This document shows positions 1 to 64,000 of a stretch of DNA of 64,000 bases, piece by piece. A model generated the notes under the pieces. That model saw nothing but the letters and a program-made list of their open reading frames with translations, was not told where the DNA came from and did not search any database. Numbering within the stretch: position 1 is the stretch's first letter; the number at the start of each line of letters is the position of its first letter. This DNA is from Alphaproteobacteria bacterium LSUCC0684 (GTDB taxonomy: Bacteria > Pseudomonadota > Alphaproteobacteria > Puniceispirillales > UBA1172), in contig CP166130.1 in NCBI GenBank assembly GCA_041228335.1, forward strand, positions 434,001 to 498,000, given 5' to 3'. Made by a program: the position numbers and the translations under genes.

Positions 1-1
1 T

Positions 2-2902
2 GGGGCGTTCAAGACGGTCTGGTCGAACAACCCGGCCTGGGTGATTCTTGATCTCTTGACGGACCGGGACTGGGGTATGGGGCTGAAAGACAGCATGATT
101 GAGGTCTATGATCTCTACGCTGTTGCGCAATATGCCGATGCAGAGGTTGACAACGGCAAGGGTGGCAAGGAGCCACGTTTTCTTTTTGATGCCGTGATTG
201 CCCGGCGCCTGCCGGCAAGCCAGCTTATTCAGCAGATCTGCGCGGCAATCCGGGTGATGATGTTCTGGTCAGGTGGTCGTCTTCGCTTTGTTGTAGATAA
301 ACCGGCCGCGCCGGTGCTCTGGCTCACCAACCATCATGTTGAAGATGGCGCTTTCATCTATACGAGTCCCGGCGCCAATACCGCGTTCAGTCATGCGCTG
401 GTCAGCTACACGGATAAGGATGTGCCGGGAGGCATTGCGGTGGAAGCAGAGACCCGGCCATCGCATCTTGCCCGGTTTGGGTATGCCGCCAAGGAAGTTG
501 CCCTGCTTGGCTGCCAGAGGAGGTCGCAGGCTCGTCGTCATGCGCGCTGGCTGCTTGAGGTATCCGCGCTTGATCTGCACAGCATCTCGTGGAACGCCAG
601 CCTTGATCATTTTGCCGAAAATCCGATCAGGCCTGGTGATGTGGTGCGGATCTATGACGCCAATCGCGCCGAAGCCGGGGTGACCTCAGGGCGTTTCTTG
701 CGCCAGGCCATCCCGGATGCCGGTAACCTGCTTTCCGGCGCGCAAGTCTTTGACCAACACATCAAGGCGGGATCGGCGGTGGTGGACATGGAAGCCGCCA
801 ACGGTGCATGGGTTGAGGATATCGAGGTGACATGCAGCGATATCAAGGTTGAGGGGCAATCTCTTTCCCAGATTATTCCCGATACCGGAACCTGGCCCCG
901 GACCCCTGCCAAGGGAGGTGCGGTGGTAATCCGGCAGGCAGATGACAACGATGAGATCACCTCTGCTTCCGCCGCTGGCCAAGAATATCGTGTGCTGATG
1001 GTGCGTGAGCTTGACAATCATCGTCTTGAGGTCAACGCCATCCGCTATGATGCCGGCCTCTATGATCGGGTGGAGAAAAATCTGGTCCTTGATGATACGG
1101 CGGCGATTGGGCTGCCGCGATTTGATGATCCGGTACCGGCGGCTACAGGACTTTCGCTCGCTCAGCCAAGCCGTCTTCCCGAAGGCGGCACAGGGCGTGA
1201 TATCCATGTCGGATGGACGCCACCTTCCGATCCCCGCATCGCCTATTGGCGGATAAATGCAACCGGTCCGGATGGTGAGCATGCCAATGCTGAAGTTGCA
1301 GCGCCCCCTGCGGTTTTGCGCTCGCTGGCGCCGGGTGCTTGGTCCTGCCGACTGGTGGCGGTGGACTGGACCGGACGCGAAGGGCAACCCGCCCTCGCCA
1401 GCGTGACGGTCAAGGCCGATCCTGAACCTGCCGCACCACCATCAGGGGCAGGGCTTGCGCCGGGATATGGGCAGTTGACATTGATTTGGTCCGGCGATGA
1501 TCTGCCTGATGGCGCGGCGGTTGAGGTCTTGGAATACGACGGCCCGGACGCGGCTGACCCTAAATCCACCTCGCGGGTGATCGGCCTGATGTTGATCCTG
1601 CCGGACCGAACTCCGGGGGAGATGGCGTATTTCCGCTTGCGAACCATCCTCAAGGGAGGCACGGCTTCTGAAGCAGGAGACATGCTTAGCGGCACCGCGC
1701 TGGCGCTTCCCGAGCCGAAGGATGGAGACCGAGGCACGATCATGGCCTCGGCGCAGGTTACCTCGCCTCAATGGAATGCCGATCTGGCGGCGGCGGCAGT
1801 TACCCAGATCACCGGCGATCCCCCGCGCCCCGGTGATGTGGTGACCTTGTCCGCCGCGGGGGCATCTGGCTGGGCAGAGACAAGACGTTTCTCGACTTCC
1901 GGATGGGAGATTGCCGCGCCGATGCTGGCTGGTGACCAGATAGTGGCAGGCACGCTGCCAGCCTCACGTCTGGTGCTTGATGGCACAACGCTCAAAGCCA
2001 CGGCCAAAACCGATGAGCTGACACTTGCCAATGTTCCGGCCAACCTGATCACGTCAGGGGTGATGCAGTCCATCGCCTATAGCAAGGGTAAATCCGGATA
2101 TCGGATCGATACGTCGGGCAGGGCGGAGTTTTATTCGGCACATATCCGCGGCGTATTGGAGGGCTCGCGCATTGAGAGCTCCCTGCTTGTTTCGGCAACA
2201 CAGACTATCCCGACCGAGGCAGGGGGGCGGTTCATCACCCTCGATGTGCCGCGGCCCTTGCGCTATTATCAGCGCAAGAAACAGGGCAACACCCTGACGC
2301 TGGGGCCGGTGGATATCAATATTGACAGCAATTCCGCCCGTTACGGGGACAAGCACAAGGTGGTGGTGGCAGCGGATGATCCGGTGGGTGATACCGACGA
2401 CGGCTATAACGCCTATTATTCGAGATACTGGGCCCTTGAACCCGGCATCAAGGTAACGGCATCGACCTTTCGTTCCGGCAAACCCTGGGGCCAATATGTC
2501 ACCAAGGCACGGGTGAAAGCCAAAATCTATACCCAGAGCGGCCGGGTTCTCGCCGAAAGCGACCCCGTCGATTTAAGCGGCAAGAATATCTGGAAGCATC
2601 AAACCAACGCCCTTTCCGATTACGTTCTGCTGAGTAAATCGGACGGGTTCCGTGCCGGCAGTTATATCCTGATCACCCGCAGCACCGCCTGGGAGAACGG
2701 GCCCGGTAAGGGCCGGTCCTATACCAGTTCATTGTCTCTTACCATGGTGCTTGGGGCGAAGTTCTCCTTCACCAAGGGGGATACCGAAGGGGATGGGCTG
2801 ATGATGGATTTCCTGCTTGATTTCGATGGGGAAGGGCTGACGGCAAAACCGATCAATGCGCTCTACCTTACGGCGCGTATCGCGGGCACAACCCTGGACT
2901 AG
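2..2902 (+). CDS. Phage tail tip / host specificity protein J-like (5' partial)
   Basis: The frame is open from base 2, before the first GTG at 41, and reads NNPAWVILDLLTDRDWGMGL. This matches the 'NPAWxxxDLLT' region of lambda J-type tail tip proteins, so the gene begins outside the window. At least 967 residues are present. The N-terminal part fits the J core. Around residues 390-480 of the visible part is a fibronectin-III-like segment (HVGWTPPSDPRIAYWRI), as in many tail tip proteins. The C-terminal 250 residues look like a variable receptor-binding region. J proteins sit at the tail tip, contact the cell surface and set host range. Family assignment is good; whether the phage is active cannot be judged from this end. 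Confidence 0.8.
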   Translation, partial: GAFKTVWSNNPAWVILDLLTDRDWGMGLKDSMIEVYDLYAVAQYADAEVDNGKGGKEPRFLFDAVIARRLPASQLIQQICAAIRVMMFWSGGRLRFVVDKPAAPVLWLTNHHVEDGAFIYTSPGANTAFSHALVSYTDKDVPGGIAVEAETRPSHLARFGYAAKEVALLGCQRRSQARRHARWLLEVSALDLHSISWNASLDHFAENPIRPGDVVRIYDANRAEAGVTSGRFLRQAIPDAGNLLSGAQVFDQHIKAGSAVVDMEAANGAWVEDIEVTCSDIKVEGQSLSQIIPDTGTWPRTPAKGGAVVIRQADDNDEITSASAAGQEYRVLMVRELDNHRLEVNAIRYDAGLYDRVEKNLVLDDTAAIGLPRFDDPVPAATGLSLAQPSRLPEGGTGRDIHVGWTPPSDPRIAYWRINATGPDGEHANAEVAAPPAVLRSLAPGAWSCRLVAVDWTGREGQPALASVTVKADPEPAAPPSGAGLAPGYGQLTLIWSGDDLPDGAAVEVLEYDGPDAADPKSTSRVIGLMLILPDRTPGEMAYFRLRTILKGGTASEAGDMLSGTALALPEPKDGDRGTIMASAQVTSPQWNADLAAAAVTQITGDPPRPGDVVTLSAAGASGWAETRRFSTSGWEIAAPMLAGDQIVAGTLPASRLVLDGTTLKATAKTDELTLANVPANLITSGVMQSIAYSKGKSGYRIDTSGRAEFYSAHIRGVLEGSRIESSLLVSATQTIPTEAGGRFITLDVPRPLRYYQRKKQGNTLTLGPVDINIDSNSARYGDKHKVVVAADDPVGDTDDGYNAYYSRYWALEPGIKVTASTFRSGKPWGQYVTKARVKAKIYTQSGRVLAESDPVDLSGKNIWKHQTNALSDYVLLSKSDGFRAGSYILITRSTAWENGPGKGRSYTSSLSLTMVLGAKFSFTKGDTEGDGLMMDFLLDFDGEGLTAKPINALYLTARIAGTTLD

Positions 2903-2924
2903 AGACGATAAGGAAAGGTGATCC

Positions 2925-3311
2925 ATGATTGATCCTGCAACCGAGGCCATGCATGATCTTCCGCCGGGCGGGCTTGTCATCGTTGCAGGAAGTCGCCCCG
3001 GGGTCGGGGTGACTTCGGCGGTAAGGGCACTTCAGGCGGCGCTGGCCGGGGCTTCGGCCGGGGCCAGGGGGCGGAAATCAAAACCTGTCACTATTCTTGA
3101 TGTCGGCGTGGTGGGGGAGTGGACCGCCGAAGACCGGCCGGCACAAGCAGCAGATCTCGTACTGCTGGTGGTGCATGAGGGCTGTATGCCCGGGCATGTC
3201 CACCGGCTGGCCAGCCGGCTGATCGGTGAATTCCGGGCCGAAACCATCCTGATCCACCACCGCGATCCGGTCGGATTTCCGGCTTCCGGAGATAATATTA
3301 CAATAAACTAA
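2925..3311 (+). CDS. Small protein with degenerate P-loop (ParA/MinD-like N-terminus), unknown function
   Basis: A 128-residue protein starting 22 bases after the tail tip gene with AAGGAAAGG just upstream of its ATG, so probably cotranscribed. Residues 18-30 (IVAGSRPGVGVTS) resemble the deviant Walker A motif of ParA/MinD-type ATPases, but the usual lysines are absent (P and V stand there). A second strand (TILDVGVVGEW, about 56-66) and a third (DLVLLVVHEG, about 78-87) follow the ParA order of Walker A, switch and beta strand. At 128 residues it is half the usual length. It could be a decayed ParA-like domain or a small phage accessory protein. I do not recognise an exact family. Confidence 0.6.
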   Translation: MIDPATEAMHDLPPGGLVIVAGSRPGVGVTSAVRALQAALAGASAGARGRKSKPVTILDVGVVGEWTAEDRPAQAADLVLLVVHEGCMPGHVHRLASRLIGEFRAETILIHHRDPVGFPASGDNITIN

Positions 3312-3314
3312 TAA

Positions 3315-3330
3315 GTTGTATTTATACAAC
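3315..3330. promoter_or_regulatory. Perfect inverted repeat upstream of the porin
   Basis: GTTGTA-TTTA-TACAAC is a perfect 6-bp inverted repeat with a 4-base spacer, starting 4 bases after the stop of the preceding gene. The flanks are AT-rich and no T-run follows on the top strand, so it looks more like an operator or weak hairpin than an intrinsic terminator. It lies about 175 bases before the porin ATG, in the leader that probably holds the porin promoter. Confidence 0.35.
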
Positions 3331-3503
3331 CATAAAAAACTTTTCCGAAAAATGTATATGGCTTTTGGTTGGCATCCCGGGGCTGGAGCAGCATAACAGG
3401 GTCAAGCGGGCCGTTCCCATTAGTGTTTTTCCTTTTTGTCGTGTTGTGCCGGGGTGGCCCAGAACACAACGGCGGGTTTCCGCCACGACAAAAGGATTTT
3501 CAA

Positions 3504-4535
3504 ATGAAAAAGATTCTTCTTGCCACCACCGCTCTTGTGGCGATGACAGGAGTTGCAGGCGCGGATGTCTCGCTGTCAGGATATTACGAATTCGGCTGGG
3601 CCTCCCAGTCCGATGATGTTGACGGAGATGATATGGGTGGCGATTCCAAAATGTTCTCGGATTCCGAAGTTCATATCTCTTTCAGTTCCGCGTCCGACAG
3701 CGGGCTGGAATATGGCGCCACCTTTGAGCTGGAAGGCAAGGCCAACACGTCTACGGATCGTCAGGTGGATGAATCCTCCCTCTATATCAAGGGGGATTTC
3801 GGCAAAGTGATCCTCGGCCAGAACGACTATGCCAGCGACAGTTTCCAGACCTGGATGCCCACCCACCGCAATTCCTTCAGCCAGGACGACCACCAGTATG
3901 GGTATCGTTTCTCAGATGGTACTTCGGGTACGAATGTCTCTCATGCTGCCATCAACGCCAATTATGGTGACAATAACAAAGTCACCTATATGGCGCCGGG
4001 GCTGGGCGGGTTCAATTTCGGCGCCTCCTGGACCGATGGGGCCAGTGGTGACGGCACTGATGCCGAAGCAGATATCTCCTTCGGGTTTTCCTACAACCAT
4101 GGCATCGGGATGATGGATGACATGATGGGCGGGGTTGACCTGACCCTGACAGCCGCTTCCCTTGACAATGGCGAAGATGGTGCGAATTCAGAAAAGTCGA
4201 ATTCCTATGGCGTGACTATCGGCCTTGACGCCATCACCCTGGCGGCGGCCATGGCCAGTTCTGAATCAGGTGGCGGGGCTGACGTGTCCACTTCCGGTTT
4301 CGGGGTCGGCTACACGGTCAATGATCAACTGGCCCTCGGCTTCTCCGTCAGTTCATCGGAAGATGACAGCAATGACGATGAGCTCAGCACCAGTTCGGTG
4401 ACGGCATCCTACACCATCGCCCCGGGGCTTAATGCCGCGGTCAGCCTGGACAGTTACGAACTCACGGCAGGTAATAATGCAAACCTGAAAAACGAAGGTA
4501 CAATCACCAGTTTCTCGATTCAGGCCAATTTTTAG
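3504..4535 (+). CDS. Outer-membrane porin (Gram-negative trimeric type)
   Basis: 343 residues from ATG 3504, which follows AAAGGATTTTCAA. The frame stays open upstream to 3369, but the signal peptide fixes the start: MKKILLATTALVAMTGVAGA, then DVSLSGYYEFGW. The mature N-terminus, alternating beta strands (YGATFELEGKA, SSLYIKGDFGKVILGQNDYA), an acidic Gly/Ser/Asp-rich loop pattern and a final strand ending in phenylalanine (SFSIQANF) are typical of alphaproteobacterial 16-strand porins, as is the length. It should form a diffusion pore in the outer membrane. It lies between phage-type genes, which is odd; it may be cargo, or the phage block may be broken up. A perfect hairpin follows the stop. 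Confidence 0.85.
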   Translation: MKKILLATTALVAMTGVAGADVSLSGYYEFGWASQSDDVDGDDMGGDSKMFSDSEVHISFSSASDSGLEYGATFELEGKANTSTDRQVDESSLYIKGDFGKVILGQNDYASDSFQTWMPTHRNSFSQDDHQYGYRFSDGTSGTNVSHAAINANYGDNNKVTYMAPGLGGFNFGASWTDGASGDGTDAEADISFGFSYNHGIGMMDDMMGGVDLTLTAASLDNGEDGANSEKSNSYGVTIGLDAITLAAAMASSESGGGADVSTSGFGVGYTVNDQLALGFSVSSSEDDSNDDELSTSSVTASYTIAPGLNAAVSLDSYELTAGNNANLKNEGTITSFSIQANF

Positions 4536-4538
4536 GGG

Positions 4539-4601
4539 TATGGTCAGCCGGTCTTGAGACCGGCTGACCATATTTCCGCCCCGGGGCACTCTCGGGGCGG
4601 A
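4539..4601 (+). terminator. Two hairpins after the porin
   Basis: A perfect 15-bp inverted repeat with a TTGA loop (4539-4572; arm core GGTCAGCCGGTC) starts 3 bases after the porin stop. It is followed by a second GC-rich hairpin (TCCGCCCC ... GGGGCGGA, 4575-4601). The T-run after the first stem is short (TATTT). This may act as a terminator, or as a 3' stabiliser of a highly expressed porin mRNA. Confidence 0.5.
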
Positions 4602-4627
4602 GCCAAAATTAAAACAATGAGGGGGAA

Positions 4628-4673
4628 AAACCAATGACAAAGCAAAATAAAAACCAATGACAAAGCAAAATAA
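4628..4673 (+). repeat. 23-bp tandem duplication over a start codon
   Basis: Two perfect 23-bp copies (4628-4650 and 4651-4673), each containing AACCAATGACAAAGC. The duplication copies the start region of the following gene. As 23 is not a multiple of 3, the first copy's ATG (4634) reads 8 codons and stops at TGA 4658-4660, overlapping the second copy's ATG (4657) as ATGA. The good ribosome-binding site GAGGGGG (4619-4625) serves the first ATG; the second has none of its own. Confidence 0.85.
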
Positions 4674-4965
4674 AGGTGACCAGCCCGACCCGATGGATAT
4701 CTATCCTGACATCGGCGATGTTGAAGCACTGATCGAACATGCTGCCCGGCGTGGTGCCCGCAATGCGCTGGCTGAACTTGGGCTCAACGACACATCCGCC
4801 CCGCAGGATATTCGCGATCTCCGCAATCTTCTCGTCAGTTGGCGCCGCATCCGGAAAGAAGCCTATAAAACAGTAGTCACCTTTGCAATTCGTGTCGTGC
4901 TCCTGATAATGTTCGGCATCGCCGTCGCCGTCATCTATGTCAGCGGTGTTGACAGTATGAAATAA
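4657..4965 (+). CDS. Small one-helix membrane protein, DUF6127-like; possible holin
   Basis: 102 residues. An acidic N-terminus is followed by an Ala/Arg-rich helix (about 26-42, EHAARRGARNALAELGL), a conserved-looking DIRDLRNLLVSWR segment (about 51-63) and one transmembrane helix at about 75-97 (FAIRVVLLIMFGIAVAVIYV). This pattern recalls DUF6127, small proteins found with alphaproteobacterial phage genes; that family name is from memory. Position just before a peptidase gene and the single helix make a holin-like or lysis-accessory role possible, but this is inference. Its own ATG lacks a Shine-Dalgarno site because of the duplication upstream, so translation may depend on coupling to the 8-codon ORF. 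Confidence 0.65.
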   Translation: MTKQNKGDQPDPMDIYPDIGDVEALIEHAARRGARNALAELGLNDTSAPQDIRDLRNLLVSWRRIRKEAYKTVVTFAIRVVLLIMFGIAVAVIYVSGVDSMK

Positions 4966-4993
4966 AAACTACCTGCCACATGCAAAAAATTTA

Positions 4994-5019
4994 AGAGGGT
5001 TCCAGCCCTCTATTTTTTT
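4994..5019 (+). terminator. Rho-independent terminator
   Basis: AGAGGG-TTCCAG-CCCTCT followed by ATTTTTTT: a 6-bp stem, 6-base loop and seven T. It lies 28 bases after the small membrane protein gene and ends its transcript before the M15 peptidase gene. Confidence 0.8.
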
Positions 5020-5053
5020 GCCTTTTTTAACATTCTGCCCATTGAGGCATGCC

Positions 5054-5515
5054 ATGAAGCGCCATTTCACTTTCAGCAGAAGATCCGAGGCGCAGCTGCG
5101 CAGTCTTCACCCTGATCTTGCCCGGGTGGCAAGGCTTGCCTTGCGCAAGACCCGGGTGGATTTCACCATCATCAGCGCCAGACGCACCATCAACGAACAA
5201 CGCAGGCTGGTGGCTATGGGCAAATCGCGAACCCTTCGTTCACGCCATCTGCGCGGTGAAGCGCTCGATTTTGTGCCCCTTGACCCGACCACCGGCAAGG
5301 GCAGATTTGACCGTGGCCTCGCCATCGAGGTTGCCGCCGCCTTCATGGATGCGGGGCAGGAGCTTGGCACGCCGGTCCGTTGGGGCGGCATGTGGAAGAA
5401 TTTCGAAGACATTCCCCATATTGAAATGGCAACAGATCAAAAGGGCAGAAACCATGCGGGCCCAGGGGAAATTCCGGCGCCAGATCATCCGGCCATTATA
5501 TCAGGCGGCGCGTGA
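5054..5515 (+). CDS. M15-family peptidase (endolysin-like D-Ala-D-Ala / L-Ala-D-Glu peptidase)
   Basis: 153 residues from ATG 5054, chosen because GAGG lies at 5045-5048; the frame is open to 5018. The motif SRHLRGEALDFVPL (about 69-82) has the zinc ligands H and D of the SxHxxGxAxD signature, and IPHIEMA (about 124-130) supplies the last histidine. RWGGMWKNFEDIPH is typical of M15C phage peptidases. It should cut peptidoglycan peptide cross-links or stems and, in a phage context, act in host lysis. No signal peptide is visible, so export would need a holin or a similar route. Its last 15 bases overlap the 3' end of the convergent polyprenyl diphosphate synthase gene. Confidence 0.8.
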   Translation: MKRHFTFSRRSEAQLRSLHPDLARVARLALRKTRVDFTIISARRTINEQRRLVAMGKSRTLRSRHLRGEALDFVPLDPTTGKGRFDRGLAIEVAAAFMDAGQELGTPVRWGGMWKNFEDIPHIEMATDQKGRNHAGPGEIPAPDHPAIISGGA

Positions 5516-6484
5516 AGCCGCGAAACTGGCCGCCTCTATCAGCGCATCCCTGATATCTGATCCGGGCAGGGTTTCAAGTTGCCTTGCCGCGCTTTCGGCA
5601 TGGGTGCGGGCATGGGTTAGCGCCCGCCCGATCGCATCATGGCGCAATAGCAGACGCTGGGCCTCGGCCAGATCACCATCCTCGATCCGGCCTTCGCCGA
5701 TGGTGCGTTGCCAGAACTTTTTTTCCTCTGCCGTGCCGTCGGCATAGGCGATCATCACCGGCAGCGTTGTCTTGCCTTCGGCAAAATCATCTCCCACCGT
5801 CTTGCCAAGCGCGGACTGATCGGCCTGATAGTCCAGCGCATCATCGGCGATCTGAAACGCAATGCCCAGTTCCATCCCGTATTGCCGCATGATGCCGGCA
5901 AGCCCGGAATCTCCCCCCGCAACCATGGCGCCTGTTTCTGCCGCCGCCGCGAAAAGCTCGGCGGTCTTGCCGATGATCACCGTCAGGTAATTTTCCACCG
6001 GCGTATCCGGTTTTCCGGCAATCAGCATCTGGCTGATCTCGCCTTCGGTGATCCGGGCCGAAGCCGCAGCCAGTTTCCCCAGCACTTCAATATTTCCGGT
6101 TTCGACCATCAACTCAAAGGCTCGTGCAAAGAGAAAATCTCCCACCAGCACGCTTGCCTCATTCCCCCAGATCGCGTTCGCCGTTGCCTTGCCACGGCGG
6201 AGATCCGATGCATCGATCACGTCATCATGAAGCAAGGTGGCGGTGTGGATAAACTCGACCGCCGCCGCAAGTTTCGCTGCAAGATCGGTTTTCCCGCCTG
6301 CCATCATCGCCCCGGCAAGAGTCAGCATCGGCCGCATGCGCTTTCCCCCCGACGCCACAAGATGCCCGGCAAGGGTGGGTATCAGCTCAATCTCGCTCTG
6401 CATACGGTCAACAATGATGGTATTGACCTCACGCATGGCAGCGTCGGTCATGGACAGCAACGGGCTTAGGGATGGGGTTGTCAT
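5501..6484 (-). CDS. ispB: Polyprenyl (octaprenyl/decaprenyl-type) diphosphate synthase
   Basis: 327 residues from ATG 6484; a TTG two codons upstream is possible. It has the trans-isoprenyl synthase landmarks: GGKRMRP at about 46-52, first aspartate-rich motif HDDVID at about 86-91, GKTAELF at about 172-178, and second motif DDALD at about 214-218. It extends farnesyl diphosphate with isopentenyl diphosphate to make the ubiquinone side chain; the chain length cannot be read safely from sequence. Cytosolic. It stands alone, leftward, and its 3' end overlaps the M15 peptidase gene by 15 bp. Full length for the family. Confidence 0.92.
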   Translation of the reverse strand: MTTPSLSPLLSMTDAAMREVNTIIVDRMQSEIELIPTLAGHLVASGGKRMRPMLTLAGAMMAGGKTDLAAKLAAAVEFIHTATLLHDDVIDASDLRRGKATANAIWGNEASVLVGDFLFARAFELMVETGNIEVLGKLAAASARITEGEISQMLIAGKPDTPVENYLTVIIGKTAELFAAAAETGAMVAGGDSGLAGIMRQYGMELGIAFQIADDALDYQADQSALGKTVGDDFAEGKTTLPVMIAYADGTAEEKKFWQRTIGEGRIEDGDLAEAQRLLLRHDAIGRALTHARTHAESAARQLETLPGSDIRDALIEAASFAASRAA

Positions 6485-6599
6485 CGGCAAAATGTCACGT
6501 CATCTGGTCACGATGCCTTATCTCATGGAAGAGACGCCGCGTGATGTCAAGCGCATTGCACCGTTTCCTTTCTCAAGACTTCCGGTGTAAACTCGTCAG

Positions 6600-6818
6600 A
6601 TGAAGGATATTCTGACCCTCACTGATCCCGTGCGGATCTCATTCATCGAGGCATTGCTCAAGGATGCCGGTATTGCCTATGCTATTCGTGATGGTCATAT
6701 GGCCGATCTCCTCGGTATGCAGAACGGTCTCTTTCCCCGTCGACTTGCTGTCGATGAAGATGATGCAAGACAGGCAGAACGTGTCCTGCGCGGGGCGGAT
6801 CAGTGGTACGATGACTGA
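6600..6818 (+). CDS. DUF2007 family small protein
   Basis: 72 residues: MKDILTLTDPVRISFIEALL, then GIAYAIRDGHMADLLG and RRLAVDEDDARQAERVL. The pattern of a short beta-alpha-beta fold reading '... xxIsfIeaLLkdAGI ... vdeddaxxAxxvL' is that of DUF2007 ('putative signal transducing protein'). It often sits, as here, just before a small tRNA-type methyltransferase gene in alphaproteobacteria. The ATG of the next gene lies 5 bases before this gene's TGA (8-bp overlap), so the two are translationally coupled. Molecular function is unknown. Confidence 0.8.
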   Translation: MKDILTLTDPVRISFIEALLKDAGIAYAIRDGHMADLLGMQNGLFPRRLAVDEDDARQAERVLRGADQWYDD

Positions 6819-7671
6819 AGCTAAACCCCGCATCGAGGCGATCTCATGCAAGCCTGACCTCTTGCCTGCTGACGCGATGGCCTCCACACCCTTGACCAGA
6901 GACAGCTGGTATGATGGCAGTCTCACCCTTTGGCAGCCGCGGGATGGGTTCCGGGCTACCACCGATGCCGTGCTCCTGGCTGCCGCTGTCGACGGTGCGG
7001 CCACCCATGCGCTTGAACTTGGTGCCGGTGGCGGGGCGGCGACACTCGCCCTCGCGCGGCGCTGCGGTGAGATGCGCATTACAGCCGTCGAACGTGACCC
7101 GCTGATGGCAGGATTGTTGCGGCGTAATATTGAAACCAATGCGCTCACCGGCCGGATTTCAGCTCTTCATGCCGATATCTTCAATGATGAAGCCGCATAT
7201 GCCTGGCGTGAACAGCATGATCATGTCTATTTCAACCCCCCATACAACGATGCGGCCTCGACTCTTTCCGGGGATGAAAGGCGAAAGGCTTCCATGGCAG
7301 CGGAGAATCTTAATGGCTGGATCAGGGCGGGCATCAGGGCGCTGGTACCTCGAGGGCAGATAACTCTTGTCAGCCGGGCTGACCGGCTACCTGAAATTCT
7401 TGTGGCGCTTGAGGTTGAAAAAACAGGTTCCATCGTCCTCAGGATGGTGCATGCGGAGGCACATCTTCCGGCGATCCGGATACTCGTGCGGGCCCGTAAG
7501 GGGATTGCCGGACGACTTGAAATTCTGCCGCCGCTGGTCATGCGGGAAGGGGCAGAGACACTTACCGGCAAGATGAAGGCGATCAGTCATCACCGGGATG
7601 AGATTTCGATGACTGCGCCAGGCCGTCAATATCGCAAGCCACGGCTTGCGCCCCGGCCAGATAAAGGGTAG
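6811..7671 (+). CDS. N6-adenine methyltransferase, TrmN6-like
   Basis: 286 residues from ATG 6811. SAM-binding motif I is LELGAGGGAATLAL (about 68-81), an acidic residue follows in TAVERDPLM (about 91-99), and the N6-amino methyltransferase motif NPPY is at about 142-145 (VYFNPPYND). These are the marks of COG4123/TrmN6 enzymes, which methylate A37 of tRNA-Val. Substrate is assumed from family. The long open frame upstream of 6811 reads on the DUF2007 gene and is not translated as part of this protein. The next gene begins 8 bases after the stop. Confidence 0.85.
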   Translation: MTEAKPRIEAISCKPDLLPADAMASTPLTRDSWYDGSLTLWQPRDGFRATTDAVLLAAAVDGAATHALELGAGGGAATLALARRCGEMRITAVERDPLMAGLLRRNIETNALTGRISALHADIFNDEAAYAWREQHDHVYFNPPYNDAASTLSGDERRKASMAAENLNGWIRAGIRALVPRGQITLVSRADRLPEILVALEVEKTGSIVLRMVHAEAHLPAIRILVRARKGIAGRLEILPPLVMREGAETLTGKMKAISHHRDEISMTAPGRQYRKPRLAPRPDKG

Positions 7672-7679
7672 GAAAAGCC

Positions 7680-8528
7680 ATGATCAGGCGTATCTTTTCA
7701 CTTTTTCGAAAATCAAGACCCGTTGTTCCCGTGATCCGTTTGCAGGGCATGATCGCTGCATCTTCCGGGTTGAGGCGCGGGCTCAGCATGGCAGCTCTTG
7801 CCCCCATTATCGACAAGGCCTTTGATCAAAAGAGCATTGCCGCAGTGGCGCTGGTAATCAATTCACCAGGCGGATCACCGGTGCAGTCATCACTTATTTA
7901 TGACCGGATAAGGCACCTTGCTCGCAAGAAGGATGTTCCGGTGCTGAGTTTCGTTGAAGATGTCGCGGCATCAGGAGGATACTGGCTGGCATGTGCCGGG
8001 GATGAGATTTATGTCAACGGAGCTTCGGTTGTGGGATCAATCGGTGTAGTTTCGGCTGGTTTCGGGTTTGATGAAGCTATTGGGCGTATCGGGATCAGCC
8101 GCCGGGTCTATACTTCTGGCACCCGCAAGGGCATGCTTGATCCTTTTCAGCCAGAACAGGAAGACGATATCATCCACCTGCGTGAGTTGCAGAAGGATAT
8201 TCATGATCAGTTCATTGCCATGGTAAAGCATCGCCGCGGCTCCAGGTTAAATGAAGATGAAGAATTGCTTTTCTCAGGCGCTTTCTGGACTGGCCGCAAG
8301 GGGATTGCTCTCGGCCTCGCGGATAGGGAAGGCGAGTTAAGGCAAGTGCTCGAAGAACGGTTCGGCAAGCAGGTAGATATCCGTCTGATGCAACCAAAGC
8401 GGGGTCTTTTTGGGATGTCCTCCGGTAATCCCGGGGTTGGGATTTCAGGCAATCTTGCTGATGCAGGTGTGGAAGCTCTTCACCATGCGCTGATCGAAAA
8501 ACTGGAACGCAGCCGGTTCGGGTTATAG
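7680..8528 (+). CDS. S49-family peptidase (SohB/SppA-like)
   Basis: 282 residues. The core LVINSPGGSPVQS (about 58-70) and VEDVAASGGYWLA (about 92-104) carry the nucleophile Ser98; Lys150 in SGTRKGMLDP is the general base. This Ser/Lys dyad defines signal peptide peptidase A and SohB. Length matches the single-domain (half-size) SppA of alphaproteobacteria. It lacks a clear N-terminal membrane helix (MIRRIFSLFRKSRPVVPVIR is basic and only mildly hydrophobic), so it may be peripheral at the inner membrane. It would degrade cleaved signal peptides or small membrane fragments. Probably cotranscribed with the methyltransferase. Confidence 0.9.
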   Translation: MIRRIFSLFRKSRPVVPVIRLQGMIAASSGLRRGLSMAALAPIIDKAFDQKSIAAVALVINSPGGSPVQSSLIYDRIRHLARKKDVPVLSFVEDVAASGGYWLACAGDEIYVNGASVVGSIGVVSAGFGFDEAIGRIGISRRVYTSGTRKGMLDPFQPEQEDDIIHLRELQKDIHDQFIAMVKHRRGSRLNEDEELLFSGAFWTGRKGIALGLADREGELRQVLEERFGKQVDIRLMQPKRGLFGMSSGNPGVGISGNLADAGVEALHHALIEKLERSRFGL

Positions 8529-8544
8529 GGAGGCTGAAGCCACC

Positions 8545-8748
8545 ATGTTCACACCACAGAAGATATTGATCCTTCTCCTTATTCTGGGATTTGTCTGGTT
8601 TTTGTTTCGGGTGATTGAGAGGCGTAGCCGGGTCATGAAGCAATCTGGCAAAAGTACCGCTGAAACAATGGACCTCATCCAGTGCTCTCTTTGTGGAAAT
8701 TGGGTAAATTCATCCTGCAAGAAGGACGATTGCCCCATCAGCAGTTGA
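8545..8748 (+). CDS. Small membrane-anchored four-cysteine protein
   Basis: 67 residues. One transmembrane helix at about 7-23 (ILILLLILGFVWFLFRV), a basic stretch (RRSRVMKQSG) and a C-terminal knot with Cys47-x2-Cys50-x7-Cys58-x4-Cys63 that looks zinc-binding. Organisation recalls the small 'PP0621-like' proteins (helix plus CxxC tail), but I am not certain of that family. It lies 16 bases after the S49 peptidase gene, with GGGAGGC upstream, and before glyQ, so it is probably in the same transcript. Function unknown. Confidence 0.7.
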   Translation: MFTPQKILILLLILGFVWFLFRVIERRSRVMKQSGKSTAETMDLIQCSLCGNWVNSSCKKDDCPISS

Positions 8749-8799
8749 TGCTCATTCGTCAATCAAGTATGGTGCGGCCACCAAGTGGACGAGGGCGCC

Positions 8800-9699
8800 A
8801 TGATGATTAATAAAAGTACCAGTTTTCAGCACATAATTCTGACGCTCCAGCGCTACTGGGCTGATCAGGGTTGCGTCATTCTGCAACCTTATGACATGGA
8901 AGTTGGTGCAGGAACTTTTCATCCCGCAACAACCTTGCGCTCTCTTGGGCCTGATGATGTCTGGCGGGCGGCCTATGTTCAGCCGTCGCGGCGTCCGGCT
9001 GATGGTCGATATGGGGAAAATCCGAACCGTCTTCAGCACTACTATCAGTTTCAGGTGATCATGAAACCGTCACCGGCCAATAGCCAGGATCTTTATCTGG
9101 GCTCACTCAAGGCCATCGGGCTTGATCCTTTGGCCCATGATATCCGTTTTGTTGAAGATGATTGGGAAAGCCCGACCCTTGGGGCGGCCGGCCTTGGCTG
9201 GGAAGTTTGGTGCGATGGCATGGAAGTTTCCCAGTTTACCTATTTTCAGCAGGTGGGCGGGATCGAATGCAGCCCGGTCCCGGTGGAACTGACCTATGGG
9301 CTGGAACGGCTGGTCATGTTTATTCAGGGCGTGGATAATGTCTATGATCTGGATTGGGATGGCGTGCCAAAAGATCAGGGTGGCAAGGTGTACCGTGATA
9401 TTTTTCACGCAGCGGAAATCCAGTATTCGCATCATAATTTTGAACGTGCCGATACCGAGATGCTGATGCAGCACTTCCTTGATGCTGAAGCGGAATGTGC
9501 GAGCCTGCTGAACAGCGAGAATCCTCTTCCGCTTCCAGCCTATGATCAGTGTATGAAAGCAAGCCATTTATTTAATCTTCTGGATGCACGCGGGGTGATT
9601 TCCGTTGCGGAAAGGCAAGGCTATATAGGCCGTGTCAGGACACTTGCAAAAGCTTGCTGCGAGGCCTGGGTTGAAGCTGGTGAAAGGAAAGAAATCTGA
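8800..9699 (+). CDS. glyQ: Glycyl-tRNA synthetase alpha subunit
   Basis: 299 residues from ATG 8800 (8803 is equally possible; GAGGG at 8791-8795). It begins with the invariant region [18 protein letters not shown], then [16 protein letters not shown] and [21 protein letters not shown], the class II catalytic core of the bacterial alpha subunit. It pairs with GlyS, 2 bases downstream, to form the alpha2beta2 enzyme that charges tRNA-Gly. Length and motifs are normal. Confidence 0.97.
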
Positions 9700-9701
9700 T
9701 C

Positions 9702-11780
9702 ATGGCAGAACTTTTCTTGGAGCTTTTTGGTGAAGAAATTCCGGCTCGAATGCAGGAAGCAGCAGAGCGCAAACTGGCTGATGCGATTTCAGGTGCTCTT
9801 GCGGATAAGGGGCTTGGCGGTAGCACACCGATAACATGGTCTGGCCCTCGTCGCCTTGCCGTTGCGATTAATGATGTTGCTGAGATGCAGGCCGACCTTA
9901 GCGAAGAGCGGCGTGGTCCTCGTACTGATGCCCCGGATTCGGCGATTGAGGGATTCCTTAAATCAGCGGGGATTTCACGTGATGAGGCTGAAATCCGCTC
10001 AACACCCAAGGGAGATTTTCTTTTTGCGGTAATTGAGCGAAAAGGTGCCGCAAGCCTGGATATTATTCCTGAATTGGTCGCCACTGTACTGGAAGAGTTT
10101 TCCTGGCCGAAAAGCATGCGATGGGGGCGAAGTCGGGCCCGCTGGGTGCGTCCCCTAAGCCGGATCACCGTCCTTTTTGATGGTGCGCCTGTTGCTGGTG
10201 AATTTGATCTTGGTGGAGGTCTTTCTATTCCCTTTGGTGATAAAACCGAAGGGCATCGGATGCTCGCGCCTGAAGAAATCAAGATCAGAAGCGGTAAAAG
10301 TTATGCCGCTGATCTTGAAAAGGCGTTCGTCATAGTAGACCGGAAGGAACGAATAGAACGTATCCGCCAGTCTATCATGAAGTTAGCCGAAAAAGAGAAT
10401 CTTAAATGGCGTGAAGATGAAGGGCTTCTCGCCGAAGTTGCAGGACTGGTGGAGTTTCCGCACCTGATTATGGGCCAGATCGGTCAGGATGTCATGGATC
10501 TGCCTACTGAAGTGCTCATTGTCGCGATGCGAAATCACCAGAAGTATTTTGCCTTTGATCAGCTTGATGGCGCAGGGCTTGCGCCATGCTTTGCCACCGT
10601 GACCAATATGTCTCCTGATCCGGTGCGTGATAAGGTAATCCGGAATGGGAATGAAAGGGTGCTGGCGGCTCGCCTGTCGGATGCCCGGTTTTTCTGGAAC
10701 CAAGATAGGCAGGCCCTTCTTGATCAACGCTTGCCCCAGCTGGACGAGATCACGTTTTTTGAAGGTCTTGGCAGCATGGGCCGGAAAGCCGAAAGACTGG
10801 AAAAACTTGCCTCCGGCATAGCCTTGCAAATCGGAGCAGATAAAGAGATTGCCGGCCGGGCAGCACGTCTTGCGAAGGCTGATCTTGTATCTGAAACGGT
10901 TGGTGAATTTCCGGAACTCCAGGGTGTTATCGGCGGGTATCTGGCGCAGTTTTCCGTCGATAAATCCATCGCAGAAACTATTGGTAGCGCGGTGCGGTCT
11001 CAATATAAACCCGAAGGCCCGAAAGACAGCCTGCCTGAAACTCCAGAAGGTATGGCCGTGGCTCTGGCGGACAAGATTGATACGCTGGTCGGATTTTTCA
11101 GTGTTGGTGCGGTGCCTACGGGTTCGAAGGATCCTTATGCCCTGCGCCGGGCGGCTCTTGGAGTTATCCGTATAATTGTTGAAAACAGGTTGGATCTGCC
11201 CCTTGGCAGGGTGCTGATCACGGCAGCACAACAATATGATCAGGAGTCACCTGATGCAGCATTACTGCCTTTTCTTCAGGAAAGGTTCCGGGTCTGGTTG
11301 CGGGAACGGGGTATCGGTCATGATGTTGTAAATGCATTGATCCGCGATAATGATGCTCGTCATGATGATCTGCTTCATATTTTCAGGCTGGCGGAAACGC
11401 TGGCAGAATTTATCGCCCGGGAGGAAGGGGAAGGCCTGATGGCCGGGTACCGCCGTGCCAGTAATATTCTTGCTGCTGAAGAAAAGAAGGATCAGCAAAC
11501 CTATGACGGCAAAGTGAAGGAAGATCTTCTGAAAGATGAGGGGGAAATATTGCTTTATCAGACGATCCGCGCTGTTCTCAGCAAGCCTAATTCCTCCACC
11601 GATGACAATATCGACCGGATGCGGGCGCTGGGAGGCATACGAGCACCGATTGACATGTTTTTTGAGAAAGTCACCGTCAATGATGATGATCAGGCTGTTC
11701 GGATCAACAGGCTCAATCTGTTGGGATGCATTCGCGCGGCCATGCAAGAAATTGCCGACTTTTCAAAGATAGAAGGTTGA
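9702..11780 (+). CDS. glyS: Glycyl-tRNA synthetase beta subunit
   Basis: 692 residues. It starts MAELFLELFGEEIPARMQ, the standard GlyS N-terminus, and has SGPRRLAV, RGPRTDAP, KSMRWG, RPLHwxx-like VRPLSRITVLF and VAMRNHQKYFAF blocks. The C-terminal half carries the HD-like and anticodon-binding regions, including YALRRAALGVIRI and ending near DMFFEKVTVN(D). Start is 2 bases after the glyQ stop. Length is usual for alphaproteobacteria. Confidence 0.97.
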   Translation: MAELFLELFGEEIPARMQEAAERKLADAISGALADKGLGGSTPITWSGPRRLAVAINDVAEMQADLSEERRGPRTDAPDSAIEGFLKSAGISRDEAEIRSTPKGDFLFAVIERKGAASLDIIPELVATVLEEFSWPKSMRWGRSRARWVRPLSRITVLFDGAPVAGEFDLGGGLSIPFGDKTEGHRMLAPEEIKIRSGKSYAADLEKAFVIVDRKERIERIRQSIMKLAEKENLKWREDEGLLAEVAGLVEFPHLIMGQIGQDVMDLPTEVLIVAMRNHQKYFAFDQLDGAGLAPCFATVTNMSPDPVRDKVIRNGNERVLAARLSDARFFWNQDRQALLDQRLPQLDEITFFEGLGSMGRKAERLEKLASGIALQIGADKEIAGRAARLAKADLVSETVGEFPELQGVIGGYLAQFSVDKSIAETIGSAVRSQYKPEGPKDSLPETPEGMAVALADKIDTLVGFFSVGAVPTGSKDPYALRRAALGVIRIIVENRLDLPLGRVLITAAQQYDQESPDAALLPFLQERFRVWLRERGIGHDVVNALIRDNDARHDDLLHIFRLAETLAEFIAREEGEGLMAGYRRASNILAAEEKKDQQTYDGKVKEDLLKDEGEILLYQTIRAVLSKPNSSTDDNIDRMRALGGIRAPIDMFFEKVTVNDDDQAVRINRLNLLGCIRAAMQEIADFSKIEG

Positions 11781-11837
11781 AGGATTTTAGCGTAACTCGC
11801 CTGCCTATTTGCACTATCCGGGAAATGGAGCCTGAAA

Positions 11838-14510
11838 ATGAGAAAATGGGTCTATAGTTTTGGTGATGAAATAACCGAAGGAAATGCAGGGATGCGCAAC
11901 CTTCTGGGTGGCAAGGGGGCAAATCTTGCCGAGATGAGCAGCATTGGCCTGCCTGTCCCACCCGGATTCACGATTTCTACCGAAGTTTGCACCTATTACT
12001 ATGATAATGATCGGCAATATCCTTCCAGCCTTGCAGATGAGGTGAGCACGGCGATCAGCCTTATCGAGAAGGAAACAGGCCTAAGATTTGCCGATCCTGA
12101 CAACCCGCTACTTCTCTCGGTGCGGTCGGGGGCCCGTGCCTCGATGCCCGGGATGATGGATACAGTTCTTAATCTCGGACTCAACCCTGACGTCGTTGCT
12201 GGTCTTGCCGCCAAAACCAGTGACAAGCGCTTTGCCTGGGATTCTTACCGTCGATTCATTCAGATGTATGGGGATGTTGTGCTTGAAGTCGATCATGGTC
12301 TTTTCGAGGATGCCCTTGAAAACATGAAAGAAGCCCGAGGTTTTGTCGATGATGTTGAATTAAGCGGGGATGACCTCGAAATGCTGGTAGGAGAGTATCT
12401 TGAAATCGTTAAAGAAGAAACAGGTTCCTCTTTTCCAATTGACCCTATGGATCAGCTCTGGGGGGCTATCAGTGCGGTATTCGGCAGCTGGATGAATTCA
12501 CGTGCTATTACCTACCGTCGCCTAAATAACATTCCGGCGGAATGGGGTACTGCGGTGAATGTGCAGTCCATGGTGTTTGGCAATATGGGCGATGACTGCG
12601 CTACGGGCGTGGCCTTCACGCGCAATCCCTCGACCGGGGAAAATGTTTTTTATGGTGAGTTCCTTGTCAATGCCCAGGGAGAAGATGTTGTTGCAGGCAT
12701 ACGCACCCCTCGTAACCTGACCAGTGCCGAACGTCTTCAAAGCGGCAATGAACAGCTTTCAATGGAAGAGCAAATGCCGGAGGTATATGCGCAGCTTGCC
12801 GAGGTCCGGACGCTTCTTGAGAGCCATTACAAGGATATGCAGGATCTGGAATTCACCATCCAGACGGGCAAACTCTACATGCTCCAGACACGGAGCGGCA
12901 AGCGTACAGCGCAGGCGGCGCTCAGAATGGCAGTTGAAATGGCGGAGGAAGGATTGATCAGCCAGGAGGAGGCGATCATGCGTATTGATGCAGGCTCTCT
13001 TGATCAGCTACTTCATCCCACCCTTGATCAGGATGCTGAAAAGACATTGCTAACGCGCGGGCTACCTGCATCACCTGGCGCATCATCGGGTGAAGTTGTG
13101 CTGACAGCTGATCGTGCCGAAGAACTTGCAGCCGCAGGTCACAAGGTCATTCTGGTGCGACTTGAGACCAGTCCGGAGGATATCCATGGCATGCATGCGG
13201 CAACCGGTATCTTGACTGCCCGCGGCGGTATGACCAGCCATGCGGCAGTCGTTGCCCGCGGGATGGGCCGGTCATGTGTATGCGGGGCTAGCGAAGTCCG
13301 GATTGATGTAGACGAAGGTACTGTTTACATAGGCTCAGCGCAGTTGAAAGAAGGGGATTTGATCACCCTTGATGGCGGAACGGGTGAAGTGTTCCAAGGC
13401 GAAGTGCCGACAATCATGCCCGAACTTTCAGGTGCTTTCGGCACCCTGATCAACTGGGCTGATGAAGTTAGGCGACTTGGGATTCGCGCCAATGCCGAAA
13501 CCCCGCTGGATGCCCGCACCGCGAGAGAGTTCGGCGCCGAGGGAATTGGTCTTTCCCGAACTGAACATATGTTCTTTGATGCCGATCGCATCGTAGCCAT
13601 GCGAGAGATGATCATGGCAACCGATATCGAAGGCCGTAAAGCTGCGCTGGCAAAACTGTTGCCAATGCAACGGGGTGATTTTGCTGAACTCTTCCGGATT
13701 ATGGAAGGGTTACCTGTTACAATACGTCTTCTTGATCCGCCCCTGCATGAGTTTCTCCCGCACAGTAACGACGAGCTTGAAGAAGTTGCCAAAGCTGCCG
13801 GGGTCAGTGTACGCGTTGCACGGGAGCGGGCCATAAAACTGAAGGAAACAAACCCCATGCTCGGGCATAGGGGTTGCCGACTTGCCATCACCTACCCGGA
13901 AATCTGCGCCATGCAGGCGCGCGCTATTTTTGAAGCGGCAAGCCTTGTGCAAAAGGAAGGCGGTGCCCCGGTCACAGCTGAAATCATGGTACCGCTTGCA
14001 GCAACCGCGCGTGAGGTTGAACTATGTCGGGAGATTATCGACCGTACTGCCCGTAATGTTGAAAAGGAATCAGGCATCTCGGTTGAATATATGGTTGGCA
14101 CAATGATCGAACTGCCGCGCTCATGCCTTGTTGCAGACGAGATTGCCAAAGAAGCTGCATTCTTTTCTTTTGGCACCAACGATCTGACCCAGACTGCCCT
14201 CGGTATCAGTCGTGATGATGCCGGACAATTCCTTCGGGAATATGCCGAAGCAGACATCTATCCCATAGATCCGTTCGTTTCCATGGATAGGGAAGGTGTA
14301 GGCACGCTGGTTCGAATCGGGGTGGAAAAGGGAAAATCCGTTCGACCCGATATCAAGCTTGGTATTTGTGGAGAACATGGTGGGGATCCTGCCTCCATTG
14401 ATTTCTGCGAAGAGGTCGGGCTTGATTACGTTTCCTGTTCACCCTACCGGGTACCTGTAGCAAGACTCGCCGCGGCCCAGGCTGCCATTCGGATGAAATC
14501 CAGCGCATAA
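11838..14510 (+). CDS. ppdK: Pyruvate, phosphate dikinase
   Basis: 890 residues, the usual length. N-terminal ATP-grasp domain begins with LLGGKGANLAEM (about 22-33). The swivelling phosphohistidine domain has GGMTSHAAVVARG with catalytic His468, and the C-terminal TIM barrel has GICGEHGGDP with acid/base Cys844. It interconverts pyruvate + ATP + phosphate and phosphoenolpyruvate + AMP + pyrophosphate, at the glycolysis/gluconeogenesis branch point. Its own promoter probably lies in the 57-base gap after glyS; no terminator is obvious there, so readthrough from glyQS is possible. Confidence 0.97.
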   Translation: MRKWVYSFGDEITEGNAGMRNLLGGKGANLAEMSSIGLPVPPGFTISTEVCTYYYDNDRQYPSSLADEVSTAISLIEKETGLRFADPDNPLLLSVRSGARASMPGMMDTVLNLGLNPDVVAGLAAKTSDKRFAWDSYRRFIQMYGDVVLEVDHGLFEDALENMKEARGFVDDVELSGDDLEMLVGEYLEIVKEETGSSFPIDPMDQLWGAISAVFGSWMNSRAITYRRLNNIPAEWGTAVNVQSMVFGNMGDDCATGVAFTRNPSTGENVFYGEFLVNAQGEDVVAGIRTPRNLTSAERLQSGNEQLSMEEQMPEVYAQLAEVRTLLESHYKDMQDLEFTIQTGKLYMLQTRSGKRTAQAALRMAVEMAEEGLISQEEAIMRIDAGSLDQLLHPTLDQDAEKTLLTRGLPASPGASSGEVVLTADRAEELAAAGHKVILVRLETSPEDIHGMHAATGILTARGGMTSHAAVVARGMGRSCVCGASEVRIDVDEGTVYIGSAQLKEGDLITLDGGTGEVFQGEVPTIMPELSGAFGTLINWADEVRRLGIRANAETPLDARTAREFGAEGIGLSRTEHMFFDADRIVAMREMIMATDIEGRKAALAKLLPMQRGDFAELFRIMEGLPVTIRLLDPPLHEFLPHSNDELEEVAKAAGVSVRVARERAIKLKETNPMLGHRGCRLAITYPEICAMQARAIFEAASLVQKEGGAPVTAEIMVPLAATAREVELCREIIDRTARNVEKESGISVEYMVGTMIELPRSCLVADEIAKEAAFFSFGTNDLTQTALGISRDDAGQFLREYAEADIYPIDPFVSMDREGVGTLVRIGVEKGKSVRPDIKLGICGEHGGDPASIDFCEEVGLDYVSCSPYRVPVARLAAAQAAIRMKSSA

Positions 14511-14614
14511 ACGTTTTCTTAATTTATTTAAGTTATCCTGATCTTTGACGTTGAGTCTTCCCGCTCCGCGCAGGTTGAAGATTGCCCGGCGTCTGTGTCA
14601 TCAGGGAGAGAACA

Positions 14615-15595
14615 ATGCGCCTGCCGCAAGGTCTTAAGTGCATCTTTTTTGCTGGAATGTTGCTGCTGACACCAGCAAATCCTTTAGTTGTGACGGATAG
14701 TTATGCAGATACAGGATTTACCGCAGGCTTTGAAAGATTGTCTCGCACGCCTCTAAGCCCGGAGATTTGGCTTTTCTATCCTTCAATGGCTCCCGCAGAA
14801 AATGCTCGCGTTGGTTTCTGGGAGTTGAGGGTGGCAGAATCTGCGCCACCGGCACCCGGTCAGTACCCGGCAGTGGTGTTGTCGCATGGACTTTTCGGTA
14901 TGCCTGTAAGTCACCATCGCCTGGCTCAAGAACTGGCGCAAGCCGGGTTTATCGTTATCGCTCCTGTTCATGATGATGGGCCTGCTGTTGCCCAGCGCTA
15001 TACCAGAAGAACACGGGAGATATCTATTGCTCTTGATAGGGTGCTGATGGACCCGCTCCTCAATACTCACCTTGATATCTACCGCATTGGTGGTTTTGGG
15101 TTTTCGCTAGGTGGTGCAAGTATTCTTGCTGCTGCAGGTGGCCGGATTGATTTCGATCTTGTCAGGTCTCATTGCCGCAATGCCCTTGCGGATCCCGAAT
15201 TTTGTGACAGAGGTGGGATTGGAACTGTTCCCGGAGTTGTGCCACTTGTCCCGGATCCAAGGTTGAAGTCGGTTGTGCTTGCCGCTCCCATAGGAGTTAT
15301 GTTTTCAGAACTTGATGCCATTACGGCTGATGTCTGGGTTATCCGCGCCGGACAGGACAAACAGTTGCGTTTTCCTTTTCATGCTGAACATATTCGTGGG
15401 TTGATGACCGGGCCCTATCGCTACAGTTTTGAACCTGAGGCACATCATTATGCGTTTCTCTCACCTTTCCCGGCAGTTCTTGTCGATGAGATTGGGGCAC
15501 CTGCCCGTGATCCGGCAGGTTTTGACCGGCGGGCGTTTCAGCGCCGTATAAATGCGGATATTGTGGCGCATTTCAGTGAAACACTCATCCCGTGA
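14615..15595 (+). CDS. Exported alpha/beta hydrolase (dienelactone hydrolase/PAF acetylhydrolase-like)
   Basis: 326 residues from ATG 14615, preceded by GGGAGAG; an earlier in-frame ATG at 14582 has no such site. Residues 1-31 form a signal peptide (hydrophobic CIFFAGMLLLTPANPLVV, cleavage near SYA/DTG). The hydrolase core has VVLSHGLFG (oxyanion region, about 87-95), nucleophile Ser164 in GFSLGG and a late HHYAF histidine. An added segment with two cysteines (SHCRNALADPEFCD) could form a disulfide, in keeping with periplasmic location. The general pattern resembles predicted dienelactone hydrolases and bacterial PAF-acetylhydrolase-like proteins. The substrate is unknown. Confidence 0.8.
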   Translation: MRLPQGLKCIFFAGMLLLTPANPLVVTDSYADTGFTAGFERLSRTPLSPEIWLFYPSMAPAENARVGFWELRVAESAPPAPGQYPAVVLSHGLFGMPVSHHRLAQELAQAGFIVIAPVHDDGPAVAQRYTRRTREISIALDRVLMDPLLNTHLDIYRIGGFGFSLGGASILAAAGGRIDFDLVRSHCRNALADPEFCDRGGIGTVPGVVPLVPDPRLKSVVLAAPIGVMFSELDAITADVWVIRAGQDKQLRFPFHAEHIRGLMTGPYRYSFEPEAHHYAFLSPFPAVLVDEIGAPARDPAGFDRRAFQRRINADIVAHFSETLIP

Positions 15596-15641
15596 GACCT
15601 GGCCCCCCCCCTCCCCCGGTTTTTCCAGCGTCACGAATATC

Positions 15642-15666
15642 AAAGGCCGGGTTACCCCGGCCTTTT
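15642..15666. terminator. Bidirectional terminator between hydrolase and hsp20
   Basis: AAAGGCCGGG-TTAC-CCCGGCCTTT: a perfect 10-bp stem with a 4-base loop, ending in TTTT on the top strand and TTT on the bottom strand. It lies between the convergent hydrolase and hsp20 genes and can serve both. Confidence 0.75.
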
Positions 15667-15691
15667 CCTGAAAAGTGTGTGGTGCTAGTGC

Positions 15692-16162
15692 TCAGCCTGC
15701 TTTGCTTGAGATTACCTTCGGCTTGGTTGCACCGCTACCGTTGATGGAAATCTTGCGCGGCTTCATGGCTTCGGGTATCACGCGCTCCAGTTCAATGTGA
15801 AGCAATCCATCCTTCATTGTGGCAGTACTGATTTCGATAAAATCTGCAAGCTGGAATCGGCGTTCGAAGTTACGTCCGGCGATGCCACGATGGAGGTATT
15901 GAATACCCTCATTTTCACTGTCGGATTGCGTGCCTCGGATGATCAGCATCTGATCATGAACGGTGACGTCAAGCTGGTCTTCGCTGAAACCAGCAACGGC
16001 CATGGAAATTCGGTACGTATCTTCGCCGTGCTTTTCGATATTATACGGAGGCCAGTTAGACTGGCTGTCCAGATTTCCAGCCATCATGCTATCCACAAGA
16101 TTGGCCATTCGGTCAAAACCGATAGCAGTCCGGAATACAGGGGTAAGATCAAGAGTATTCAT
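15692..16162 (-). CDS. Small heat-shock protein, Hsp20/IbpA family
   Basis: 156 residues from ATG 16162, which has a perfect GGAGG 5 bases upstream; the frame extends 14 codons further but without a site. The alpha-crystallin domain spans about 36-130, from PPYNIEKHGEDTYRISMAVAGF to the GLLHIELER motif (a GxLxI-type strand). The C-terminal tail has an I-x-I-like KISI segment. It is an ATP-independent holdase that binds unfolding proteins in the cytosol. The 5' leader contains a ROSE-like thermometer and a sigma32-like promoter, so expression should rise with temperature at two levels. Confidence 0.93.
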   Translation of the reverse strand: MNTLDLTPVFRTAIGFDRMANLVDSMMAGNLDSQSNWPPYNIEKHGEDTYRISMAVAGFSEDQLDVTVHDQMLIIRGTQSDSENEGIQYLHRGIAGRNFERRFQLADFIEISTATMKDGLLHIELERVIPEAMKPRKISINGSGATKPKVISSKAG

Positions 16163-16258
16163 CGCATCCTCCTTTGAAGCAATGCATTTATCTGTTAAGG
16201 GCATTTTATGCTGCCATTATGGCCAGCGACTTGCCCATCAGCACCATCATGGTCGCTG
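16163..16258 (-). promoter_or_regulatory. ROSE-like RNA thermometer in the hsp20 leader
   Basis: Reading leftward, the last hairpin before the ATG (16185-16164) is GCATT-G-CTTC, loop AAA, then GGAGGATGC. Pairing is G-C, C-G, A-U, U-A, U-G, a bulged G, then C-G, U-A, U-G, C-G. This buries the Shine-Dalgarno GGAGG opposite UUGCU with an unpaired G, the defining feature of ROSE elements found before hsp20 genes in alphaproteobacteria. Upstream segments can form further hairpins (AGCGAC ... GTCGCT; CTGGCCATAATGGCAG). The outer boundary at 16258 is estimated from the promoter. Confidence 0.65.
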
Positions 16259-16266
16259 ATATATTG

Positions 16267-16296
16267 TATATGGGAAGGGCGCGCTTAAAATACAAG
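16267..16296 (-). promoter_or_regulatory. Sigma32-like heat-shock promoter for hsp20
   Basis: On the bottom strand CTTG (16296-16293) is followed after 18 bases by CCCATATA (16274-16267). This resembles the RpoH consensus CTTGAAA ... CCCATnT at normal spacing. Transcription would begin near 16258 and give a leader of about 95 bases, the size expected for a ROSE leader. Confidence 0.5.
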
Positions 16297-16314
16297 GCCG
16301 CCCATAAGGGCGGC
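16297..16314 (-). terminator. Probable rpmE terminator
   Basis: GCCGCCC-ATAA-GGGCGGC, a perfect 7-bp GC stem with 4-base loop, lies 29 bases past the rpmE stop in its direction of transcription. The following bases (CTTGTATTTT) are only partly T-rich and coincide with the hsp20 -35 element. Confidence 0.55.
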
Positions 16315-16343
16315 GCTGTTATAAGAAAAACTATGTAAATGGG

Positions 16344-16568
16344 TTAGCTTTTGGTTCCCAGATTTCCAAAACGCTTGTTGAAGCGGGCAACCTGACCGCC
16401 GCTGTCAAGAATACGATGCTGGCCAGTCCATGCCGGGTGGGATTTCGGGTCGATATCCAGCTTCAATACATCCCCTTCACTGCCCCAGGTGGAGCGGGTC
16501 TTGTATTCGGTACCATCGGTCATGACCACGGTAATTTCGTGGTATTCCGGGTGAAGATCTTTTTTCAT
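16344..16568 (-). CDS. rpmE: 50S ribosomal protein L31
   Basis: 74 residues, starting [19 protein letters not shown] with GGAG 7 bases before the ATG. It has the L31 core ([26 protein letters not shown] and FNKRFGNLG). The zinc-binding cysteines of the C+ form are absent, so it is a zinc-independent (C-) L31 of normal length. The longer frame upstream to 16745 is not part of the gene. Confidence 0.95.
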
Positions 16569-16739
16569 GTTCAAGCTCCATGGAGTCACCATGCCGACGG
16601 TGACCAAATCTTGTCCGATGCGGTATAGCGAATTGATGTCGACCATGCAAGCCCTAATCCAATACGTCATGGGGGATAAAGGCTCTTCTTTGGTCATACG
16701 CTCTCTGGAGTTGTAGAGAAGATGTGCTAATGTCAGTCT

Positions 16740-18527
16740 ATGCATAAGAATTTATCTGCTTCCACTCCGAAAGGGGTGAAAAACCTGACACCGCTGAAAA
16801 CTCTCTGGCCCTGGATTAAACCGCATCGAATGGAGGTGATCAAGGCTCTGGGGGCTATCGTTCTGGTTGCTGCCGCATTGCTATCCCTGGGGCGTGGAAT
16901 AGCTTTTCTGGTTGATAGCGGCCTTGGGGAGAGGAATAGCGCACTGCTTGATAGGGCGGTGATCATTTGTCTTGGCATAACCGTGATGCTAGCCTTTGGA
17001 AGTTATCTGCGGGCGGTGCTGATCAACACGGTTGCGGAGCGAATCATTGCCGATATTAGAAAAGCCGTTTTCAGGCACACACTTGGGCTTTCAACAGCCT
17101 GGTTTGAAAATCACCGGACAGGGGACATTATCTCGACCCTGACAGTGGATACAACCCTGATCCAGACTGTGCTGGCTTCAACACTCTCCATGGCGATGCG
17201 TAACTTGCTCGTTCTTGCCGGCGGGGTGGTCATGATTATCCTGACCTCACCCAAACTCACGCTCATCATAGCTGCCGTTATTCCCGTCGTGGTGGTGCCC
17301 GTGATTGTTCTGGGGCGGCGATTAAGAACACAGTCCAGGCTTGTCCAGGACACATTGGCCACCGTTTCGGTTGAGGCGGAAGAAACGCTTGCTGCCATTC
17401 AAACGGTACAAGCATTCGGACGTGAAGACTCAATGGCCGCAAGGTTTAATGCCGTGACCGAAAAAACTTTTGAGACATCACTCAAGCGACTGGTTCTCCG
17501 TGGCGCGATGGGTGGTGTGGTTATACTGCTTGTTTTCTCTGCCATCACGTTCATTCTTTGGATTGGGGGACAGGATCTCCTGGCTGGCAAAATGTCGGCG
17601 GGTGATCTATCGGCATTCGTTTTTTACTCGGCTTTGGTGGCATCTTCTGTTGGGGCTCTTTCCGATATGGCGGGGGAGCTTCAACGTGCGGCAGGTGCAT
17701 CAGAACGTATTGCTGTACTTCTTGATGACCACTCTTCACTTCTGGAATCATCAGAGCCTGTTGCTATACCGGGTGGGGCGCTCGGCATTACTTTTGAAAA
17801 CGTCTCTTTTCATTACAACACGCGGCCGGATATGCCTGCTCTTTCTGAACTTGACCTTGATATAAGACCTTCGGAACGTGTTGCGCTGGTTGGCCCGAGC
17901 GGTGCCGGCAAGTCAACCCTGATCGGTCTTATCCTGCGGTTGTTTGATCCGGTTGAAGGGCGGGTGCTGATCGGCGGTGTTGACGCTCGAAAGGCACGGC
18001 TCCAGGATCTCAGGGGTGTCATGGGATTTGTACCCCAGCAGACAGCACTTTTTTCTGGAACAATTGCCGATAATATTCTCTTTGGCCGCTTGGATGCAGG
18101 AGTTGATGCTATGCGGGAGGCGTCCCGCCGCGCCCATGTTGAGGAATTCGTAGCCACCCTGCCCCAAGGTTACGATACGCCAATTGGTGAAAAGGGGATA
18201 AGGCTATCCGGGGGGCAGCGCCAGCGACTGGCTATCGCCAGGGCAATACTGCGCAACCCAGCCATACTTCTTCTTGACGAGGCAACCTCGTCACTTGACG
18301 CCCAGTCCGAGCAGGTTGTGCAAGATGCGCTAGAAGAGCTCATGAAGGGCAGGACAACGGTGGTGATTGCCCATCGCCTTTCCACCGTGCTCAACGCTGA
18401 TCGCATCATCGTGCTCGACAGAGGGCAAGTCATAGCAACAGGCACGCATGAAGAGTTGCTCGCAACCTGCGGCCTTTATCATGAACTGGCATCCTTACAG
18501 TTCATCACGTCCGGCAACATGCAGTGA
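16740..18527 (+). CDS. ABC exporter, MsbA-like (fused membrane and ATPase domains)
   Basis: 595 residues. Six transmembrane helices lie within about 25-310. The nucleotide-binding domain has Walker A GPSGAGKS (385-392), signature [14 protein letters not shown], Walker [15 protein letters not shown] and H-loop IAHRLST. The organisation is a half-size homodimeric exporter of the MsbA/multidrug family (TIGR 'ABCB-type', common in alphaproteobacteria). The substrate may be lipid A-core or drugs; sequence alone does not decide. No HlyD or TolC gene is nearby and there is no peptidase domain, so it is not an obvious type I secretion ATPase. The ATG is 171 bases from the divergent rpmE start. Confidence 0.9.
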
Positions 18528-18565
18528 GCTGTCCTGATCATGGATGCTGTTAAATAAACCGAGTT

Positions 18566-19870
18566 TTAGCGATGGGTAAGTTTCAACTCAATGCGTCGGT
18601 TCTTGGCGCGAGCATCGGGGGTATCGGCTTTATCAATAGGCTGGAACTCGCCAAAGCCGGAAGCGGCAAGCCGTTCCGGCTCCATGCCCGCCAGAATCAG
18701 ATACCGGACCACTGAAAGGGCACGTTCAGTTGAAAGGTCCCAGTTGTCACGAAACCGTGTGGTACTGATAGGCAGATTATCAGTGTGCCCGGTAACTTGC
18801 AGAACCCAGTCAATATCTGTCGGGATTGCATCGGAAATTTCACGCAAGGCGTTGCTGAGTTCCATCAGTTGCTTTTCGCCGTCTTCGCCAATATCTGCAG
18901 AGCCGAGTTCAAACAGCACTTCCGATTGGAAAACAAACCGGTCGCCGACAATACGGATATCGGACCTGTTTTTGAGCACTTCGCGCAGACGGCCAAAGAA
19001 CTCTGATCGGAAGCGCTGCAGTTCAGCTACTTTGCTGCTCAGCGCGTTGTTCAACTGTTTGGTCAGATTGACACTGACTTCCTTTGCCTTGCGGGCTTCT
19101 TCTTCTTTCTCATCCAGCAGAGCCTGGAGTTGACCAAGTTTGGTTTTGAGGGCATTGACCGATTGAGTCAGGATCTGAATTTCCAGGCGAGTTGCGGAAA
19201 TCTGCTTGTCCTTTTCACCAAGAGCTGCTTCGCGTTCTGCATTTTTGAGACGAAGTTCTTCAAGTTTGACCTCGATAGCGGCCATGACAAGTGCCTGTTC
19301 ATCGAGTTGAGATAGGGCATTATCGCGGGCAGATTCGGCCAGTTCAGCGCGGCTGATCGTTTCCGAAAGTGATACCGAAAGCTCATCGCGTGTCTTTTCA
19401 GCCTCTTCTGCCCGTGCGGTAAGAACTTCCAGCGCCAGGGTCAGTCTATCACGTTCATTCTCAATGCCCTTGGACTTTTCGGTTAATGCCCTCAAGGTAT
19501 CTTCAAGTGTGTTTTTTTCCTGCCGTGATGTATTAAGGGAGGCGTCAAGTTCGGCGATACGGCTCGATAACGCATCCTTTTCTTTGATGGATTCATCCAG
19601 CTGAATCTGCAGTTGTGCGATTGTTGATGTAAGTCGGCTGGTTTCAGCTTTTTCCATATTCAGCAATTCCGCAAGTGAGGCAATCTCTCCACGGAGCTGT
19701 TGCAGGGTGGCATCCTGGCCCGATACCCGCTGGGCAAGATTGATCTGAATGAGAAAAAACACCATCAGGACAAAGATGATGACCATCAGCAAGGTGGCGA
19801 GGCCATCAACAAATCCAGGCCAAATAAAGGCCTCAACGCCGCGGGTTGAACGATGACGCGCCAGTGCCAT
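18566..19870 (-). CDS. MotB/OmpA-type peptidoglycan-binding protein with long coiled coil
   Basis: 434 residues. One transmembrane helix at about 24-44 (LATLLMVIIFVLMVFFLIQI), preceded by Pro-Gly-Phe-Val-Asp22, which stands where MotB/TolR/ExbD place their proton-carrying aspartate. Residues about 48-290 are an almost unbroken coiled coil. The C-terminal OmpA-like domain has VTGHTDNLPIS and SxERA..V and NRRIELKL, which binds peptidoglycan. It starts 3 bases after the stop of the ExbB/MotA-like gene, so the two should form one proton-driven membrane complex. Such pairs are conserved near suhB-efp in alphaproteobacteria; their job in the envelope is not well defined. It is not flagellar by context. 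Confidence 0.8.
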   Translation of the reverse strand: MALARHRSTRGVEAFIWPGFVDGLATLLMVIIFVLMVFFLIQINLAQRVSGQDATLQQLRGEIASLAELLNMEKAETSRLTSTIAQLQIQLDESIKEKDALSSRIAELDASLNTSRQEKNTLEDTLRALTEKSKGIENERDRLTLALEVLTARAEEAEKTRDELSVSLSETISRAELAESARDNALSQLDEQALVMAAIEVKLEELRLKNAEREAALGEKDKQISATRLEIQILTQSVNALKTKLGQLQALLDEKEEEARKAKEVSVNLTKQLNNALSSKVAELQRFRSEFFGRLREVLKNRSDIRIVGDRFVFQSEVLFELGSADIGEDGEKQLMELSNALREISDAIPTDIDWVLQVTGHTDNLPISTTRFRDNWDLSTERALSVVRYLILAGMEPERLAASGFGEFQPIDKADTPDARAKNRRIELKLTHR

Positions 19871-19873
19871 GGG

Positions 19874-20905
19874 TCAGGGTTTCTTCATCATCAGGGAAAT
19901 GGTTTTGGACAGCGCCCTGATTTCAGTTGTCAGTGTTGAAGTCATTTCGTTGCGGTCTGCCTTCATTTCACGTGCCAGCATGATAAGAGCGGCTTCGAGA
20001 TTGGATATATTTTCTGAAAGAAGCGTATCGTTCTTCACCTGGGCATTATATTGGGCAAGTTTGGCGGTGAGATCACGCAAGCTTTCGGTAACCTGGCTGC
20101 GTTCAGCTTCTCCAGTCTCAATCACCCGGGCAAGATGAAGCATGCTTTCCGCCGCTGCCTCGGAGATCCCCTGAACCATTTCAGGCCCCATGGAGGGCAT
20201 GTCGGTAACCTTGTCTAGGCGAACCGATTTGGAAAGCCAGTCTTCAACATCGGTGTAAAAACGGCCCGAAGCCTGGCCAAGCTGAAGATCAAGGAAACCG
20301 AGCACGAGCGAGCCGGCCAGCCCGAACAAGGATGAAGAAAACGCCGTTGCCATTCCCAAAAGGGGTGCATCAAGACCGGTTTTCAGTTGCGCCATCATGG
20401 CAGTCATGTCACCAAGACTAGTATCTATGCCGCCCACCACACTACCTACAGCCTGAACCGTGCTTAGCAAGCCCCAGAATGTTCCGAGTAGGCCGAGAAA
20501 AACAAGCAACCCGATCATATATCTTGAAATCTCACGGCTTTCATCGAGACGAACAGCCACGCCATCCAATACCGAGCGCATGTTCTGCGCGGACAAGGTG
20601 CTTTTCCGGCCATCCTGTTCGGCCATGATGACGGCCACCGGCGCAAGAAGGGATGGACGCATCGAAACACCTGATCGAGGGGTGTTTCGTGAGAAGTCCA
20701 GCATCCAGTAATGTTCCGGTATCAGGCGCAGGATCTGGCGGATGATGAAGGCTATGCCAATCAGAAGGGCAAAAAGGATGATGCTGTTTATCACCATATT
20801 TCCCATGAAGGCAGATTGAAGTGGCTGAAAAAGCCCTGTGCAGACAGCAATGACTGCCAACAGGAAAATGATCATGCGGATCAGATAACGGCGTGGATTC
20901 GTCAT
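19874..20905 (-). CDS. MotA/TolQ/ExbB-like proton channel subunit
   Basis: 343 residues from ATG 20905, with GGAGG 9 bases upstream (the frame reaches 20935). Helices at about 11-28 and 36-56, then a cytoplasmic loop, then the characteristic pair: GLLVFLGLLGTFWGLLSTVQAV (about 135-156) and PLLGMATAFSSSLFGLAGSLVLGFLDL (about 183-210). The G-T-F-W-G-L motif is typical of TolQ/ExbB/MotA channels. A C-terminal helical region with coiled-coil tendency follows. It should assemble as a pentamer around the dimer of its downstream partner. It is longer than ExbB (about 240) because of the C-terminal extension. Confidence 0.85.
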   Translation of the reverse strand: MTNPRRYLIRMIIFLLAVIAVCTGLFQPLQSAFMGNMVINSIILFALLIGIAFIIRQILRLIPEHYWMLDFSRNTPRSGVSMRPSLLAPVAVIMAEQDGRKSTLSAQNMRSVLDGVAVRLDESREISRYMIGLLVFLGLLGTFWGLLSTVQAVGSVVGGIDTSLGDMTAMMAQLKTGLDAPLLGMATAFSSSLFGLAGSLVLGFLDLQLGQASGRFYTDVEDWLSKSVRLDKVTDMPSMGPEMVQGISEAAAESMLHLARVIETGEAERSQVTESLRDLTAKLAQYNAQVKNDTLLSENISNLEAALIMLAREMKADRNEMTSTLTTEIRALSKTISLMMKKP

Positions 20906-20982
20906 GGCCAGAACCTCCGATAATGAGTGTATCACTATCTGGGCAATTTGGCAGAATTATGTAAAAGAGATTAAAGCAGGTA

Positions 20983-21810
20983 TCAGTTGTTCAGGCGACC
21001 TTTGCGGAGCAGTTTAAGGAAATCGCCATGAACTATGCCATTTGCAGCCACGACATCACCTGAGGTCAGCGCCCGGTCGCGTGAGGCGAAGTCAGAAACA
21101 AATCCCCCCGCTTCCCGAACGATCAACACACCAGCAGCAATGTCCCAGAGGCTGAGTTGATGCTCCCAGAACCCGTCGTAACGTCCAGCTGCCACCCAGG
21201 CAAGATCCAGCGCTGCCGAACCAAGGCGGCGAACTCCGGAAGTTTCTCCCATTACTGCCCCAAGCTCACGCTGGAAGGTTTCGTGATCCTTGACATCTCC
21301 ACGTCCCATGAAGGGGATGCCTGTCGCGAAAAGACAGTCCTGCATGCTGCGGCGGCCTGAAACACGCATGCGGCGATCGTTAAGAAACGCACCCTTTCCC
21401 TGCTCAGCGAAGAAAAATTCATTCCGGATCGGATCAAAAATGCCGCCAGCAATGACTTTGCCTCCAGCGTTCAGCGGTTTATCGATGGCGGCAATGGAGA
21501 TGCTGAAATGTGGAATGCCGTGGATATAGTTAGTTGTGCCGTCAAGGGGGTCGATAATCCAGCTTGGTCCATCGGTTTCCGCAGGTGGAATCACGCCACC
21601 TTCTTCCATGATGAACCCCCAGTCTGGCCGTGCGTGCCTGAGTTCGCGCATCAGTGTTTTTTCGGCATCGGTGTCGGCATTGGAGACAAAATCACCAACA
21701 CCTTTTCGGGAAATCTGGAGGTTTTCGACTTCACCGAAGTCCCGGACAAGTCCTCGGGCTGCCTTTTCCGATGCTCGAAAAATGACATTGATCAGCGCGG
21801 ACTGGTTCAT
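20983..21810 (-). CDS. suhB: Inositol-1-monophosphatase family protein (SuhB)
   Basis: 275 residues. Metal site motifs: MEEGG (68-72), IIDPLDGTTNYIHG with Asp87 and Asp90, and LSLWDIAAG near 225. These are the three signatures of the Mg-dependent, lithium-sensitive phosphatase family. The enzyme hydrolyses inositol-1-phosphate or related sugar phosphates; bacterial SuhB also acts in rRNA antitermination, but that role is not shown here. It starts 5 bases after the efp stop, so the two form an operon. Confidence 0.93.
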   Translation of the reverse strand: MNQSALINVIFRASEKAARGLVRDFGEVENLQISRKGVGDFVSNADTDAEKTLMRELRHARPDWGFIMEEGGVIPPAETDGPSWIIDPLDGTTNYIHGIPHFSISIAAIDKPLNAGGKVIAGGIFDPIRNEFFFAEQGKGAFLNDRRMRVSGRRSMQDCLFATGIPFMGRGDVKDHETFQRELGAVMGETSGVRRLGSAALDLAWVAAGRYDGFWEHQLSLWDIAAGVLIVREAGGFVSDFASRDRALTSGDVVAANGIVHGDFLKLLRKGRLNN

Positions 21811-21815
21811 TTCAA

Positions 21816-22382
21816 CTAATCCTTGGCGCGTTCGACGTAGCTGCAGTCTTCTGGTTTGACAACGATGCGGGTGCCGGTTTCGATATGCGGGGGAACCATG
21901 ACCTTGATCCCTCCTTCAACAACCGCAGGCTTATAGCTGGAGGAAGCAGTTTGTCCCTTGACCACGGCATCGGCCTCAAGAACCTCGACCACCACAGTAT
22001 CGGGAAGCTGAATTGAAATCGGCTCTCCTTCATGGCTGTTGACGGTAACGGTCATGCCATCCTGAAGGAAAATCGCCTGGTCACCAACTAGCGAGGAGGG
22101 CACGGCAATCTGCTCAAATGTTTCGCTATCCATGAAAATCAGGTTATCACCATCGGCATAGAGATAGGTTGAGGTGCCTTCCTGCAGAATTACGCGCTCT
22201 ACGGTTTCAGAGGAACGGAAGCGTTCGTTGAGCTTGGTTCCATCTCGGATATCTCTTAGTTCAACCTGGGCAAATGCACCGCCCTTGCCAGGTTTCACAT
22301 GTTGAATCTTTACCGCTGCCCAAAGCCTGTTGTTGTGTTCTATAACATTGCCTGGACGAATGGCGTTGCCGTTGATCTTCAT
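21816..22382 (-). CDS. efp: Translation elongation factor P
   Basis: 188 residues, normal length, with the KOW-like N-terminal domain (MKINGNAIRPGNVIEHNNRL), the loop KPGKGGAFAQVELRD that carries the modifiable Lys33, and two OB domains ending in RIVVKPEDCSYVERAKD. It relieves ribosome stalling at polyproline. The lysine-tipped loop is the EpmA/PoxA-modified type; no modification enzyme is in the window. A target is near at hand: the polyproline-rich TolA encoded here. Confidence 0.96.
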   Translation of the reverse strand: MKINGNAIRPGNVIEHNNRLWAAVKIQHVKPGKGGAFAQVELRDIRDGTKLNERFRSSETVERVILQEGTSTYLYADGDNLIFMDSETFEQIAVPSSLVGDQAIFLQDGMTVTVNSHEGEPISIQLPDTVVVEVLEADAVVKGQTASSSYKPAVVEGGIKVMVPPHIETGTRIVVKPEDCSYVERAKD

Positions 22383-22409
22383 CTCGAAACCTGCTTTCGG
22401 TGAGCCGAT

Positions 22410-23339
22410 CTAGTCTCGACCCTTGTAAATGTTAATGACTGTGTTGAGCAGAGCCAACGCTTCTTCGCGTGGGCGCTGAAAGGTATTTCGGCCAATGATC
22501 GAGCCGGAAGCCCCACCATCACGAAGGGCCCGGATTTCATTCAGCAAACCTTCGGTATCCTTTGCCGCTCCACCGGAAAACACCACCAGACGGCGCCCGT
22601 TGAAAGCCGAATCCACGATATGGCGAACCCGTTCAGCGAGTGTTGCCGAAGGAATATTCTGGCTTTCGTAGACTTTTTTGGCGTCCGTGTTTTCAAGATG
22701 ATCTGTCGGGGGTTTAACCTTGATAATATGCGCGCCGAGTAGAGCTGCCATATGGGCAGCATAGGCAGCGATATCAAGTGCAGTTTCACCTTCTTTGGAA
22801 AGAGTGCCACCGCGTGGATAGGACCACAGTACCACCGCAAGGCCGAGGGCCTTGGCTTCGGCGGTCATTTCCTGAAATTCGCTCATCATGTCAAAGGCAG
22901 CATCTGAACCGGGATAGATGGTATAACCAATTGCGCTGCATCCCAATCTAAGCGCCTCGCTGACCGACCCCGTGATTGCCTGACTTGGAGCCGGGCCACC
23001 CTGGGCAAGGGAGTTGGATGAATTCACTTTGAGAATAGTCGGTATCTGGCCGGCAAAGGTATCTGCTCCAGCCTCAAGCATGCCAAGAGGGGCAGCATAG
23101 GCCGACAGGCCGGCATCAATGGCTAGCTGATAATGATAATGCGGGTCATAAGCTGGTGGATTGGGCGCAAAACTCCGTGCAGGCCCATGCTCAAATCCCT
23201 GATCAACGGGAAGGATAACAAGTTTGCCTGTACCGCCCAGTTTACCCTGCATCAGGATCCGGGCGAGGTTAGCTTTTACCCCGGGACTGTCGGATTCATA
23301 ATTGTCAAGGATACGGCGGACAGTGCGTGTTATCTTCAT
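22410..23339 (-). CDS. fbaB: Fructose-bisphosphate aldolase, class I (DhnA/FbaB type)
   Basis: 309 residues. VILPVDQGFEHGPARSF, LKVNSS and the Schiff-base region HIIKVKPPTD (Lys207 or Lys209) identify the archaeal/bacterial DhnA-type class I aldolase; GGAAKDTEG and SGSIIGRNTFQRP bind phosphate. It cleaves fructose-1,6-bisphosphate in glycolysis and runs backward in gluconeogenesis. First gene of the leftward group aldolase-efp-suhB, with 27 bases to efp. Its promoter should be in the divergent gap to the right. Confidence 0.92.
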   Translation of the reverse strand: MKITRTVRRILDNYESDSPGVKANLARILMQGKLGGTGKLVILPVDQGFEHGPARSFAPNPPAYDPHYHYQLAIDAGLSAYAAPLGMLEAGADTFAGQIPTILKVNSSNSLAQGGPAPSQAITGSVSEALRLGCSAIGYTIYPGSDAAFDMMSEFQEMTAEAKALGLAVVLWSYPRGGTLSKEGETALDIAAYAAHMAALLGAHIIKVKPPTDHLENTDAKKVYESQNIPSATLAERVRHIVDSAFNGRRLVVFSGGAAKDTEGLLNEIRALRDGGASGSIIGRNTFQRPREEALALLNTVINIYKGRD

Positions 23340-23521
23340 CGTTGGAGCTCCATGAAACCGGTTTAATCCACAGGGCCAAGCATTACGCTATTCGATGTTA
23401 GGACGTCAATATGAATCCCCCCTTTCTGATCTATTGATGTGGGGATCATTTATGAAAGATGTTGATCGGAGGCGGGTTCAGCACGGATAATGATAAGGGC
23501 GGCGGGGTTATTTTTCTTGAA

Positions 23522-23551
23522 TTGACGGGCAGGTGCGAATCTCTCTATTGT
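23522..23551 (+). promoter_or_regulatory. Candidate sigma70 promoter for the coiled-coil/zapA genes
   Basis: TTGACG (23522-23527), an 18-base spacer and TATTGT (23546-23551). The -35 box matches 5 of 6 and the -10 box 4 of 6 of the sigma70 consensus. Transcription would start near 23559, about 120 bases before the first gene. Confidence 0.45.
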
Positions 23552-23631
23552 GATACTGGTGTAACTTATGAGCCTAACCGCACAGAATTACATTGAAAGA
23601 TGACAATCACTCAGATTGTTTCCGCAACGGC

Positions 23632-23653
23632 TTTCAGGATAATTGTCCTGAAA
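23632..23653. promoter_or_regulatory. 22-bp palindrome before the coiled-coil gene
   Basis: Arms TTTCAGGA and TCCTGAAA flank AATT with one mismatched pair (T/G), giving a 22-bp near-perfect palindrome. It lies downstream of the candidate promoter and 25 bases before ATG 23679 (13 before ATG 23667). It could bind a dimeric repressor or fold in the leader RNA near the ribosome-binding site. Confidence 0.45.
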
Positions 23654-23678
23654 CGCAAAGCAACGGATGGACATTGGG

Positions 23679-23915
23679 ATGACCACGCGCCTTGAAATAG
23701 CATTTCAGCGGCTTGAAGCGGCAGTGGAATCTCTGGAGAAGAGACAGTTTGCTGAACTTGATGCCAGGCAAATGGAAAGTTCACCTGGAGCGGCCAACCC
23801 CAATATGCAAAATGGTGAGATCAATGCTATCCGGCAGTTGGTTGATCAGGCTTTGATGATCTTGGCTGAGGAGAAGAAACACGATACAGATGCTGGAGGG
23901 GGCGGCCATGACTGA
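23679..23915 (+). CDS. Small coiled-coil protein upstream of zapA (DUF4164-like)
   Basis: 78 residues from ATG 23679; an ATG four codons earlier (23667) is also possible, and neither has a strong ribosome-binding site. MTTRLEIAFQRLEAAVESLEKR is a heptad-patterned helix, followed by a polar linker and a second helix (AIRQLVDQALMILAEE). Alphaproteobacteria often carry such a short coiled-coil gene directly before zapA. Its last 8 bases overlap zapA, so translation is coupled. A role with ZapA at the division ring is a reasonable guess, no more. Confidence 0.7.
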   Translation: MTTRLEIAFQRLEAAVESLEKRQFAELDARQMESSPGAANPNMQNGEINAIRQLVDQALMILAEEKKHDTDAGGGGHD

Positions 23916-24228
23916 AAACCGCGTCTCTGTTCATATCAACGGTCAGGATTATCCCATGGTCTGCGCACCTGGCGAGGAAACCAAGGTGCTGGCCTTAGGT
24001 GAAAGGATCGATGGAGTCGTTCGCCAGGTTTCTTCGGTCTCGGGACCCATCAGCGAGACACGTCTTTTGGTCATGGCAGCGCTTATTCTTACCGATCAGT
24101 TGACTGAACTTGAAAATGCTACGACCACCAGCACCCATAACAAGGCAGATGTTCCTGATGAAGATAGCCTAGCATCAGTTATTGAAAAGATTGCCATGCG
24201 TCTCGAAACGCTTGCATCAAGAGACTGA
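23908..24228 (+). CDS. zapA: Cell division protein ZapA
   Basis: 106 residues from ATG 23908, preceded by GGAGGGGGCGG. RVSVHINGQDYPMVCAPGEE is the N-terminal ZapA strand-turn, and VLALGERIDGVVRQVSSVSG followed by ETRLLVMAALILTDQL is the dimerisation helix region. ZapA binds and bundles FtsZ at the division ring. The order zapA - 6S RNA - cyclo-ligase is conserved in proteobacteria and supports the call. Confidence 0.9.
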   Translation: MTENRVSVHINGQDYPMVCAPGEETKVLALGERIDGVVRQVSSVSGPISETRLLVMAALILTDQLTELENATTTSTHNKADVPDEDSLASVIEKIAMRLETLASRD

Positions 24229-24269
24229 ACAGCCTACATCAGAATTACCGCAGCTGGAATGTGCGCCAG

Positions 24270-24452
24270 GTTAACGTATCCCTGGGGCCATAAGACATCT
24301 CTTGGGAGTTGCCTCTGTCCGGGTTGTGGCCCGGGTATCGTGACGCCCACCTGCTAAGCAGGCCACAGAGGATTGTCCATACCAGCGGCATTCTGGCTGT
24401 CGGCAACAGGCGTGGTCCCGATGAAGTAATGTCAATCCGGGAGAGACTGTCC
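24270..24452 (+). ncRNA. ssrS: 6S RNA (boundaries approximate)
   Basis: The 292-base gap between zapA and the 5-formyl-THF cyclo-ligase gene is the conserved place of 6S RNA in alpha- and gammaproteobacteria. The gap is GC-rich and hairpin-rich: GCCTCTGT (24311-24318) pairs with ACAGAGG (24365-24371) around inner hairpins CCGGGTTGTGGCCCGG and CCTGCTAAGCAGG, with further complementary segments outside (CCCTGG near 24281, CCGGGAG near 24437). 6S RNA mimics an open promoter and holds sigma70 RNA polymerase. The call rests on synteny and pairing; I could not run a covariance model, so the ends may be off by tens of bases. Confidence 0.7.
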
Positions 24453-24520
24453 TAATGCTTCGCCCCTGTTACTGGGATGATTACATGAAGTTCAAGAGGA
24501 GAAGAGGACAGGGGATCGGT

Positions 24521-25132
24521 ATGACAAATAGGGAAACCACATCACTTGAAGACCAAAAAGCAGCGTTGCGCAAAACCATGTCTGGCATCCGCAAAGAAGC
24601 GGCGCTTGATTTGAATGCCGCCGGAGAGCTGGCTGAATTTGCTACGGCTTTGTTGGAAATATTCAAGCCTCAACCAGATTCAATTGTCGCAGGATACTGG
24701 CCAATTCGAACAGAACTCGACCCGAGACCACTTATGCAGAAACTTGCTATGGCAGGATTAGTAACGTCACTTCCAGCAACACCTGAGCCGGGCAAACCGC
24801 TTAATTTTCATCTCTGGCGAGAAGGAGATCCAGTCATTGACGGTCTATACGGTACATCAGAACCTGGCCCGGATTCCCCGCAATGCGCACCGGATATTCT
24901 GCTTGTGCCCATGTTGGCCTTTGATGATGATTGCTTTCGGCTTGGGTATGGTGGGGGCTTTTATGACCGAAGCCTTGCCGTTTTGCGCCAGCACAAGCAG
25001 GAGGTCAGGGCAGTCGGCATTGCTTTCGCCTCCCAGCGCGTTCAGCATGTGCCCCGCGGCGAGCACGATGCCAGGCTGGATGCGGTGCTGACACCGGAGG
25101 GTTTTGTCTTACCAGAGCAAGGCGTAAACTGA
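24521..25132 (+). CDS. ygfA: 5-formyltetrahydrofolate cyclo-ligase
   Basis: 203 residues from ATG 24521 (GGGGATCGGT upstream); the frame is open to 24455 but that part belongs to the 6S RNA region. It contains KAALRKTMSGIR, GYWPIRTELDPRPL, and the phosphate-binding C-terminal signature DILLVPMLAFDDDCFRLGYGG-GFYDR. It converts 5-formyl-THF to 5,10-methenyl-THF using ATP. Position after the 6S RNA is conserved. Length is normal. Confidence 0.92.
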   Translation: MTNRETTSLEDQKAALRKTMSGIRKEAALDLNAAGELAEFATALLEIFKPQPDSIVAGYWPIRTELDPRPLMQKLAMAGLVTSLPATPEPGKPLNFHLWREGDPVIDGLYGTSEPGPDSPQCAPDILLVPMLAFDDDCFRLGYGGGFYDRSLAVLRQHKQEVRAVGIAFASQRVQHVPRGEHDARLDAVLTPEGFVLPEQGVN

Positions 25133-25171
25133 TCCTGGAATTGAAACAAAAGGGTTTCGGAAAGGCAGATA

Positions 25172-25990
25172 ATGCGGATACTTTTCCTAGGTGATGTGGT
25201 GGGGCGAAACGCCCGTAAAAAGGTAATGGAAAGCCTGAAATCACTGCGCCATGAGCTTGATCTGGACTTTATTATTGTGAATGTCGAAAACGCTGCTGGC
25301 GGTTTTGGTGTCACCCCGGAGATCGCCCAGGGTTTTCTTGATGCCGGGGCGGATGTGCTTACAACCGGCAACCATGTCTGGGACAAGCGCGATATCATTC
25401 CCTTCATCGACAAGGAAAATCGGCTGATCCGGCCGTTCAACATGGTTGAAGGAACACCAGGGAAGGGGATGGTCACCGTCGTCAATGACAAAGGGTTGCG
25501 GCTGGCTGTTGCTAATCTGATCTGCAATCTCTTCATGGCTGAAAATGAAAATGTCTTCAGCGCGCTGGATAAGGTGCTGATCCGCACCGCCCTTGGCCGG
25601 GACGCGGATGCAATCGTGATTGACGTTCACGGCGAAGCCACATCGGAAAAATCAGCGATTGGGTTTGCTGCTGATGGCCGGGTCTCTCTTGTTGTTGGAA
25701 CCCACACTCATATTCCTACAGCGGATCAACGGATTTTGCCGAAAGGAACCGCGTACCAGACCGACTCCGGGATGTGTGGCGATTATACCTCAATCATTGG
25801 CATGGACCCCGAGGCCGCGGTGGGCCGTTTTATCGGCAAACCACAAGGCCGACTGGAGGTTGCAAAGGGTGAAGCTACGCTTTGCGGGGTGGTGGTGGAA
25901 ACTGATGATGCCACAGGACTTGCCAGAACGATTTCCCCTTTCCGCCGGGGAGGCGTGCTTGCCTCTACACAAAAAGATACCAGCAGTTGA
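25172..25990 (+). CDS. YmdB-type metallophosphoesterase (TIGR00282)
   Basis: 272 residues. MRILFLGDVVGRNARK supplies the first metal aspartate (Asp8). VNVENAAGGFG (about 37-47) and TTGNHVWDKRDI (about 68-79) follow, with later DVHGEATSEK and GTHTHIPTAD histidine motifs. This is the YmdB/TIGR00282 phosphoesterase family, a dinuclear-metal enzyme that hydrolyses 2',3'-cyclic nucleotides in Bacillus; the role here is not known. It is 39 bases after the cyclo-ligase gene and probably in the same transcript. Confidence 0.9.
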   Translation: MRILFLGDVVGRNARKKVMESLKSLRHELDLDFIIVNVENAAGGFGVTPEIAQGFLDAGADVLTTGNHVWDKRDIIPFIDKENRLIRPFNMVEGTPGKGMVTVVNDKGLRLAVANLICNLFMAENENVFSALDKVLIRTALGRDADAIVIDVHGEATSEKSAIGFAADGRVSLVVGTHTHIPTADQRILPKGTAYQTDSGMCGDYTSIIGMDPEAAVGRFIGKPQGRLEVAKGEATLCGVVVETDDATGLARTISPFRRGGVLASTQKDTSS

Positions 25991-26060
25991 GTTTTTATCG
26001 GCTTTTCTGTTAAATTTCTGCTAGATATTGACCTAACACTGATGACAACAGGGATAGACC

Positions 26061-26804
26061 ATGGCAGGGCATTCCAAATTCAAGAATATCATGCACCGCA
26101 AGGGCGCCCAAGACGCTAAGCGGGCAAAGGTTTTCACCCGGCTTATCAAAGAATTGGCAGTGGCGGCGAGAAGTGGCATAGATCCGGAATCCAACCCGCG
26201 TCTACGGACGGCGCTTTCAGCATGCCGAGCTGCCAATATGCCGAAAGACAATATCGAACGCGTGCTCAAAAAAGCCGAAGGCGGCGATGGTGACAACTAT
26301 GATGAGATCCGGTATGAGGGCTATGGCCCGGGCGGAGTTGCCCTCATCGTTGAGGCACTGACCGACAACCGAAATCGAACAGCATCCGAAGTCCGGGCAA
26401 CATTCAACAAATATGGTGGCAACTTAGGAGAGACCGGTAGCGTCAATTTCATGTTTGATCGGGTGGGGCAGATGATCTACCTCGCCGATGCCGCCGATGC
26501 CGAGGCGATATTTGAGGCAGCGCTTGAAGCCGGAGCCGACAATGTCGAAAGTGATGATAGCGGGCATGAAATTACGACTGCCCCTGAAGATTTCAATACC
26601 GTGCGTGAAATGATGGAAAGCCAGTTCGGCGCACCGGAGGAGGCAGGTCTTGCCTGGAAGCCGCAGAATACCACGCTGGTGAATGAAGATCAGGCCCAGA
26701 CATTGATGAAACTTTTGAATGCTCTGGATGATCTTGACGATGTCCAGAGCGTTGCGTCGAATTTTGATATTGATGATGACGTGATGGCAAAACTCGCAGG
26801 CTGA
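26061..26804 (+). CDS. yebC: YebC/PmpR/TACO1 family protein
   Basis: 247 residues. N-terminal [25 protein letters not shown], then [17 protein letters not shown] and [25 protein letters not shown], are the invariant blocks of the family. YebC proteins have been described as DNA-binding regulators and, more recently, as ribosome-associated factors helping polyproline translation. Located just before ruvC, as in many proteobacteria. Normal length. Confidence 0.95.
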
Positions 26805-26844
26805 TACCTGCCTATATCTGAAAACACCCAATAAGGGGGGCAAT

Positions 26845-27384
26845 TTGCGCATCTGCGGGATAGATCCGGGCTTAAGAAATACCGGCTGGGGCATAATTGA
26901 TATTAATGGTAATAGCCTAAAATGGGTGGCCGATGGTGTTATCCGCCCTGATCCTGAACTACCTGATGCTGAGCGGCTTCTTGTGATCAGCCATGATCTT
27001 TCGTCGCTCTTGAGCCTCTACAAACCTCAGCAGGCTGCGATTGAGGAGATTTTTGTTGCCCAAAGCGCGGCATCGGCGCTCAAACTCGGAATGGCAAGAG
27101 GGTCAGCGTTGATAGCTTTGGCTGAATATGGCCTTAAGGTAGAGGCTATTTCTGCCCGCCGGGTGAAACAGAACCTCACGGGTTCAGGACGTGCTGATAA
27201 AAATCAGGTCACGGCCATGGTCTCCCGTCTGCTTGGCGTAACGCCGAGTTCCACCGATGCGGCAGACGCGCTCGCCATTGCCATCGCCGCCAGCCATGAC
27301 CGCAGTTCTTTATCTGAACCTGACCAGGGTACCTTACTGGACAAGGCGATTGCACGAGCGCTGGCAAAGGAAAATATCTCATGA
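26845..27384 (+). CDS. ruvC: Holliday junction endonuclease RuvC
   Basis: 179 residues with a TTG start at 26845 behind AAGGGGGG. Catalytic acids: Asp7 in GIDPGLRNTGWG, Glu67/Glu68 in AAIEEIFVAQS, and the aspartates of TDAADALAIA near 138-142. RuvC cuts Holliday junctions symmetrically. Its stop overlaps the ruvA start (ATGA), giving a tight ruvCAB operon. Confidence 0.96.
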   Translation: MRICGIDPGLRNTGWGIIDINGNSLKWVADGVIRPDPELPDAERLLVISHDLSSLLSLYKPQQAAIEEIFVAQSAASALKLGMARGSALIALAEYGLKVEAISARRVKQNLTGSGRADKNQVTAMVSRLLGVTPSSTDAADALAIAIAASHDRSSLSEPDQGTLLDKAIARALAKENIS

Positions 27385-27983
27385 TTGCACGACTTTCCGG
27401 AACTCTGGTCGAAATAGGCGAAAGCCATGCGGTCTTGATGGCTGGTGGTGTTGGCTACATGTTTCAGGCTACCAGCCGATGTCTTGCCCGAATGGGCGGT
27501 GTTGGCGCCGAAGTGATGATACTCATCGATACTCAGATCCGTGATGATCGGATCATTCTTACCGGTTTCTCAAATGCTGCGGTTAAGGATGTCTTCACCC
27601 TGCTCCAAACAGTTCAGGGAGTTGGGTCAAAGGCTGCACTTTCTATTCTCTCCGCGCTTAGCCCTGATGATCTGATGCTGGCGATATCCGCCGGTGACAA
27701 GGCGATGATCACCCGTGCTGACGGTGTTGGTCCCAAACTTGCCCAGCGTATTGTGAATGAGCTTGGTGAAAAGGTTTCAAGCCTTACCCTCGGCCCTCAG
27801 GCTGGATCTGCAGATCCGTCAAGCCCGGATCAGGCAGCGATCCGGGATGCGATCTCGGCTCTTGTCAATCTCGGCTATGGACGTGCTGAAGCACATGCCG
27901 CTGTTGTTGCCGTATCGGCGGGGATGGCGGGAGCTTCTCTTGAAGCGCTCCTTCCTGCTGCCCTCAAGGAGCTTGGTCAATGA
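27381..27983 (+). CDS. ruvA: Holliday junction DNA helicase subunit RuvA
   Basis: 200 residues. N-terminal OB domain ([20 protein letters not shown]), two helix-hairpin-helix motifs ([32 protein letters not shown]) and a C-terminal three-helix domain ([19 protein letters not shown]) that contacts RuvB. The tetramer binds the four-way junction. Overlaps ruvC and ruvB by 4 bp each. Confidence 0.96.
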
Positions 27984-29020
27984 GTGATGATACCAGGCTG
28001 GTGAGCCCGGCACCGCTACAGGGGAGCGATGACAGTCTGCGTCCGGGGCGGCTTGATGATTTCATCGGCCAGGGGCAGGGACTTGGTAACCTCGCAACAT
28101 TCATTACTGCGGCAAGGGGAAGGGGGGATGCGATGGATCATGCTCTGCTTCACGGGCCGCCTGGGCTTGGCAAGACAACTCTTGCCCAGATCATAGCCCA
28201 TGAACTTGGCGTCGGGTTTCGGGCAACATCAGGTCCTGTAATTGCACGCGCCGGTGATCTCGCGGCTCTCCTGACCAACTTGCAACCAAGAGACGTGCTG
28301 TTCATTGATGAGATTCATCGCCTTAATCCTGCCGTAGAAGAAGTGTTATATCCCGCTATGGAAGATTTTCAACTTGATCTCATTATCGGTGAAGGACCTT
28401 CGGCACGGTCGGTGCGGATTGATCTGCCTCCCTTTACGCTGGTCGGTGCAACAACTCGTTCAGGGCTGTTGACGACACCGCTTCGTGACCGTTTTGGAAT
28501 TCAGATGCGAATGCAGTTCTACACCCATGATGAACTGAAAACCATCCTTCTTCGTCTCGCGGGAAAGCTTGGCATGCCACTGACCGACGATGGAGCAGCT
28601 GAAGTTGCTCGCCGATCACGAGGCACGCCGCGGGTGGCTGGACGACTCTTGCGCCGGGTTCGCGATATCACCGCTGTTGCCGGAGATGAAAAGGTGGGCG
28701 CGGGTGAAGCTGATGCCGCACTTGTCAAGCTTGGTGTCGACCGGTCTGGAATGGATGCGATGGATCGAAGGTATCTTGAATGCCTAGCCGAGAACTATGG
28801 TGGTGGTCCTGCCGGGGTGGAAACCCTTGCTGCGGTTTTGGCAGAACAGCGCGATGTGCTTGAGGAAGTTATTGAGCCGTATCTGATGCAGACCGGACTG
28901 CTTATGCGGACCCCGCGGGGGCGGTGTCTGTCTCGTTCAGGATGGGAATATATTGGTTTGGAACCCCCGAAGGGTGCCCAGCTTGATCTGCTTTCGGAGA
29001 GGGATGTCGATGAAGGCTGA
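27980..29020 (+). CDS. ruvB: Holliday junction DNA helicase motor RuvB
   Basis: 346 residues. N-terminal [11 protein letters not shown], Walker [12 protein letters not shown], Walker [12 protein letters not shown], sensor 1 GATTRSG, arginine finger region TPLRDRFG, and the C-terminal winged helix ending MRTPRGRCL. The hexamer drives branch migration with RuvA. The next gene starts inside its last codons (ATG 29010). Confidence 0.97.
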
Positions 29021-29477
29021 AGGGATTGATCTTGATGTGCTGATGGATGGCTGGATTGAAGGAGATACCCATCTATACCCCTTGGTTGTCCAGTATGAGG
29101 ATACCGATGCTGCAGGCATTGTCTATCATGCGAATTATATCAGTTACGCTGAACGGGCACGCACAGCATTGTTGCGATGTATGGGGGTGGAGATGAATGC
29201 CCTTATCGAGCGTGGTGATATCATTGTCATCAGCCGCATTGAGATAGATTACCGGAAACCTTCGGTGATCGGTGATCGGCTTTTTGTCCGCACGAGTCGC
29301 TTCCGGCTGGGGCGGACAACCCTGAACATGCTTCAGGTAATCAGTGATGCGGATGAAATAACCCGCGCATCGCTTGAAGTCCGGGGCGCTTTTGTTTCGG
29401 CATCAGGGGGCAGGCCTGTGCGGGTGCCTGCAGATGTTCGTGCAAAGATGGATAAATTTACTTCTGGTAATGAATAA
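29010..29477 (+). CDS. ybgC: Tol-Pal associated acyl-CoA thioesterase YbgC
   Basis: 155 residues from ATG 29010 (GGAGAGGG 8 bases upstream; ATG 29004 is an alternative). The hotdog-fold active site is [17 protein letters not shown] with the conserved Asp, followed by [13 protein letters not shown]. It hydrolyses short acyl-CoA or acyl-ACP thioesters and is the usual first gene of tol-pal operons. Overlaps the ruvB end by 11 bp, so the ruv and tol genes may form one long transcript. Confidence 0.93.
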
Positions 29478-29496
29478 AGCATAGCGAGAGGGTATC

Positions 29497-30210
29497 ATGC
29501 AGGAAGGTATCGAAACGACATTATCCGTGACCAGTCAGGATCTAAGTATCTGGGGTCTTTTTCTGGCAGCAGACCTGGTTGTCAAGGCGGTCATGTTGCT
29601 GCTGGTGCTGGCCTCGATATGGTCTTGGGCGATCATCTTCGAAAAACTCAGATCGATACGGCGTGAGTATAGTTTTGCCGATGATTTCGAAGATGATTTC
29701 TGGTCTGGTGGTAAGGTAGATACACTTTATGACAATCTTGGTGATAAACCTGATGGTGTGATGCCACGTGTGTTTGTATCCGCTATGCGGGAATGGCACC
29801 GTGCCAATGGCCGTGGCGTTAATGGCCAGAATGGGATCCATTCTCTTTCCCAGCGTATTGAGAGGACAATGTCGGTAACCATTTCGCGTGAACTGACACA
29901 TCTCGAAAAAGGCATGACCTTTCTCGCATCAGTCGGGTCTGTCGCGCCTTTTGTAGGTCTCTTTGGTACGGTCTGGGGTATCATGAACTCCTTCCAATCC
30001 ATCGCCCAGTCAAAGAATACCTCGCTTGCAGTGGTTGCTCCCGGTATCGCTGAAGCCTTGTTTGCTACTGCTCTCGGTCTGGCGGCAGCAATCCCGGCGG
30101 TGGTTGCCTATAACCGTTTTTCAAGCCAGATCGAAAGCCTTGCGTCCCGACTCGAAACATTCAGCGGTGAATTCAGCACCTTGTTGAGCCGCCAGTTAGA
30201 CGAAAGGTAA
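29497..30210 (+). CDS. tolQ: Tol-Pal proton channel subunit TolQ
   Basis: 237 residues. Three transmembrane helices: about 22-45 (FLAADLVVKAVMLLLVLASI), about 143-163 (LASVGSVAPFVGLFGTVWGI) and about 175-200 (VAPGIAEALFATALGLAAAI). The GLFGTVWGIMNSF motif is typical. TolQ forms the inner-membrane channel with TolR that energises TolA during outer-membrane constriction. Normal length and operon position. Confidence 0.96.
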   Translation: MQEGIETTLSVTSQDLSIWGLFLAADLVVKAVMLLLVLASIWSWAIIFEKLRSIRREYSFADDFEDDFWSGGKVDTLYDNLGDKPDGVMPRVFVSAMREWHRANGRGVNGQNGIHSLSQRIERTMSVTISRELTHLEKGMTFLASVGSVAPFVGLFGTVWGIMNSFQSIAQSKNTSLAVVAPGIAEALFATALGLAAAIPAVVAYNRFSSQIESLASRLETFSGEFSTLLSRQLDER

Positions 30211-30217
30211 GCCGGCA

Positions 30218-30655
30218 ATGGGTGTTCAGCTTGGATCCTCAGGCCAGCGACGTGGCCGCCGCAAACTTCGTCCTATGGGGGAGATCAACGTTACGCCTCT
30301 TGTCGATGTGATGCTGGTGTTGCTTATCGTTTTCATGGTGACGGCACCACTTCTGACCGTCGGTGTGCCGGTTGATCTGCCAAAGACAAAGGCTTCCCAG
30401 ATTTCGGACGATCAAACCCCGATGGTGGTCACCATCAAGCCTGATGGTGAAATTGCCTTGCAGAACCGGATTATCGGCTTGGAAGAACTTCTGCCAAGGC
30501 TAGAAGCAGTTGCCCGGGCCAAACCAGAAACCCGTGTCTTTGTTCGTGGCGACCAAAACGTTTCCTATGGGGAAGTGATAGAGGTCATGGGTCGTATCCA
30601 GGAAGCAGGATTCAGCCGCGTTGCATTGATCACGAAACTTCCGGAAGAGAACTGA
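30218..30655 (+). CDS. tolR: Tol-Pal protein TolR
   Basis: 145 residues. A basic N-terminus, then INVTPLVDVMLVLLIVFMV with the proton-path Asp30 at the head of the single helix, then a periplasmic ExbD-type domain (VPVDLPKTKA; VFVRGDQNVSYGEVIEVMGRIQEAGF). Starts 7 bases after tolQ. Confidence 0.96.
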   Translation: MGVQLGSSGQRRGRRKLRPMGEINVTPLVDVMLVLLIVFMVTAPLLTVGVPVDLPKTKASQISDDQTPMVVTIKPDGEIALQNRIIGLEELLPRLEAVARAKPETRVFVRGDQNVSYGEVIEVMGRIQEAGFSRVALITKLPEEN

Positions 30656-30658
30656 TAC

Positions 30659-31672
30659 ATGATGATGGTGCGCGGCTCGGCCATAGGTCAGTCCATTGCT
30701 TTTCATGTCCTTGTGGTGGCGGTGTTCTTTCTGGGTATGCCGCTTCTAAGTCGTGATATCGCACCTGAACAACCTATTCTGACCGTGGAAATCATCCAGA
30801 CACTTGATGACACTAATCTCAAAGAGGGATTTGAAGGGAAAACTGAACCCAAACCCCAGCCCTCAGATGAGGTAAAGGAGCCTGAAGCACCGCCACCACC
30901 GCCGCCACCCCCACCTGCTCCGGCGCCTCCTCCACCTGCCCCTGCTCCGGCTCCTGCCCCCGAAGCAAAGATTGTTGCCGAGGACGCGGTGCCGCTCCCT
31001 TCGCCAAAACCAAAGCCGAAAAAGGCGCCTCAATCCGCCCCGCCCAAGCCCAAGGCCAAACCTGTCGATGTTCAGGCACCACCTCAACGTCCGGTTACCA
31101 AATCGCCGGATTACAAAAAGAAAAAGGAACAGCAACTTCAGCTTGCCAGCAACCTGCAGAATCTGATTGAGAACAAATCCCAGCGGCAACGTGAGGAAAA
31201 AGAAAAGGAAGACAAGAAGAAAGAGACCAAGGACAAACTGAAGGACATCCTCGCTTCACAGCAGAACAAGAAGAAAGAGGATGAGGCCAAAGCTGAAACC
31301 AAGGACAAGGTAACGCAACTGGTAGGTCAGGCGCTGAATGCGCCGAAAACCGTATCCGGGCCACTCGGAATGTCTGTGATTGACCAGCTTAGAAGTCATC
31401 TGGCCGAATGCTGGTCCCCGCCGCCCGGGGCGGCAGGTGCAGATGCCCTTATTGTTGACATAATTGTGCGTCTAAATTCAAAGGCGGAGGTTGAATATGT
31501 TGGTATCGTCGAAACAGCCCGCTATAAAAGCAACCAGACCTTCAAGGCGGCGGCGGATGCCGTCATGCGGGCGGTTTTTGAATGTAGCCCTTTACCGCTT
31601 CCTCTTGAGAAGTATGAAATATGGAAAGAATTGCAATTTGAGTTCAATCCGCGTTTTATTACGCGTAACTGA
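30659..31672 (+). CDS. tolA: Tol-Pal protein TolA
   Basis: 337 residues, starting 3 bases after tolR. The N-terminal helix (about 8-28) keeps the Ser12/His16 pair used to contact TolQR. Residues about 70-150 are very rich in proline (runs of 9 and more, EAPPPPPPPPP), followed by a Lys/Glu-rich helical stretch (about 155-220) and a C-terminal TonB-like domain (VIDQLRSHLAECWSPPPGA) with one cysteine pair. It spans the periplasm to reach Pal and TolB. The long polyproline run should make its translation depend on EF-P. Confidence 0.93.
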   Translation: MMMVRGSAIGQSIAFHVLVVAVFFLGMPLLSRDIAPEQPILTVEIIQTLDDTNLKEGFEGKTEPKPQPSDEVKEPEAPPPPPPPPPAPAPPPPAPAPAPAPEAKIVAEDAVPLPSPKPKPKKAPQSAPPKPKAKPVDVQAPPQRPVTKSPDYKKKKEQQLQLASNLQNLIENKSQRQREEKEKEDKKKETKDKLKDILASQQNKKKEDEAKAETKDKVTQLVGQALNAPKTVSGPLGMSVIDQLRSHLAECWSPPPGAAGADALIVDIIVRLNSKAEVEYVGIVETARYKSNQTFKAAADAVMRAVFECSPLPLPLEKYEIWKELQFEFNPRFITRN

Positions 31673-31699
31673 AACCCCGACCCTGTGCACGGCTGAAAG

Positions 31700-33031
31700 A
31701 TGATTGCTGTATTTGCTCAACGAATTTTCCTGACATTTGCCATGATACTGCTGGCCACCCTTGCGGTTGCTCAGACGGAAAAGATCACCATTACGGAAGG
31801 CAGTATCGAGCCAACCCCTATTGCGATTGCTGATTTTACTGGCCCGGATGGGCTTCCGAGTGATCTGGGGCGAACAATCGCTGAGATAATTGCCAATGAT
31901 CTTGCCGATTCCGGGATGTTTCGGAATGAGGAATCCGCCGCGCTGATCCCGCCGCCTTCGGCACCATCTATACGTCCGGATTTCTCGGAATGGGAGCCGC
32001 TTGGCGTCAAGGCGCTTCTTGTCGGGTCGGCATCACGGAATGCCAACGGTATGGTAGAAGTGGTGTTTATTCTGTGGGATGTGGTAACTCAACGTGAAAT
32101 CGTTGCCGGGGACGGGGAAACGCCGACAGGCGGCATCCGGCGGATATCTCATCAGATTGCTGATCTTGTCTTTGAGAGTTGGACCGGGGACAAAGGATAT
32201 TTCGATACTCGAATCGTGTATGTTGAAGAAAGTGGCCCTGTTGACCGCCGGGTAAAGCGGCTGGCGATCATGGATCAGGATGGTCATAACCACACATATC
32301 TGACCAACGGCAAATCCTTGGTGCTGACCCCCAGGTTTTCGCCGCAGGTACAGGAAATTGCCTATCTGGATTATTTTAACGACAACCCGAATGTCTACCT
32401 GATGGATGTAAGTTCAGGTAAATCCGAGTTGCTTGGAACTTTCCCGGGTATGACGTTTGCCCCACGATTTTCCTTTGATGGCAAGAAGCTGATCATGAGC
32501 ATGGCCAAGAACGGCCTGACAGATATTTTTGAGATGAATCTGTCAACCCAGCAGATGCGCCAGTTGACAAAAAGCCCTTCAATTGATACCTCCCCATCTT
32601 ATTCGCCCGATGGACAGCAGATTGTCTTCAACTCTGATCGGGCCGGCACCCAGCAGATTTATGTCATGGACAGCAATGGCAGAAATGTCCGCCGGATCAG
32701 TTACGGCAATGGGCGTTACGCGACCCCTGTCTGGTCACCACGTGGCGATATCATCGCTTTCACCAAAATGTACAACGGCCAGTTTTACATCGGAGTGATG
32801 AATACCGATGGTTCAGGTGAACGTCTCCTGGCCAAGGGTTTTCTTGTGGAAGCCCCGACCTGGGCGCCCAACGGAAGAGTGCTCATGTATTTCAAGCAGA
32901 ATCCCACCGCTGATGACGGCTCTGGCGGGGAAACATATCTGTACCGAATTGATATCACAGGCTTTAATGAGAGAAGAATTGTGACGCCGTCTTTTGCTTC
33001 TGACCCGGCATGGTCACCGCGTCTGCCGTAA
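31700..33031 (+). CDS. tolB: Tol-Pal periplasmic protein TolB
   Basis: 443 residues. Signal peptide within about 1-25 ([19 protein letters not shown]), N-terminal domain with PIAIADF, and a six-bladed beta propeller with repeated SPDG/SFDG-type motifs ([43 protein letters not shown]). It binds Pal and is released through TolA. Normal length; 27 bases after tolA. Confidence 0.96.
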
Positions 33032-33228
33032 GCCCTGTTTCCATATAAGGCGTGGCAAAAACAGATCATCACGGTCACAGTAGATATGATATTTGAAGAA
33101 TTTTAGGATAAATTTGACTTAGTTGATGATAAATGGTTGTTTTGTGATGCTGTTTTATGTAAATAGGGAACGAAGTTCCAATAGATATCCTGCGCCGGCA
33201 GCTCCGGCAATACTACGGGAGTGTATAA

Positions 33229-33768
33229 ATGACTAACCGCATATTCCCTATCCTGGCTGTGTTGACACTGCTGGCAGCATGTGAGACCGCACCAAAGGAT
33301 GCAGCAGACGCTGCAGGCTCTGGTGCTTCGAGTTCCTCATCCAGTGATACTTCTGTTTCCTCGACATCATCAGATAGTTCCGCATCATCTGCATCTTCTT
33401 CTGCATCGGCTGCGATGACACCTGCAGAAGAGTTGATCAAGATCGGCGACAAGGTGTATTTCGAGTATGACAGTTCTGCCCTTTCTGATGAAAGCAAGGC
33501 AACCCTTGCCGCTCAGGCAGCTTTCCTGAAAGCTAATCCTTCGGTCCGGATTACGGTTGAAGGCCATTGCGATGAACGCGGTACCCGTGAGTACAACCTC
33601 GCCCTTGGTGAGCGTCGCGCATCGGCAGCAAGAGATTATCTTGTAGCCCAGGGGATCAACAACGCTCGCATCAAGATCATTTCTTATGGCAAGGAGCGTC
33701 CCGCATTTATCGGATCCAACCCTTACGCCTACTCAAAGAACCGGCGTGCGGTTAGTATTATCCGCTAA
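33229..33768 (+). CDS. pal: Peptidoglycan-associated lipoprotein Pal
   Basis: 179 residues. Lipoprotein signal MTNRIFPILAVLTLLAAC with lipobox LAAC and Cys18; the residues after it (Glu-Thr) do not signal inner-membrane retention. A serine-rich linker of about 30 residues follows, then the OmpA-like domain (YFEYDSSALSDESKATL; VEGHCDERGTREYNLALGERRA). It anchors the outer membrane to peptidoglycan. It is followed by a strong terminator and not by cpoB, which is unusual. The 197-base gap before it suggests a separate promoter; TTGACT at 33114 is a -35 candidate without a clear -10 box. Confidence 0.96.
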   Translation: MTNRIFPILAVLTLLAACETAPKDAADAAGSGASSSSSSDTSVSSTSSDSSASSASSSASAAMTPAEELIKIGDKVYFEYDSSALSDESKATLAAQAAFLKANPSVRITVEGHCDERGTREYNLALGERRASAARDYLVAQGINNARIKIISYGKERPAFIGSNPYAYSKNRRAVSIIR

Positions 33769-33790
33769 ATCAAGAACATATGATATGAAA

Positions 33791-33822
33791 GCCTGACACC
33801 GTTTCGGTGTCAGGCTTTTTTT
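33791..33822 (+). terminator. Rho-independent terminator of tol-pal
   Basis: GCCTGACACC-GTTTC-GGTGTCAGGC followed by TTTTTTTA: a perfect 10-bp stem, 5-base loop and seven T, 22 bases after the pal stop. It ends the tol-pal transcript before the giant gene. Confidence 0.95.
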
Positions 33823-34138
33823 ATGACCTGATAATAAATTTTTCCCCACCTTGCTAAAAAATTAACCTATTGCAACGTCATGGGGTCTGTTTAAGTGCTT
33901 CACGACACCGTATTTTCATCATTAACCCCCTGGGCCATGGGTTGATATGTGTATGTGGAGGGTTCGTATGATGTTGGAATAGCGTGCTAATTATAGTGTT
34001 CTAATACAGGCGGGGGGGGGGTGCCGTCGATGAAAAAATTGTGTTTTGTTAACTATAAATTAAGGTTTTTTGTGTAGCATCCAAGGTAGTTGCCGCTGAG
34101 ACGGCATGCTTTGATCGTGGTTCAGTGCATCTTTTTCA
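33823..34138. other. AT-rich leader region of the giant gene with a G10 tract
   Basis: 316 bases without a supported gene and clearly AT-richer than the flanks. It holds a run of ten G at 34012-34021, and TATAAAT at 34054-34060 as the best -10 candidate; no good -35 box lies at 16-18 bases, so the promoter is unproven. The G tract ends 32 bases before that box, within reach of upstream promoter contacts. No strong ribosome-binding site precedes ATG 34139. Confidence 0.6.
34012..34021. repeat. Homopolymeric G10 tract upstream of the giant gene
   Basis: Ten consecutive G preceded by CAGGC and followed by T. Tracts of this length slip during replication. Upstream of surface protein genes in other bacteria they switch expression by changing promoter geometry. 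Here it lies 117 bases before the first ATG of the giant gene. Confidence 0.8.
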
Positions 34139-37100
34139 ATGCTGGAGGCATGGCCGTTCTGGTGTCAGCGTTACGCACCATTATTCAGGACGAAGACCAT
34201 GCCAAACGAGATGAACCACCCCACCCGCCTCTCCCCGTCCCGCCTGTTTCGGTCAGGATTGCCGGAAGCCTTTCGGCATCGGCCCCCGGTAGATGGGATG
34301 ATATCGGTATTCGTGTGGACCGCAGGCGGGCTTGTGCTGGCGGCGTGTTCAGGCGGAACCCGTATTGTTGAGCGTAGCGATGATGGAACTGGTGGCGGTG
34401 CTGGCACTGTCGGGGCGACGGTTGAACGTGGGGTATTTGATGGCGCGGTGAGTGGCGCGCAGGTTTACGTCGATGTGAATGGCAATGGCGAGATTGATGC
34501 GGGTGAGCATGGCCCTTATGTGACGGGGGAAGATGGTTTTGCGGATATTCCGGCGGAGTATCAGGGGTATCCGATCATCGCGGTTGTGGATGGAGCGGTA
34601 GACGTTGAGACAGGCGCGGTGCTGACCGGGACGTTCCGGTCGCTGGCGCCGACGAGTTCTGATCAGGAACTGATCGCAACACCCCTGACGGATCTTCTGG
34701 CAAGTAGCGGCGACCCGGAAGAGTATCAAGGTATTCTGGATACGATTTTCGGTGCAGGCGAGGTGACGGTATCGGATGTGACGGATCCGGCACATTACAC
34801 GCTGGTGCAGCCCGGGGAGAATCTGTCAAAGCCGACGAAGCCGGGTGCAGATGCTTCGGAGGATAGGCAGGCGGAGTATGAGGCGGATCTGGACGCGTAT
34901 ATCAGCCAGCAGATCACGCGGGCTTCGATTGCGCTGACGGAGTTAGAGGCGAACTCGAGTCTTGCGGGGGAGCAGAGTATCGCTACGGCGTCGGATAGGG
35001 CATCGGTGATTTCTGATGTGCTGGATAGTTCTGGCTCGAGTGAGCTGAAGGGGTTGCGGGATAAAGTTACGGCGCGGGAGGGTGAGGCCGCGCTGATTGC
35101 CGGGGGCAAGCCGCTGGCGTCAGGTGACATGTACGAGATTGATGAGGATACGGTCTTTCGCGTCAAGGATCACGTGATGGATCCGGAAAGCGGGGAAGTC
35201 AGCGCGGACAGGGTCGATGCCTTCTTCGGCTTCCTCGACCCGGGCGGGAATAGTAAGGACGCGGCAAGATCGGAACTTACGGCGATTCTCATTGATGTTG
35301 AAAATATTCCGAATTGGAGTGTGCAGATAGATGGTGAAGCTCTTTTGGCAGGTGTGCCCTCTGGGGCCAGTAACGCTCTAACGAGTGCGCTGGGGACTAA
35401 CTATGCCTATGTCTCGTTCAATGATCTCAAAGATCTGGAGATCAAGCCTGCTGCTGATTACAACGGGGAGATCACGGTCAGTTTCAAGGTCTGGGATGGG
35501 GAGAGGGCCTCGGATGCGGCCACCATCACCATCGATGTTGCAGCGGTGGAGGACGCGGCCAGCAACATTGAATTGAGCGATACCGTTATTCCCGGTGATG
35601 GTGGTGTTATCGGCACGGTGACGGTTACAGACCCGGATGCAGGGGATAGTTACGCGGCAGGGAATATCACGGTATCCGATCAGACCAATTTTGCAGTTCA
35701 GGCTAATACCGGGACCGGGGCGCTTGAGCTACACTATATCGGCGCAACACCTGTTCAGCAATCAAGTTACACTATCACGCTGACGGCGACGGACCCGACC
35801 AACTCTGCGCTGTCTTTTAGCAAAGATGTGACGCTCACTTCAGGTGGCCAACTTTTCATTACCAGAACTGAGGCGGGCGGAGCCACAACATATGAAAGTG
35901 GTGCCGTCCTGCTGGATGAGAACGCCAATGGCAGTTCATCCAGGATCACGATCGGGGCGCTGAGTCATGAGGGTGGTAATACCGTTTTCATGCTTGCGAA
36001 GGACGCGAATGACAATTTCCCGGAGGACAACGGTGATTTCGTGATTGATGCAGGCACGCTCTATTACACGGGCAATCCTTCGGGGGATTTTGAGGCTGGA
36101 GATACGCTGACGGTGAGGATCACGTCGACGAATTCGAGCAACGGGAACGCGATCACGGAAGATTACGTGATCCGCCTTGCGGATGTGGATGATCTTCCGG
36201 TTTTTGGTGCTCCATCCTATGCGTTCACGCTTGCGGAGAATGCCAGCGGGCCGGTGGCGGTTGGCACGGTGAGTGCGACTGATGAGGATACCGGTGACAG
36301 CCCGCTCACCTATCGCTTTGATAACGGGACGCGGACTTCCGGGAATTTCCGGATTGATGCGAACACAGGTGAGATCACCTATACGGGCACAGGTGAGGAT
36401 TTCGAAGGGTCAACCAAGAGCTATGATCTGACGGTGGAGGCGGTGCCAGCAACGTCAGGCAATGGCACCCGGACGGCGGCGGTTACGGTGAATGTGACGG
36501 ATGTGGATGATCTTCCGGTTTTTGGTGCTCCATCCTATGCGTTCACGCTTGCGGAGAATGCCAGCGGGCCGGTGGTGGTCGGCACGGTGAGTGCGACTGA
36601 TGAGGATGCCGGAGACAGCCCGCTCACCTATCGCTTTGATAACGGGACGCGGACTTCCGGGAATTTCCGGATTGATGCGAACACAGGTGAGATCACCTAT
36701 ACGGGCACAGGTGAGGATTTCGAAGGGTCAACCAAGAGCTATGATCTGACGGTGGAGGCGGTGCCAGCAACGTCAGGCAATGGCACCCGGACGGCGGCGG
36801 TTACGGTGAATGTGACGGATGTGGATGATCTTCCGGTTTTTGGTGCTCCATCCTATGCGTTCACGCTTGCGGAGAATGCCAGCGGGCCGGTGGTGGTTGG
36901 CACGGTGAGTGCGACTGATGAGGATGCCGGAGACAGCCCGCTCACCTATCGTTTTGATAACGGGACGCAGATTTCCGGGAATTTCCGGATTGATGCGAAC
37001 ACAGGTGAGATCACCTATACGGGCACAGGTGAGGATTTCGAAGGGTCAACCAAGAGCTATGATCTGACGGTGGAGGCGGTGCCAGCAACGTCAGGCAATA

Positions 37101-40100
37101 GCACCCAGGCGGCGGTTACGGTGAATGTGACCGATGTTGATGAAGCGCCGACGGGGATCAGCCTGAGTTCAAGCTCGGTTTCCCGCCTTGATACCGTGAT
37201 TGGCACGGTGACGGTGACGGACCCGGATGCAGGGGATACCTACGCGGCGTCGAATATCACGCTGGACTTGGCGTCTCAAAACACGTTTGAGATTGTTGCG
37301 AATGGCAGTAATATCGAGCTCCGTTTCCAATCTGGCGCCACTCGGAGGCCGGGCGGTTCGGTTTATGAAGTATCGCTGACAGCGACGGACCCGGATAACA
37401 GTTCACTGACCCATGTTGAGACATTCTTCATCACGGAAGAAGGGAACATCTTTATTGAGAAGAATAGCGTCAAGATCTATTCCGGCGGGGTGGACGGGAA
37501 TGGCGACGGTCTTCTTGAAGAGAACGCCGATGGCACCACCAAGGCGATTACTGTCGGGACGCTGGGGAATGATTTGGGGGCGACCGCGTATAGTCTTACC
37601 AGCAGCGCGACGAATACGGATAACGGGTTGTTCAGCCTCACCACGGGTGGAGTGCTGACCTTTACGGGGGAAGATTCAGGGGATTATGAGACGAACCCGA
37701 TCAAGACCCTGAGCATAGATTTGACGGTGCCGGATGGCTCAGGGGGGCAGACGACGCAGACGGAAATCTACGTGATCCGTCTTGCGAATATTAACGACAA
37801 TGCGCCGTTGATTGCGGTAGATGCTGCCAATCTGGTTCAGAATGCGGATCAGACGGAGGCGGATGTCTGGGAGCATTTCGTCCACAAGGAGCCGACGACG
37901 GTAACGTTAACGTGGACGGACCCGGTAACAAATACAGAGACGGGGACCGATGTCAAGATCGAGGAGTTCTTGAGCTATCAGATTGCGGGTTCGATCACGA
38001 TGGGTCCGGATGGTACGCTGACCTTCACGGATGGTGTGTTTGAGATTTACCGGTTTGTGTCTGTTAACGATGAGTTTCCGGCAAGTGAAGACCTTTTCAC
38101 GGGTCGGACGGGCACGGGAGTCGATCCGGATCTAATCAATGCCCCAAGCTATGTCCAACTGGATCTAATCGATAGCTATGTCAAGTCGGATCTAATCAAT
38201 GGCCATGTTGTGGGGTATAGCGGTCTGACGCTGTCGGCGGATGATTACGATGCGAATGACATTTTCTATCTTTACCAGGATATCGAGGGGAACTGGAGCA
38301 TAGCGGTAGCGTCGGCGGATATAGAGACGACGTATCACATGGGCACGCAGGACCCGTCGGATGATGTGACGGTGTATACGACATCGGAGGATATCACCGA
38401 TTATGAGCTGATCCAGATCAACGCGGACAAGACCGGCTTTGAGCGTCTGAACGGCGGGGCGACGTCGTATAAGGTCACCAAGGAGGATGTGGATCAAGGG
38501 TTCTACGATGCGGATACCGTACCAGGGACCTACAACAATGAGCTTGGGACCTATGCGGTTGTAACTACATTGGCCGAGGGGACGGTGGCCCAGACGGATA
38601 CGGATACGCTGGTGTATCAGGTTCAGGCGAGCGACGCGGATAATGACAGGATCAAGTATGAGCTGGTGAATGCTGACGGCAATGAGGAGATCGGGGGTCC
38701 GTTCCGTGTTGATGCGGCGACGGGGGCGATCTACCTGAAGCCGGTTGAGGTATCCGGGGAGTATGTCTCGGAGCTTGATTTCGAGGCGCATGCGTCGCAC
38801 AGCATCGTGGTGCGAGCGGGCAAGCCGGTGATGGTTGAAGACCCGGATGATGCGACCCAGATGATCGAGGTGCTGGAGAACCCGGAACATATCAGCGTTG
38901 TCTTCCGGCTGATTGATGTGGATGAAGCGCCGACGGATATCAGCCTGAGCAATCTTTTGTTCTCCCAGGCAGGTGGCCGGATCGGGACGATCACGGTGAC
39001 GGACCCGGATGCGGGAGATGGTCGGGGTGCTTTCTACGGGCTTTCTGATCTGCGCGTGACGCTGGCTGACGGTACGATTACATCGCTCTTCAGCATTGAG
39101 GAACTGGGCAACGGCGAGACGATATTGCGAATAGCCGAGAATTCTGCGGCCCAGCCTCCGGCGAGTTACAATATCAGGATTACGGCGACGGATCCGGATA
39201 ACAGCTCGCTGACCATCAGCCAGGATTTCACGGTCACTGCGAGCGGCCTTAAGGTTGGCGGGAAAGGGACGGGGTATTCGGATATCACCTCTCTTTTCGT
39301 GGACGGGCTTCTTGCGGAGAATGCCGATGGCAGCGCGGTCTGGATCGATCTTGGTGCGCTGACCCATGACAATGGAAACACGGTCTTCTCGCTTGCAACG
39401 ACGGCCCCGAGCAACGACAACCTGGAGTTTGAGATCTCTTCAGGCAATCTCTATTACAAGGGGAAGAATTCGGGGAATTACGAGGCAGGTGATACGCTGA
39501 CGGTGCGGATCACGTCGACGGATGCGAGCAACGGGAACGAGATCACGGAGAATTACCTCATCTATCTTGCGAATGCGGATGATATACCGACGGCGATGAC
39601 GCTTTCGGAAAGTGAGGCGACGCTGGCGGAAACCGCGGCGGCACAGAAGCTTGCGGATATCAGTTTCACGGATGAAGACACGGCGGGGGCGAACACGGCG
39701 ACGGTGAGTGACACAACGCTGTTCGAGATCCGTGACGGTGCCACCGCGGGCATGAAGGAGTTGTGGCTTAAAGACGGGAACGTGCTGGACTTTGAGAGCG
39801 CCGCCAGCCATGTGGTGACGGTGACGGCGAGCGCCAACCCGGAGCTGACAGAGACCTTCACCCTGAATGTGACGGATGTGGATGAGCCGCCCGCCGATAT
39901 CAGCCTGAGTTCAACCGCGGTGTCCAGCAGTGATACGGTGGTCGGCACGATCACGGTGACGGATCAGGATGCGGGGGATACCTACACGGCGGGGAATATC
40001 ACGCTGGACGGGGCGTCTCAAAACACGTTTGAGGTTGTTGCGAATGGCAGTGATATCGAGCTCCGTTTCAAATCCGGCGCCACCCGGAAGTCGAACGGTG

Positions 40101-43100
40101 AGTTTTATGAGATTGAGCTGACGGCGACGGACCCGACCGACAACTCGCTGAGCCGTGTTGAGTCGTTCATCATCACTGAAGGTGTTGTCTTCATTGAGGA
40201 AAATGGCGTCAAAGTGTATTCGGGCGGGGTAGACGGGGATGGCATGGGCCTTTTGGATGAGAATGCCAATGGCAGCGGCTCGGCGATTACTATCGGCACG
40301 CTGGGGAGTGATGTGGGGGCGACCGCGTATAGTCTTACCAGCGGCGCGACGAATACGGATAACGGGTTGTTCAGCCTCACTACGGGTGGAGTGCTGACCT
40401 TTACGGGTGCGGATTCAGGAAATTTTGAGGCGAACCCATTTAGGACCTTAAGTATAGATCTGACGGTGCCGGATGGCTCGGGGGGGAGTACGACACAGAC
40501 GGAAATCTACACTATCCGTCTTGCGGATGTTAATGAGGTGCCTGAGTTTGACAGCGCGGCGGTGCCGGTTGAGCGGCCGCGTCTTGATATCCATGGTCTT
40601 CGTTTTGAGGCCAAGGACCCGGATGACAAGTATTCAGGCTATATCGGCTTTTTTGAAACTTATGTGGGCGCCGCCTCCCCGAGTTTTATTGCCCATACGG
40701 TGATGATTGACGGCGATCCGGTCTTGCGGCTCAATATAGAAAGCCGGAGTCAGCCCTATACGCTTAATGAATTTCTCAACGGTAGTGGGCAATACGGGAC
40801 CGACGCTAACTTTTTCTTCGGTCTGAAAGGTCCTGCGACGACGGCTGGCTACTCATATCATGATTACACCGAGCTGCAGAAGAGGTTCGATATCAGCCTT
40901 GCGCCGGGGTATGCTGGCACGGAAAAGGCAGGGTTCGGGGATGATGTTGTTTTCGAGAACGGGGAACTTGTGCCGATATTCCCGGTGCCGCTGACGTCCT
41001 CGCGTACCTCCTTCTTCAATCTTAAAGGCAGTGTCTACAAGGTTGTCTCGCCCCATCATGTGCTGGGCACGGTGCGGGAAGATGATGGAAATCCGGCCAC
41101 CACGGATAACCGGCTTGCACTGGCCGAGACGATGTTCAGCATCACCGATCCCGATGCGGGTGATGCGTCAGCCGACGGTGTCACCTTCCTTGTGAAGGGG
41201 GCGGTGAAAGGGCATGTCGAGGTGGGGGGTGCGGTGGCCACGTCCTTCTCGATGCAGGATCTGCGCGCGGGCCTGGTGGAGTTTGTCCACGATGACAGCG
41301 AGGCCAGCATCATCCATGAGAGTATCAACACGGGCAATCCCGCCCCGACCTACCTGACGCTGAGTGTTGTTGACAGGAACGGTCTGGAGAGCGCGCCGCG
41401 GGAGTTTTTCTTTGAGGTGACGTCGTTCAACGATGCGCCGGTGATGGCCCTCAAGGAGGTGGATACGCCGGAGCGCAACGTGGTGGTGATCCACGGGCTC
41501 AGTTTCACGGTCAGCTCGTTTGATGGGTTTGAGCTCATTGTCTCCAACCATGCCACCTTCACTGGTAACTTACAGTACGAAAAGGAGGTCTTCAGCCAAA
41601 AATATCGGCTCAACTATTCCGGGAAGGATTCCGCGGTGACCTGGCAGGCGATAGTGGATGTCATCAACGCGAGTTCGGCTTTCAAGGCCTATGCCACGGA
41701 TGTTCGTGTCACCGAAGGGTATGATCCGGATGCGGTGGTGGGTCATGTCCTTGATCCGGTTAGTGACAAGGACGGGCCTGATGGCAAGATCCTCACCTAT
41801 ACGGGCGGCGGTGACCTGGTGGAACGTGTCACCCTGCCGGGGGTGCGGGGCGACATTGTCACCATCCACGGGCTTGAGTTCATCGCCATATCCGGGGAAA
41901 GCCTGATTGGCTGGACGTTTGAGTTCAAGCCCGCCGACGGGGCGGATGTCGGTTTCATCGAGGTGTTTGATGCGTCGAAGCGCGAGGTGGTTATCCGGAG
42001 CCGGGAGGGGGCTGATCCGGACGGGAATGCCGATTTTGCGCAGCTCATCGCTGATCTTGCGGCGGCGCCCGATGCCGGCAGTCTGCCGACGGGGGTGGTT
42101 CCGCTCACGGTCAATACCAATCATGAACTGTTCAACGCGATGTTTGATCTCCGGGCGGCGGAAACGTCGGTGGATACGGTCTGGCGTCAAGGGGATTACC
42201 TCAATATCACGGGCGGCGAGAACCTCCACGGCAAGGTGGGGGGCAAATTCGGTGCCTGGGGAGGGCAGGACGTGGCGGAGGGGGGCACGGCGGTGCTGCA
42301 TCCGGCGCATTTCCATACCGAAGACTACGATACGAATAACGAGGTCTACACCCTGACGCAGCTCCCATCCCATGGCGTGCTCGAGCTGAGGGCCGGCAGC
42401 GGCAACACCGCTGTCTGGAATGCGCTTGCGGTGGGGGACACGTTCACGCAAACAGATATCTGGGGAGAATTGGCAAACAGCGCGGGCGCGCGGGATGGCA
42501 GGCTGCGCTATCGGCAGACCGATGTGGCGACGAATTCAGGTGAGATCAGGCAGGATGTGTTCCGGTTTACCATCTCCGATGGCAATACGTCCGGGGTCGA
42601 AGGCGGGTTCTATCTTCATATCACGCCGGTTGATGACGCCGCCGAAATCCGCCGTGACGCCGCCAAGGATACGGCGGGCTACAACTTTACCACGGCGATC
42701 GGCGAAAGCGATGGCACGGTTGTCACCGATGCGATCCATATCATTGATATCGATCGTGAGGATGCGGGCAACACCCTGGTGATCGAGATCGAGATCGATG
42801 GTAAGGTGTGGACAAGCGCGGAAGATGGCACGCCGACCGAGATTGAGGGGAAATGGGGCACGCTGACCCTTGTGTCGAACAATGTGGCGGGGATTTACGG
42901 CTGGTCCTATGAGGTTGACGACGCGAAGGTGAATTCGCTCAATGTCGGGGATACGCAAGAAGAGACGTTCAAGATCAAGATCAAGGATGTATCCGACAGC
43001 ACCCCGGAGAATCCGGTCGTCTCAAACGAGGGGAATGTCACCATCACCATCAACGGGGATGATGACGCCCCGGTGCTGGTTGAGTTTCAGGACAAGTCCC

Positions 43101-46100
43101 GGACGATCCACAACCTTGTCTTTGATGTTGTCTCGGAAGATGATTTCACGCTTGAGTTCAGCAATCACGGGACATATTCGAAAGCCATCGATGTCTTCGA
43201 TCAGGCAAACAACAGGATACTGTATTATGAGAATGACAATGCGTTCACCTGGCAGAAACTGGTGGACGAGCTCAATGCGGATGCGGATTTCGCCAAACTC
43301 GGGGCAAATGCGCGCCTGACTCCGGGGACGGATGCGAGCGCGAAGGTAGGCAGTGTTTTTGATCCGCCGGATACCTCTCCCACTTCCTATGCCGTACCCG
43401 GCGCCAGTACATCAGGCGCAAGCCGTGAAAATCTGGTGACTCTTTCGGGCACGCGGCTCTCTTACAATGATACCGGTGACCAGATCACGTTCAGCGGGGT
43501 GGGAGATGCGCATTCGGGGAGTTATCGCGGGATTCTTGATTTCATTTCCGATGGCGAGACGGCGAATTCTGCCGGCAGTTATGATTACGGCGGCAGTTGG
43601 AGCAATGGCGACGGGGATGAGATCAGGATTGACCTCAACCAGATGGCGTTTGCCGATGAGCTGGTGATCTGGGTCAAGGATTCGGCGACGGCGGCCGATC
43701 TGTCGCGTATCAACGGCGCCAAGATCCAGCTTTTCATCGATGGCCGGTCGGTCACCGACAAGATCGATCTTCCTGACCGGGATCAGGCGGCCACCGGTTC
43801 CAGCGATGCGGCGACGCGTTCGGCGCACCGGATCGACCTTGGCGAGATGAGCCATGGCGGCAAGAAGCTTTCGGAGTTGCAGTTCGACCAGCTGGTGCTG
43901 ACCCTGCCGCCGAAGGCGAGTTCGGCGGATGCTTCTGTTCCAAACCATATTCTTGAGATCGAGCTCATGGGTGAGGTGGCACCGCCGCAGCTTTATTTCG
44001 ATGCGCGGAACAATATCGCGCCGCTGGCGACGATCACCACGGATATTACGGCCTATGCCGGCTATACCGGGGCGGATGATACCGGTTTCGAGAAGGTGGA
44101 ATCGAGCGATGCGAATTTCGCGGCGGCGATCAGCAGCCAGCTGGTGGCGATCACCGATGGCAACATTTCCGAGTCCACTTCCCGGGATGCGGGTCTTTAT
44201 CCCTATTCCGGTTCTCCTGATTTCGTGTTTCATCCATTGGAGGCGGATGGCAAGAAGATCACCTTCGAGTTTGATGAGACCTACACGCAAGGCGGGTTCA
44301 TCTTCCATAACCGGACGGCTGCATCGGAGGAGACCCTTGAGCGGATTAATGGCTCGAAGGTGATTTTCTACAAGGATGACACGAAGATCGAGGAGCTGGA
44401 GCTTGATTCGAAGGACGGGACGGTGAAGGCGATCAGCGTTGCGCTCACCGACCAGACGGCGGAATTCAACAAGGTCGAGCTTGTCTTTGCCGGTGATAAC
44501 CAGCATTTCCGGGAGATCGAGATACTGGGTGAGAGCACGTCCACCTTCAAGGGATATGTTTATGAGAATGATCTTGCGGCGGTGGATACGGGCATTATCT
44601 TCGAGCTGGTTGATCCCGATGGCCGCTCCGGCAGCAATGAGTTCAGTTTTGATTTCAACCCCTATGGTGATCTGTTTGAGATCAGGAAAGACGATGGCGC
44701 GGAGATTTACCGGCTCTTCAAGCGTGAGGGCGTTGCGCTGGATTACGAGCGGAGCGGCGGGCAGCTGACCTTCGAGGTTTCGGTGCGGGACGGGGATGCG
44801 TTCCCGACGCCGGTTGAGGTGACGGTGAATGTGCTTGATCGCAACGATCCGCCGACCTTCAGCGGTCTTTTCAGTGGCCTTCCGCGGGAGACGAATATCA
44901 TCTCCCTTAACCTTGACGTGGGGAGTCAGACCGCTGGAGCCCAGCGGGAGGGCACTTTCCTGTCGTATAATGTGCAGCATGACGGCTCCACCTACGGCAA
45001 GTTCCATGGCGTCCAGCCCGTGGATGATGACTGGGCAGCAATCAATACCCTGCCTGCGGGTGATCGCCCGGTACTTCAGGTGCTCCACGGCTTCAGTCAT
45101 CAGAATTATTACGGGTTCAAGTACACGGGCGAGAGGATGAACGCGCATCTTGGGGAGTATGTGTTCAACGGTGCCTCGCTTGAGAAGGATCGTGTCTATA
45201 TCTGGAGAGATTTCGTGGATATCCATGTCAAGGCGCCTGATGAATATATCGGCCGTGCTGGCCGGGCAGCTAACCTGCCCAAGTATCACCGGGATGGAGA
45301 TGTCCTCTTCGCCCATGAGTTCAAACTGGTGGACGGGCACGGCCTGGAAAGCGAGGAGACGTTCTGGCTCGCCTATGCTCCCCGGCCGGACTACGAGGAT
45401 TTTGACAGAAATACGGACCCCGTGAATGACGCGGCCAGCGTCATCTCGGGTGAGATGACGAATGTGCTGACGAACGGGTTTTCCAGTATCACGGAGAATG
45501 ATTACAATGACGGCAATTTCTCCCTTGATTTCGATGGCGATGGCATCCGTGATGAGTTCTATACGATCCCCGGGAGCAAGCAGATCGACGAGCGGCACTT
45601 CTTTTCGGGGACGGGGCGTGATGACAGCGCCGTCGGCGGGATGATCGAGACCCGCTACGGGTATCTGGCCCTTGAGCGGGGCGGGGAGTTCCGCTACCAG
45701 GCGAAGGAAGGTATCCGGGACGGGGTGACGGTGACCGAGACGGTGTATTATTTCAACGGGTTGCAAAACCGCGACAATCGTCCGGAGTTCAACATCACGG
45801 TGACGGGCAGCGCCCATGGCAACGACGCGCCGGTGATTTCCGAAGGCCAGACAAAGGCATTTGCTGTGATCAGGAACGAGAACAATAACAATGAAGGGCT
45901 GCTGATCACCTCCCGCCATGGCGGTGATGAGCATAACGATCTGACGCTGACCCTGTTCAATGCCTCAAACGGCTTCAGCGGTGCGTATTTTATCAACAAT
46001 TATGAGGGGGATGTGCCGCGTCTCTATCTCCAGATCAATAAGGGCAGCGGCGGCAAGACCTATGATGAGCTGATTGTCTTCCTGCATGGCGATGCGGACG

Positions 46101-49100
46101 GGAACAAACAGGGGGAGACAGGTGGGGGCTTCTTTACATATGATGTCAGCCCGTTTGAGGAGAATTTCGTCGCCACGCTGGAGCCTGGCGCCAATGGAAC
46201 TCACAAGCCGACATACATTCGGGATTATTCCTTCGGTGGCGGCGGGACCGATGGCGATGGCACGGTGGTGGCGCTGGTGGGGCAGACAAGCGGGAGCGTG
46301 AAGACAACCCGCACCCTGATCACCACGGTGACGATCACCGATGACGTGGTGTCGCTTTCGAGCGATGAGCAGGCGCAGCAATCAAGCGCGGGCACAACGG
46401 GTCTTCATCTCAGCGACGGCCGGTTTGAGATCAAGCATACGGGCGAGCTTTCTGACAGTTACGATATCTTCCTCAAGGCAGGTCAGACGATCACCGAGGC
46501 TGAGGGATCGCAGATCACCCTGACGCTGACGGCGCAGGACAGCGAAGGTGCTGTCTCAAGCCGGGATTACAAGATCCATATCGGGGACAGTCTGGAAACC
46601 CCGGCCATCGGCGGGGGCGGGAATGCCAATCCCGTGGGGGATTCGGGTTCGACGGACCTCGGTACGTTCGCCCCGGGTGCTTTGGTCACCTTCTCCACCG
46701 GGATCAGCGGCTTCACCGCCGGACTTGAGGTGAAGCACAGGGACCTGGGCGGTGAGTACATCCGGGTTGAGACTGGTCCATCGGTGTTTATCAAGGGTCT
46801 TTACGGGACATTCGCCATCAGTTCCGTTGGGTCCTGGGCCTATGAGCTCGACAAGGATGGAGACGGGTTCAAGGGGCTGTGGAAGAATGACGAGGATGTC
46901 CTCGAGGTGCGGAGCTACCTTGTGGAATTCCCGGCAGTTACCAGTGACCCCCTTGAGCTTACGGTGCCGGTTCACGCAAATGAAGACCCGCCGGTGCTGA
47001 CACTCTCGCAGACCTCCGGGGTGGTGCGGGAGAATGTTACGGATGCGGTCGAGGTCGGGATCAGCGTCAATATTCAGGATGAGGTCAACGATCCTGACCT
47101 CACGTCCGACCCGGAGCAGGGAAGCCCTGTTGATGTGACCATCGTCTTCAGGAATGCCGACGACACGGTGAATGATGATTTCGGTCTCAAAAGAGAGGGC
47201 GATGGCCGGGTCTTCGGGAGCAATGATGTTGTTTTCCGTGCCCATCAAGGTAATGTCTTCGGCCTTTTCGAGGACAATTTCGAGATCGTCAAACTGGCGG
47301 ACAGGTCGTTCGATTATGAGACGGCCGCAAGCCTTGATCTGAAGCTTGAGGTGGTGTCGAGTACGGCCCAGGGCCAGATATCCGGGGCTCCCAGCAAAAA
47401 GGTCTCCCAGAATTTCACCATCACGGTGGAAGATGAGGAGGTTGAGCTTACCGGGAACAGCGCCCCGACGGCGATCCTGCTCGATCATGCCACCCTCGGG
47501 GCCCGGGATGTTCCATCGAACGGGGCGCTCATCGGCACGCTGTCGGCGATCGATGACGGATTCGGGGGAGATGCGATGTCTTTCGAGGTCGTGCGCCTTG
47601 ATCCGGTGAACGAATTCCCGGACCGGCATTTCTTTGAGGTCCGCAACGGCAACGAGCTCTGGGCGCGGGGCAGTCTTGACCTGAAAGACCCGGGCGAGAC
47701 CTACAATTTCAAGATCACGGCAACAGATCAGGGCGGGCTGAGCCTGACCCGGGAGGTGGAAATCACGCAAACCACGAGTGTCTTTGTCGCAACGCCGATG
47801 GAGGTGTTCCATCTTGCAACGCCGGAGCCGATCAGCCTCACCTTCGATCCGGATTTCGGCAATCCCGGCCGGAATGTGCTCGAGCTCACGGGGCGTCCGG
47901 GGATTGGAATCCCTGACCCGGGCAAGACGGAAGTCCATAACATCCAGATCACCATGAAACTCGATGCCAGTGCCAGCGATTCCATGGTTTTCAGGGACTA
48001 TAGCTCGTCCAACGAGAACATGGCGTTTTACCCGGCCACCCCGGGCCGGGCGCTCGAGGTGCGGATGGGCCGCGAGATCACCTTCCCTGAAGGTGTCCTG
48101 CCCATCACCCGCACGATTGAAAGCAAGGCCGGCACCCCGGGGGTGGATGCGGTTTTCTCCATCTATCTTGACACGACCGGGATCGAGCATGTGCTCTATG
48201 TCGACCTGCCGGCATCCGGCCGGGTGGACCGCCGCCAGATCCAGGATGCGATCATCGCACATATGGATGACAGTGCCTTGAATATTGATGAGGCCGACAA
48301 GGTGATTGTCAATGTCAATGGCGGCGGTGCCGCCACAACATGGGGCAACCGGGCGAACTGGATCCGCAGCAACAACGGCGAGGTGAAGGCGAGCTATTCC
48401 GCCAGCACCGGCTTCACGGTCACCGCGGACAAGGCCGCAACCATGGAGGATATCGTTGCCGCGCTTGAGAAAGTGATCGCCGAAGAGGCCCTTGATTTTG
48501 AGATCAGGCTGGTGGCGAGCGACGGCTCCGCCGTCCTCGGGGCGCTGGATACGACAGTGATCCGCGTCCAGGGCACGCCGGCGGGCGGCCGGGACCACGC
48601 CGGGGGGCAGGGCAATCCTCTGGAGGCGCGTGAGAACTCCCCGCATCTTGATACGAGCATCAGCCCCCTGATCCCCTTTGTCGAGGGTGAGGTGGTGGAG
48701 ATCATCAATGATGATGTGCGCTATTTCTCCGGCTCGGATGAGCTGCTGATCCCCGAAGGCCCCAACCCGGATGCGGATAAGCTGCTCGGGCAGTATGTCG
48801 GGCAGCTCCGCGATCTGGACGGCTCAAATTTCTTCATGCTGGTGAATAATGACCCGGTGAAGGGGAACAACGCCGATTTCACCATCTCGAGGTCGGGGAA
48901 CAACATCAACCGCCTTGCCTTTACCGGCGAGAATACGGGGGATTTCGAGGCAGGCGATACGCTTGACATCACCGTTTTAGGAACCTCGGCGGCGAGTCCG
49001 ACCGCGGCGGTGACGGGGTTCACCGGCCGGGTTGTCAGCATTGACGGCTCCGAGGCGGTGGACCCGGGGCAGACCAATACCAGCCATGTCTATTACACTG

Positions 49101-52100
49101 GCGGCAATGTCGATATTTCAACAGGCTCGGTGGTACTGGAACAATTTAACGGCGATATCTATCTTCATGGCAGGTCAGGGAAGATAACCTTCCATCACGA
49201 GGAAATCACCTCCGCGTCGGCTGGCGATATCATCCGTTTTCAGGATGAAGGTCATACGCAGAACGGCCTCCCTCGATGGAGACTGAAGACATCAGGCACC
49301 CCGACGGGGACCGAAGGGGTGGATTACGTCATCATCGGGGAGGTGGTATCAGAGGGAGGCTCGCTCAAGGTCGTTGACAACACCAAGGCGGTGAGCAATC
49401 ACGACTTCACCCAGATCACGGCCCCGCGCGACGAATGGATCATCCAGGATTACAGTTTCAATCTTGCAAATGTGGACGATATCGCGCCGGAATTCACCCC
49501 TCTGCCAGGCGGGATTGACGGCACAACAGGCGCAAGCTGGATCGAATTCGGCCTCACCACCGTCTCCCCCTTCTTCCCCCCGGTTTATGCTTCCACCGGC
49601 AACAGCGGCCGGTTCGACCATACCGGCGGGGAGGTGACCATCAGCGGCACGAGCGCCACCGTCACGGGCGGGGTGATCTACGCCGCCGGCAAGGACCGGA
49701 TCACCTTCGATGGCACGGCCCTGACCGTGGCAGATGGAGGGCAGATCGTTGTTGCCCTTGATGCGAACGGTAAGTACGTTGCCATGGCCTTCGACGAAAG
49801 CAGGGAAACCATTGACGGGACAAACTACAACAATCTGGAGTTTTTCCCTAGCGAGCTCTTCATCCTTGGCGATGTCAGCGACGATGGCAACGGTACCCTC
49901 GTTTTTAAAAGCGCCGGCAGCGACGGCCGGATCAGCCAGATCAGCGCCAGCCAGAGCGCAGGCGAAGGCGAGACCGGCAGTGTCCTCTTTACCCTGACGG
50001 CGACGGACGGGGACAATGTTGCCGGGCAGGCGCCTACGGATATCGTTCGCTACAGCCTTGATCCGGAGGCGGGCGACAACAGGCACTTCATGGTGGACGC
50101 GGCGACAGGCGAGGTGCGTTTTGCCGATGGTGCGTTTGCAAATCTTCCCGAAGAGCAGAACCTGCTCGTGCAGGTGACGGCGAGTTCGGAAAGTTCACTG
50201 CCTGATGGCGGGGGGAGCGTCCCCGGCGGGGGGAGCGTCCCCGGCGGGGCCGGGTCAACCACGGAGGTGGTTGAGGTGGTATACACCTCGCTCCTGGCCA
50301 TGGATGAGTTGCCACGGCAGCATACGCTCTTTGTGCACGGGCTTCAGTTCACCGTTACCGAAGGGGAAGGGGTGGATGTGCAGCAGTACCAGCATCAACT
50401 GGATTTCGGCACGGACGGGCCGTATGAGGTGGATTTCGGGTTGTTCACGGGCTCGGGGAACAATTTCGGGATCTATGTCCAGCAAGCCGAAAAGACGCTG
50501 GCTATTAGCGGATTCAACAGTTCACGCGGGCTCGGCGCGATAGAATTTGCCTCCCCGCAGAAGATCATCACGGCCCTCGGGACAACCCACACCGTCAATA
50601 GCGGCGGTCAGGAAGTTGCACTTACCAGTTTCGGTGATCTTCGTGATATCACTGGCCTCAAGCTTGAGGCGCTTGACCGCCAGACCTATCGTGAAGATGA
50701 AAAACTGGCCCGGGATGTTATCGGCTCGGGCAAGAGGTTTGACGGGGAGCATGTCTTCAGCCGCTCCGGTGCGAATGAGATTGTCGTCTTTGAGGAAATC
50801 GGCGCAGGCCAGGTGCTCACCACCTTCTTGGCCAGCACGAAACGGACCGGGCCGGACGGCACCACGCTTCTGCCCCTGACCTGGAGCCTCAGCGGCGATG
50901 ATGCGGGTGATTTCAGCATCAATGCCGCCACCGGGGCGCTGACACTTACCGGCAATCCCGACGCGGAGACCAAGGCGAGCTATGCCATCACGGTCGAGGT
51001 GAGCGACGGCGTGTCGACAACAAGCCGTGATGTGACGGTACGGGTTCTGGCCTTCAACGATGAGGTGCCGGTGATCACCCAAGGCCCGGCCCTGCAATCC
51101 GGGGTCGTGAAGACAGGCTCGGCGGCGGCGGCAGATACCGATACCGGCCTTGAGATTCTGGTGACCGACGGCGATGGAACCGACAATGCCTTTGTCGGGA
51201 TTGTATCGGACAGCCGGTTCTATCTTGAGGAAACATCGCCGGGGGTTATGCGGCTCGGGGTCAAGAAGGACGCTACAGTTGCGGAATCCGAGGTGACGGG
51301 TGGAAGGCTCAGCGTCGATGTCAAGGTGCATGACGGGCTTCAGTTCAGCAATGAGATCAGCGTCGATGTGCGGTTCCAGATCGGGGATGCGCCGGCGATC
51401 TCGGGTGTCGGTCAGCCATCGGGAACACTCACCGAAAATGCGGGGCTCAACATAGCCAGCCAGACCATCCACGGCATCACCTTCGATGTGGTGGCGGCAG
51501 GTGATTTTGCCCTCGAGTTTGCTCCCCAGACCGGGGGTATCGCCTCGATCAACAGCGAGAAAGCCAATGATGGCGGCCTGGTGATCTGGTACAACAGTTC
51601 CGGTAACACCAACAACGACCAGAACAGGAAAGCCACCTGGCAGGACATTGTCAATCTGCTGAATGATGACAGCCGGGCGCAGAAATATGTTGATAATGTC
51701 GAGGTGGCCTCAGGTACCACGGCAACGGATGTCATCGAAGGTACGCTGGCCGGGACGGATACCGTCTCGGGCCTGACAAATCTTCAGGCATCGATACGTC
51801 TCACCGGCACGGTGGCGGCGACGGATACCGAGGATGATGCGACAAACACGCCCCTCACCTATGCGGCGGCACTGAAACCCGGCTCGAAAGACTATGGTAA
51901 TCTGACGATTGACAGCAACGGCAACTGGACCTTCTTTCTTGATGATACGAAGCCTGATTTCTTCGATCTTGATGACAATGAGCAGGGCACGAGCACCTGG
52001 CTCATTCAGGTGACCGACAGTTCGGGCAACATCACCACCGAAGATCTTGTCATCACCATTGACGGGAAAACGGACCACGCGCCCCAGATTACCTCAAGCG

Positions 52101-55100
52101 GTATCGGCACCGATACCGCCGGGAACACGAATGCCGCTCTTTACGAATACGCCAACCGGACCCCTAACCCTGTCCGGGGCACGATCAAGACGTCAGATGT
52201 CCACGGGCTCGGGTTCACTATCGTTTCCGATGACAGTTTTGAGATCCAGGTGGTCTACACGCCCTCCCTTGACGAGGTCAGCACTGAAGCCCTGTCCGGC
52301 GGGAACGGGTTCAAGATCAGTTATGGCGATAAGCTCGGTCAGTTCGATGCCCTTTGGGAAGAGCTGGTTAATGCGATCAAGAGCGCGATTACCTTGAACA
52401 ATGCGATTTCCGGGCAGAATGCCTATATAGACAATCTGACACATGTCGGCACCGGTGACCTTGGAGAGGATTTCGTCACGGTTGATCCTCTTGCGCCGGC
52501 CAATGATGCGGCGGGCACGACCTGGTATCTGCCCGGCCGTGTCAATGCCAAGGGCAAGCTTGAGATAACAGATGCCGATACGAGGATTTCCGATCTTGTC
52601 ATCACCGCCGCCCTCAAGGATGACGATGGTGATTCGGCAACGGTGACGCCGGAATACGGCACTTTCACCATCGATGCGAGCGGCAACTGGAATTTCGCCC
52701 TCGATCTCCGCTCAAGCGCCCTCCATGATCTCGATACAGGCGAGACGGCCACCACCACTTATACGGTGACGGTGACCGATGCCCAGGTCGAGGATCCGGT
52801 CACGCAGGATCTGGCCTTCACCATCCATGGTTATACCAATGAGGCGCCGGAAATCTCCCGTGTCCACCGGGCCGGGATCGGCTCGCATATTCTCCACGGG
52901 CTCACCTTTGATGTGCTCTCGGAGACGGATTTCAATCTCGAGTTCTGGTGGACATTAAGCGCTACCAGACCCATCTTCGCGCTCGTCCGGCCAGCCATTG
53001 GTTATCAGGGAGATCTTTCCGACTCCACGGCCGACACCTGGCAGGAAATGGTGGATTTCATCAGGAATGTAAGTTCCACTAATTTGAGGCACGCTGGCCA
53101 GGCGGTCTTCCAGGACAATATTGCCAATGTCCGTGTGTCCGATGGATATGATCCGAACTCGCTTATCGGCGGCACGCTCGATCCGGCTCCCGACAGCACC
53201 CCTCGCACCCACCAGGTGCCGGGGATCGACACGACCATCCCGGTGCAGGAAGATCGCGTCCATTCAACTTTCGCCGTCGGAGTCAACTTTGATGCCTGGG
53301 GCCAGGTCATTGCCAGCGATGCCGAGGATGACGCGCTCGGCACGGCGCTCACCTACAGTGCCGCCCTCAAGGATGACGATGGTGATCAGGCAACGGTGAC
53401 GCCGGAATACGGCACCTTCACCATCGATGCCAGCGGCAACTGGAATTTTGCCCTTGATGATGGCAACGCGGCGGTGAACGGGCTTAACAACGGCGACACG
53501 CTTGCCACCACCTACACGGTGACGGTGACGGACCAGTCCGGCCGCACCGACAGCAGGGATATCGACATCACGATTGAAGGCCGCACCGACGGCGCGCCTG
53601 CTTTCCGGGATATCGGCCAGCAGGTCTCAATCTCGGGGCTGACCTTCGAGGTGATAACCCGGGAGGATTTCACCATCGTCTTTATAGACGGCCGACCCGC
53701 CGGGAAGCTTGTCGATATCACGGAGGATGCCGCCACCCGCACCATAACGGTCACCTACTGGGGTGATACCACCACAAACGGGCTCAACAACCGTGACTGG
53801 GCGAGTTGGCAGGATATGGTGGATGCGCTCAATTCCAGCGCCATTGCCACAAAATATTTCACCAATGCGCAGGTGAACGAAACCGCACGGTTTCTGGATT
53901 TTATCGACAACCGGCTTGACGGACTAAGACTTCCTGATGGCTCAGTTAGCAATCTCATAACAGAAGTCCCGGGGCGGCCTGCGATTGGCAATGATACGAC
54001 GGAGGCGATTTCCGGCACGATCCGCGCCGAGGATTTTACCTCCAATGGTATTACCCCCACGTTCACGGCGGAATCCACGCCTGTCTCCGGGGCAAACTAT
54101 GGCACGTTCTCCATCACGGCCAACGGCAACTGGACCTTCACCGTCGATACCGCGCATACCGATGTTGCAAATCTCGCCGTCGGAGATACCCTCGAGACGG
54201 GTTACAGGGTCACGGTCTCGGATGGGGCTCTTACCACAACCGAAGTGCTCAACATTGAGATTGAGGGCAACACGGCGCCGATGATCGAAGGAAATGTGCT
54301 GCCGCTCTCGATCCGTGATGTGCTCTTCATCTATCCCGAAAAGGATGTCGATGTCACGTTTGAAGTCGCCAACAGATCAGGCGCTAATTCTGAAACGGGG
54401 CCGGTCACAATAACGAAAGAGACAGATGCGCAGGGCGCTTCGCGTGTCAAGCTGCTCCACTCTGTTCGCGGCGCTGAGGATACCTGGGACGCCGTGCTGA
54501 ATGCGCTCAATACCGATGCGGTTGCAGGGGAATTCATCAAGGCGGCATCGCTTAATCCCTCCCCGCCAAATGACGATATCTACCTTGATACGGACCGCGA
54601 CGATCCTGGGTATTACAACTACAACTTAGGCGATATTGATCTTGAGCTGTTCACCAATTATGCCCCGTTCCTGACCGCGAGTAACCCCGTTCCCGCCCAT
54701 AGCGAGAGCTATACCCTGAAAGGCAAGAACACCACGCCAACGGTGAAGGAAGACACCATCTCCGAGATCCGCGGGCGGGTCTTTGCCAATGATGCCGAAA
54801 ACCATGCCATCACCTGGTCGGCGGCGCTCAAATCCGGGGCGTCCTATGGTACGTTCGATATCTCCTCCTCCGGTGAATGGATCTTTACCCTTGATAACAG
54901 CGTGGCGGCGGTGCAGGCGCTCAATGACGGCCAGTCACTTACCACCACCTATACCGTCACGGCAGAGGACGTCCTGAAGAGCAACTCCATCCCCCATGAT
55001 ATCACCATCACCATCGAGGGACGGAGTGAGGAAGCCCCGACCGTCGGCACTTTTGAGGAGGATTTTGTCCTTCACGGGCTGACCTTTGATCTCGTCAAGC

Positions 55101-56416
55101 CTACCCAAACCTCCCTGATCGTCAGGCAGGGGACAGGCTCTGATCCTGTCTTGATCGAATTTGACGATGACACAGGGCTCACCATTTTGGCCAGTGTCCA
55201 GGGTACAGAGCGTACGCTGCAGCAACTCACGAATTACCTCAACAATGACGCCCTTGCATCAAAATATATCACCAATGTCCGGGTGACCGCTGGCTTTGAT
55301 GCCGACGCCGACCAGGGCACGCAGTTCAGGTTCCGGCCCGTGGTTGATCCGGACACCGGCTACACCCATCCCGAGCGGATCAACCTTGAGGCAGGATCAC
55401 GGGTGACGATCGTTGCCGGGGATACCAGTATCATGAGGGGCAAAGTGCCGGGGATTGACCCCGATGGCGATGATGACGCGCTCACCTATTCGTTCTCCCT
55501 CAAATCAGGTGAGACAAGCTACGGCCTCCTGAACATGGATCCGGATGGCACCTATAGATTCGTGCTTGATAACGAGAATTCGGCGGTGCAAGGCCTCACC
55601 GCAGGAAATAATCTCACCACCACCTATGAGGTCACGATCAATGATGGCGAGTTGAGCAGTGTCATCGATATGACCATCACCATTGAGGGGAATACCGCGC
55701 CGATCATCACTTCGGAGGCACCGGATACGATCGAGGAAAAAACTTCCGGGGTACGTGCCTATATGCCGGCAATTACCGATCCCAATTCGTTCGAAAAACA
55801 CACGCTGTCGCTTTCCGGTACCGATGCCGCCTCCTTTGAGATCGGCGAAAGAAACACAATCCGGCTGAAAGCAGATGATAACCGTGTGACACCCACCAAG
55901 GGATATTATGAATTCACCGTGACAGCCACTGACGTGGGCGGGGCAACAAGTGCGGGCCAGAATGTGTATCTCGGTGTCTACAGCAATCTTAAAGCACCCA
56001 ATGTGGGCACCGATACAACAGAGACGACAGAAGATGATCTCTACGACAGTGGCGCCGGTGCTGATGACATGTTGGGTCGAGGCAGTATAGTTGACCGGTT
56101 CCTCGTTGAAACCGGCACCAATGAACGTGCCGCCGACAAGGTCATTTCCTTTACCGCAGGTGAAGACAAGATCGTTATTGATGTGGCGGATACGGTGGAT
56201 ACAACCAAGATTACATCGACCAACTTCACCGATAATACCGGGCTCAAATATGAGTCGAATACACGGGATACCAACGATGGAATGTTCCATGATACCCACA
56301 TCATCTGGGTCGACCCGAACAACGCCAATAATACGGAACTGGTCATGATTATTGACCAGACGATGGATAATACCGGGGCCTATGAGTTTGACTTTACCAA
56401 TTTCGAGTTCATATAG
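34139..56416 (+). CDS. Giant multidomain surface protein (cadherin/VCBS/discoidin-like repeats; up to 7,425 residues)
   Basis: One unbroken frame of 22,278 bases. The start is uncertain: ATG 34139, 34199, 34211 and 34298 are in frame and none has a good ribosome-binding site. Residues 54-70 (from 34139) are MISVFVWTAGGLVLAAC followed by SGG, a lipobox with Cys70. Then come a DVNGNGEID calcium-type segment (about 113-121), a 210-residue unit present four times, three near-identical cadherin repeats, NG2/CSPG-like repeats (about 41.06-41.43 and 42.28-42.61 kb), two discoidin-like modules, at least eleven 'IHGL' modules and several VCBS repeats (SGNWNFAL; TTYTVTVTD) toward the end. The C-terminus (ADKVISFTAGEDKIVI ... 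FDFTNFEFI) resembles type I secretion substrates. The protein is strongly acidic, nearly free of cysteine after Cys70, and likely binds calcium through DxDAGD motifs. An adhesin or matrix role is inferred. No secretion genes are adjacent. Confidence 0.85.
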   Translation: MLEAWPFWCQRYAPLFRTKTMPNEMNHPTRLSPSRLFRSGLPEAFRHRPPVDGMISVFVWTAGGLVLAACSGGTRIVERSDDGTGGGAGTVGATVERGVFDGAVSGAQVYVDVNGNGEIDAGEHGPYVTGEDGFADIPAEYQGYPIIAVVDGAVDVETGAVLTGTFRSLAPTSSDQELIATPLTDLLASSGDPEEYQGILDTIFGAGEVTVSDVTDPAHYTLVQPGENLSKPTKPGADASEDRQAEYEADLDAYISQQITRASIALTELEANSSLAGEQSIATASDRASVISDVLDSSGSSELKGLRDKVTAREGEAALIAGGKPLASGDMYEIDEDTVFRVKDHVMDPESGEVSADRVDAFFGFLDPGGNSKDAARSELTAILIDVENIPNWSVQIDGEALLAGVPSGASNALTSALGTNYAYVSFNDLKDLEIKPAADYNGEITVSFKVWDGERASDAATITIDVAAVEDAASNIELSDTVIPGDGGVIGTVTVTDPDAGDSYAAGNITVSDQTNFAVQANTGTGALELHYIGATPVQQSSYTITLTATDPTNSALSFSKDVTLTSGGQLFITRTEAGGATTYESGAVLLDENANGSSSRITIGALSHEGGNTVFMLAKDANDNFPEDNGDFVIDAGTLYYTGNPSGDFEAGDTLTVRITSTNSSNGNAITEDYVIRLADVDDLPVFGAPSYAFTLAENASGPVAVGTVSATDEDTGDSPLTYRFDNGTRTSGNFRIDANTGEITYTGTGEDFEGSTKSYDLTVEAVPATSGNGTRTAAVTVNVTDVDDLPVFGAPSYAFTLAENASGPVVVGTVSATDEDAGDSPLTYRFDNGTRTSGNFRIDANTGEITYTGTGEDFEGSTKSYDLTVEAVPATSGNGTRTAAVTVNVTDVDDLPVFGAPSYAFTLAENASGPVVVGTVSATDEDAGDSPLTYRFDNGTQISGNFRIDANTGEITYTGTGEDFEGSTKSYDLTVEAVPATSGNSTQAAVTVNVTDVDEAPTGISLSSSSVSRLDTVIGTVTVTDPDAGDTYAASNITLDLASQNTFEIVANGSNIELRFQSGATRRPGGSVYEVSLTATDPDNSSLTHVETFFITEEGNIFIEKNSVKIYSGGVDGNGDGLLEENADGTTKAITVGTLGNDLGATAYSLTSSATNTDNGLFSLTTGGVLTFTGEDSGDYETNPIKTLSIDLTVPDGSGGQTTQTEIYVIRLANINDNAPLIAVDAANLVQNADQTEADVWEHFVHKEPTTVTLTWTDPVTNTETGTDVKIEEFLSYQIAGSITMGPDGTLTFTDGVFEIYRFVSVNDEFPASEDLFTGRTGTGVDPDLINAPSYVQLDLIDSYVKSDLINGHVVGYSGLTLSADDYDANDIFYLYQDIEGNWSIAVASADIETTYHMGTQDPSDDVTVYTTSEDITDYELIQINADKTGFERLNGGATSYKVTKEDVDQGFYDADTVPGTYNNELGTYAVVTTLAEGTVAQTDTDTLVYQVQASDADNDRIKYELVNADGNEEIGGPFRVDAATGAIYLKPVEVSGEYVSELDFEAHASHSIVVRAGKPVMVEDPDDATQMIEVLENPEHISVVFRLIDVDEAPTDISLSNLLFSQAGGRIGTITVTDPDAGDGRGAFYGLSDLRVTLADGTITSLFSIEELGNGETILRIAENSAAQPPASYNIRITATDPDNSSLTISQDFTVTASGLKVGGKGTGYSDITSLFVDGLLAENADGSAVWIDLGALTHDNGNTVFSLATTAPSNDNLEFEISSGNLYYKGKNSGNYEAGDTLTVRITSTDASNGNEITENYLIYLANADDIPTAMTLSESEATLAETAAAQKLADISFTDEDTAGANTATVSDTTLFEIRDGATAGMKELWLKDGNVLDFESAASHVVTVTASANPELTETFTLNVTDVDEPPADISLSSTAVSSSDTVVGTITVTDQDAGDTYTAGNITLDGASQNTFEVVANGSDIELRFKSGATRKSNGEFYEIELTATDPTDNSLSRVESFIITEGVVFIEENGVKVYSGGVDGDGMGLLDENANGSGSAITIGTLGSDVGATAYSLTSGATNTDNGLFSLTTGGVLTFTGADSGNFEANPFRTLSIDLTVPDGSGGSTTQTEIYTIRLADVNEVPEFDSAAVPVERPRLDIHGLRFEAKDPDDKYSGYIGFFETYVGAASPSFIAHTVMIDGDPVLRLNIESRSQPYTLNEFLNGSGQYGTDANFFFGLKGPATTAGYSYHDYTELQKRFDISLAPGYAGTEKAGFGDDVVFENGELVPIFPVPLTSSRTSFFNLKGSVYKVVSPHHVLGTVREDDGNPATTDNRLALAETMFSITDPDAGDASADGVTFLVKGAVKGHVEVGGAVATSFSMQDLRAGLVEFVHDDSEASIIHESINTGNPAPTYLTLSVVDRNGLESAPREFFFEVTSFNDAPVMALKEVDTPERNVVVIHGLSFTVSSFDGFELIVSNHATFTGNLQYEKEVFSQKYRLNYSGKDSAVTWQAIVDVINASSAFKAYATDVRVTEGYDPDAVVGHVLDPVSDKDGPDGKILTYTGGGDLVERVTLPGVRGDIVTIHGLEFIAISGESLIGWTFEFKPADGADVGFIEVFDASKREVVIRSREGADPDGNADFAQLIADLAAAPDAGSLPTGVVPLTVNTNHELFNAMFDLRAAETSVDTVWRQGDYLNITGGENLHGKVGGKFGAWGGQDVAEGGTAVLHPAHFHTEDYDTNNEVYTLTQLPSHGVLELRAGSGNTAVWNALAVGDTFTQTDIWGELANSAGARDGRLRYRQTDVATNSGEIRQDVFRFTISDGNTSGVEGGFYLHITPVDDAAEIRRDAAKDTAGYNFTTAIGESDGTVVTDAIHIIDIDREDAGNTLVIEIEIDGKVWTSAEDGTPTEIEGKWGTLTLVSNNVAGIYGWSYEVDDAKVNSLNVGDTQEETFKIKIKDVSDSTPENPVVSNEGNVTITINGDDDAPVLVEFQDKSRTIHNLVFDVVSEDDFTLEFSNHGTYSKAIDVFDQANNRILYYENDNAFTWQKLVDELNADADFAKLGANARLTPGTDASAKVGSVFDPPDTSPTSYAVPGASTSGASRENLVTLSGTRLSYNDTGDQITFSGVGDAHSGSYRGILDFISDGETANSAGSYDYGGSWSNGDGDEIRIDLNQMAFADELVIWVKDSATAADLSRINGAKIQLFIDGRSVTDKIDLPDRDQAATGSSDAATRSAHRIDLGEMSHGGKKLSELQFDQLVLTLPPKASSADASVPNHILEIELMGEVAPPQLYFDARNNIAPLATITTDITAYAGYTGADDTGFEKVESSDANFAAAISSQLVAITDGNISESTSRDAGLYPYSGSPDFVFHPLEADGKKITFEFDETYTQGGFIFHNRTAASEETLERINGSKVIFYKDDTKIEELELDSKDGTVKAISVALTDQTAEFNKVELVFAGDNQHFREIEILGESTSTFKGYVYENDLAAVDTGIIFELVDPDGRSGSNEFSFDFNPYGDLFEIRKDDGAEIYRLFKREGVALDYERSGGQLTFEVSVRDGDAFPTPVEVTVNVLDRNDPPTFSGLFSGLPRETNIISLNLDVGSQTAGAQREGTFLSYNVQHDGSTYGKFHGVQPVDDDWAAINTLPAGDRPVLQVLHGFSHQNYYGFKYTGERMNAHLGEYVFNGASLEKDRVYIWRDFVDIHVKAPDEYIGRAGRAANLPKYHRDGDVLFAHEFKLVDGHGLESEETFWLAYAPRPDYEDFDRNTDPVNDAASVISGEMTNVLTNGFSSITENDYNDGNFSLDFDGDGIRDEFYTIPGSKQIDERHFFSGTGRDDSAVGGMIETRYGYLALERGGEFRYQAKEGIRDGVTVTETVYYFNGLQNRDNRPEFNITVTGSAHGNDAPVISEGQTKAFAVIRNENNNNEGLLITSRHGGDEHNDLTLTLFNASNGFSGAYFINNYEGDVPRLYLQINKGSGGKTYDELIVFLHGDADGNKQGETGGGFFTYDVSPFEENFVATLEPGANGTHKPTYIRDYSFGGGGTDGDGTVVALVGQTSGSVKTTRTLITTVTITDDVVSLSSDEQAQQSSAGTTGLHLSDGRFEIKHTGELSDSYDIFLKAGQTITEAEGSQITLTLTAQDSEGAVSSRDYKIHIGDSLETPAIGGGGNANPVGDSGSTDLGTFAPGALVTFSTGISGFTAGLEVKHRDLGGEYIRVETGPSVFIKGLYGTFAISSVGSWAYELDKDGDGFKGLWKNDEDVLEVRSYLVEFPAVTSDPLELTVPVHANEDPPVLTLSQTSGVVRENVTDAVEVGISVNIQDEVNDPDLTSDPEQGSPVDVTIVFRNADDTVNDDFGLKREGDGRVFGSNDVVFRAHQGNVFGLFEDNFEIVKLADRSFDYETAASLDLKLEVVSSTAQGQISGAPSKKVSQNFTITVEDEEVELTGNSAPTAILLDHATLGARDVPSNGALIGTLSAIDDGFGGDAMSFEVVRLDPVNEFPDRHFFEVRNGNELWARGSLDLKDPGETYNFKITATDQGGLSLTREVEITQTTSVFVATPMEVFHLATPEPISLTFDPDFGNPGRNVLELTGRPGIGIPDPGKTEVHNIQITMKLDASASDSMVFRDYSSSNENMAFYPATPGRALEVRMGREITFPEGVLPITRTIESKAGTPGVDAVFSIYLDTTGIEHVLYVDLPASGRVDRRQIQDAIIAHMDDSALNIDEADKVIVNVNGGGAATTWGNRANWIRSNNGEVKASYSASTGFTVTADKAATMEDIVAALEKVIAEEALDFEIRLVASDGSAVLGALDTTVIRVQGTPAGGRDHAGGQGNPLEARENSPHLDTSISPLIPFVEGEVVEIINDDVRYFSGSDELLIPEGPNPDADKLLGQYVGQLRDLDGSNFFMLVNNDPVKGNNADFTISRSGNNINRLAFTGENTGDFEAGDTLDITVLGTSAASPTAAVTGFTGRVVSIDGSEAVDPGQTNTSHVYYTGGNVDISTGSVVLEQFNGDIYLHGRSGKITFHHEEITSASAGDIIRFQDEGHTQNGLPRWRLKTSGTPTGTEGVDYVIIGEVVSEGGSLKVVDNTKAVSNHDFTQITAPRDEWIIQDYSFNLANVDDIAPEFTPLPGGIDGTTGASWIEFGLTTVSPFFPPVYASTGNSGRFDHTGGEVTISGTSATVTGGVIYAAGKDRITFDGTALTVADGGQIVVALDANGKYVAMAFDESRETIDGTNYNNLEFFPSELFILGDVSDDGNGTLVFKSAGSDGRISQISASQSAGEGETGSVLFTLTATDGDNVAGQAPTDIVRYSLDPEAGDNRHFMVDAATGEVRFADGAFANLPEEQNLLVQVTASSESSLPDGGGSVPGGGSVPGGAGSTTEVVEVVYTSLLAMDELPRQHTLFVHGLQFTVTEGEGVDVQQYQHQLDFGTDGPYEVDFGLFTGSGNNFGIYVQQAEKTLAISGFNSSRGLGAIEFASPQKIITALGTTHTVNSGGQEVALTSFGDLRDITGLKLEALDRQTYREDEKLARDVIGSGKRFDGEHVFSRSGANEIVVFEEIGAGQVLTTFLASTKRTGPDGTTLLPLTWSLSGDDAGDFSINAATGALTLTGNPDAETKASYAITVEVSDGVSTTSRDVTVRVLAFNDEVPVITQGPALQSGVVKTGSAAAADTDTGLEILVTDGDGTDNAFVGIVSDSRFYLEETSPGVMRLGVKKDATVAESEVTGGRLSVDVKVHDGLQFSNEISVDVRFQIGDAPAISGVGQPSGTLTENAGLNIASQTIHGITFDVVAAGDFALEFAPQTGGIASINSEKANDGGLVIWYNSSGNTNNDQNRKATWQDIVNLLNDDSRAQKYVDNVEVASGTTATDVIEGTLAGTDTVSGLTNLQASIRLTGTVAATDTEDDATNTPLTYAAALKPGSKDYGNLTIDSNGNWTFFLDDTKPDFFDLDDNEQGTSTWLIQVTDSSGNITTEDLVITIDGKTDHAPQITSSGIGTDTAGNTNAALYEYANRTPNPVRGTIKTSDVHGLGFTIVSDDSFEIQVVYTPSLDEVSTEALSGGNGFKISYGDKLGQFDALWEELVNAIKSAITLNNAISGQNAYIDNLTHVGTGDLGEDFVTVDPLAPANDAAGTTWYLPGRVNAKGKLEITDADTRISDLVITAALKDDDGDSATVTPEYGTFTIDASGNWNFALDLRSSALHDLDTGETATTTYTVTVTDAQVEDPVTQDLAFTIHGYTNEAPEISRVHRAGIGSHILHGLTFDVLSETDFNLEFWWTLSATRPIFALVRPAIGYQGDLSDSTADTWQEMVDFIRNVSSTNLRHAGQAVFQDNIANVRVSDGYDPNSLIGGTLDPAPDSTPRTHQVPGIDTTIPVQEDRVHSTFAVGVNFDAWGQVIASDAEDDALGTALTYSAALKDDDGDQATVTPEYGTFTIDASGNWNFALDDGNAAVNGLNNGDTLATTYTVTVTDQSGRTDSRDIDITIEGRTDGAPAFRDIGQQVSISGLTFEVITREDFTIVFIDGRPAGKLVDITEDAATRTITVTYWGDTTTNGLNNRDWASWQDMVDALNSSAIATKYFTNAQVNETARFLDFIDNRLDGLRLPDGSVSNLITEVPGRPAIGNDTTEAISGTIRAEDFTSNGITPTFTAESTPVSGANYGTFSITANGNWTFTVDTAHTDVANLAVGDTLETGYRVTVSDGALTTTEVLNIEIEGNTAPMIEGNVLPLSIRDVLFIYPEKDVDVTFEVANRSGANSETGPVTITKETDAQGASRVKLLHSVRGAEDTWDAVLNALNTDAVAGEFIKAASLNPSPPNDDIYLDTDRDDPGYYNYNLGDIDLELFTNYAPFLTASNPVPAHSESYTLKGKNTTPTVKEDTISEIRGRVFANDAENHAITWSAALKSGASYGTFDISSSGEWIFTLDNSVAAVQALNDGQSLTTTYTVTAEDVLKSNSIPHDITITIEGRSEEAPTVGTFEEDFVLHGLTFDLVKPTQTSLIVRQGTGSDPVLIEFDDDTGLTILASVQGTERTLQQLTNYLNNDALASKYITNVRVTAGFDADADQGTQFRFRPVVDPDTGYTHPERINLEAGSRVTIVAGDTSIMRGKVPGIDPDGDDDALTYSFSLKSGETSYGLLNMDPDGTYRFVLDNENSAVQGLTAGNNLTTTYEVTINDGELSSVIDMTITIEGNTAPIITSEAPDTIEEKTSGVRAYMPAITDPNSFEKHTLSLSGTDAASFEIGERNTIRLKADDNRVTPTKGYYEFTVTATDVGGATSAGQNVYLGVYSNLKAPNVGTDTTETTEDDLYDSGAGADDMLGRGSIVDRFLVETGTNERAADKVISFTAGEDKIVIDVADTVDTTKITSTNFTDNTGLKYESNTRDTNDGMFHDTHIIWVDPNNANNTELVMIIDQTMDNTGAYEFDFTNFEFI
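36182..37132 (+). repeat. Three near-identical 318-bp cadherin-like repeats
   Basis: Units start at 36182, 36500 and 36818, each at GATGTGGATGATCTTCCG, with periods of 318, 318 and 315 bp (106, 106, 105 residues). Differences are few: silent changes, A/V and T/A swaps, R to Q, and one codon lost in the last unit. Each encodes PVFGAPSYAFTLAENASG, GTVSATDED and GNFRIDANTGEITYTGTG, the cadherin signature. High DNA identity points to recent duplication or gene conversion, so copy number may vary between strains. Confidence 0.95.
38128..38197 (+). repeat. Short imperfect tandem repeat inside the giant gene
   Basis: GGATCTAATC occurs at 38128, 38161 and 38188, spaced 33 and 27 bases (11 and 9 codons), with CTATGTC between. 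It encodes three copies of DLIN/DLID in a short linker. In-frame spacing means length change would not break the frame. Confidence 0.7.
43436..44541 (+). other. Two discoidin-like (F5/8 type C) modules in the giant protein
   Basis: About 43436-43980 and 44079-44541. Both show the galactose-binding jelly-roll pattern: a 'DG' entry (ISDGETANSAG; ITDGNISESTS), a central I-x-F/L strand (DEIRIDLNQM; KKITFEFDETY), RINGAKIQLFIDG / RINGSKVIFYKDD, and a closing I-x-E-I-x-x-x-G-E strand (ILEIELMGE; FREIEILGES). Such modules usually bind carbohydrate, which would fit an adhesin. Assignment is by pattern only. Confidence 0.55.
50205..50252 (+). repeat. Gly-Ser-Val-Pro short tandem repeat in the giant gene
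   Basis: GGGGGGAGCGTCCCCGGC is repeated almost exactly twice, encoding GGGSVPGGGSVPGG, an 18-bp unit in a flexible linker before the IHGL module at 50333. GC-rich repeats of this kind change copy number easily and keep the frame. Confidence 0.7.
56030..56416 (+). other. C-terminal region resembling a type I secretion signal
   Basis: The last ~125 residues begin DDLYDSGAGADDMLGRG, a weak RTX-like nonapeptide trace, continue ADKVISFTAGEDKIVIDVAD and end FDFTNFEFI. RTX and large-adhesin substrates of type I systems typically end with 'D-x-I-x-D-F-x-x-G-x-D-K-I' and a final run of hydrophobic and acidic residues. This end fits that pattern. Confidence 0.55.
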
Positions 56417-56463
56417 ATCAGGGCAGCACGCCCCGGGGGCAGGTTCTGCCCGGGCCGGAATGA

Positions 56464-56496
56464 CATGGCCCTACCTTTCGCGGCCATGTTTCTTTC
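56464..56496 (+). terminator. Probable terminator of the giant gene
   Basis: CATGGCC, an 11-base loop, GGCCATG and then TTTCTTTC, 47 bases after the stop. A further GC-rich imperfect stem (CCCGGGGGCAG ... CTGCCCGGG) lies between. Together they likely end the giant transcript and insulate cpoB. Confidence 0.6.
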
Positions 56497-56581
56497 GGGA
56501 TTCTGCCAGGGGCCTGACTAAATTTTTTGCCACATTTCTGACCGAAACAGGATATAAGCTTGTTTCAGATTGAATTTGGTG

Positions 56582-57649
56582 ATGGATAAAATGTTGCTAC
56601 ATACGAGTTATCTTTCTGGCCGGTGGGTTTCCCGGCTCGCTGTGTTTTCGCTCATGATCTGCGGCCTTGTCTCCATGGCGCAGGCGCAGAGCGTTTCTAT
56701 CGAGATTTTTGCAAGCCGTATCGAGGCGCTGGAAGAAGGGCTCAAGGATGTGCGCGGGGTGATCGAGGAAGATCTGAGTTCGCTTCGGCAGGATCTTGAG
56801 AAGAAGGGCGAGGCTGACCCGGCAAGGATGGAAGTGCTTGAAAACCAGATCGACAAACTGGTTGACCAAATACGCATCCTCAACAACAGGCTTGAGCGTA
56901 CGCTTGAAGTGGCGAGCGATAATGAATTCCGCCTGCTGCGCATGGAAAAGAGACTTGAAAGCCTGATGCGGCTTGGCATCGAGGATGATCTTGCTGCCGC
57001 TACCTCACCTTCGGGAACAGGCGCCGGCGACGTGCCGAAAGCCTCCCTCAATGCGGAACAGGATACATCGGCTGCCTGGACAATCGAGGCCAGCAAACTT
57101 GAAGAGGCGATGCAGGAAACGGCCGCAGATGAAACCGCCTCAAACGATTCCGGGGAAACCACCACGGCATCTCTCGCAAGGGAGGATGAAGCAGCAACAC
57201 CAGCCGAAACACAGGCTACAGCCGAAATCGCGGCTGAACCGAAATCCGTGCTGCCCGACGCCTCCCCCGATGAGCAATATCGTTTCGCCCTGGGCAAGGC
57301 CTTGCAGAACGATCTCGACACCGCCGAGGAGGCTTTCCGCGAATTTGTTGCAAAAAACGCCGAGCACAGTCGGTTGGCGGATGCAACCTTCTGGCTTGGA
57401 CGTGTTCAATTCATGAAAGGCTCTTACGAGGCGGCGGCAATGACCTTCACCGAATTCAACACCAATTGGCCAACAGATTCACGACTGGAGAAAACAACAC
57501 TCTGGATCGCCGAGGCGATTTCAACCTTCGCGGCGAAAAGCGAAGTCTGCGATTTGCTGGAATCCCTCCCAACATTGGTGGAAAACCCGACAGAAAGCTT
57601 CTTTGATCGTCTTGGAAAACTCAAAACCAAATCCGAATGCACCGGATGA
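56582..57649 (+). CDS. cpoB: Cell division coordinator CpoB (YbgF)
   Basis: 355 residues from ATG 56582 (56591 also possible; the frame reaches TTG 56570). Signal peptide around residues 15-37 (LAVFSLMICGLVSMAQAQ). A trimeric coiled-coil N-terminal part follows (about 38-135: IFASRIEALEEGLKDVRG; RLERTLEVASDNEFRLLRMEKRLESL), an acidic Ala/Thr/Glu-rich linker (about 140-230) and C-terminal TPR repeats (DEQYRFALGKALQNDLDTAEEAFREFV). CpoB links Tol-Pal to septal peptidoglycan synthesis. It is normally directly downstream of pal; here 22.8 kb separate them, so it must have its own promoter in the 165-base gap. Confidence 0.9.
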   Translation: MDKMLLHTSYLSGRWVSRLAVFSLMICGLVSMAQAQSVSIEIFASRIEALEEGLKDVRGVIEEDLSSLRQDLEKKGEADPARMEVLENQIDKLVDQIRILNNRLERTLEVASDNEFRLLRMEKRLESLMRLGIEDDLAAATSPSGTGAGDVPKASLNAEQDTSAAWTIEASKLEEAMQETAADETASNDSGETTTASLAREDEAATPAETQATAEIAAEPKSVLPDASPDEQYRFALGKALQNDLDTAEEAFREFVAKNAEHSRLADATFWLGRVQFMKGSYEAAAMTFTEFNTNWPTDSRLEKTTLWIAEAISTFAAKSEVCDLLESLPTLVENPTESFFDRLGKLKTKSECTG

Positions 57650-58979
57650 GACGTGCCTTGGCCTTGCGCGCAGGATTGATGCCCTTGGGCTGAAATCTGA
57701 AAAAGACAGGATACTTCTTGCTGTGTCGGGCGGTCCGGATTCAATGGCCATGGCTCGTGTGGTGAAAGCATGGCATGGGCGCGCCGAAACATCGCTCCCG
57801 CTTGCCGCAATGGTGGTGGATCACGGATTGCGCCGGGAATCAAGCCAGGAAGCCGCGATGGTGGCCGAAACGCTCAACCACATGGGAATAAAGGCGCAGG
57901 TCCACCGGATTACCGACACGCCACCAAAGGGCGGTGTCCAGGCATGGGCAAGGAAGCACCGGTATCAGGCACTGGTGAATCATGCCCTTCCTGATGATGC
58001 CGTGATCATGACCGCTCATCACGCAGGCGACCAGATCGAAACCGTCGCGATGCGGCTTGAACGAGGCTCGGGTCTTCGTGGTCTTGCCGGAATGAAGCCG
58101 CTGACCAGAGTCGACGGGCTCAGGATTGCGCGTCCTTTTCTCAGCGTGTCGCGAGATGAGCTTCATCAGGTATTGGCAGATGGAATAGTCCCGGTGGTGG
58201 ATGATCCCTCGAACCGTAACCGGAAATTCACCCGGGTCCGTTTTCGCGAGGATATGCAAGCGCTTGAGGATGCAGGTGCCGGTCCGACTGCCTTAAAGCG
58301 GCTGGGTGAGCTGGCTGGCCGTATTGATCAGGCCTTCGAGCGTAGTATTGATCAAGCGATTGCTGGCCGCGCTTGTCTGGAGTTGGGGGGATGGGGATGG
58401 TTTCAGCGTGATCTTTTATCGGACTTGCCTTTCCGGGCGGGGCTTGCCTTTCTTGCAAGGATGTACCGCGAAATGAGGGCGGCTGGAACGCCGCCAAGGG
58501 AAGATCAACTTGCCCGGTTGCGTGCACGGCTGATGAAAGGGGATAGCGTAACTCTTGGCGGGTGCGAATGGCGACCATGGGGCACGGCGTGGTTCGTTCT
58601 CTGCCGTGAGGCGGAAAGGTCGCTTCAACCCATTGAGTTCATGTCAGAAAATGGCACTCCCCGTCACGGTATTTTTGATGGGCGCTGGCATGTTGTCGCG
58701 CCATGCCCGGGGCGGGTTCAGGCTCTGGGCGCGAAGGGATATGCCGCGCTTCGGCGCGCACTACCGGAATTTTCGGACAAGGATTATGTGCCGGCACGGG
58801 CATTCTGGAGCATGCCTGTCTTTATCCCGGATACGGGGATATCTGATATTCCTGCGGATATGGGTTTACTCACCCTTGACGATCACGGTATCATTCCCCA
58901 TCTGATATTCAAGAGAAACGATTTATACAGCTTTCGGAAAACCGGGCTTTACGCAGGGTTCATCGGGGGCATGGCTTGA
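57603..58979 (+). CDS. tilS: tRNA(Ile)-lysidine synthase
   Basis: 458 residues from TTG 57603; a TTG at 57612 is an alternative and no in-frame ATG lies before the core, so the start is uncertain. The PP-loop motif ILLAVSGGPDSMAM (about 38-51) is the ATP site; VVDHGLRRES, TAHHAGDQIET and IRPFLSVSRDEL-like IARPFLSVSRDEL blocks follow. It converts C34 of the AUA-reading tRNA-Ile to lysidine and is essential. It overlaps the cpoB 3' end by up to 47 bp, which implies translation coupled to cpoB. The order cpoB-tilS-ftsH is conserved in alphaproteobacteria. Confidence 0.92.
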   Translation: MIVLENSKPNPNAPDETCLGLARRIDALGLKSEKDRILLAVSGGPDSMAMARVVKAWHGRAETSLPLAAMVVDHGLRRESSQEAAMVAETLNHMGIKAQVHRITDTPPKGGVQAWARKHRYQALVNHALPDDAVIMTAHHAGDQIETVAMRLERGSGLRGLAGMKPLTRVDGLRIARPFLSVSRDELHQVLADGIVPVVDDPSNRNRKFTRVRFREDMQALEDAGAGPTALKRLGELAGRIDQAFERSIDQAIAGRACLELGGWGWFQRDLLSDLPFRAGLAFLARMYREMRAAGTPPREDQLARLRARLMKGDSVTLGGCEWRPWGTAWFVLCREAERSLQPIEFMSENGTPRHGIFDGRWHVVAPCPGRVQALGAKGYAALRRALPEFSDKDYVPARAFWSMPVFIPDTGISDIPADMGLLTLDDHGIIPHLIFKRNDLYSFRKTGLYAGFIGGMA

Positions 58980-59018
58980 TGATTTTCCCGGCAGGATGCA
59001 CGGAAGAAAGGCTTTTCA

Positions 59019-60938
59019 ATGAATAACATGGCCCGTAATCTGATTATCTGGATGGTTATCGGTGTGGTGCTTCTGGCGCTGTTCAACATGTTCCAGAACA
59101 ACACCTCCGGTCAGCGTTCATCGCTTGTCGCCTATTCTGATTTCCTCGCACAGGTGGAAGCCGGGGATATGCGCGAGGTCACCATCGAAGGCAGCAACCT
59201 CTATGGCGTTACACAGAATAATATTCCGGTGAACTCCTACATGCCCGATGGCACGGATGTGGTGACGGTGCTGAAGGAAAACAATGTCCGTATTCTGGCG
59301 CGTCCGGATGAGAGCAACACGCCCGGGCTTTTCTCGATCCTGCTTGGCTGGTTCCCGATGTTGCTGTTTATCGGGGTGTGGATCTTCTTCATGCGGCAGA
59401 TGCAGGGTGGCGGCCGCAATGGTGCCATGGGCTTTGGTAAATCGCGCGCCAAACTGCTCACCGAACATCACGGCCGAGTGACATTTGAAGATGTCGCAGG
59501 GATTGATGAAGCGAAAACCGAACTTGAAGAAGTTGTTGAATTCCTGCGTGATCCCTCGCGGTTCCAGCGTCTTGGTGGAAAGATCCCGAAAGGTGTGCTG
59601 CTGGTCGGCCCTCCGGGTACAGGTAAGACACTTCTGGCGCGGGCGATTGCTGGTGAAGCCAATGTGCCTTTCTTTACAATTTCAGGTTCTGATTTTGTTG
59701 AGATGTTCGTTGGTGTTGGCGCAAGCCGTGTGCGTGATATGTTCGAACAGGGCAAGAAGAACGCTCCATGTATCATCTTTATCGACGAAATTGATGCAGT
59801 CGGGCGGCATCGTGGCGCCGGGTTGGGCGGCGGCAACGACGAGCGCGAACAGACACTGAACCAGATGCTTGTTGAAATGGACGGGTTTGAAGCAAATGAA
59901 GGTGTTATCCTGATCGCTGCCACCAACCGTCCGGACGTTCTTGATCCGGCGCTTTTGCGTCCAGGCCGGTTTGACCGTCAGGTTGTGGTACCTAATCCTG
60001 ATGTGCTTGGCCGTGAGAAAATCCTCAAAGTCCATATGCGCAAGGTTCCGCTGGCAAACGATGTCGAAGCCCGTATCATTGCACGTGGTACGCCAGGTTT
60101 TTCGGGCGCAGATCTTGCCAATCTTGTGAATGAGGCAGCACTTCAGGCGGCTCGCAAAAACCGCCGTACCGTATCCATGGCCGAATTTGAAGAAGCAAAA
60201 GACAAGGTCATGATGGGGGCTGAACGGCGCTCCATGGTCATGACCGATGAAGAAAAGAAACTGACTGCCTATCATGAAGCAGGTCATGCGGTTGTGGCGC
60301 TGCATCAGCCGGAATCCGATCCGATTCATAAAGCGACGATTATTCCTCGTGGTCGGGCTCTTGGCATGGTGATGCGCCTTCCTGAAGGCGATCGCGTCTC
60401 GATGGCCAAAGACAAGCTTTTCGCGGATCTCAGAGTGGCGTGTGGAGGCCGGATCGCCGAGGAAATGATCTTTGGTCCTGAAAAGGTGACTACTGGCGCA
60501 TCAAGCGATATTCGTATGGTTTCGGATATTGCCCGCCGGATGGTTACCGAATGGGGACTTTCAGAAAAGCTTGGATTCCTTGCCTATTCTGCTGATGAAC
60601 AAGAGGTTTTTCTTGGGCGTTCGGTGGCACAGCAGAAAAACATGTCTGATGCAACAGCCTCTGCCATTGATAGTGAAATTCGATCGATCGTGGACAATTC
60701 TTATCAAGATGCAACCAAGATTCTAAAGAAACACGCGGATCAACTTGAAATGCTGGCCAAGGCTCTGCTTGAATATGAGACATTATCTGGAGACGAAATC
60801 AAGACAATTATCGAAGGTGGCACAATAGTTCGCAACATGGATGATGTTCCCGAGGCGCCAAGAGCTAAATCCCGCACAGGTATTCCCGGCGGTCTTCGCA
60901 AGCCATCACAGGATCAGTCGCCGGATACCACGGCCTAA
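59019..60938 (+). CDS. ftsH: ATP-dependent zinc metalloprotease FtsH
   Basis: 639 residues. Two transmembrane helices (about 6-26 and 104-124), a periplasmic domain between them, then AAA+ ATPase: Walker A GPPGTGKT (197-204), Walker [12 protein letters not shown], second region of homology [20 protein letters not shown]. The zinc site is HEAGH (419-423). It degrades misfolded membrane proteins and regulators such as RpoH and LpxC. Preceded by GGAAGAAAGG. Normal length; 40 bases after tilS. Confidence 0.97.
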
Positions 60939-60943
60939 ACCTT

Positions 60944-62071
60944 ATGTCCCTTATGCGTCAGGCAAATCTTGCCTTTCCTCCTTTCGATGATGATAGGCGT
61001 GAAGGTGGAAAAAGTTGCACCTGGATTATGCCTGTTGGCATAACTTCGCGAAGATTGAATTGCCTTGATTCAGGATTTCTTCCACTTGCAGGTGGCCCAT
61101 TTGCCTTTGCTCATTTTGATGTGCTGCAAACACATCAGGAGCGAATGACCGTTACCAGAATCAGGGCAGATCATCTCTTGAGGGAAGCATCAGCTGGTGG
61201 TGAGCAAGTTGAAGAACTGGCTCATCAGATGCTGGAACGAGTGACAAGCCCGCGTCAGAATTTTGCCGGACTTGCGATGAATACCTGGCATGTCATGGGA
61301 ATCATCAACGCCACGCCTGACAGTTTTTCTGATGGTGGAGATCACGCGGAAGCCGATATAGCAATTTCCTCGGCACGCCGGATGGCCATGGAGGGGGCTC
61401 GAATTCTTGATGTTGGGGGGGAATCTACCCGGCCCGGTGCCGGGGAGATCAGCCTTGATGAGGAACGCCGAAGGATCTTGCCGGTCATAAGCACGCTTGC
61501 CAGAGAGGGATATTGTGTTTCTGCCGATACAAGACATGCACCGGTTATGGAGGATGCGCTTGCTGCGGGCGCCGCAATGATCAACGATGTTGGCGGCCTT
61601 AGAGCAGACGGAGCCATCGATCTGATTTCCAGGAAAGATGCCCCGGCGATCCTGATGCATATGCAGGGAGAGCCGGGTACGATGCAGCAATCACCCCGCT
61701 ATGACCATGCCCCGACGGAAGTATTTTGCTGGCTAGAAGAACGTATAAAAACTGCGACAGAAAATGGAATACCCATTCACAATCTGGCCGTGGATCCTGG
61801 ATTTGGTTTTGGGAAAACTCCACAGCATAATATGGAAATCATGTCCGGTCTTGCCCTTTATCATGGTCTTGGTGTTCCCATCGTTCTTGGTGTGAGCCGG
61901 AAATCAACCATTGCCCATTTTTCAAAAAATGAACCTGCCAAGGAAAGGCAACCCGGATCGACGGCTCTTGCTGCGCTTGCCCGGGCTCAGGGTGTCCAGA
62001 TTTTCAGGGTGCATGATGTTCCTGAAACCATGCAGGCGCTAGCCAATGCCGAGGCGATGCTGAATATTTAG
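60944..62071 (+). CDS. folP: Dihydropteroate synthase with alphaproteobacterial N-terminal extension
   Basis: 375 residues. The enzyme proper starts near residue 112 (TWHVMGIINATPDSFSDGG), followed by ARILDVGGESTRPGA, DTRHAPVMEDALAAGA and the C-terminal GVSRKSTIA with the pterin-site lysine. It condenses p-aminobenzoate with dihydropterin pyrophosphate in folate synthesis. The first ~110 residues (WIMPVGITSRRLNCLDSGFL ... PLAGG) form an extension seen in alphaproteobacterial homologues. ATG 60944 is 5 bases after the ftsH stop, so they are cotranscribed. Confidence 0.92.
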   Translation: MSLMRQANLAFPPFDDDRREGGKSCTWIMPVGITSRRLNCLDSGFLPLAGGPFAFAHFDVLQTHQERMTVTRIRADHLLREASAGGEQVEELAHQMLERVTSPRQNFAGLAMNTWHVMGIINATPDSFSDGGDHAEADIAISSARRMAMEGARILDVGGESTRPGAGEISLDEERRRILPVISTLAREGYCVSADTRHAPVMEDALAAGAAMINDVGGLRADGAIDLISRKDAPAILMHMQGEPGTMQQSPRYDHAPTEVFCWLEERIKTATENGIPIHNLAVDPGFGFGKTPQHNMEIMSGLALYHGLGVPIVLGVSRKSTIAHFSKNEPAKERQPGSTALAALARAQGVQIFRVHDVPETMQALANAEAMLNI

Positions 62072-62143
62072 GTTTTGTTACTAGGTCAAAACATGGTCTT
62101 GGTGTAGATTATTCACGAATTGGATAAAGGCTGACACACTACC

Positions 62144-63511
62144 ATGTCACGGTTTTTTGGAACGGATGGTGTAAGGGCTCGTATCAATACAGGTCCTATG
62201 ACCGCTGAAAACATAATCAGGCTGGCTCTTGCAGCTGGCAAATATTTCCGCAATTCAAACAAGGGTATTGAAAGATCGCGTCACCCTCTGGTGGTGATCG
62301 GCAAGGATACCCGTCTTTCAGGTTACATGGTGGAAGCTGCCTTGCAGGCTGGCTTTGCCTCAATAGGTATGGATACTCGCCTGCTTGGCCCTTTGCCAAC
62401 GCCGGGGGTTGCGTATCTGACCCGAACGTTGCGGGCGGATCTGGGAGTGATGATCTCAGCCAGCCACAATCCACATGAAGATAACGGCATCAAGCTCTTC
62501 GGGCCAGATGGATTCAAGCTTCCGGATATAGCAGAAGATGAGATCAGTTCGATCATGTCTGGCCATATACCTCTGGCGGACGCGTTGGAACTTGGTCGAG
62601 CGCGCCGCATGCTGGATGGCGTCAGTCGATATATTGAACAGGTCAAATCAGCCATTCCACGGTCTATGCGTTTTGAAGGCCTGAAGGTGGTTGTGGATTG
62701 TGCCAATGGTGCAGCCTACCGCGCCGCGCCTGATGTGCTTTTTGAGCTGGGGGCCGAAGTAATTCCCCTCGGTATTGACCCTGATGGAATCAATATCAAT
62801 TCGGGTTGTGGCGCCGTTCATCCTGAATACATGGCGGAAACGGTGGTGGCAAACGGGGCAGATGTTGGCATTTCCCTCGATGGCGATGCCGACCGGCTCA
62901 TCATGGCAGATGAAAAGGGTCAGATCATCGATGGGGACCAGTGTCTTGCTGTTCTTGCGGATATGATGGCATCGCAGGGAGAGCTCGCCGGCCGGACGGT
63001 TGTCGGCACACTCATGACCAATCACGGGCTGGCCCAGTATCTTTCAGCAAAAGGCATAAATCTGGAGCGAACCAAGGTTGGAGACCGCTACATCCTTGAA
63101 AGGATGCGTGAGGCCGGACTGAATCTCGGAGGTGAACCATCAGGGCATATCATTCTGACTGACCATGCCACATCTGGCGACGGTATTATTGCGGCGCTCA
63201 AGATGCTCATGTTTCTCAAGATGAGCGATGCCCCGGCAAGCGAAAGCCTCCACCGCTTCACGCCCTTGCCACAAAAAATTGTGAACATTGATTGCACCTC
63301 ACAAGAATCTATTCAGAAAGCCCTAAGCCATGGTGATCTGGCATTGGCGGTAACTGATGCCGAGGAGAAGCTTCGCGATACCGGGCGTATTGTTATTCGC
63401 CCATCAGGAACAGAGCCGCTTATCCGCGTGATGGTTGAAGCCGAAGATCAGCGGTTGATGGAAAAAACCGCGGAAAATCTGGCGGGTGTAATTTCTGATC
63501 TGGTGAATTAA
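62144..63511 (+). CDS. glmM: Phosphoglucosamine mutase
   Basis: 455 residues. N-terminal FGTDGVRARIN, active-site MISASHNPHEDNGIK with phosphorylated Ser107, Mg loop LDGDADRLI (about 245-253), sugar loop GGEPSGHII, and phosphate loop RPSGTEPLIRVMVE. It converts glucosamine-6-phosphate to glucosamine-1-phosphate for UDP-GlcNAc, feeding peptidoglycan and LPS. Normal length. Its stop overlaps by 4 bp the stop of the convergent glutathione S-transferase-like gene. Confidence 0.97.
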   Translation: MSRFFGTDGVRARINTGPMTAENIIRLALAAGKYFRNSNKGIERSRHPLVVIGKDTRLSGYMVEAALQAGFASIGMDTRLLGPLPTPGVAYLTRTLRADLGVMISASHNPHEDNGIKLFGPDGFKLPDIAEDEISSIMSGHIPLADALELGRARRMLDGVSRYIEQVKSAIPRSMRFEGLKVVVDCANGAAYRAAPDVLFELGAEVIPLGIDPDGININSGCGAVHPEYMAETVVANGADVGISLDGDADRLIMADEKGQIIDGDQCLAVLADMMASQGELAGRTVVGTLMTNHGLAQYLSAKGINLERTKVGDRYILERMREAGLNLGGEPSGHIILTDHATSGDGIIAALKMLMFLKMSDAPASESLHRFTPLPQKIVNIDCTSQESIQKALSHGDLALAVTDAEEKLRDTGRIVIRPSGTEPLIRVMVEAEDQRLMEKTAENLAGVISDLVN

Positions 63512-64000
63512 CGGCTCTTTCGTGCTGGTACGCTTCGCCCGAGCCCCTCAAAAAGATCAAGCATCGTTTCCATCCAGGGTGTAATGGAATCACTTTCATC
63601 AAGCAGTTGAAAAGCTGATGAAACACGTGCCCATTGCAGGATGCCAAACAGAAGATAATCCGACATTGCAGGGGCTGAACCATTGACAAATCCACCTCCG
63701 GCCATGGCTTTGCGGAACGGATCAAGTTGAAGTTCCAGTGTTGACCGCATTTCTTCCCGGCCGGCAGAAACCTCGGCAAGAGGTTTGCCGAAACGTGCCT
63801 CTCTTGAGGTGATGAAATATTTCTTGTCCTCCCCGTCCAGAAGATCAGGAATATCCTTTATAATCATTTTTGCGAGTGTCGGGAAAAGCATGGTCTGCGC
63901 GTATCTATGCAGAAAACGATAATGCGCTATTCCGCTATCGCCACCCGGAAAGAGAGTTGGGTCAGCCCTGATATCTTCCAGATGCATAACAATCTCGTTT
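63508..64000 (-). CDS. Glutathione S-transferase-like protein (5' partial)
   Basis: The leftward frame is open to the end of the window (NEIV precedes the Met at 63987), so the gene continues beyond base 64000. The visible 163 residues fit the all-helical C-terminal GST domain: DIRADPTLFPGGDSG, HRYAQTMLFPTLAKMI and GGGFVNGSAPAMSDYLLFGILQWAR, where the N-cap/S-x-D motif (APAMSDY) is typical. The glutathione-binding thioredoxin-like part lies outside. Substrate unknown. Confidence 0.75.
   Translation of the reverse strand, partial: NEIVMHLEDIRADPTLFPGGDSGIAHYRFLHRYAQTMLFPTLAKMIIKDIPDLLDGEDKKYFITSREARFGKPLAEVSAGREEMRSTLELQLDPFRKAMAGGGFVNGSAPAMSDYLLFGILQWARVSSAFQLLDESDSITPWMETMLDLFEGLGRSVPARKSR

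Follow-up and report, generated by a model that had tools for sequence, protein, structure and literature searches.

Does the leader of the hsp20 gene in Alphaproteobacteria bacterium LSUCC0684, a member of the SAR116 clade (Puniceispirillales), act as an RNA thermometer, and what would those of its hairpins do that lie away from the Shine-Dalgarno (SD) sequence? We took up these questions in a window of 64,000 nucleotides from the single 2.70-Mb contig of this genome. An initial annotation of the window had described a ROSE-like thermometer under a sigma32-like promoter at this gene. The parts that it named (motif, bulged G, multi-hairpin leader, small heat shock protein gene and promoter) were correctly identified and placed, and they turned out to be conserved, with compensatory changes. 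Our analysis indicates that the hsp20 leader is most likely a ROSE-like RNA thermometer. Among the sequences compared, the conservation of the motif in nearly all leaders together with the compensatory changes is what we regard as decisive for a ROSE-type leader; we infer heat control of hsp20 itself.

The hsp20 product matches Pfam PF00011 (E 1.6e-19) and is 51% identical to IbpA of E. coli; its score against the IbpA model NF008013 is 161 bits, under the cut-off of 212. The nearest named relatives show 71-81% identity, and SAR116 cluster metagenome-assembled genomes are among them. No hsp20 match was obtained in one near-complete genome (99%, single contig) from the same SAR116 family; therefore, hsp20 and its thermometer can be absent. 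Read along the minus strand, the locus consists of rpmE, its terminator (16314-16297), CTTG, an 18-base spacer, CCCATATA, the three-hairpin leader and the hsp20 ATG (Table 1). The -35 element of the hsp20 promoter coincides with the T-rich end of the rpmE terminator, an overlap present in the window and in the relative L002. Elsewhere in the window, at 24248-24403 of the plus strand, lies a 6S RNA (RF00013, 61.4 bits).

Table 1. Features of the hsp20 locus, in positions of the window.
Feature	Position	Strand	Basis or remark
rpmE, ribosomal protein L31 (upstream neighbour, outside the thermometer)	16344..16568	minus	PF01197 6.3e-27; PRK00528 118 bits
rpmE intrinsic terminator, tail CTTGTATTTT	16287..16314	minus	tail includes the CTTG of the hsp20 promoter
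Sigma32 (RpoH)-like promoter CTTG-N18-CCCATATA	16267..16296	minus	sequence, SAR116 conservation
-35 CTTG of the hsp20 promoter	16296-16293	minus	sequence
-10 CCCATATA of the hsp20 promoter, after the 18-base spacer	16274-16267	minus	sequence
Hairpin 1, AUCAGC-[G16254]-ACCA-UGA-UGGU-GCUGAU	16237..16260	minus	fold, family covariation
Hairpin 2 (whole), with outer stem GGGCA/UGCCC	16199..16236	minus	fold
Hairpin 2, core GCUG-[G16223]-CCA-UAA-UGG-CAGC, off the SD	16227-16210	minus	fold, covariation
Hairpin 3, ROSE-type SD hairpin GCAUU-[G16180]-CUUC-AAA-GGAG-GAUGC	16164..16185	minus	fold, motif conservation, covariation
Shine-Dalgarno sequence AGGAGG, 5 bases before the ATG	16168..16173	minus	sequence
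hsp20, IbpA-type small heat shock protein, 156 aa	15692..16162	minus	ATG 16162-16160

The terminal hairpin bears the ROSE signature: AUUGCUUC pairs with GGAGGAU, leaving one G bulged out. The initial annotation had proposed that this hairpin masks GGAGG opposite UUGCU with a bulged G, and the computed fold agrees. U(U/C)GCU opposite the SD with a bulged G is what published work describes as the ROSE-like signature (PMC3669281, PMC11342760), and U(U/C)GCU faces the SD in 79 of 80 named ibpA-type hsp20 leaders from alpha- and gammaproteobacteria. Throughout the 2.70-Mb genome, the pattern TTGCT-N1-12-AGGAG-N4-10-ATG occurs three times, and the reversed control pattern does not occur at all. Among SAR116 leaders, the register of hairpin 3 varies by three bases within the purine tract, from GGAG-GAUGC in the window's family to AAG-GAG in the others, and yet Y-[G]-C-U opposite A-G-G is retained. 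In 20 distinct SAR116 sequences, no variation was seen at the bulged G, at the two pairs after it or at one pair before it, and the outer pairs had accumulated 29 two-sided changes, a number reached by none of 500 shuffles.

Hairpins 1 and 2 carry a single 5'-side bulged G in the same context as hairpin 3, although they lie off the SD. Among ten family members, six of the ten pairs of hairpin 1 had changed on both sides, 95.9% of cells were paired, and the bulged base was G or A. One genus of relatives (L006-L011) has a bulged A in place of the G in hairpin 1, and an extra hairpin, UCUGCUC...GGGCAGA, between hairpin 2 and the SD hairpin. For the core of hairpin 2, an alignment of 25 SAR116 leaders anchored by hand showed two-sided changes in all eight pairs, 93.5% pairing, and 57 two-sided cells compared with 15.7 in shuffles. 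The bulge was a G in all 25, but these sequences had been trimmed by hand around the bulge, so that its invariance is partly by choice; pairing in the outer columns is affected by the trimming much less. Compensatory changes thus support every hairpin of the leader in SAR116, and the three hairpins fall within the two to four by which ROSE-like leaders are recognized.

As an unbiased test, we counted one-base bulges in the lowest-energy folds of the region 5' of the SD hairpin. A 5' bulged G occurred in 85% of SAR116, 98% of other alphaproteobacterial and 71% of gammaproteobacterial leaders, compared with 5%, 9% and 7%, respectively, of control segments taken at these loci; the leaders are related sequences, and these counts are not independent events. 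The other seven types of one-base bulge (A, C, U and 3'-side) were at, near or below the control level in the leaders, none of them enriched. A second method agreed with the enrichment of the 5' bulged G. In alphaproteobacteria outside SAR116, this non-SD bulge is followed by C in 75 of 81 cases and the next base is C in 78 of 81, opposite G-G. At least one such hairpin was present in each of the 30 lineage representatives. A motif-anchored test (YGCC-N3-7-GGR) recovered only a small share of SAR116 cases, owing to variation in the inner pairs and loops, and the unbiased lowest-energy count was used in its place. When the leaders of groES, dnaK, grpE, trxA and bcp in the host genome were searched for the bulged-G array, it was not seen. 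Both Rfam ROSE consensus structures hold one non-SD bulge, so the feature is already on record as a structure; the ROSE papers that we consulted discuss the bulge of the SD hairpin only. To judge from the sequences, ROSE leaders appear to be built by repeating a single kind of hairpin, the one with the bulged G.

Pairing with the SD cannot explain why the bulged G is conserved in hairpins 1 and 2, because these do not cover it. The conservative reading makes the two hairpins a scaffold for folding and stability: they would fold fast, shield the SD hairpin from upstream bases and protect the 5' end, and the bulged G would have been inherited through duplication of the ROSE hairpin. This reading is compatible with the thermometer and competes only over the role of hairpins 1 and 2. 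We regard it as quite possible, if somewhat short of probable. Hairpins 1 and 2 do sit near the predicted 5' end, and in Pseudomonas, heating leaves hairpin I folded and its disruption derepresses the thermometer (PMC3669281). A pure scaffold, however, would hardly be expected to retain one specific bulged base on one side only, and bulges of the other types are not enriched; moreover, the stem sequences vary freely while the bulged G stays.

The more interesting candidate is that the leader serves both as a thermometer and as a platform for its own product. Oligomers of Hsp20 would attach to the bulged-G hairpins and keep translation repressed until clients titrate them away, by analogy with IbpA of E. 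coli, which binds the ibpA 5' UTR and represses itself in a manner requiring Arg93 (PMC10474464). This residue corresponds to R97 of the window's Hsp20, invariant in 14 SAR116 proteins, and the aromatic Y34 of IbpA corresponds to W37. The recurrence of the bulged G in hairpins off the SD points the same way, and the E. coli ibpA leader likewise has a non-SD hairpin with a bulged G. We nevertheless consider such self-binding rather unlikely. A contact of IbpA with the bulged G is hypothetical, binding by an alphaproteobacterial Hsp20 is proposed by analogy with E. coli, and a Pseudomonas leader deleted for hairpin I retains thermoregulation (PMC3669281), though self-repression lay outside that test. 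Generalized, the idea would be that alpha- and gammaproteobacterial ROSE leaders are repeats of a 5' bulged-G module, Y-[G]-(C/U)-C / G-R-G, of which the last copy alone lies over the SD while the others would be recognized, most plausibly by the encoded Hsp20/IbpA itself, so that the leader would sense both temperature and free chaperone. From sequence comparison, we hold this general form to be unlikely.

The thermometer itself was considered against two further alternatives. The whole hsp20 leader has a folding energy of -30.9 kcal/mol, compared with -24.9 +/- 3.3 kcal/mol for dinucleotide shuffles (z = -1.84), and none of 500 shuffled leaders formed three hairpins with a 5' bulged G. Folded alone or with 33 coding bases, the leader has the SD hairpin in its lowest-energy structure. 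When 13 coding bases are included, a competing hairpin, CAUUGC/GCGAUG, gives the lowest energy; what it masks is the start codon and not the SD, as would be the case if the AUG were the part closed at low temperature. A thermometer of that kind is very unlikely, since the SD hairpin returns with the longer coding segment, and since the competing hairpin requires GCG before the ATG, as found in the window and L002, whereas the SD hairpin persists in relatives that differ at these bases. Folding at 25 and 42 C, which the initial annotation had suggested as a check, did predict that opening of the SD rises 3- to 7-fold with warming, but the check proved of no diagnostic value: because the proven E. 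coli ibpA leader rose only 1.5-fold under the same model, the predicted rise does not count as proof or support of function.

A scan with the Rfam ROSE models had been suggested as well, and it produced no usable match in the window, either at the cut-off or at relaxed thresholds. In a search with 116 bases, ROSE_2 was the sole match among 4227 families, at 10.8 bits (E 8.4) with a cut-off of 65. Sub-threshold matches to STnc370 and BjrC1505 rest on the rpmE terminator hairpin and were dismissed as chance. Nine SAR116 relatives likewise gave no significant match to the ROSE models; E. coli ibpA, our positive control, scored 100.4 bits in the same pipeline. The model RF00435 exceeds its cut-off in just 1 of 289 alphaproteobacterial genomes, and the absence of a match thus reflects a narrow model. 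The lack of a match would also fit a structured leader of the ordinary kind, with a strong SD and a fortuitous UUGCU, yet the conservation across all but one of the leaders, the compensatory changes and the near uniqueness of the TTGCT/AGGAG/ATG pattern in the genome make that reading hardly credible. The initial annotation had held that lack of a ROSE match combined with an unstructured SD would speak against a thermometer. By folding, the SD sits in a hairpin, and the claim is therefore not refuted even though an Rfam match is absent.

By its class-defining features, the hsp20 leader is ROSE-like, and it falls outside the curated families RF00435 and RF01832 as they stand. With the rhizobial hspA type (RF00435) it shares the hsp20-type gene, the RpoH-type promoter, UUGCU with a bulged G over the SD in the terminal hairpin, and a bulged G in the first hairpin. 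Sequence and lengths differ enough, however, for the model not to match the leader, and the middle hairpin of RF00435 lacks the bulged G that the window's middle hairpin has. The enterobacterial ibpA type (ROSE_2, RF01832) resembles it in placing a bulged-G hairpin before a bulged-G SD hairpin, but has two hairpins instead of three. The short ROSE-like ibpA thermometers of Pseudomonas (PMC3669281) likewise set U(U/C)GCU over the SD, behind an RpoH-dependent promoter where ours is RpoH-like, and consist of two hairpins in about 60 bases rather than three in about 95. Finally, the ROSE-like and ROSE-G thermometers of ABC transporter genes (PMC11342760, PMC12857270) have a bulged G opposite the SD. 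The window's leader belongs to a different gene and has UUGCU with a single bulge, whereas in ROSE-G the motif reads CUGCU and the SD strand bears another bulged G.

The initial annotation had also placed a sigma32-like promoter at the right distance upstream, predicting a leader of ~95 bases. This assignment held up, for the pattern is conserved in SAR116 and RpoH is encoded in the host genome (TIGR02392, 366 bits, cut-off 323). From the promoter position, transcription should start near 16260, giving a leader of about 95-98 bases. The promoter conforms to the alphaproteobacterial RpoH type (CTTG, a CYTAYAT-like -10, 16-18 bases between). Defined as CTTG plus at least 5 of 7 bases of CYYAYAT at the correct spacing, it was present in 26 of 33 SAR116 hsp20 leaders, in all 47 other alphaproteobacterial leaders and in about 5% of control segments. 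A lone match to the pattern is weak, because the strict form occurs 25 times in the whole genome compared with 15 times for a reversed control pattern; strict matches just 5' of genes include those of hsp20, groES, dnaK, grpE and trxA. A sigma70-like promoter was sought around the hsp20 leader as the source of a start 3' of the hairpins, and none was found. The host genome also holds a gene for a second RpoH-like sigma factor (1861594-1862394; 296 bits, under the cut-off of 323). In its groES leader (about 2302200-2302304 in the genome), a sigma32-like promoter precedes a CIRCE-like inverted repeat, TTAGCACTC-N9-GAGTGCCAA, and an HrcA gene adjoins grpE; the genome appears to combine two heat-shock circuits.

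Taken as a ROSE-like thermometer, the locus would work as follows. Upon heat shock, the RpoH-type RNA polymerase would transcribe hsp20 from CTTG-N18-CCCATATA, as its sequence suggests. At normal temperature, the terminal hairpin would pair AUUGCUUC with the SD, in agreement with folding and covariation. On warming, as published ROSE studies lead one to expect, the weak U-G pairs and the bulged G would let hairpin 3 melt and ribosomes start. The two upstream hairpins are conserved within the leader and repeat the bulged-G core.

In conclusion, our analysis would add the marine SAR116 clade to the groups with ROSE-type heat control, and it implies that the lack of an Rfam ROSE hit says little within the alphaproteobacteria. 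The role of the 5' hairpins of ROSE leaders has been described as incompletely understood (PMC3669281), and the bulged G in hairpins off the SD bears on it. Together with the binding of IbpA to its own 5' UTR, the non-SD bulged G suggests a simple, testable idea of what these hairpins may do.
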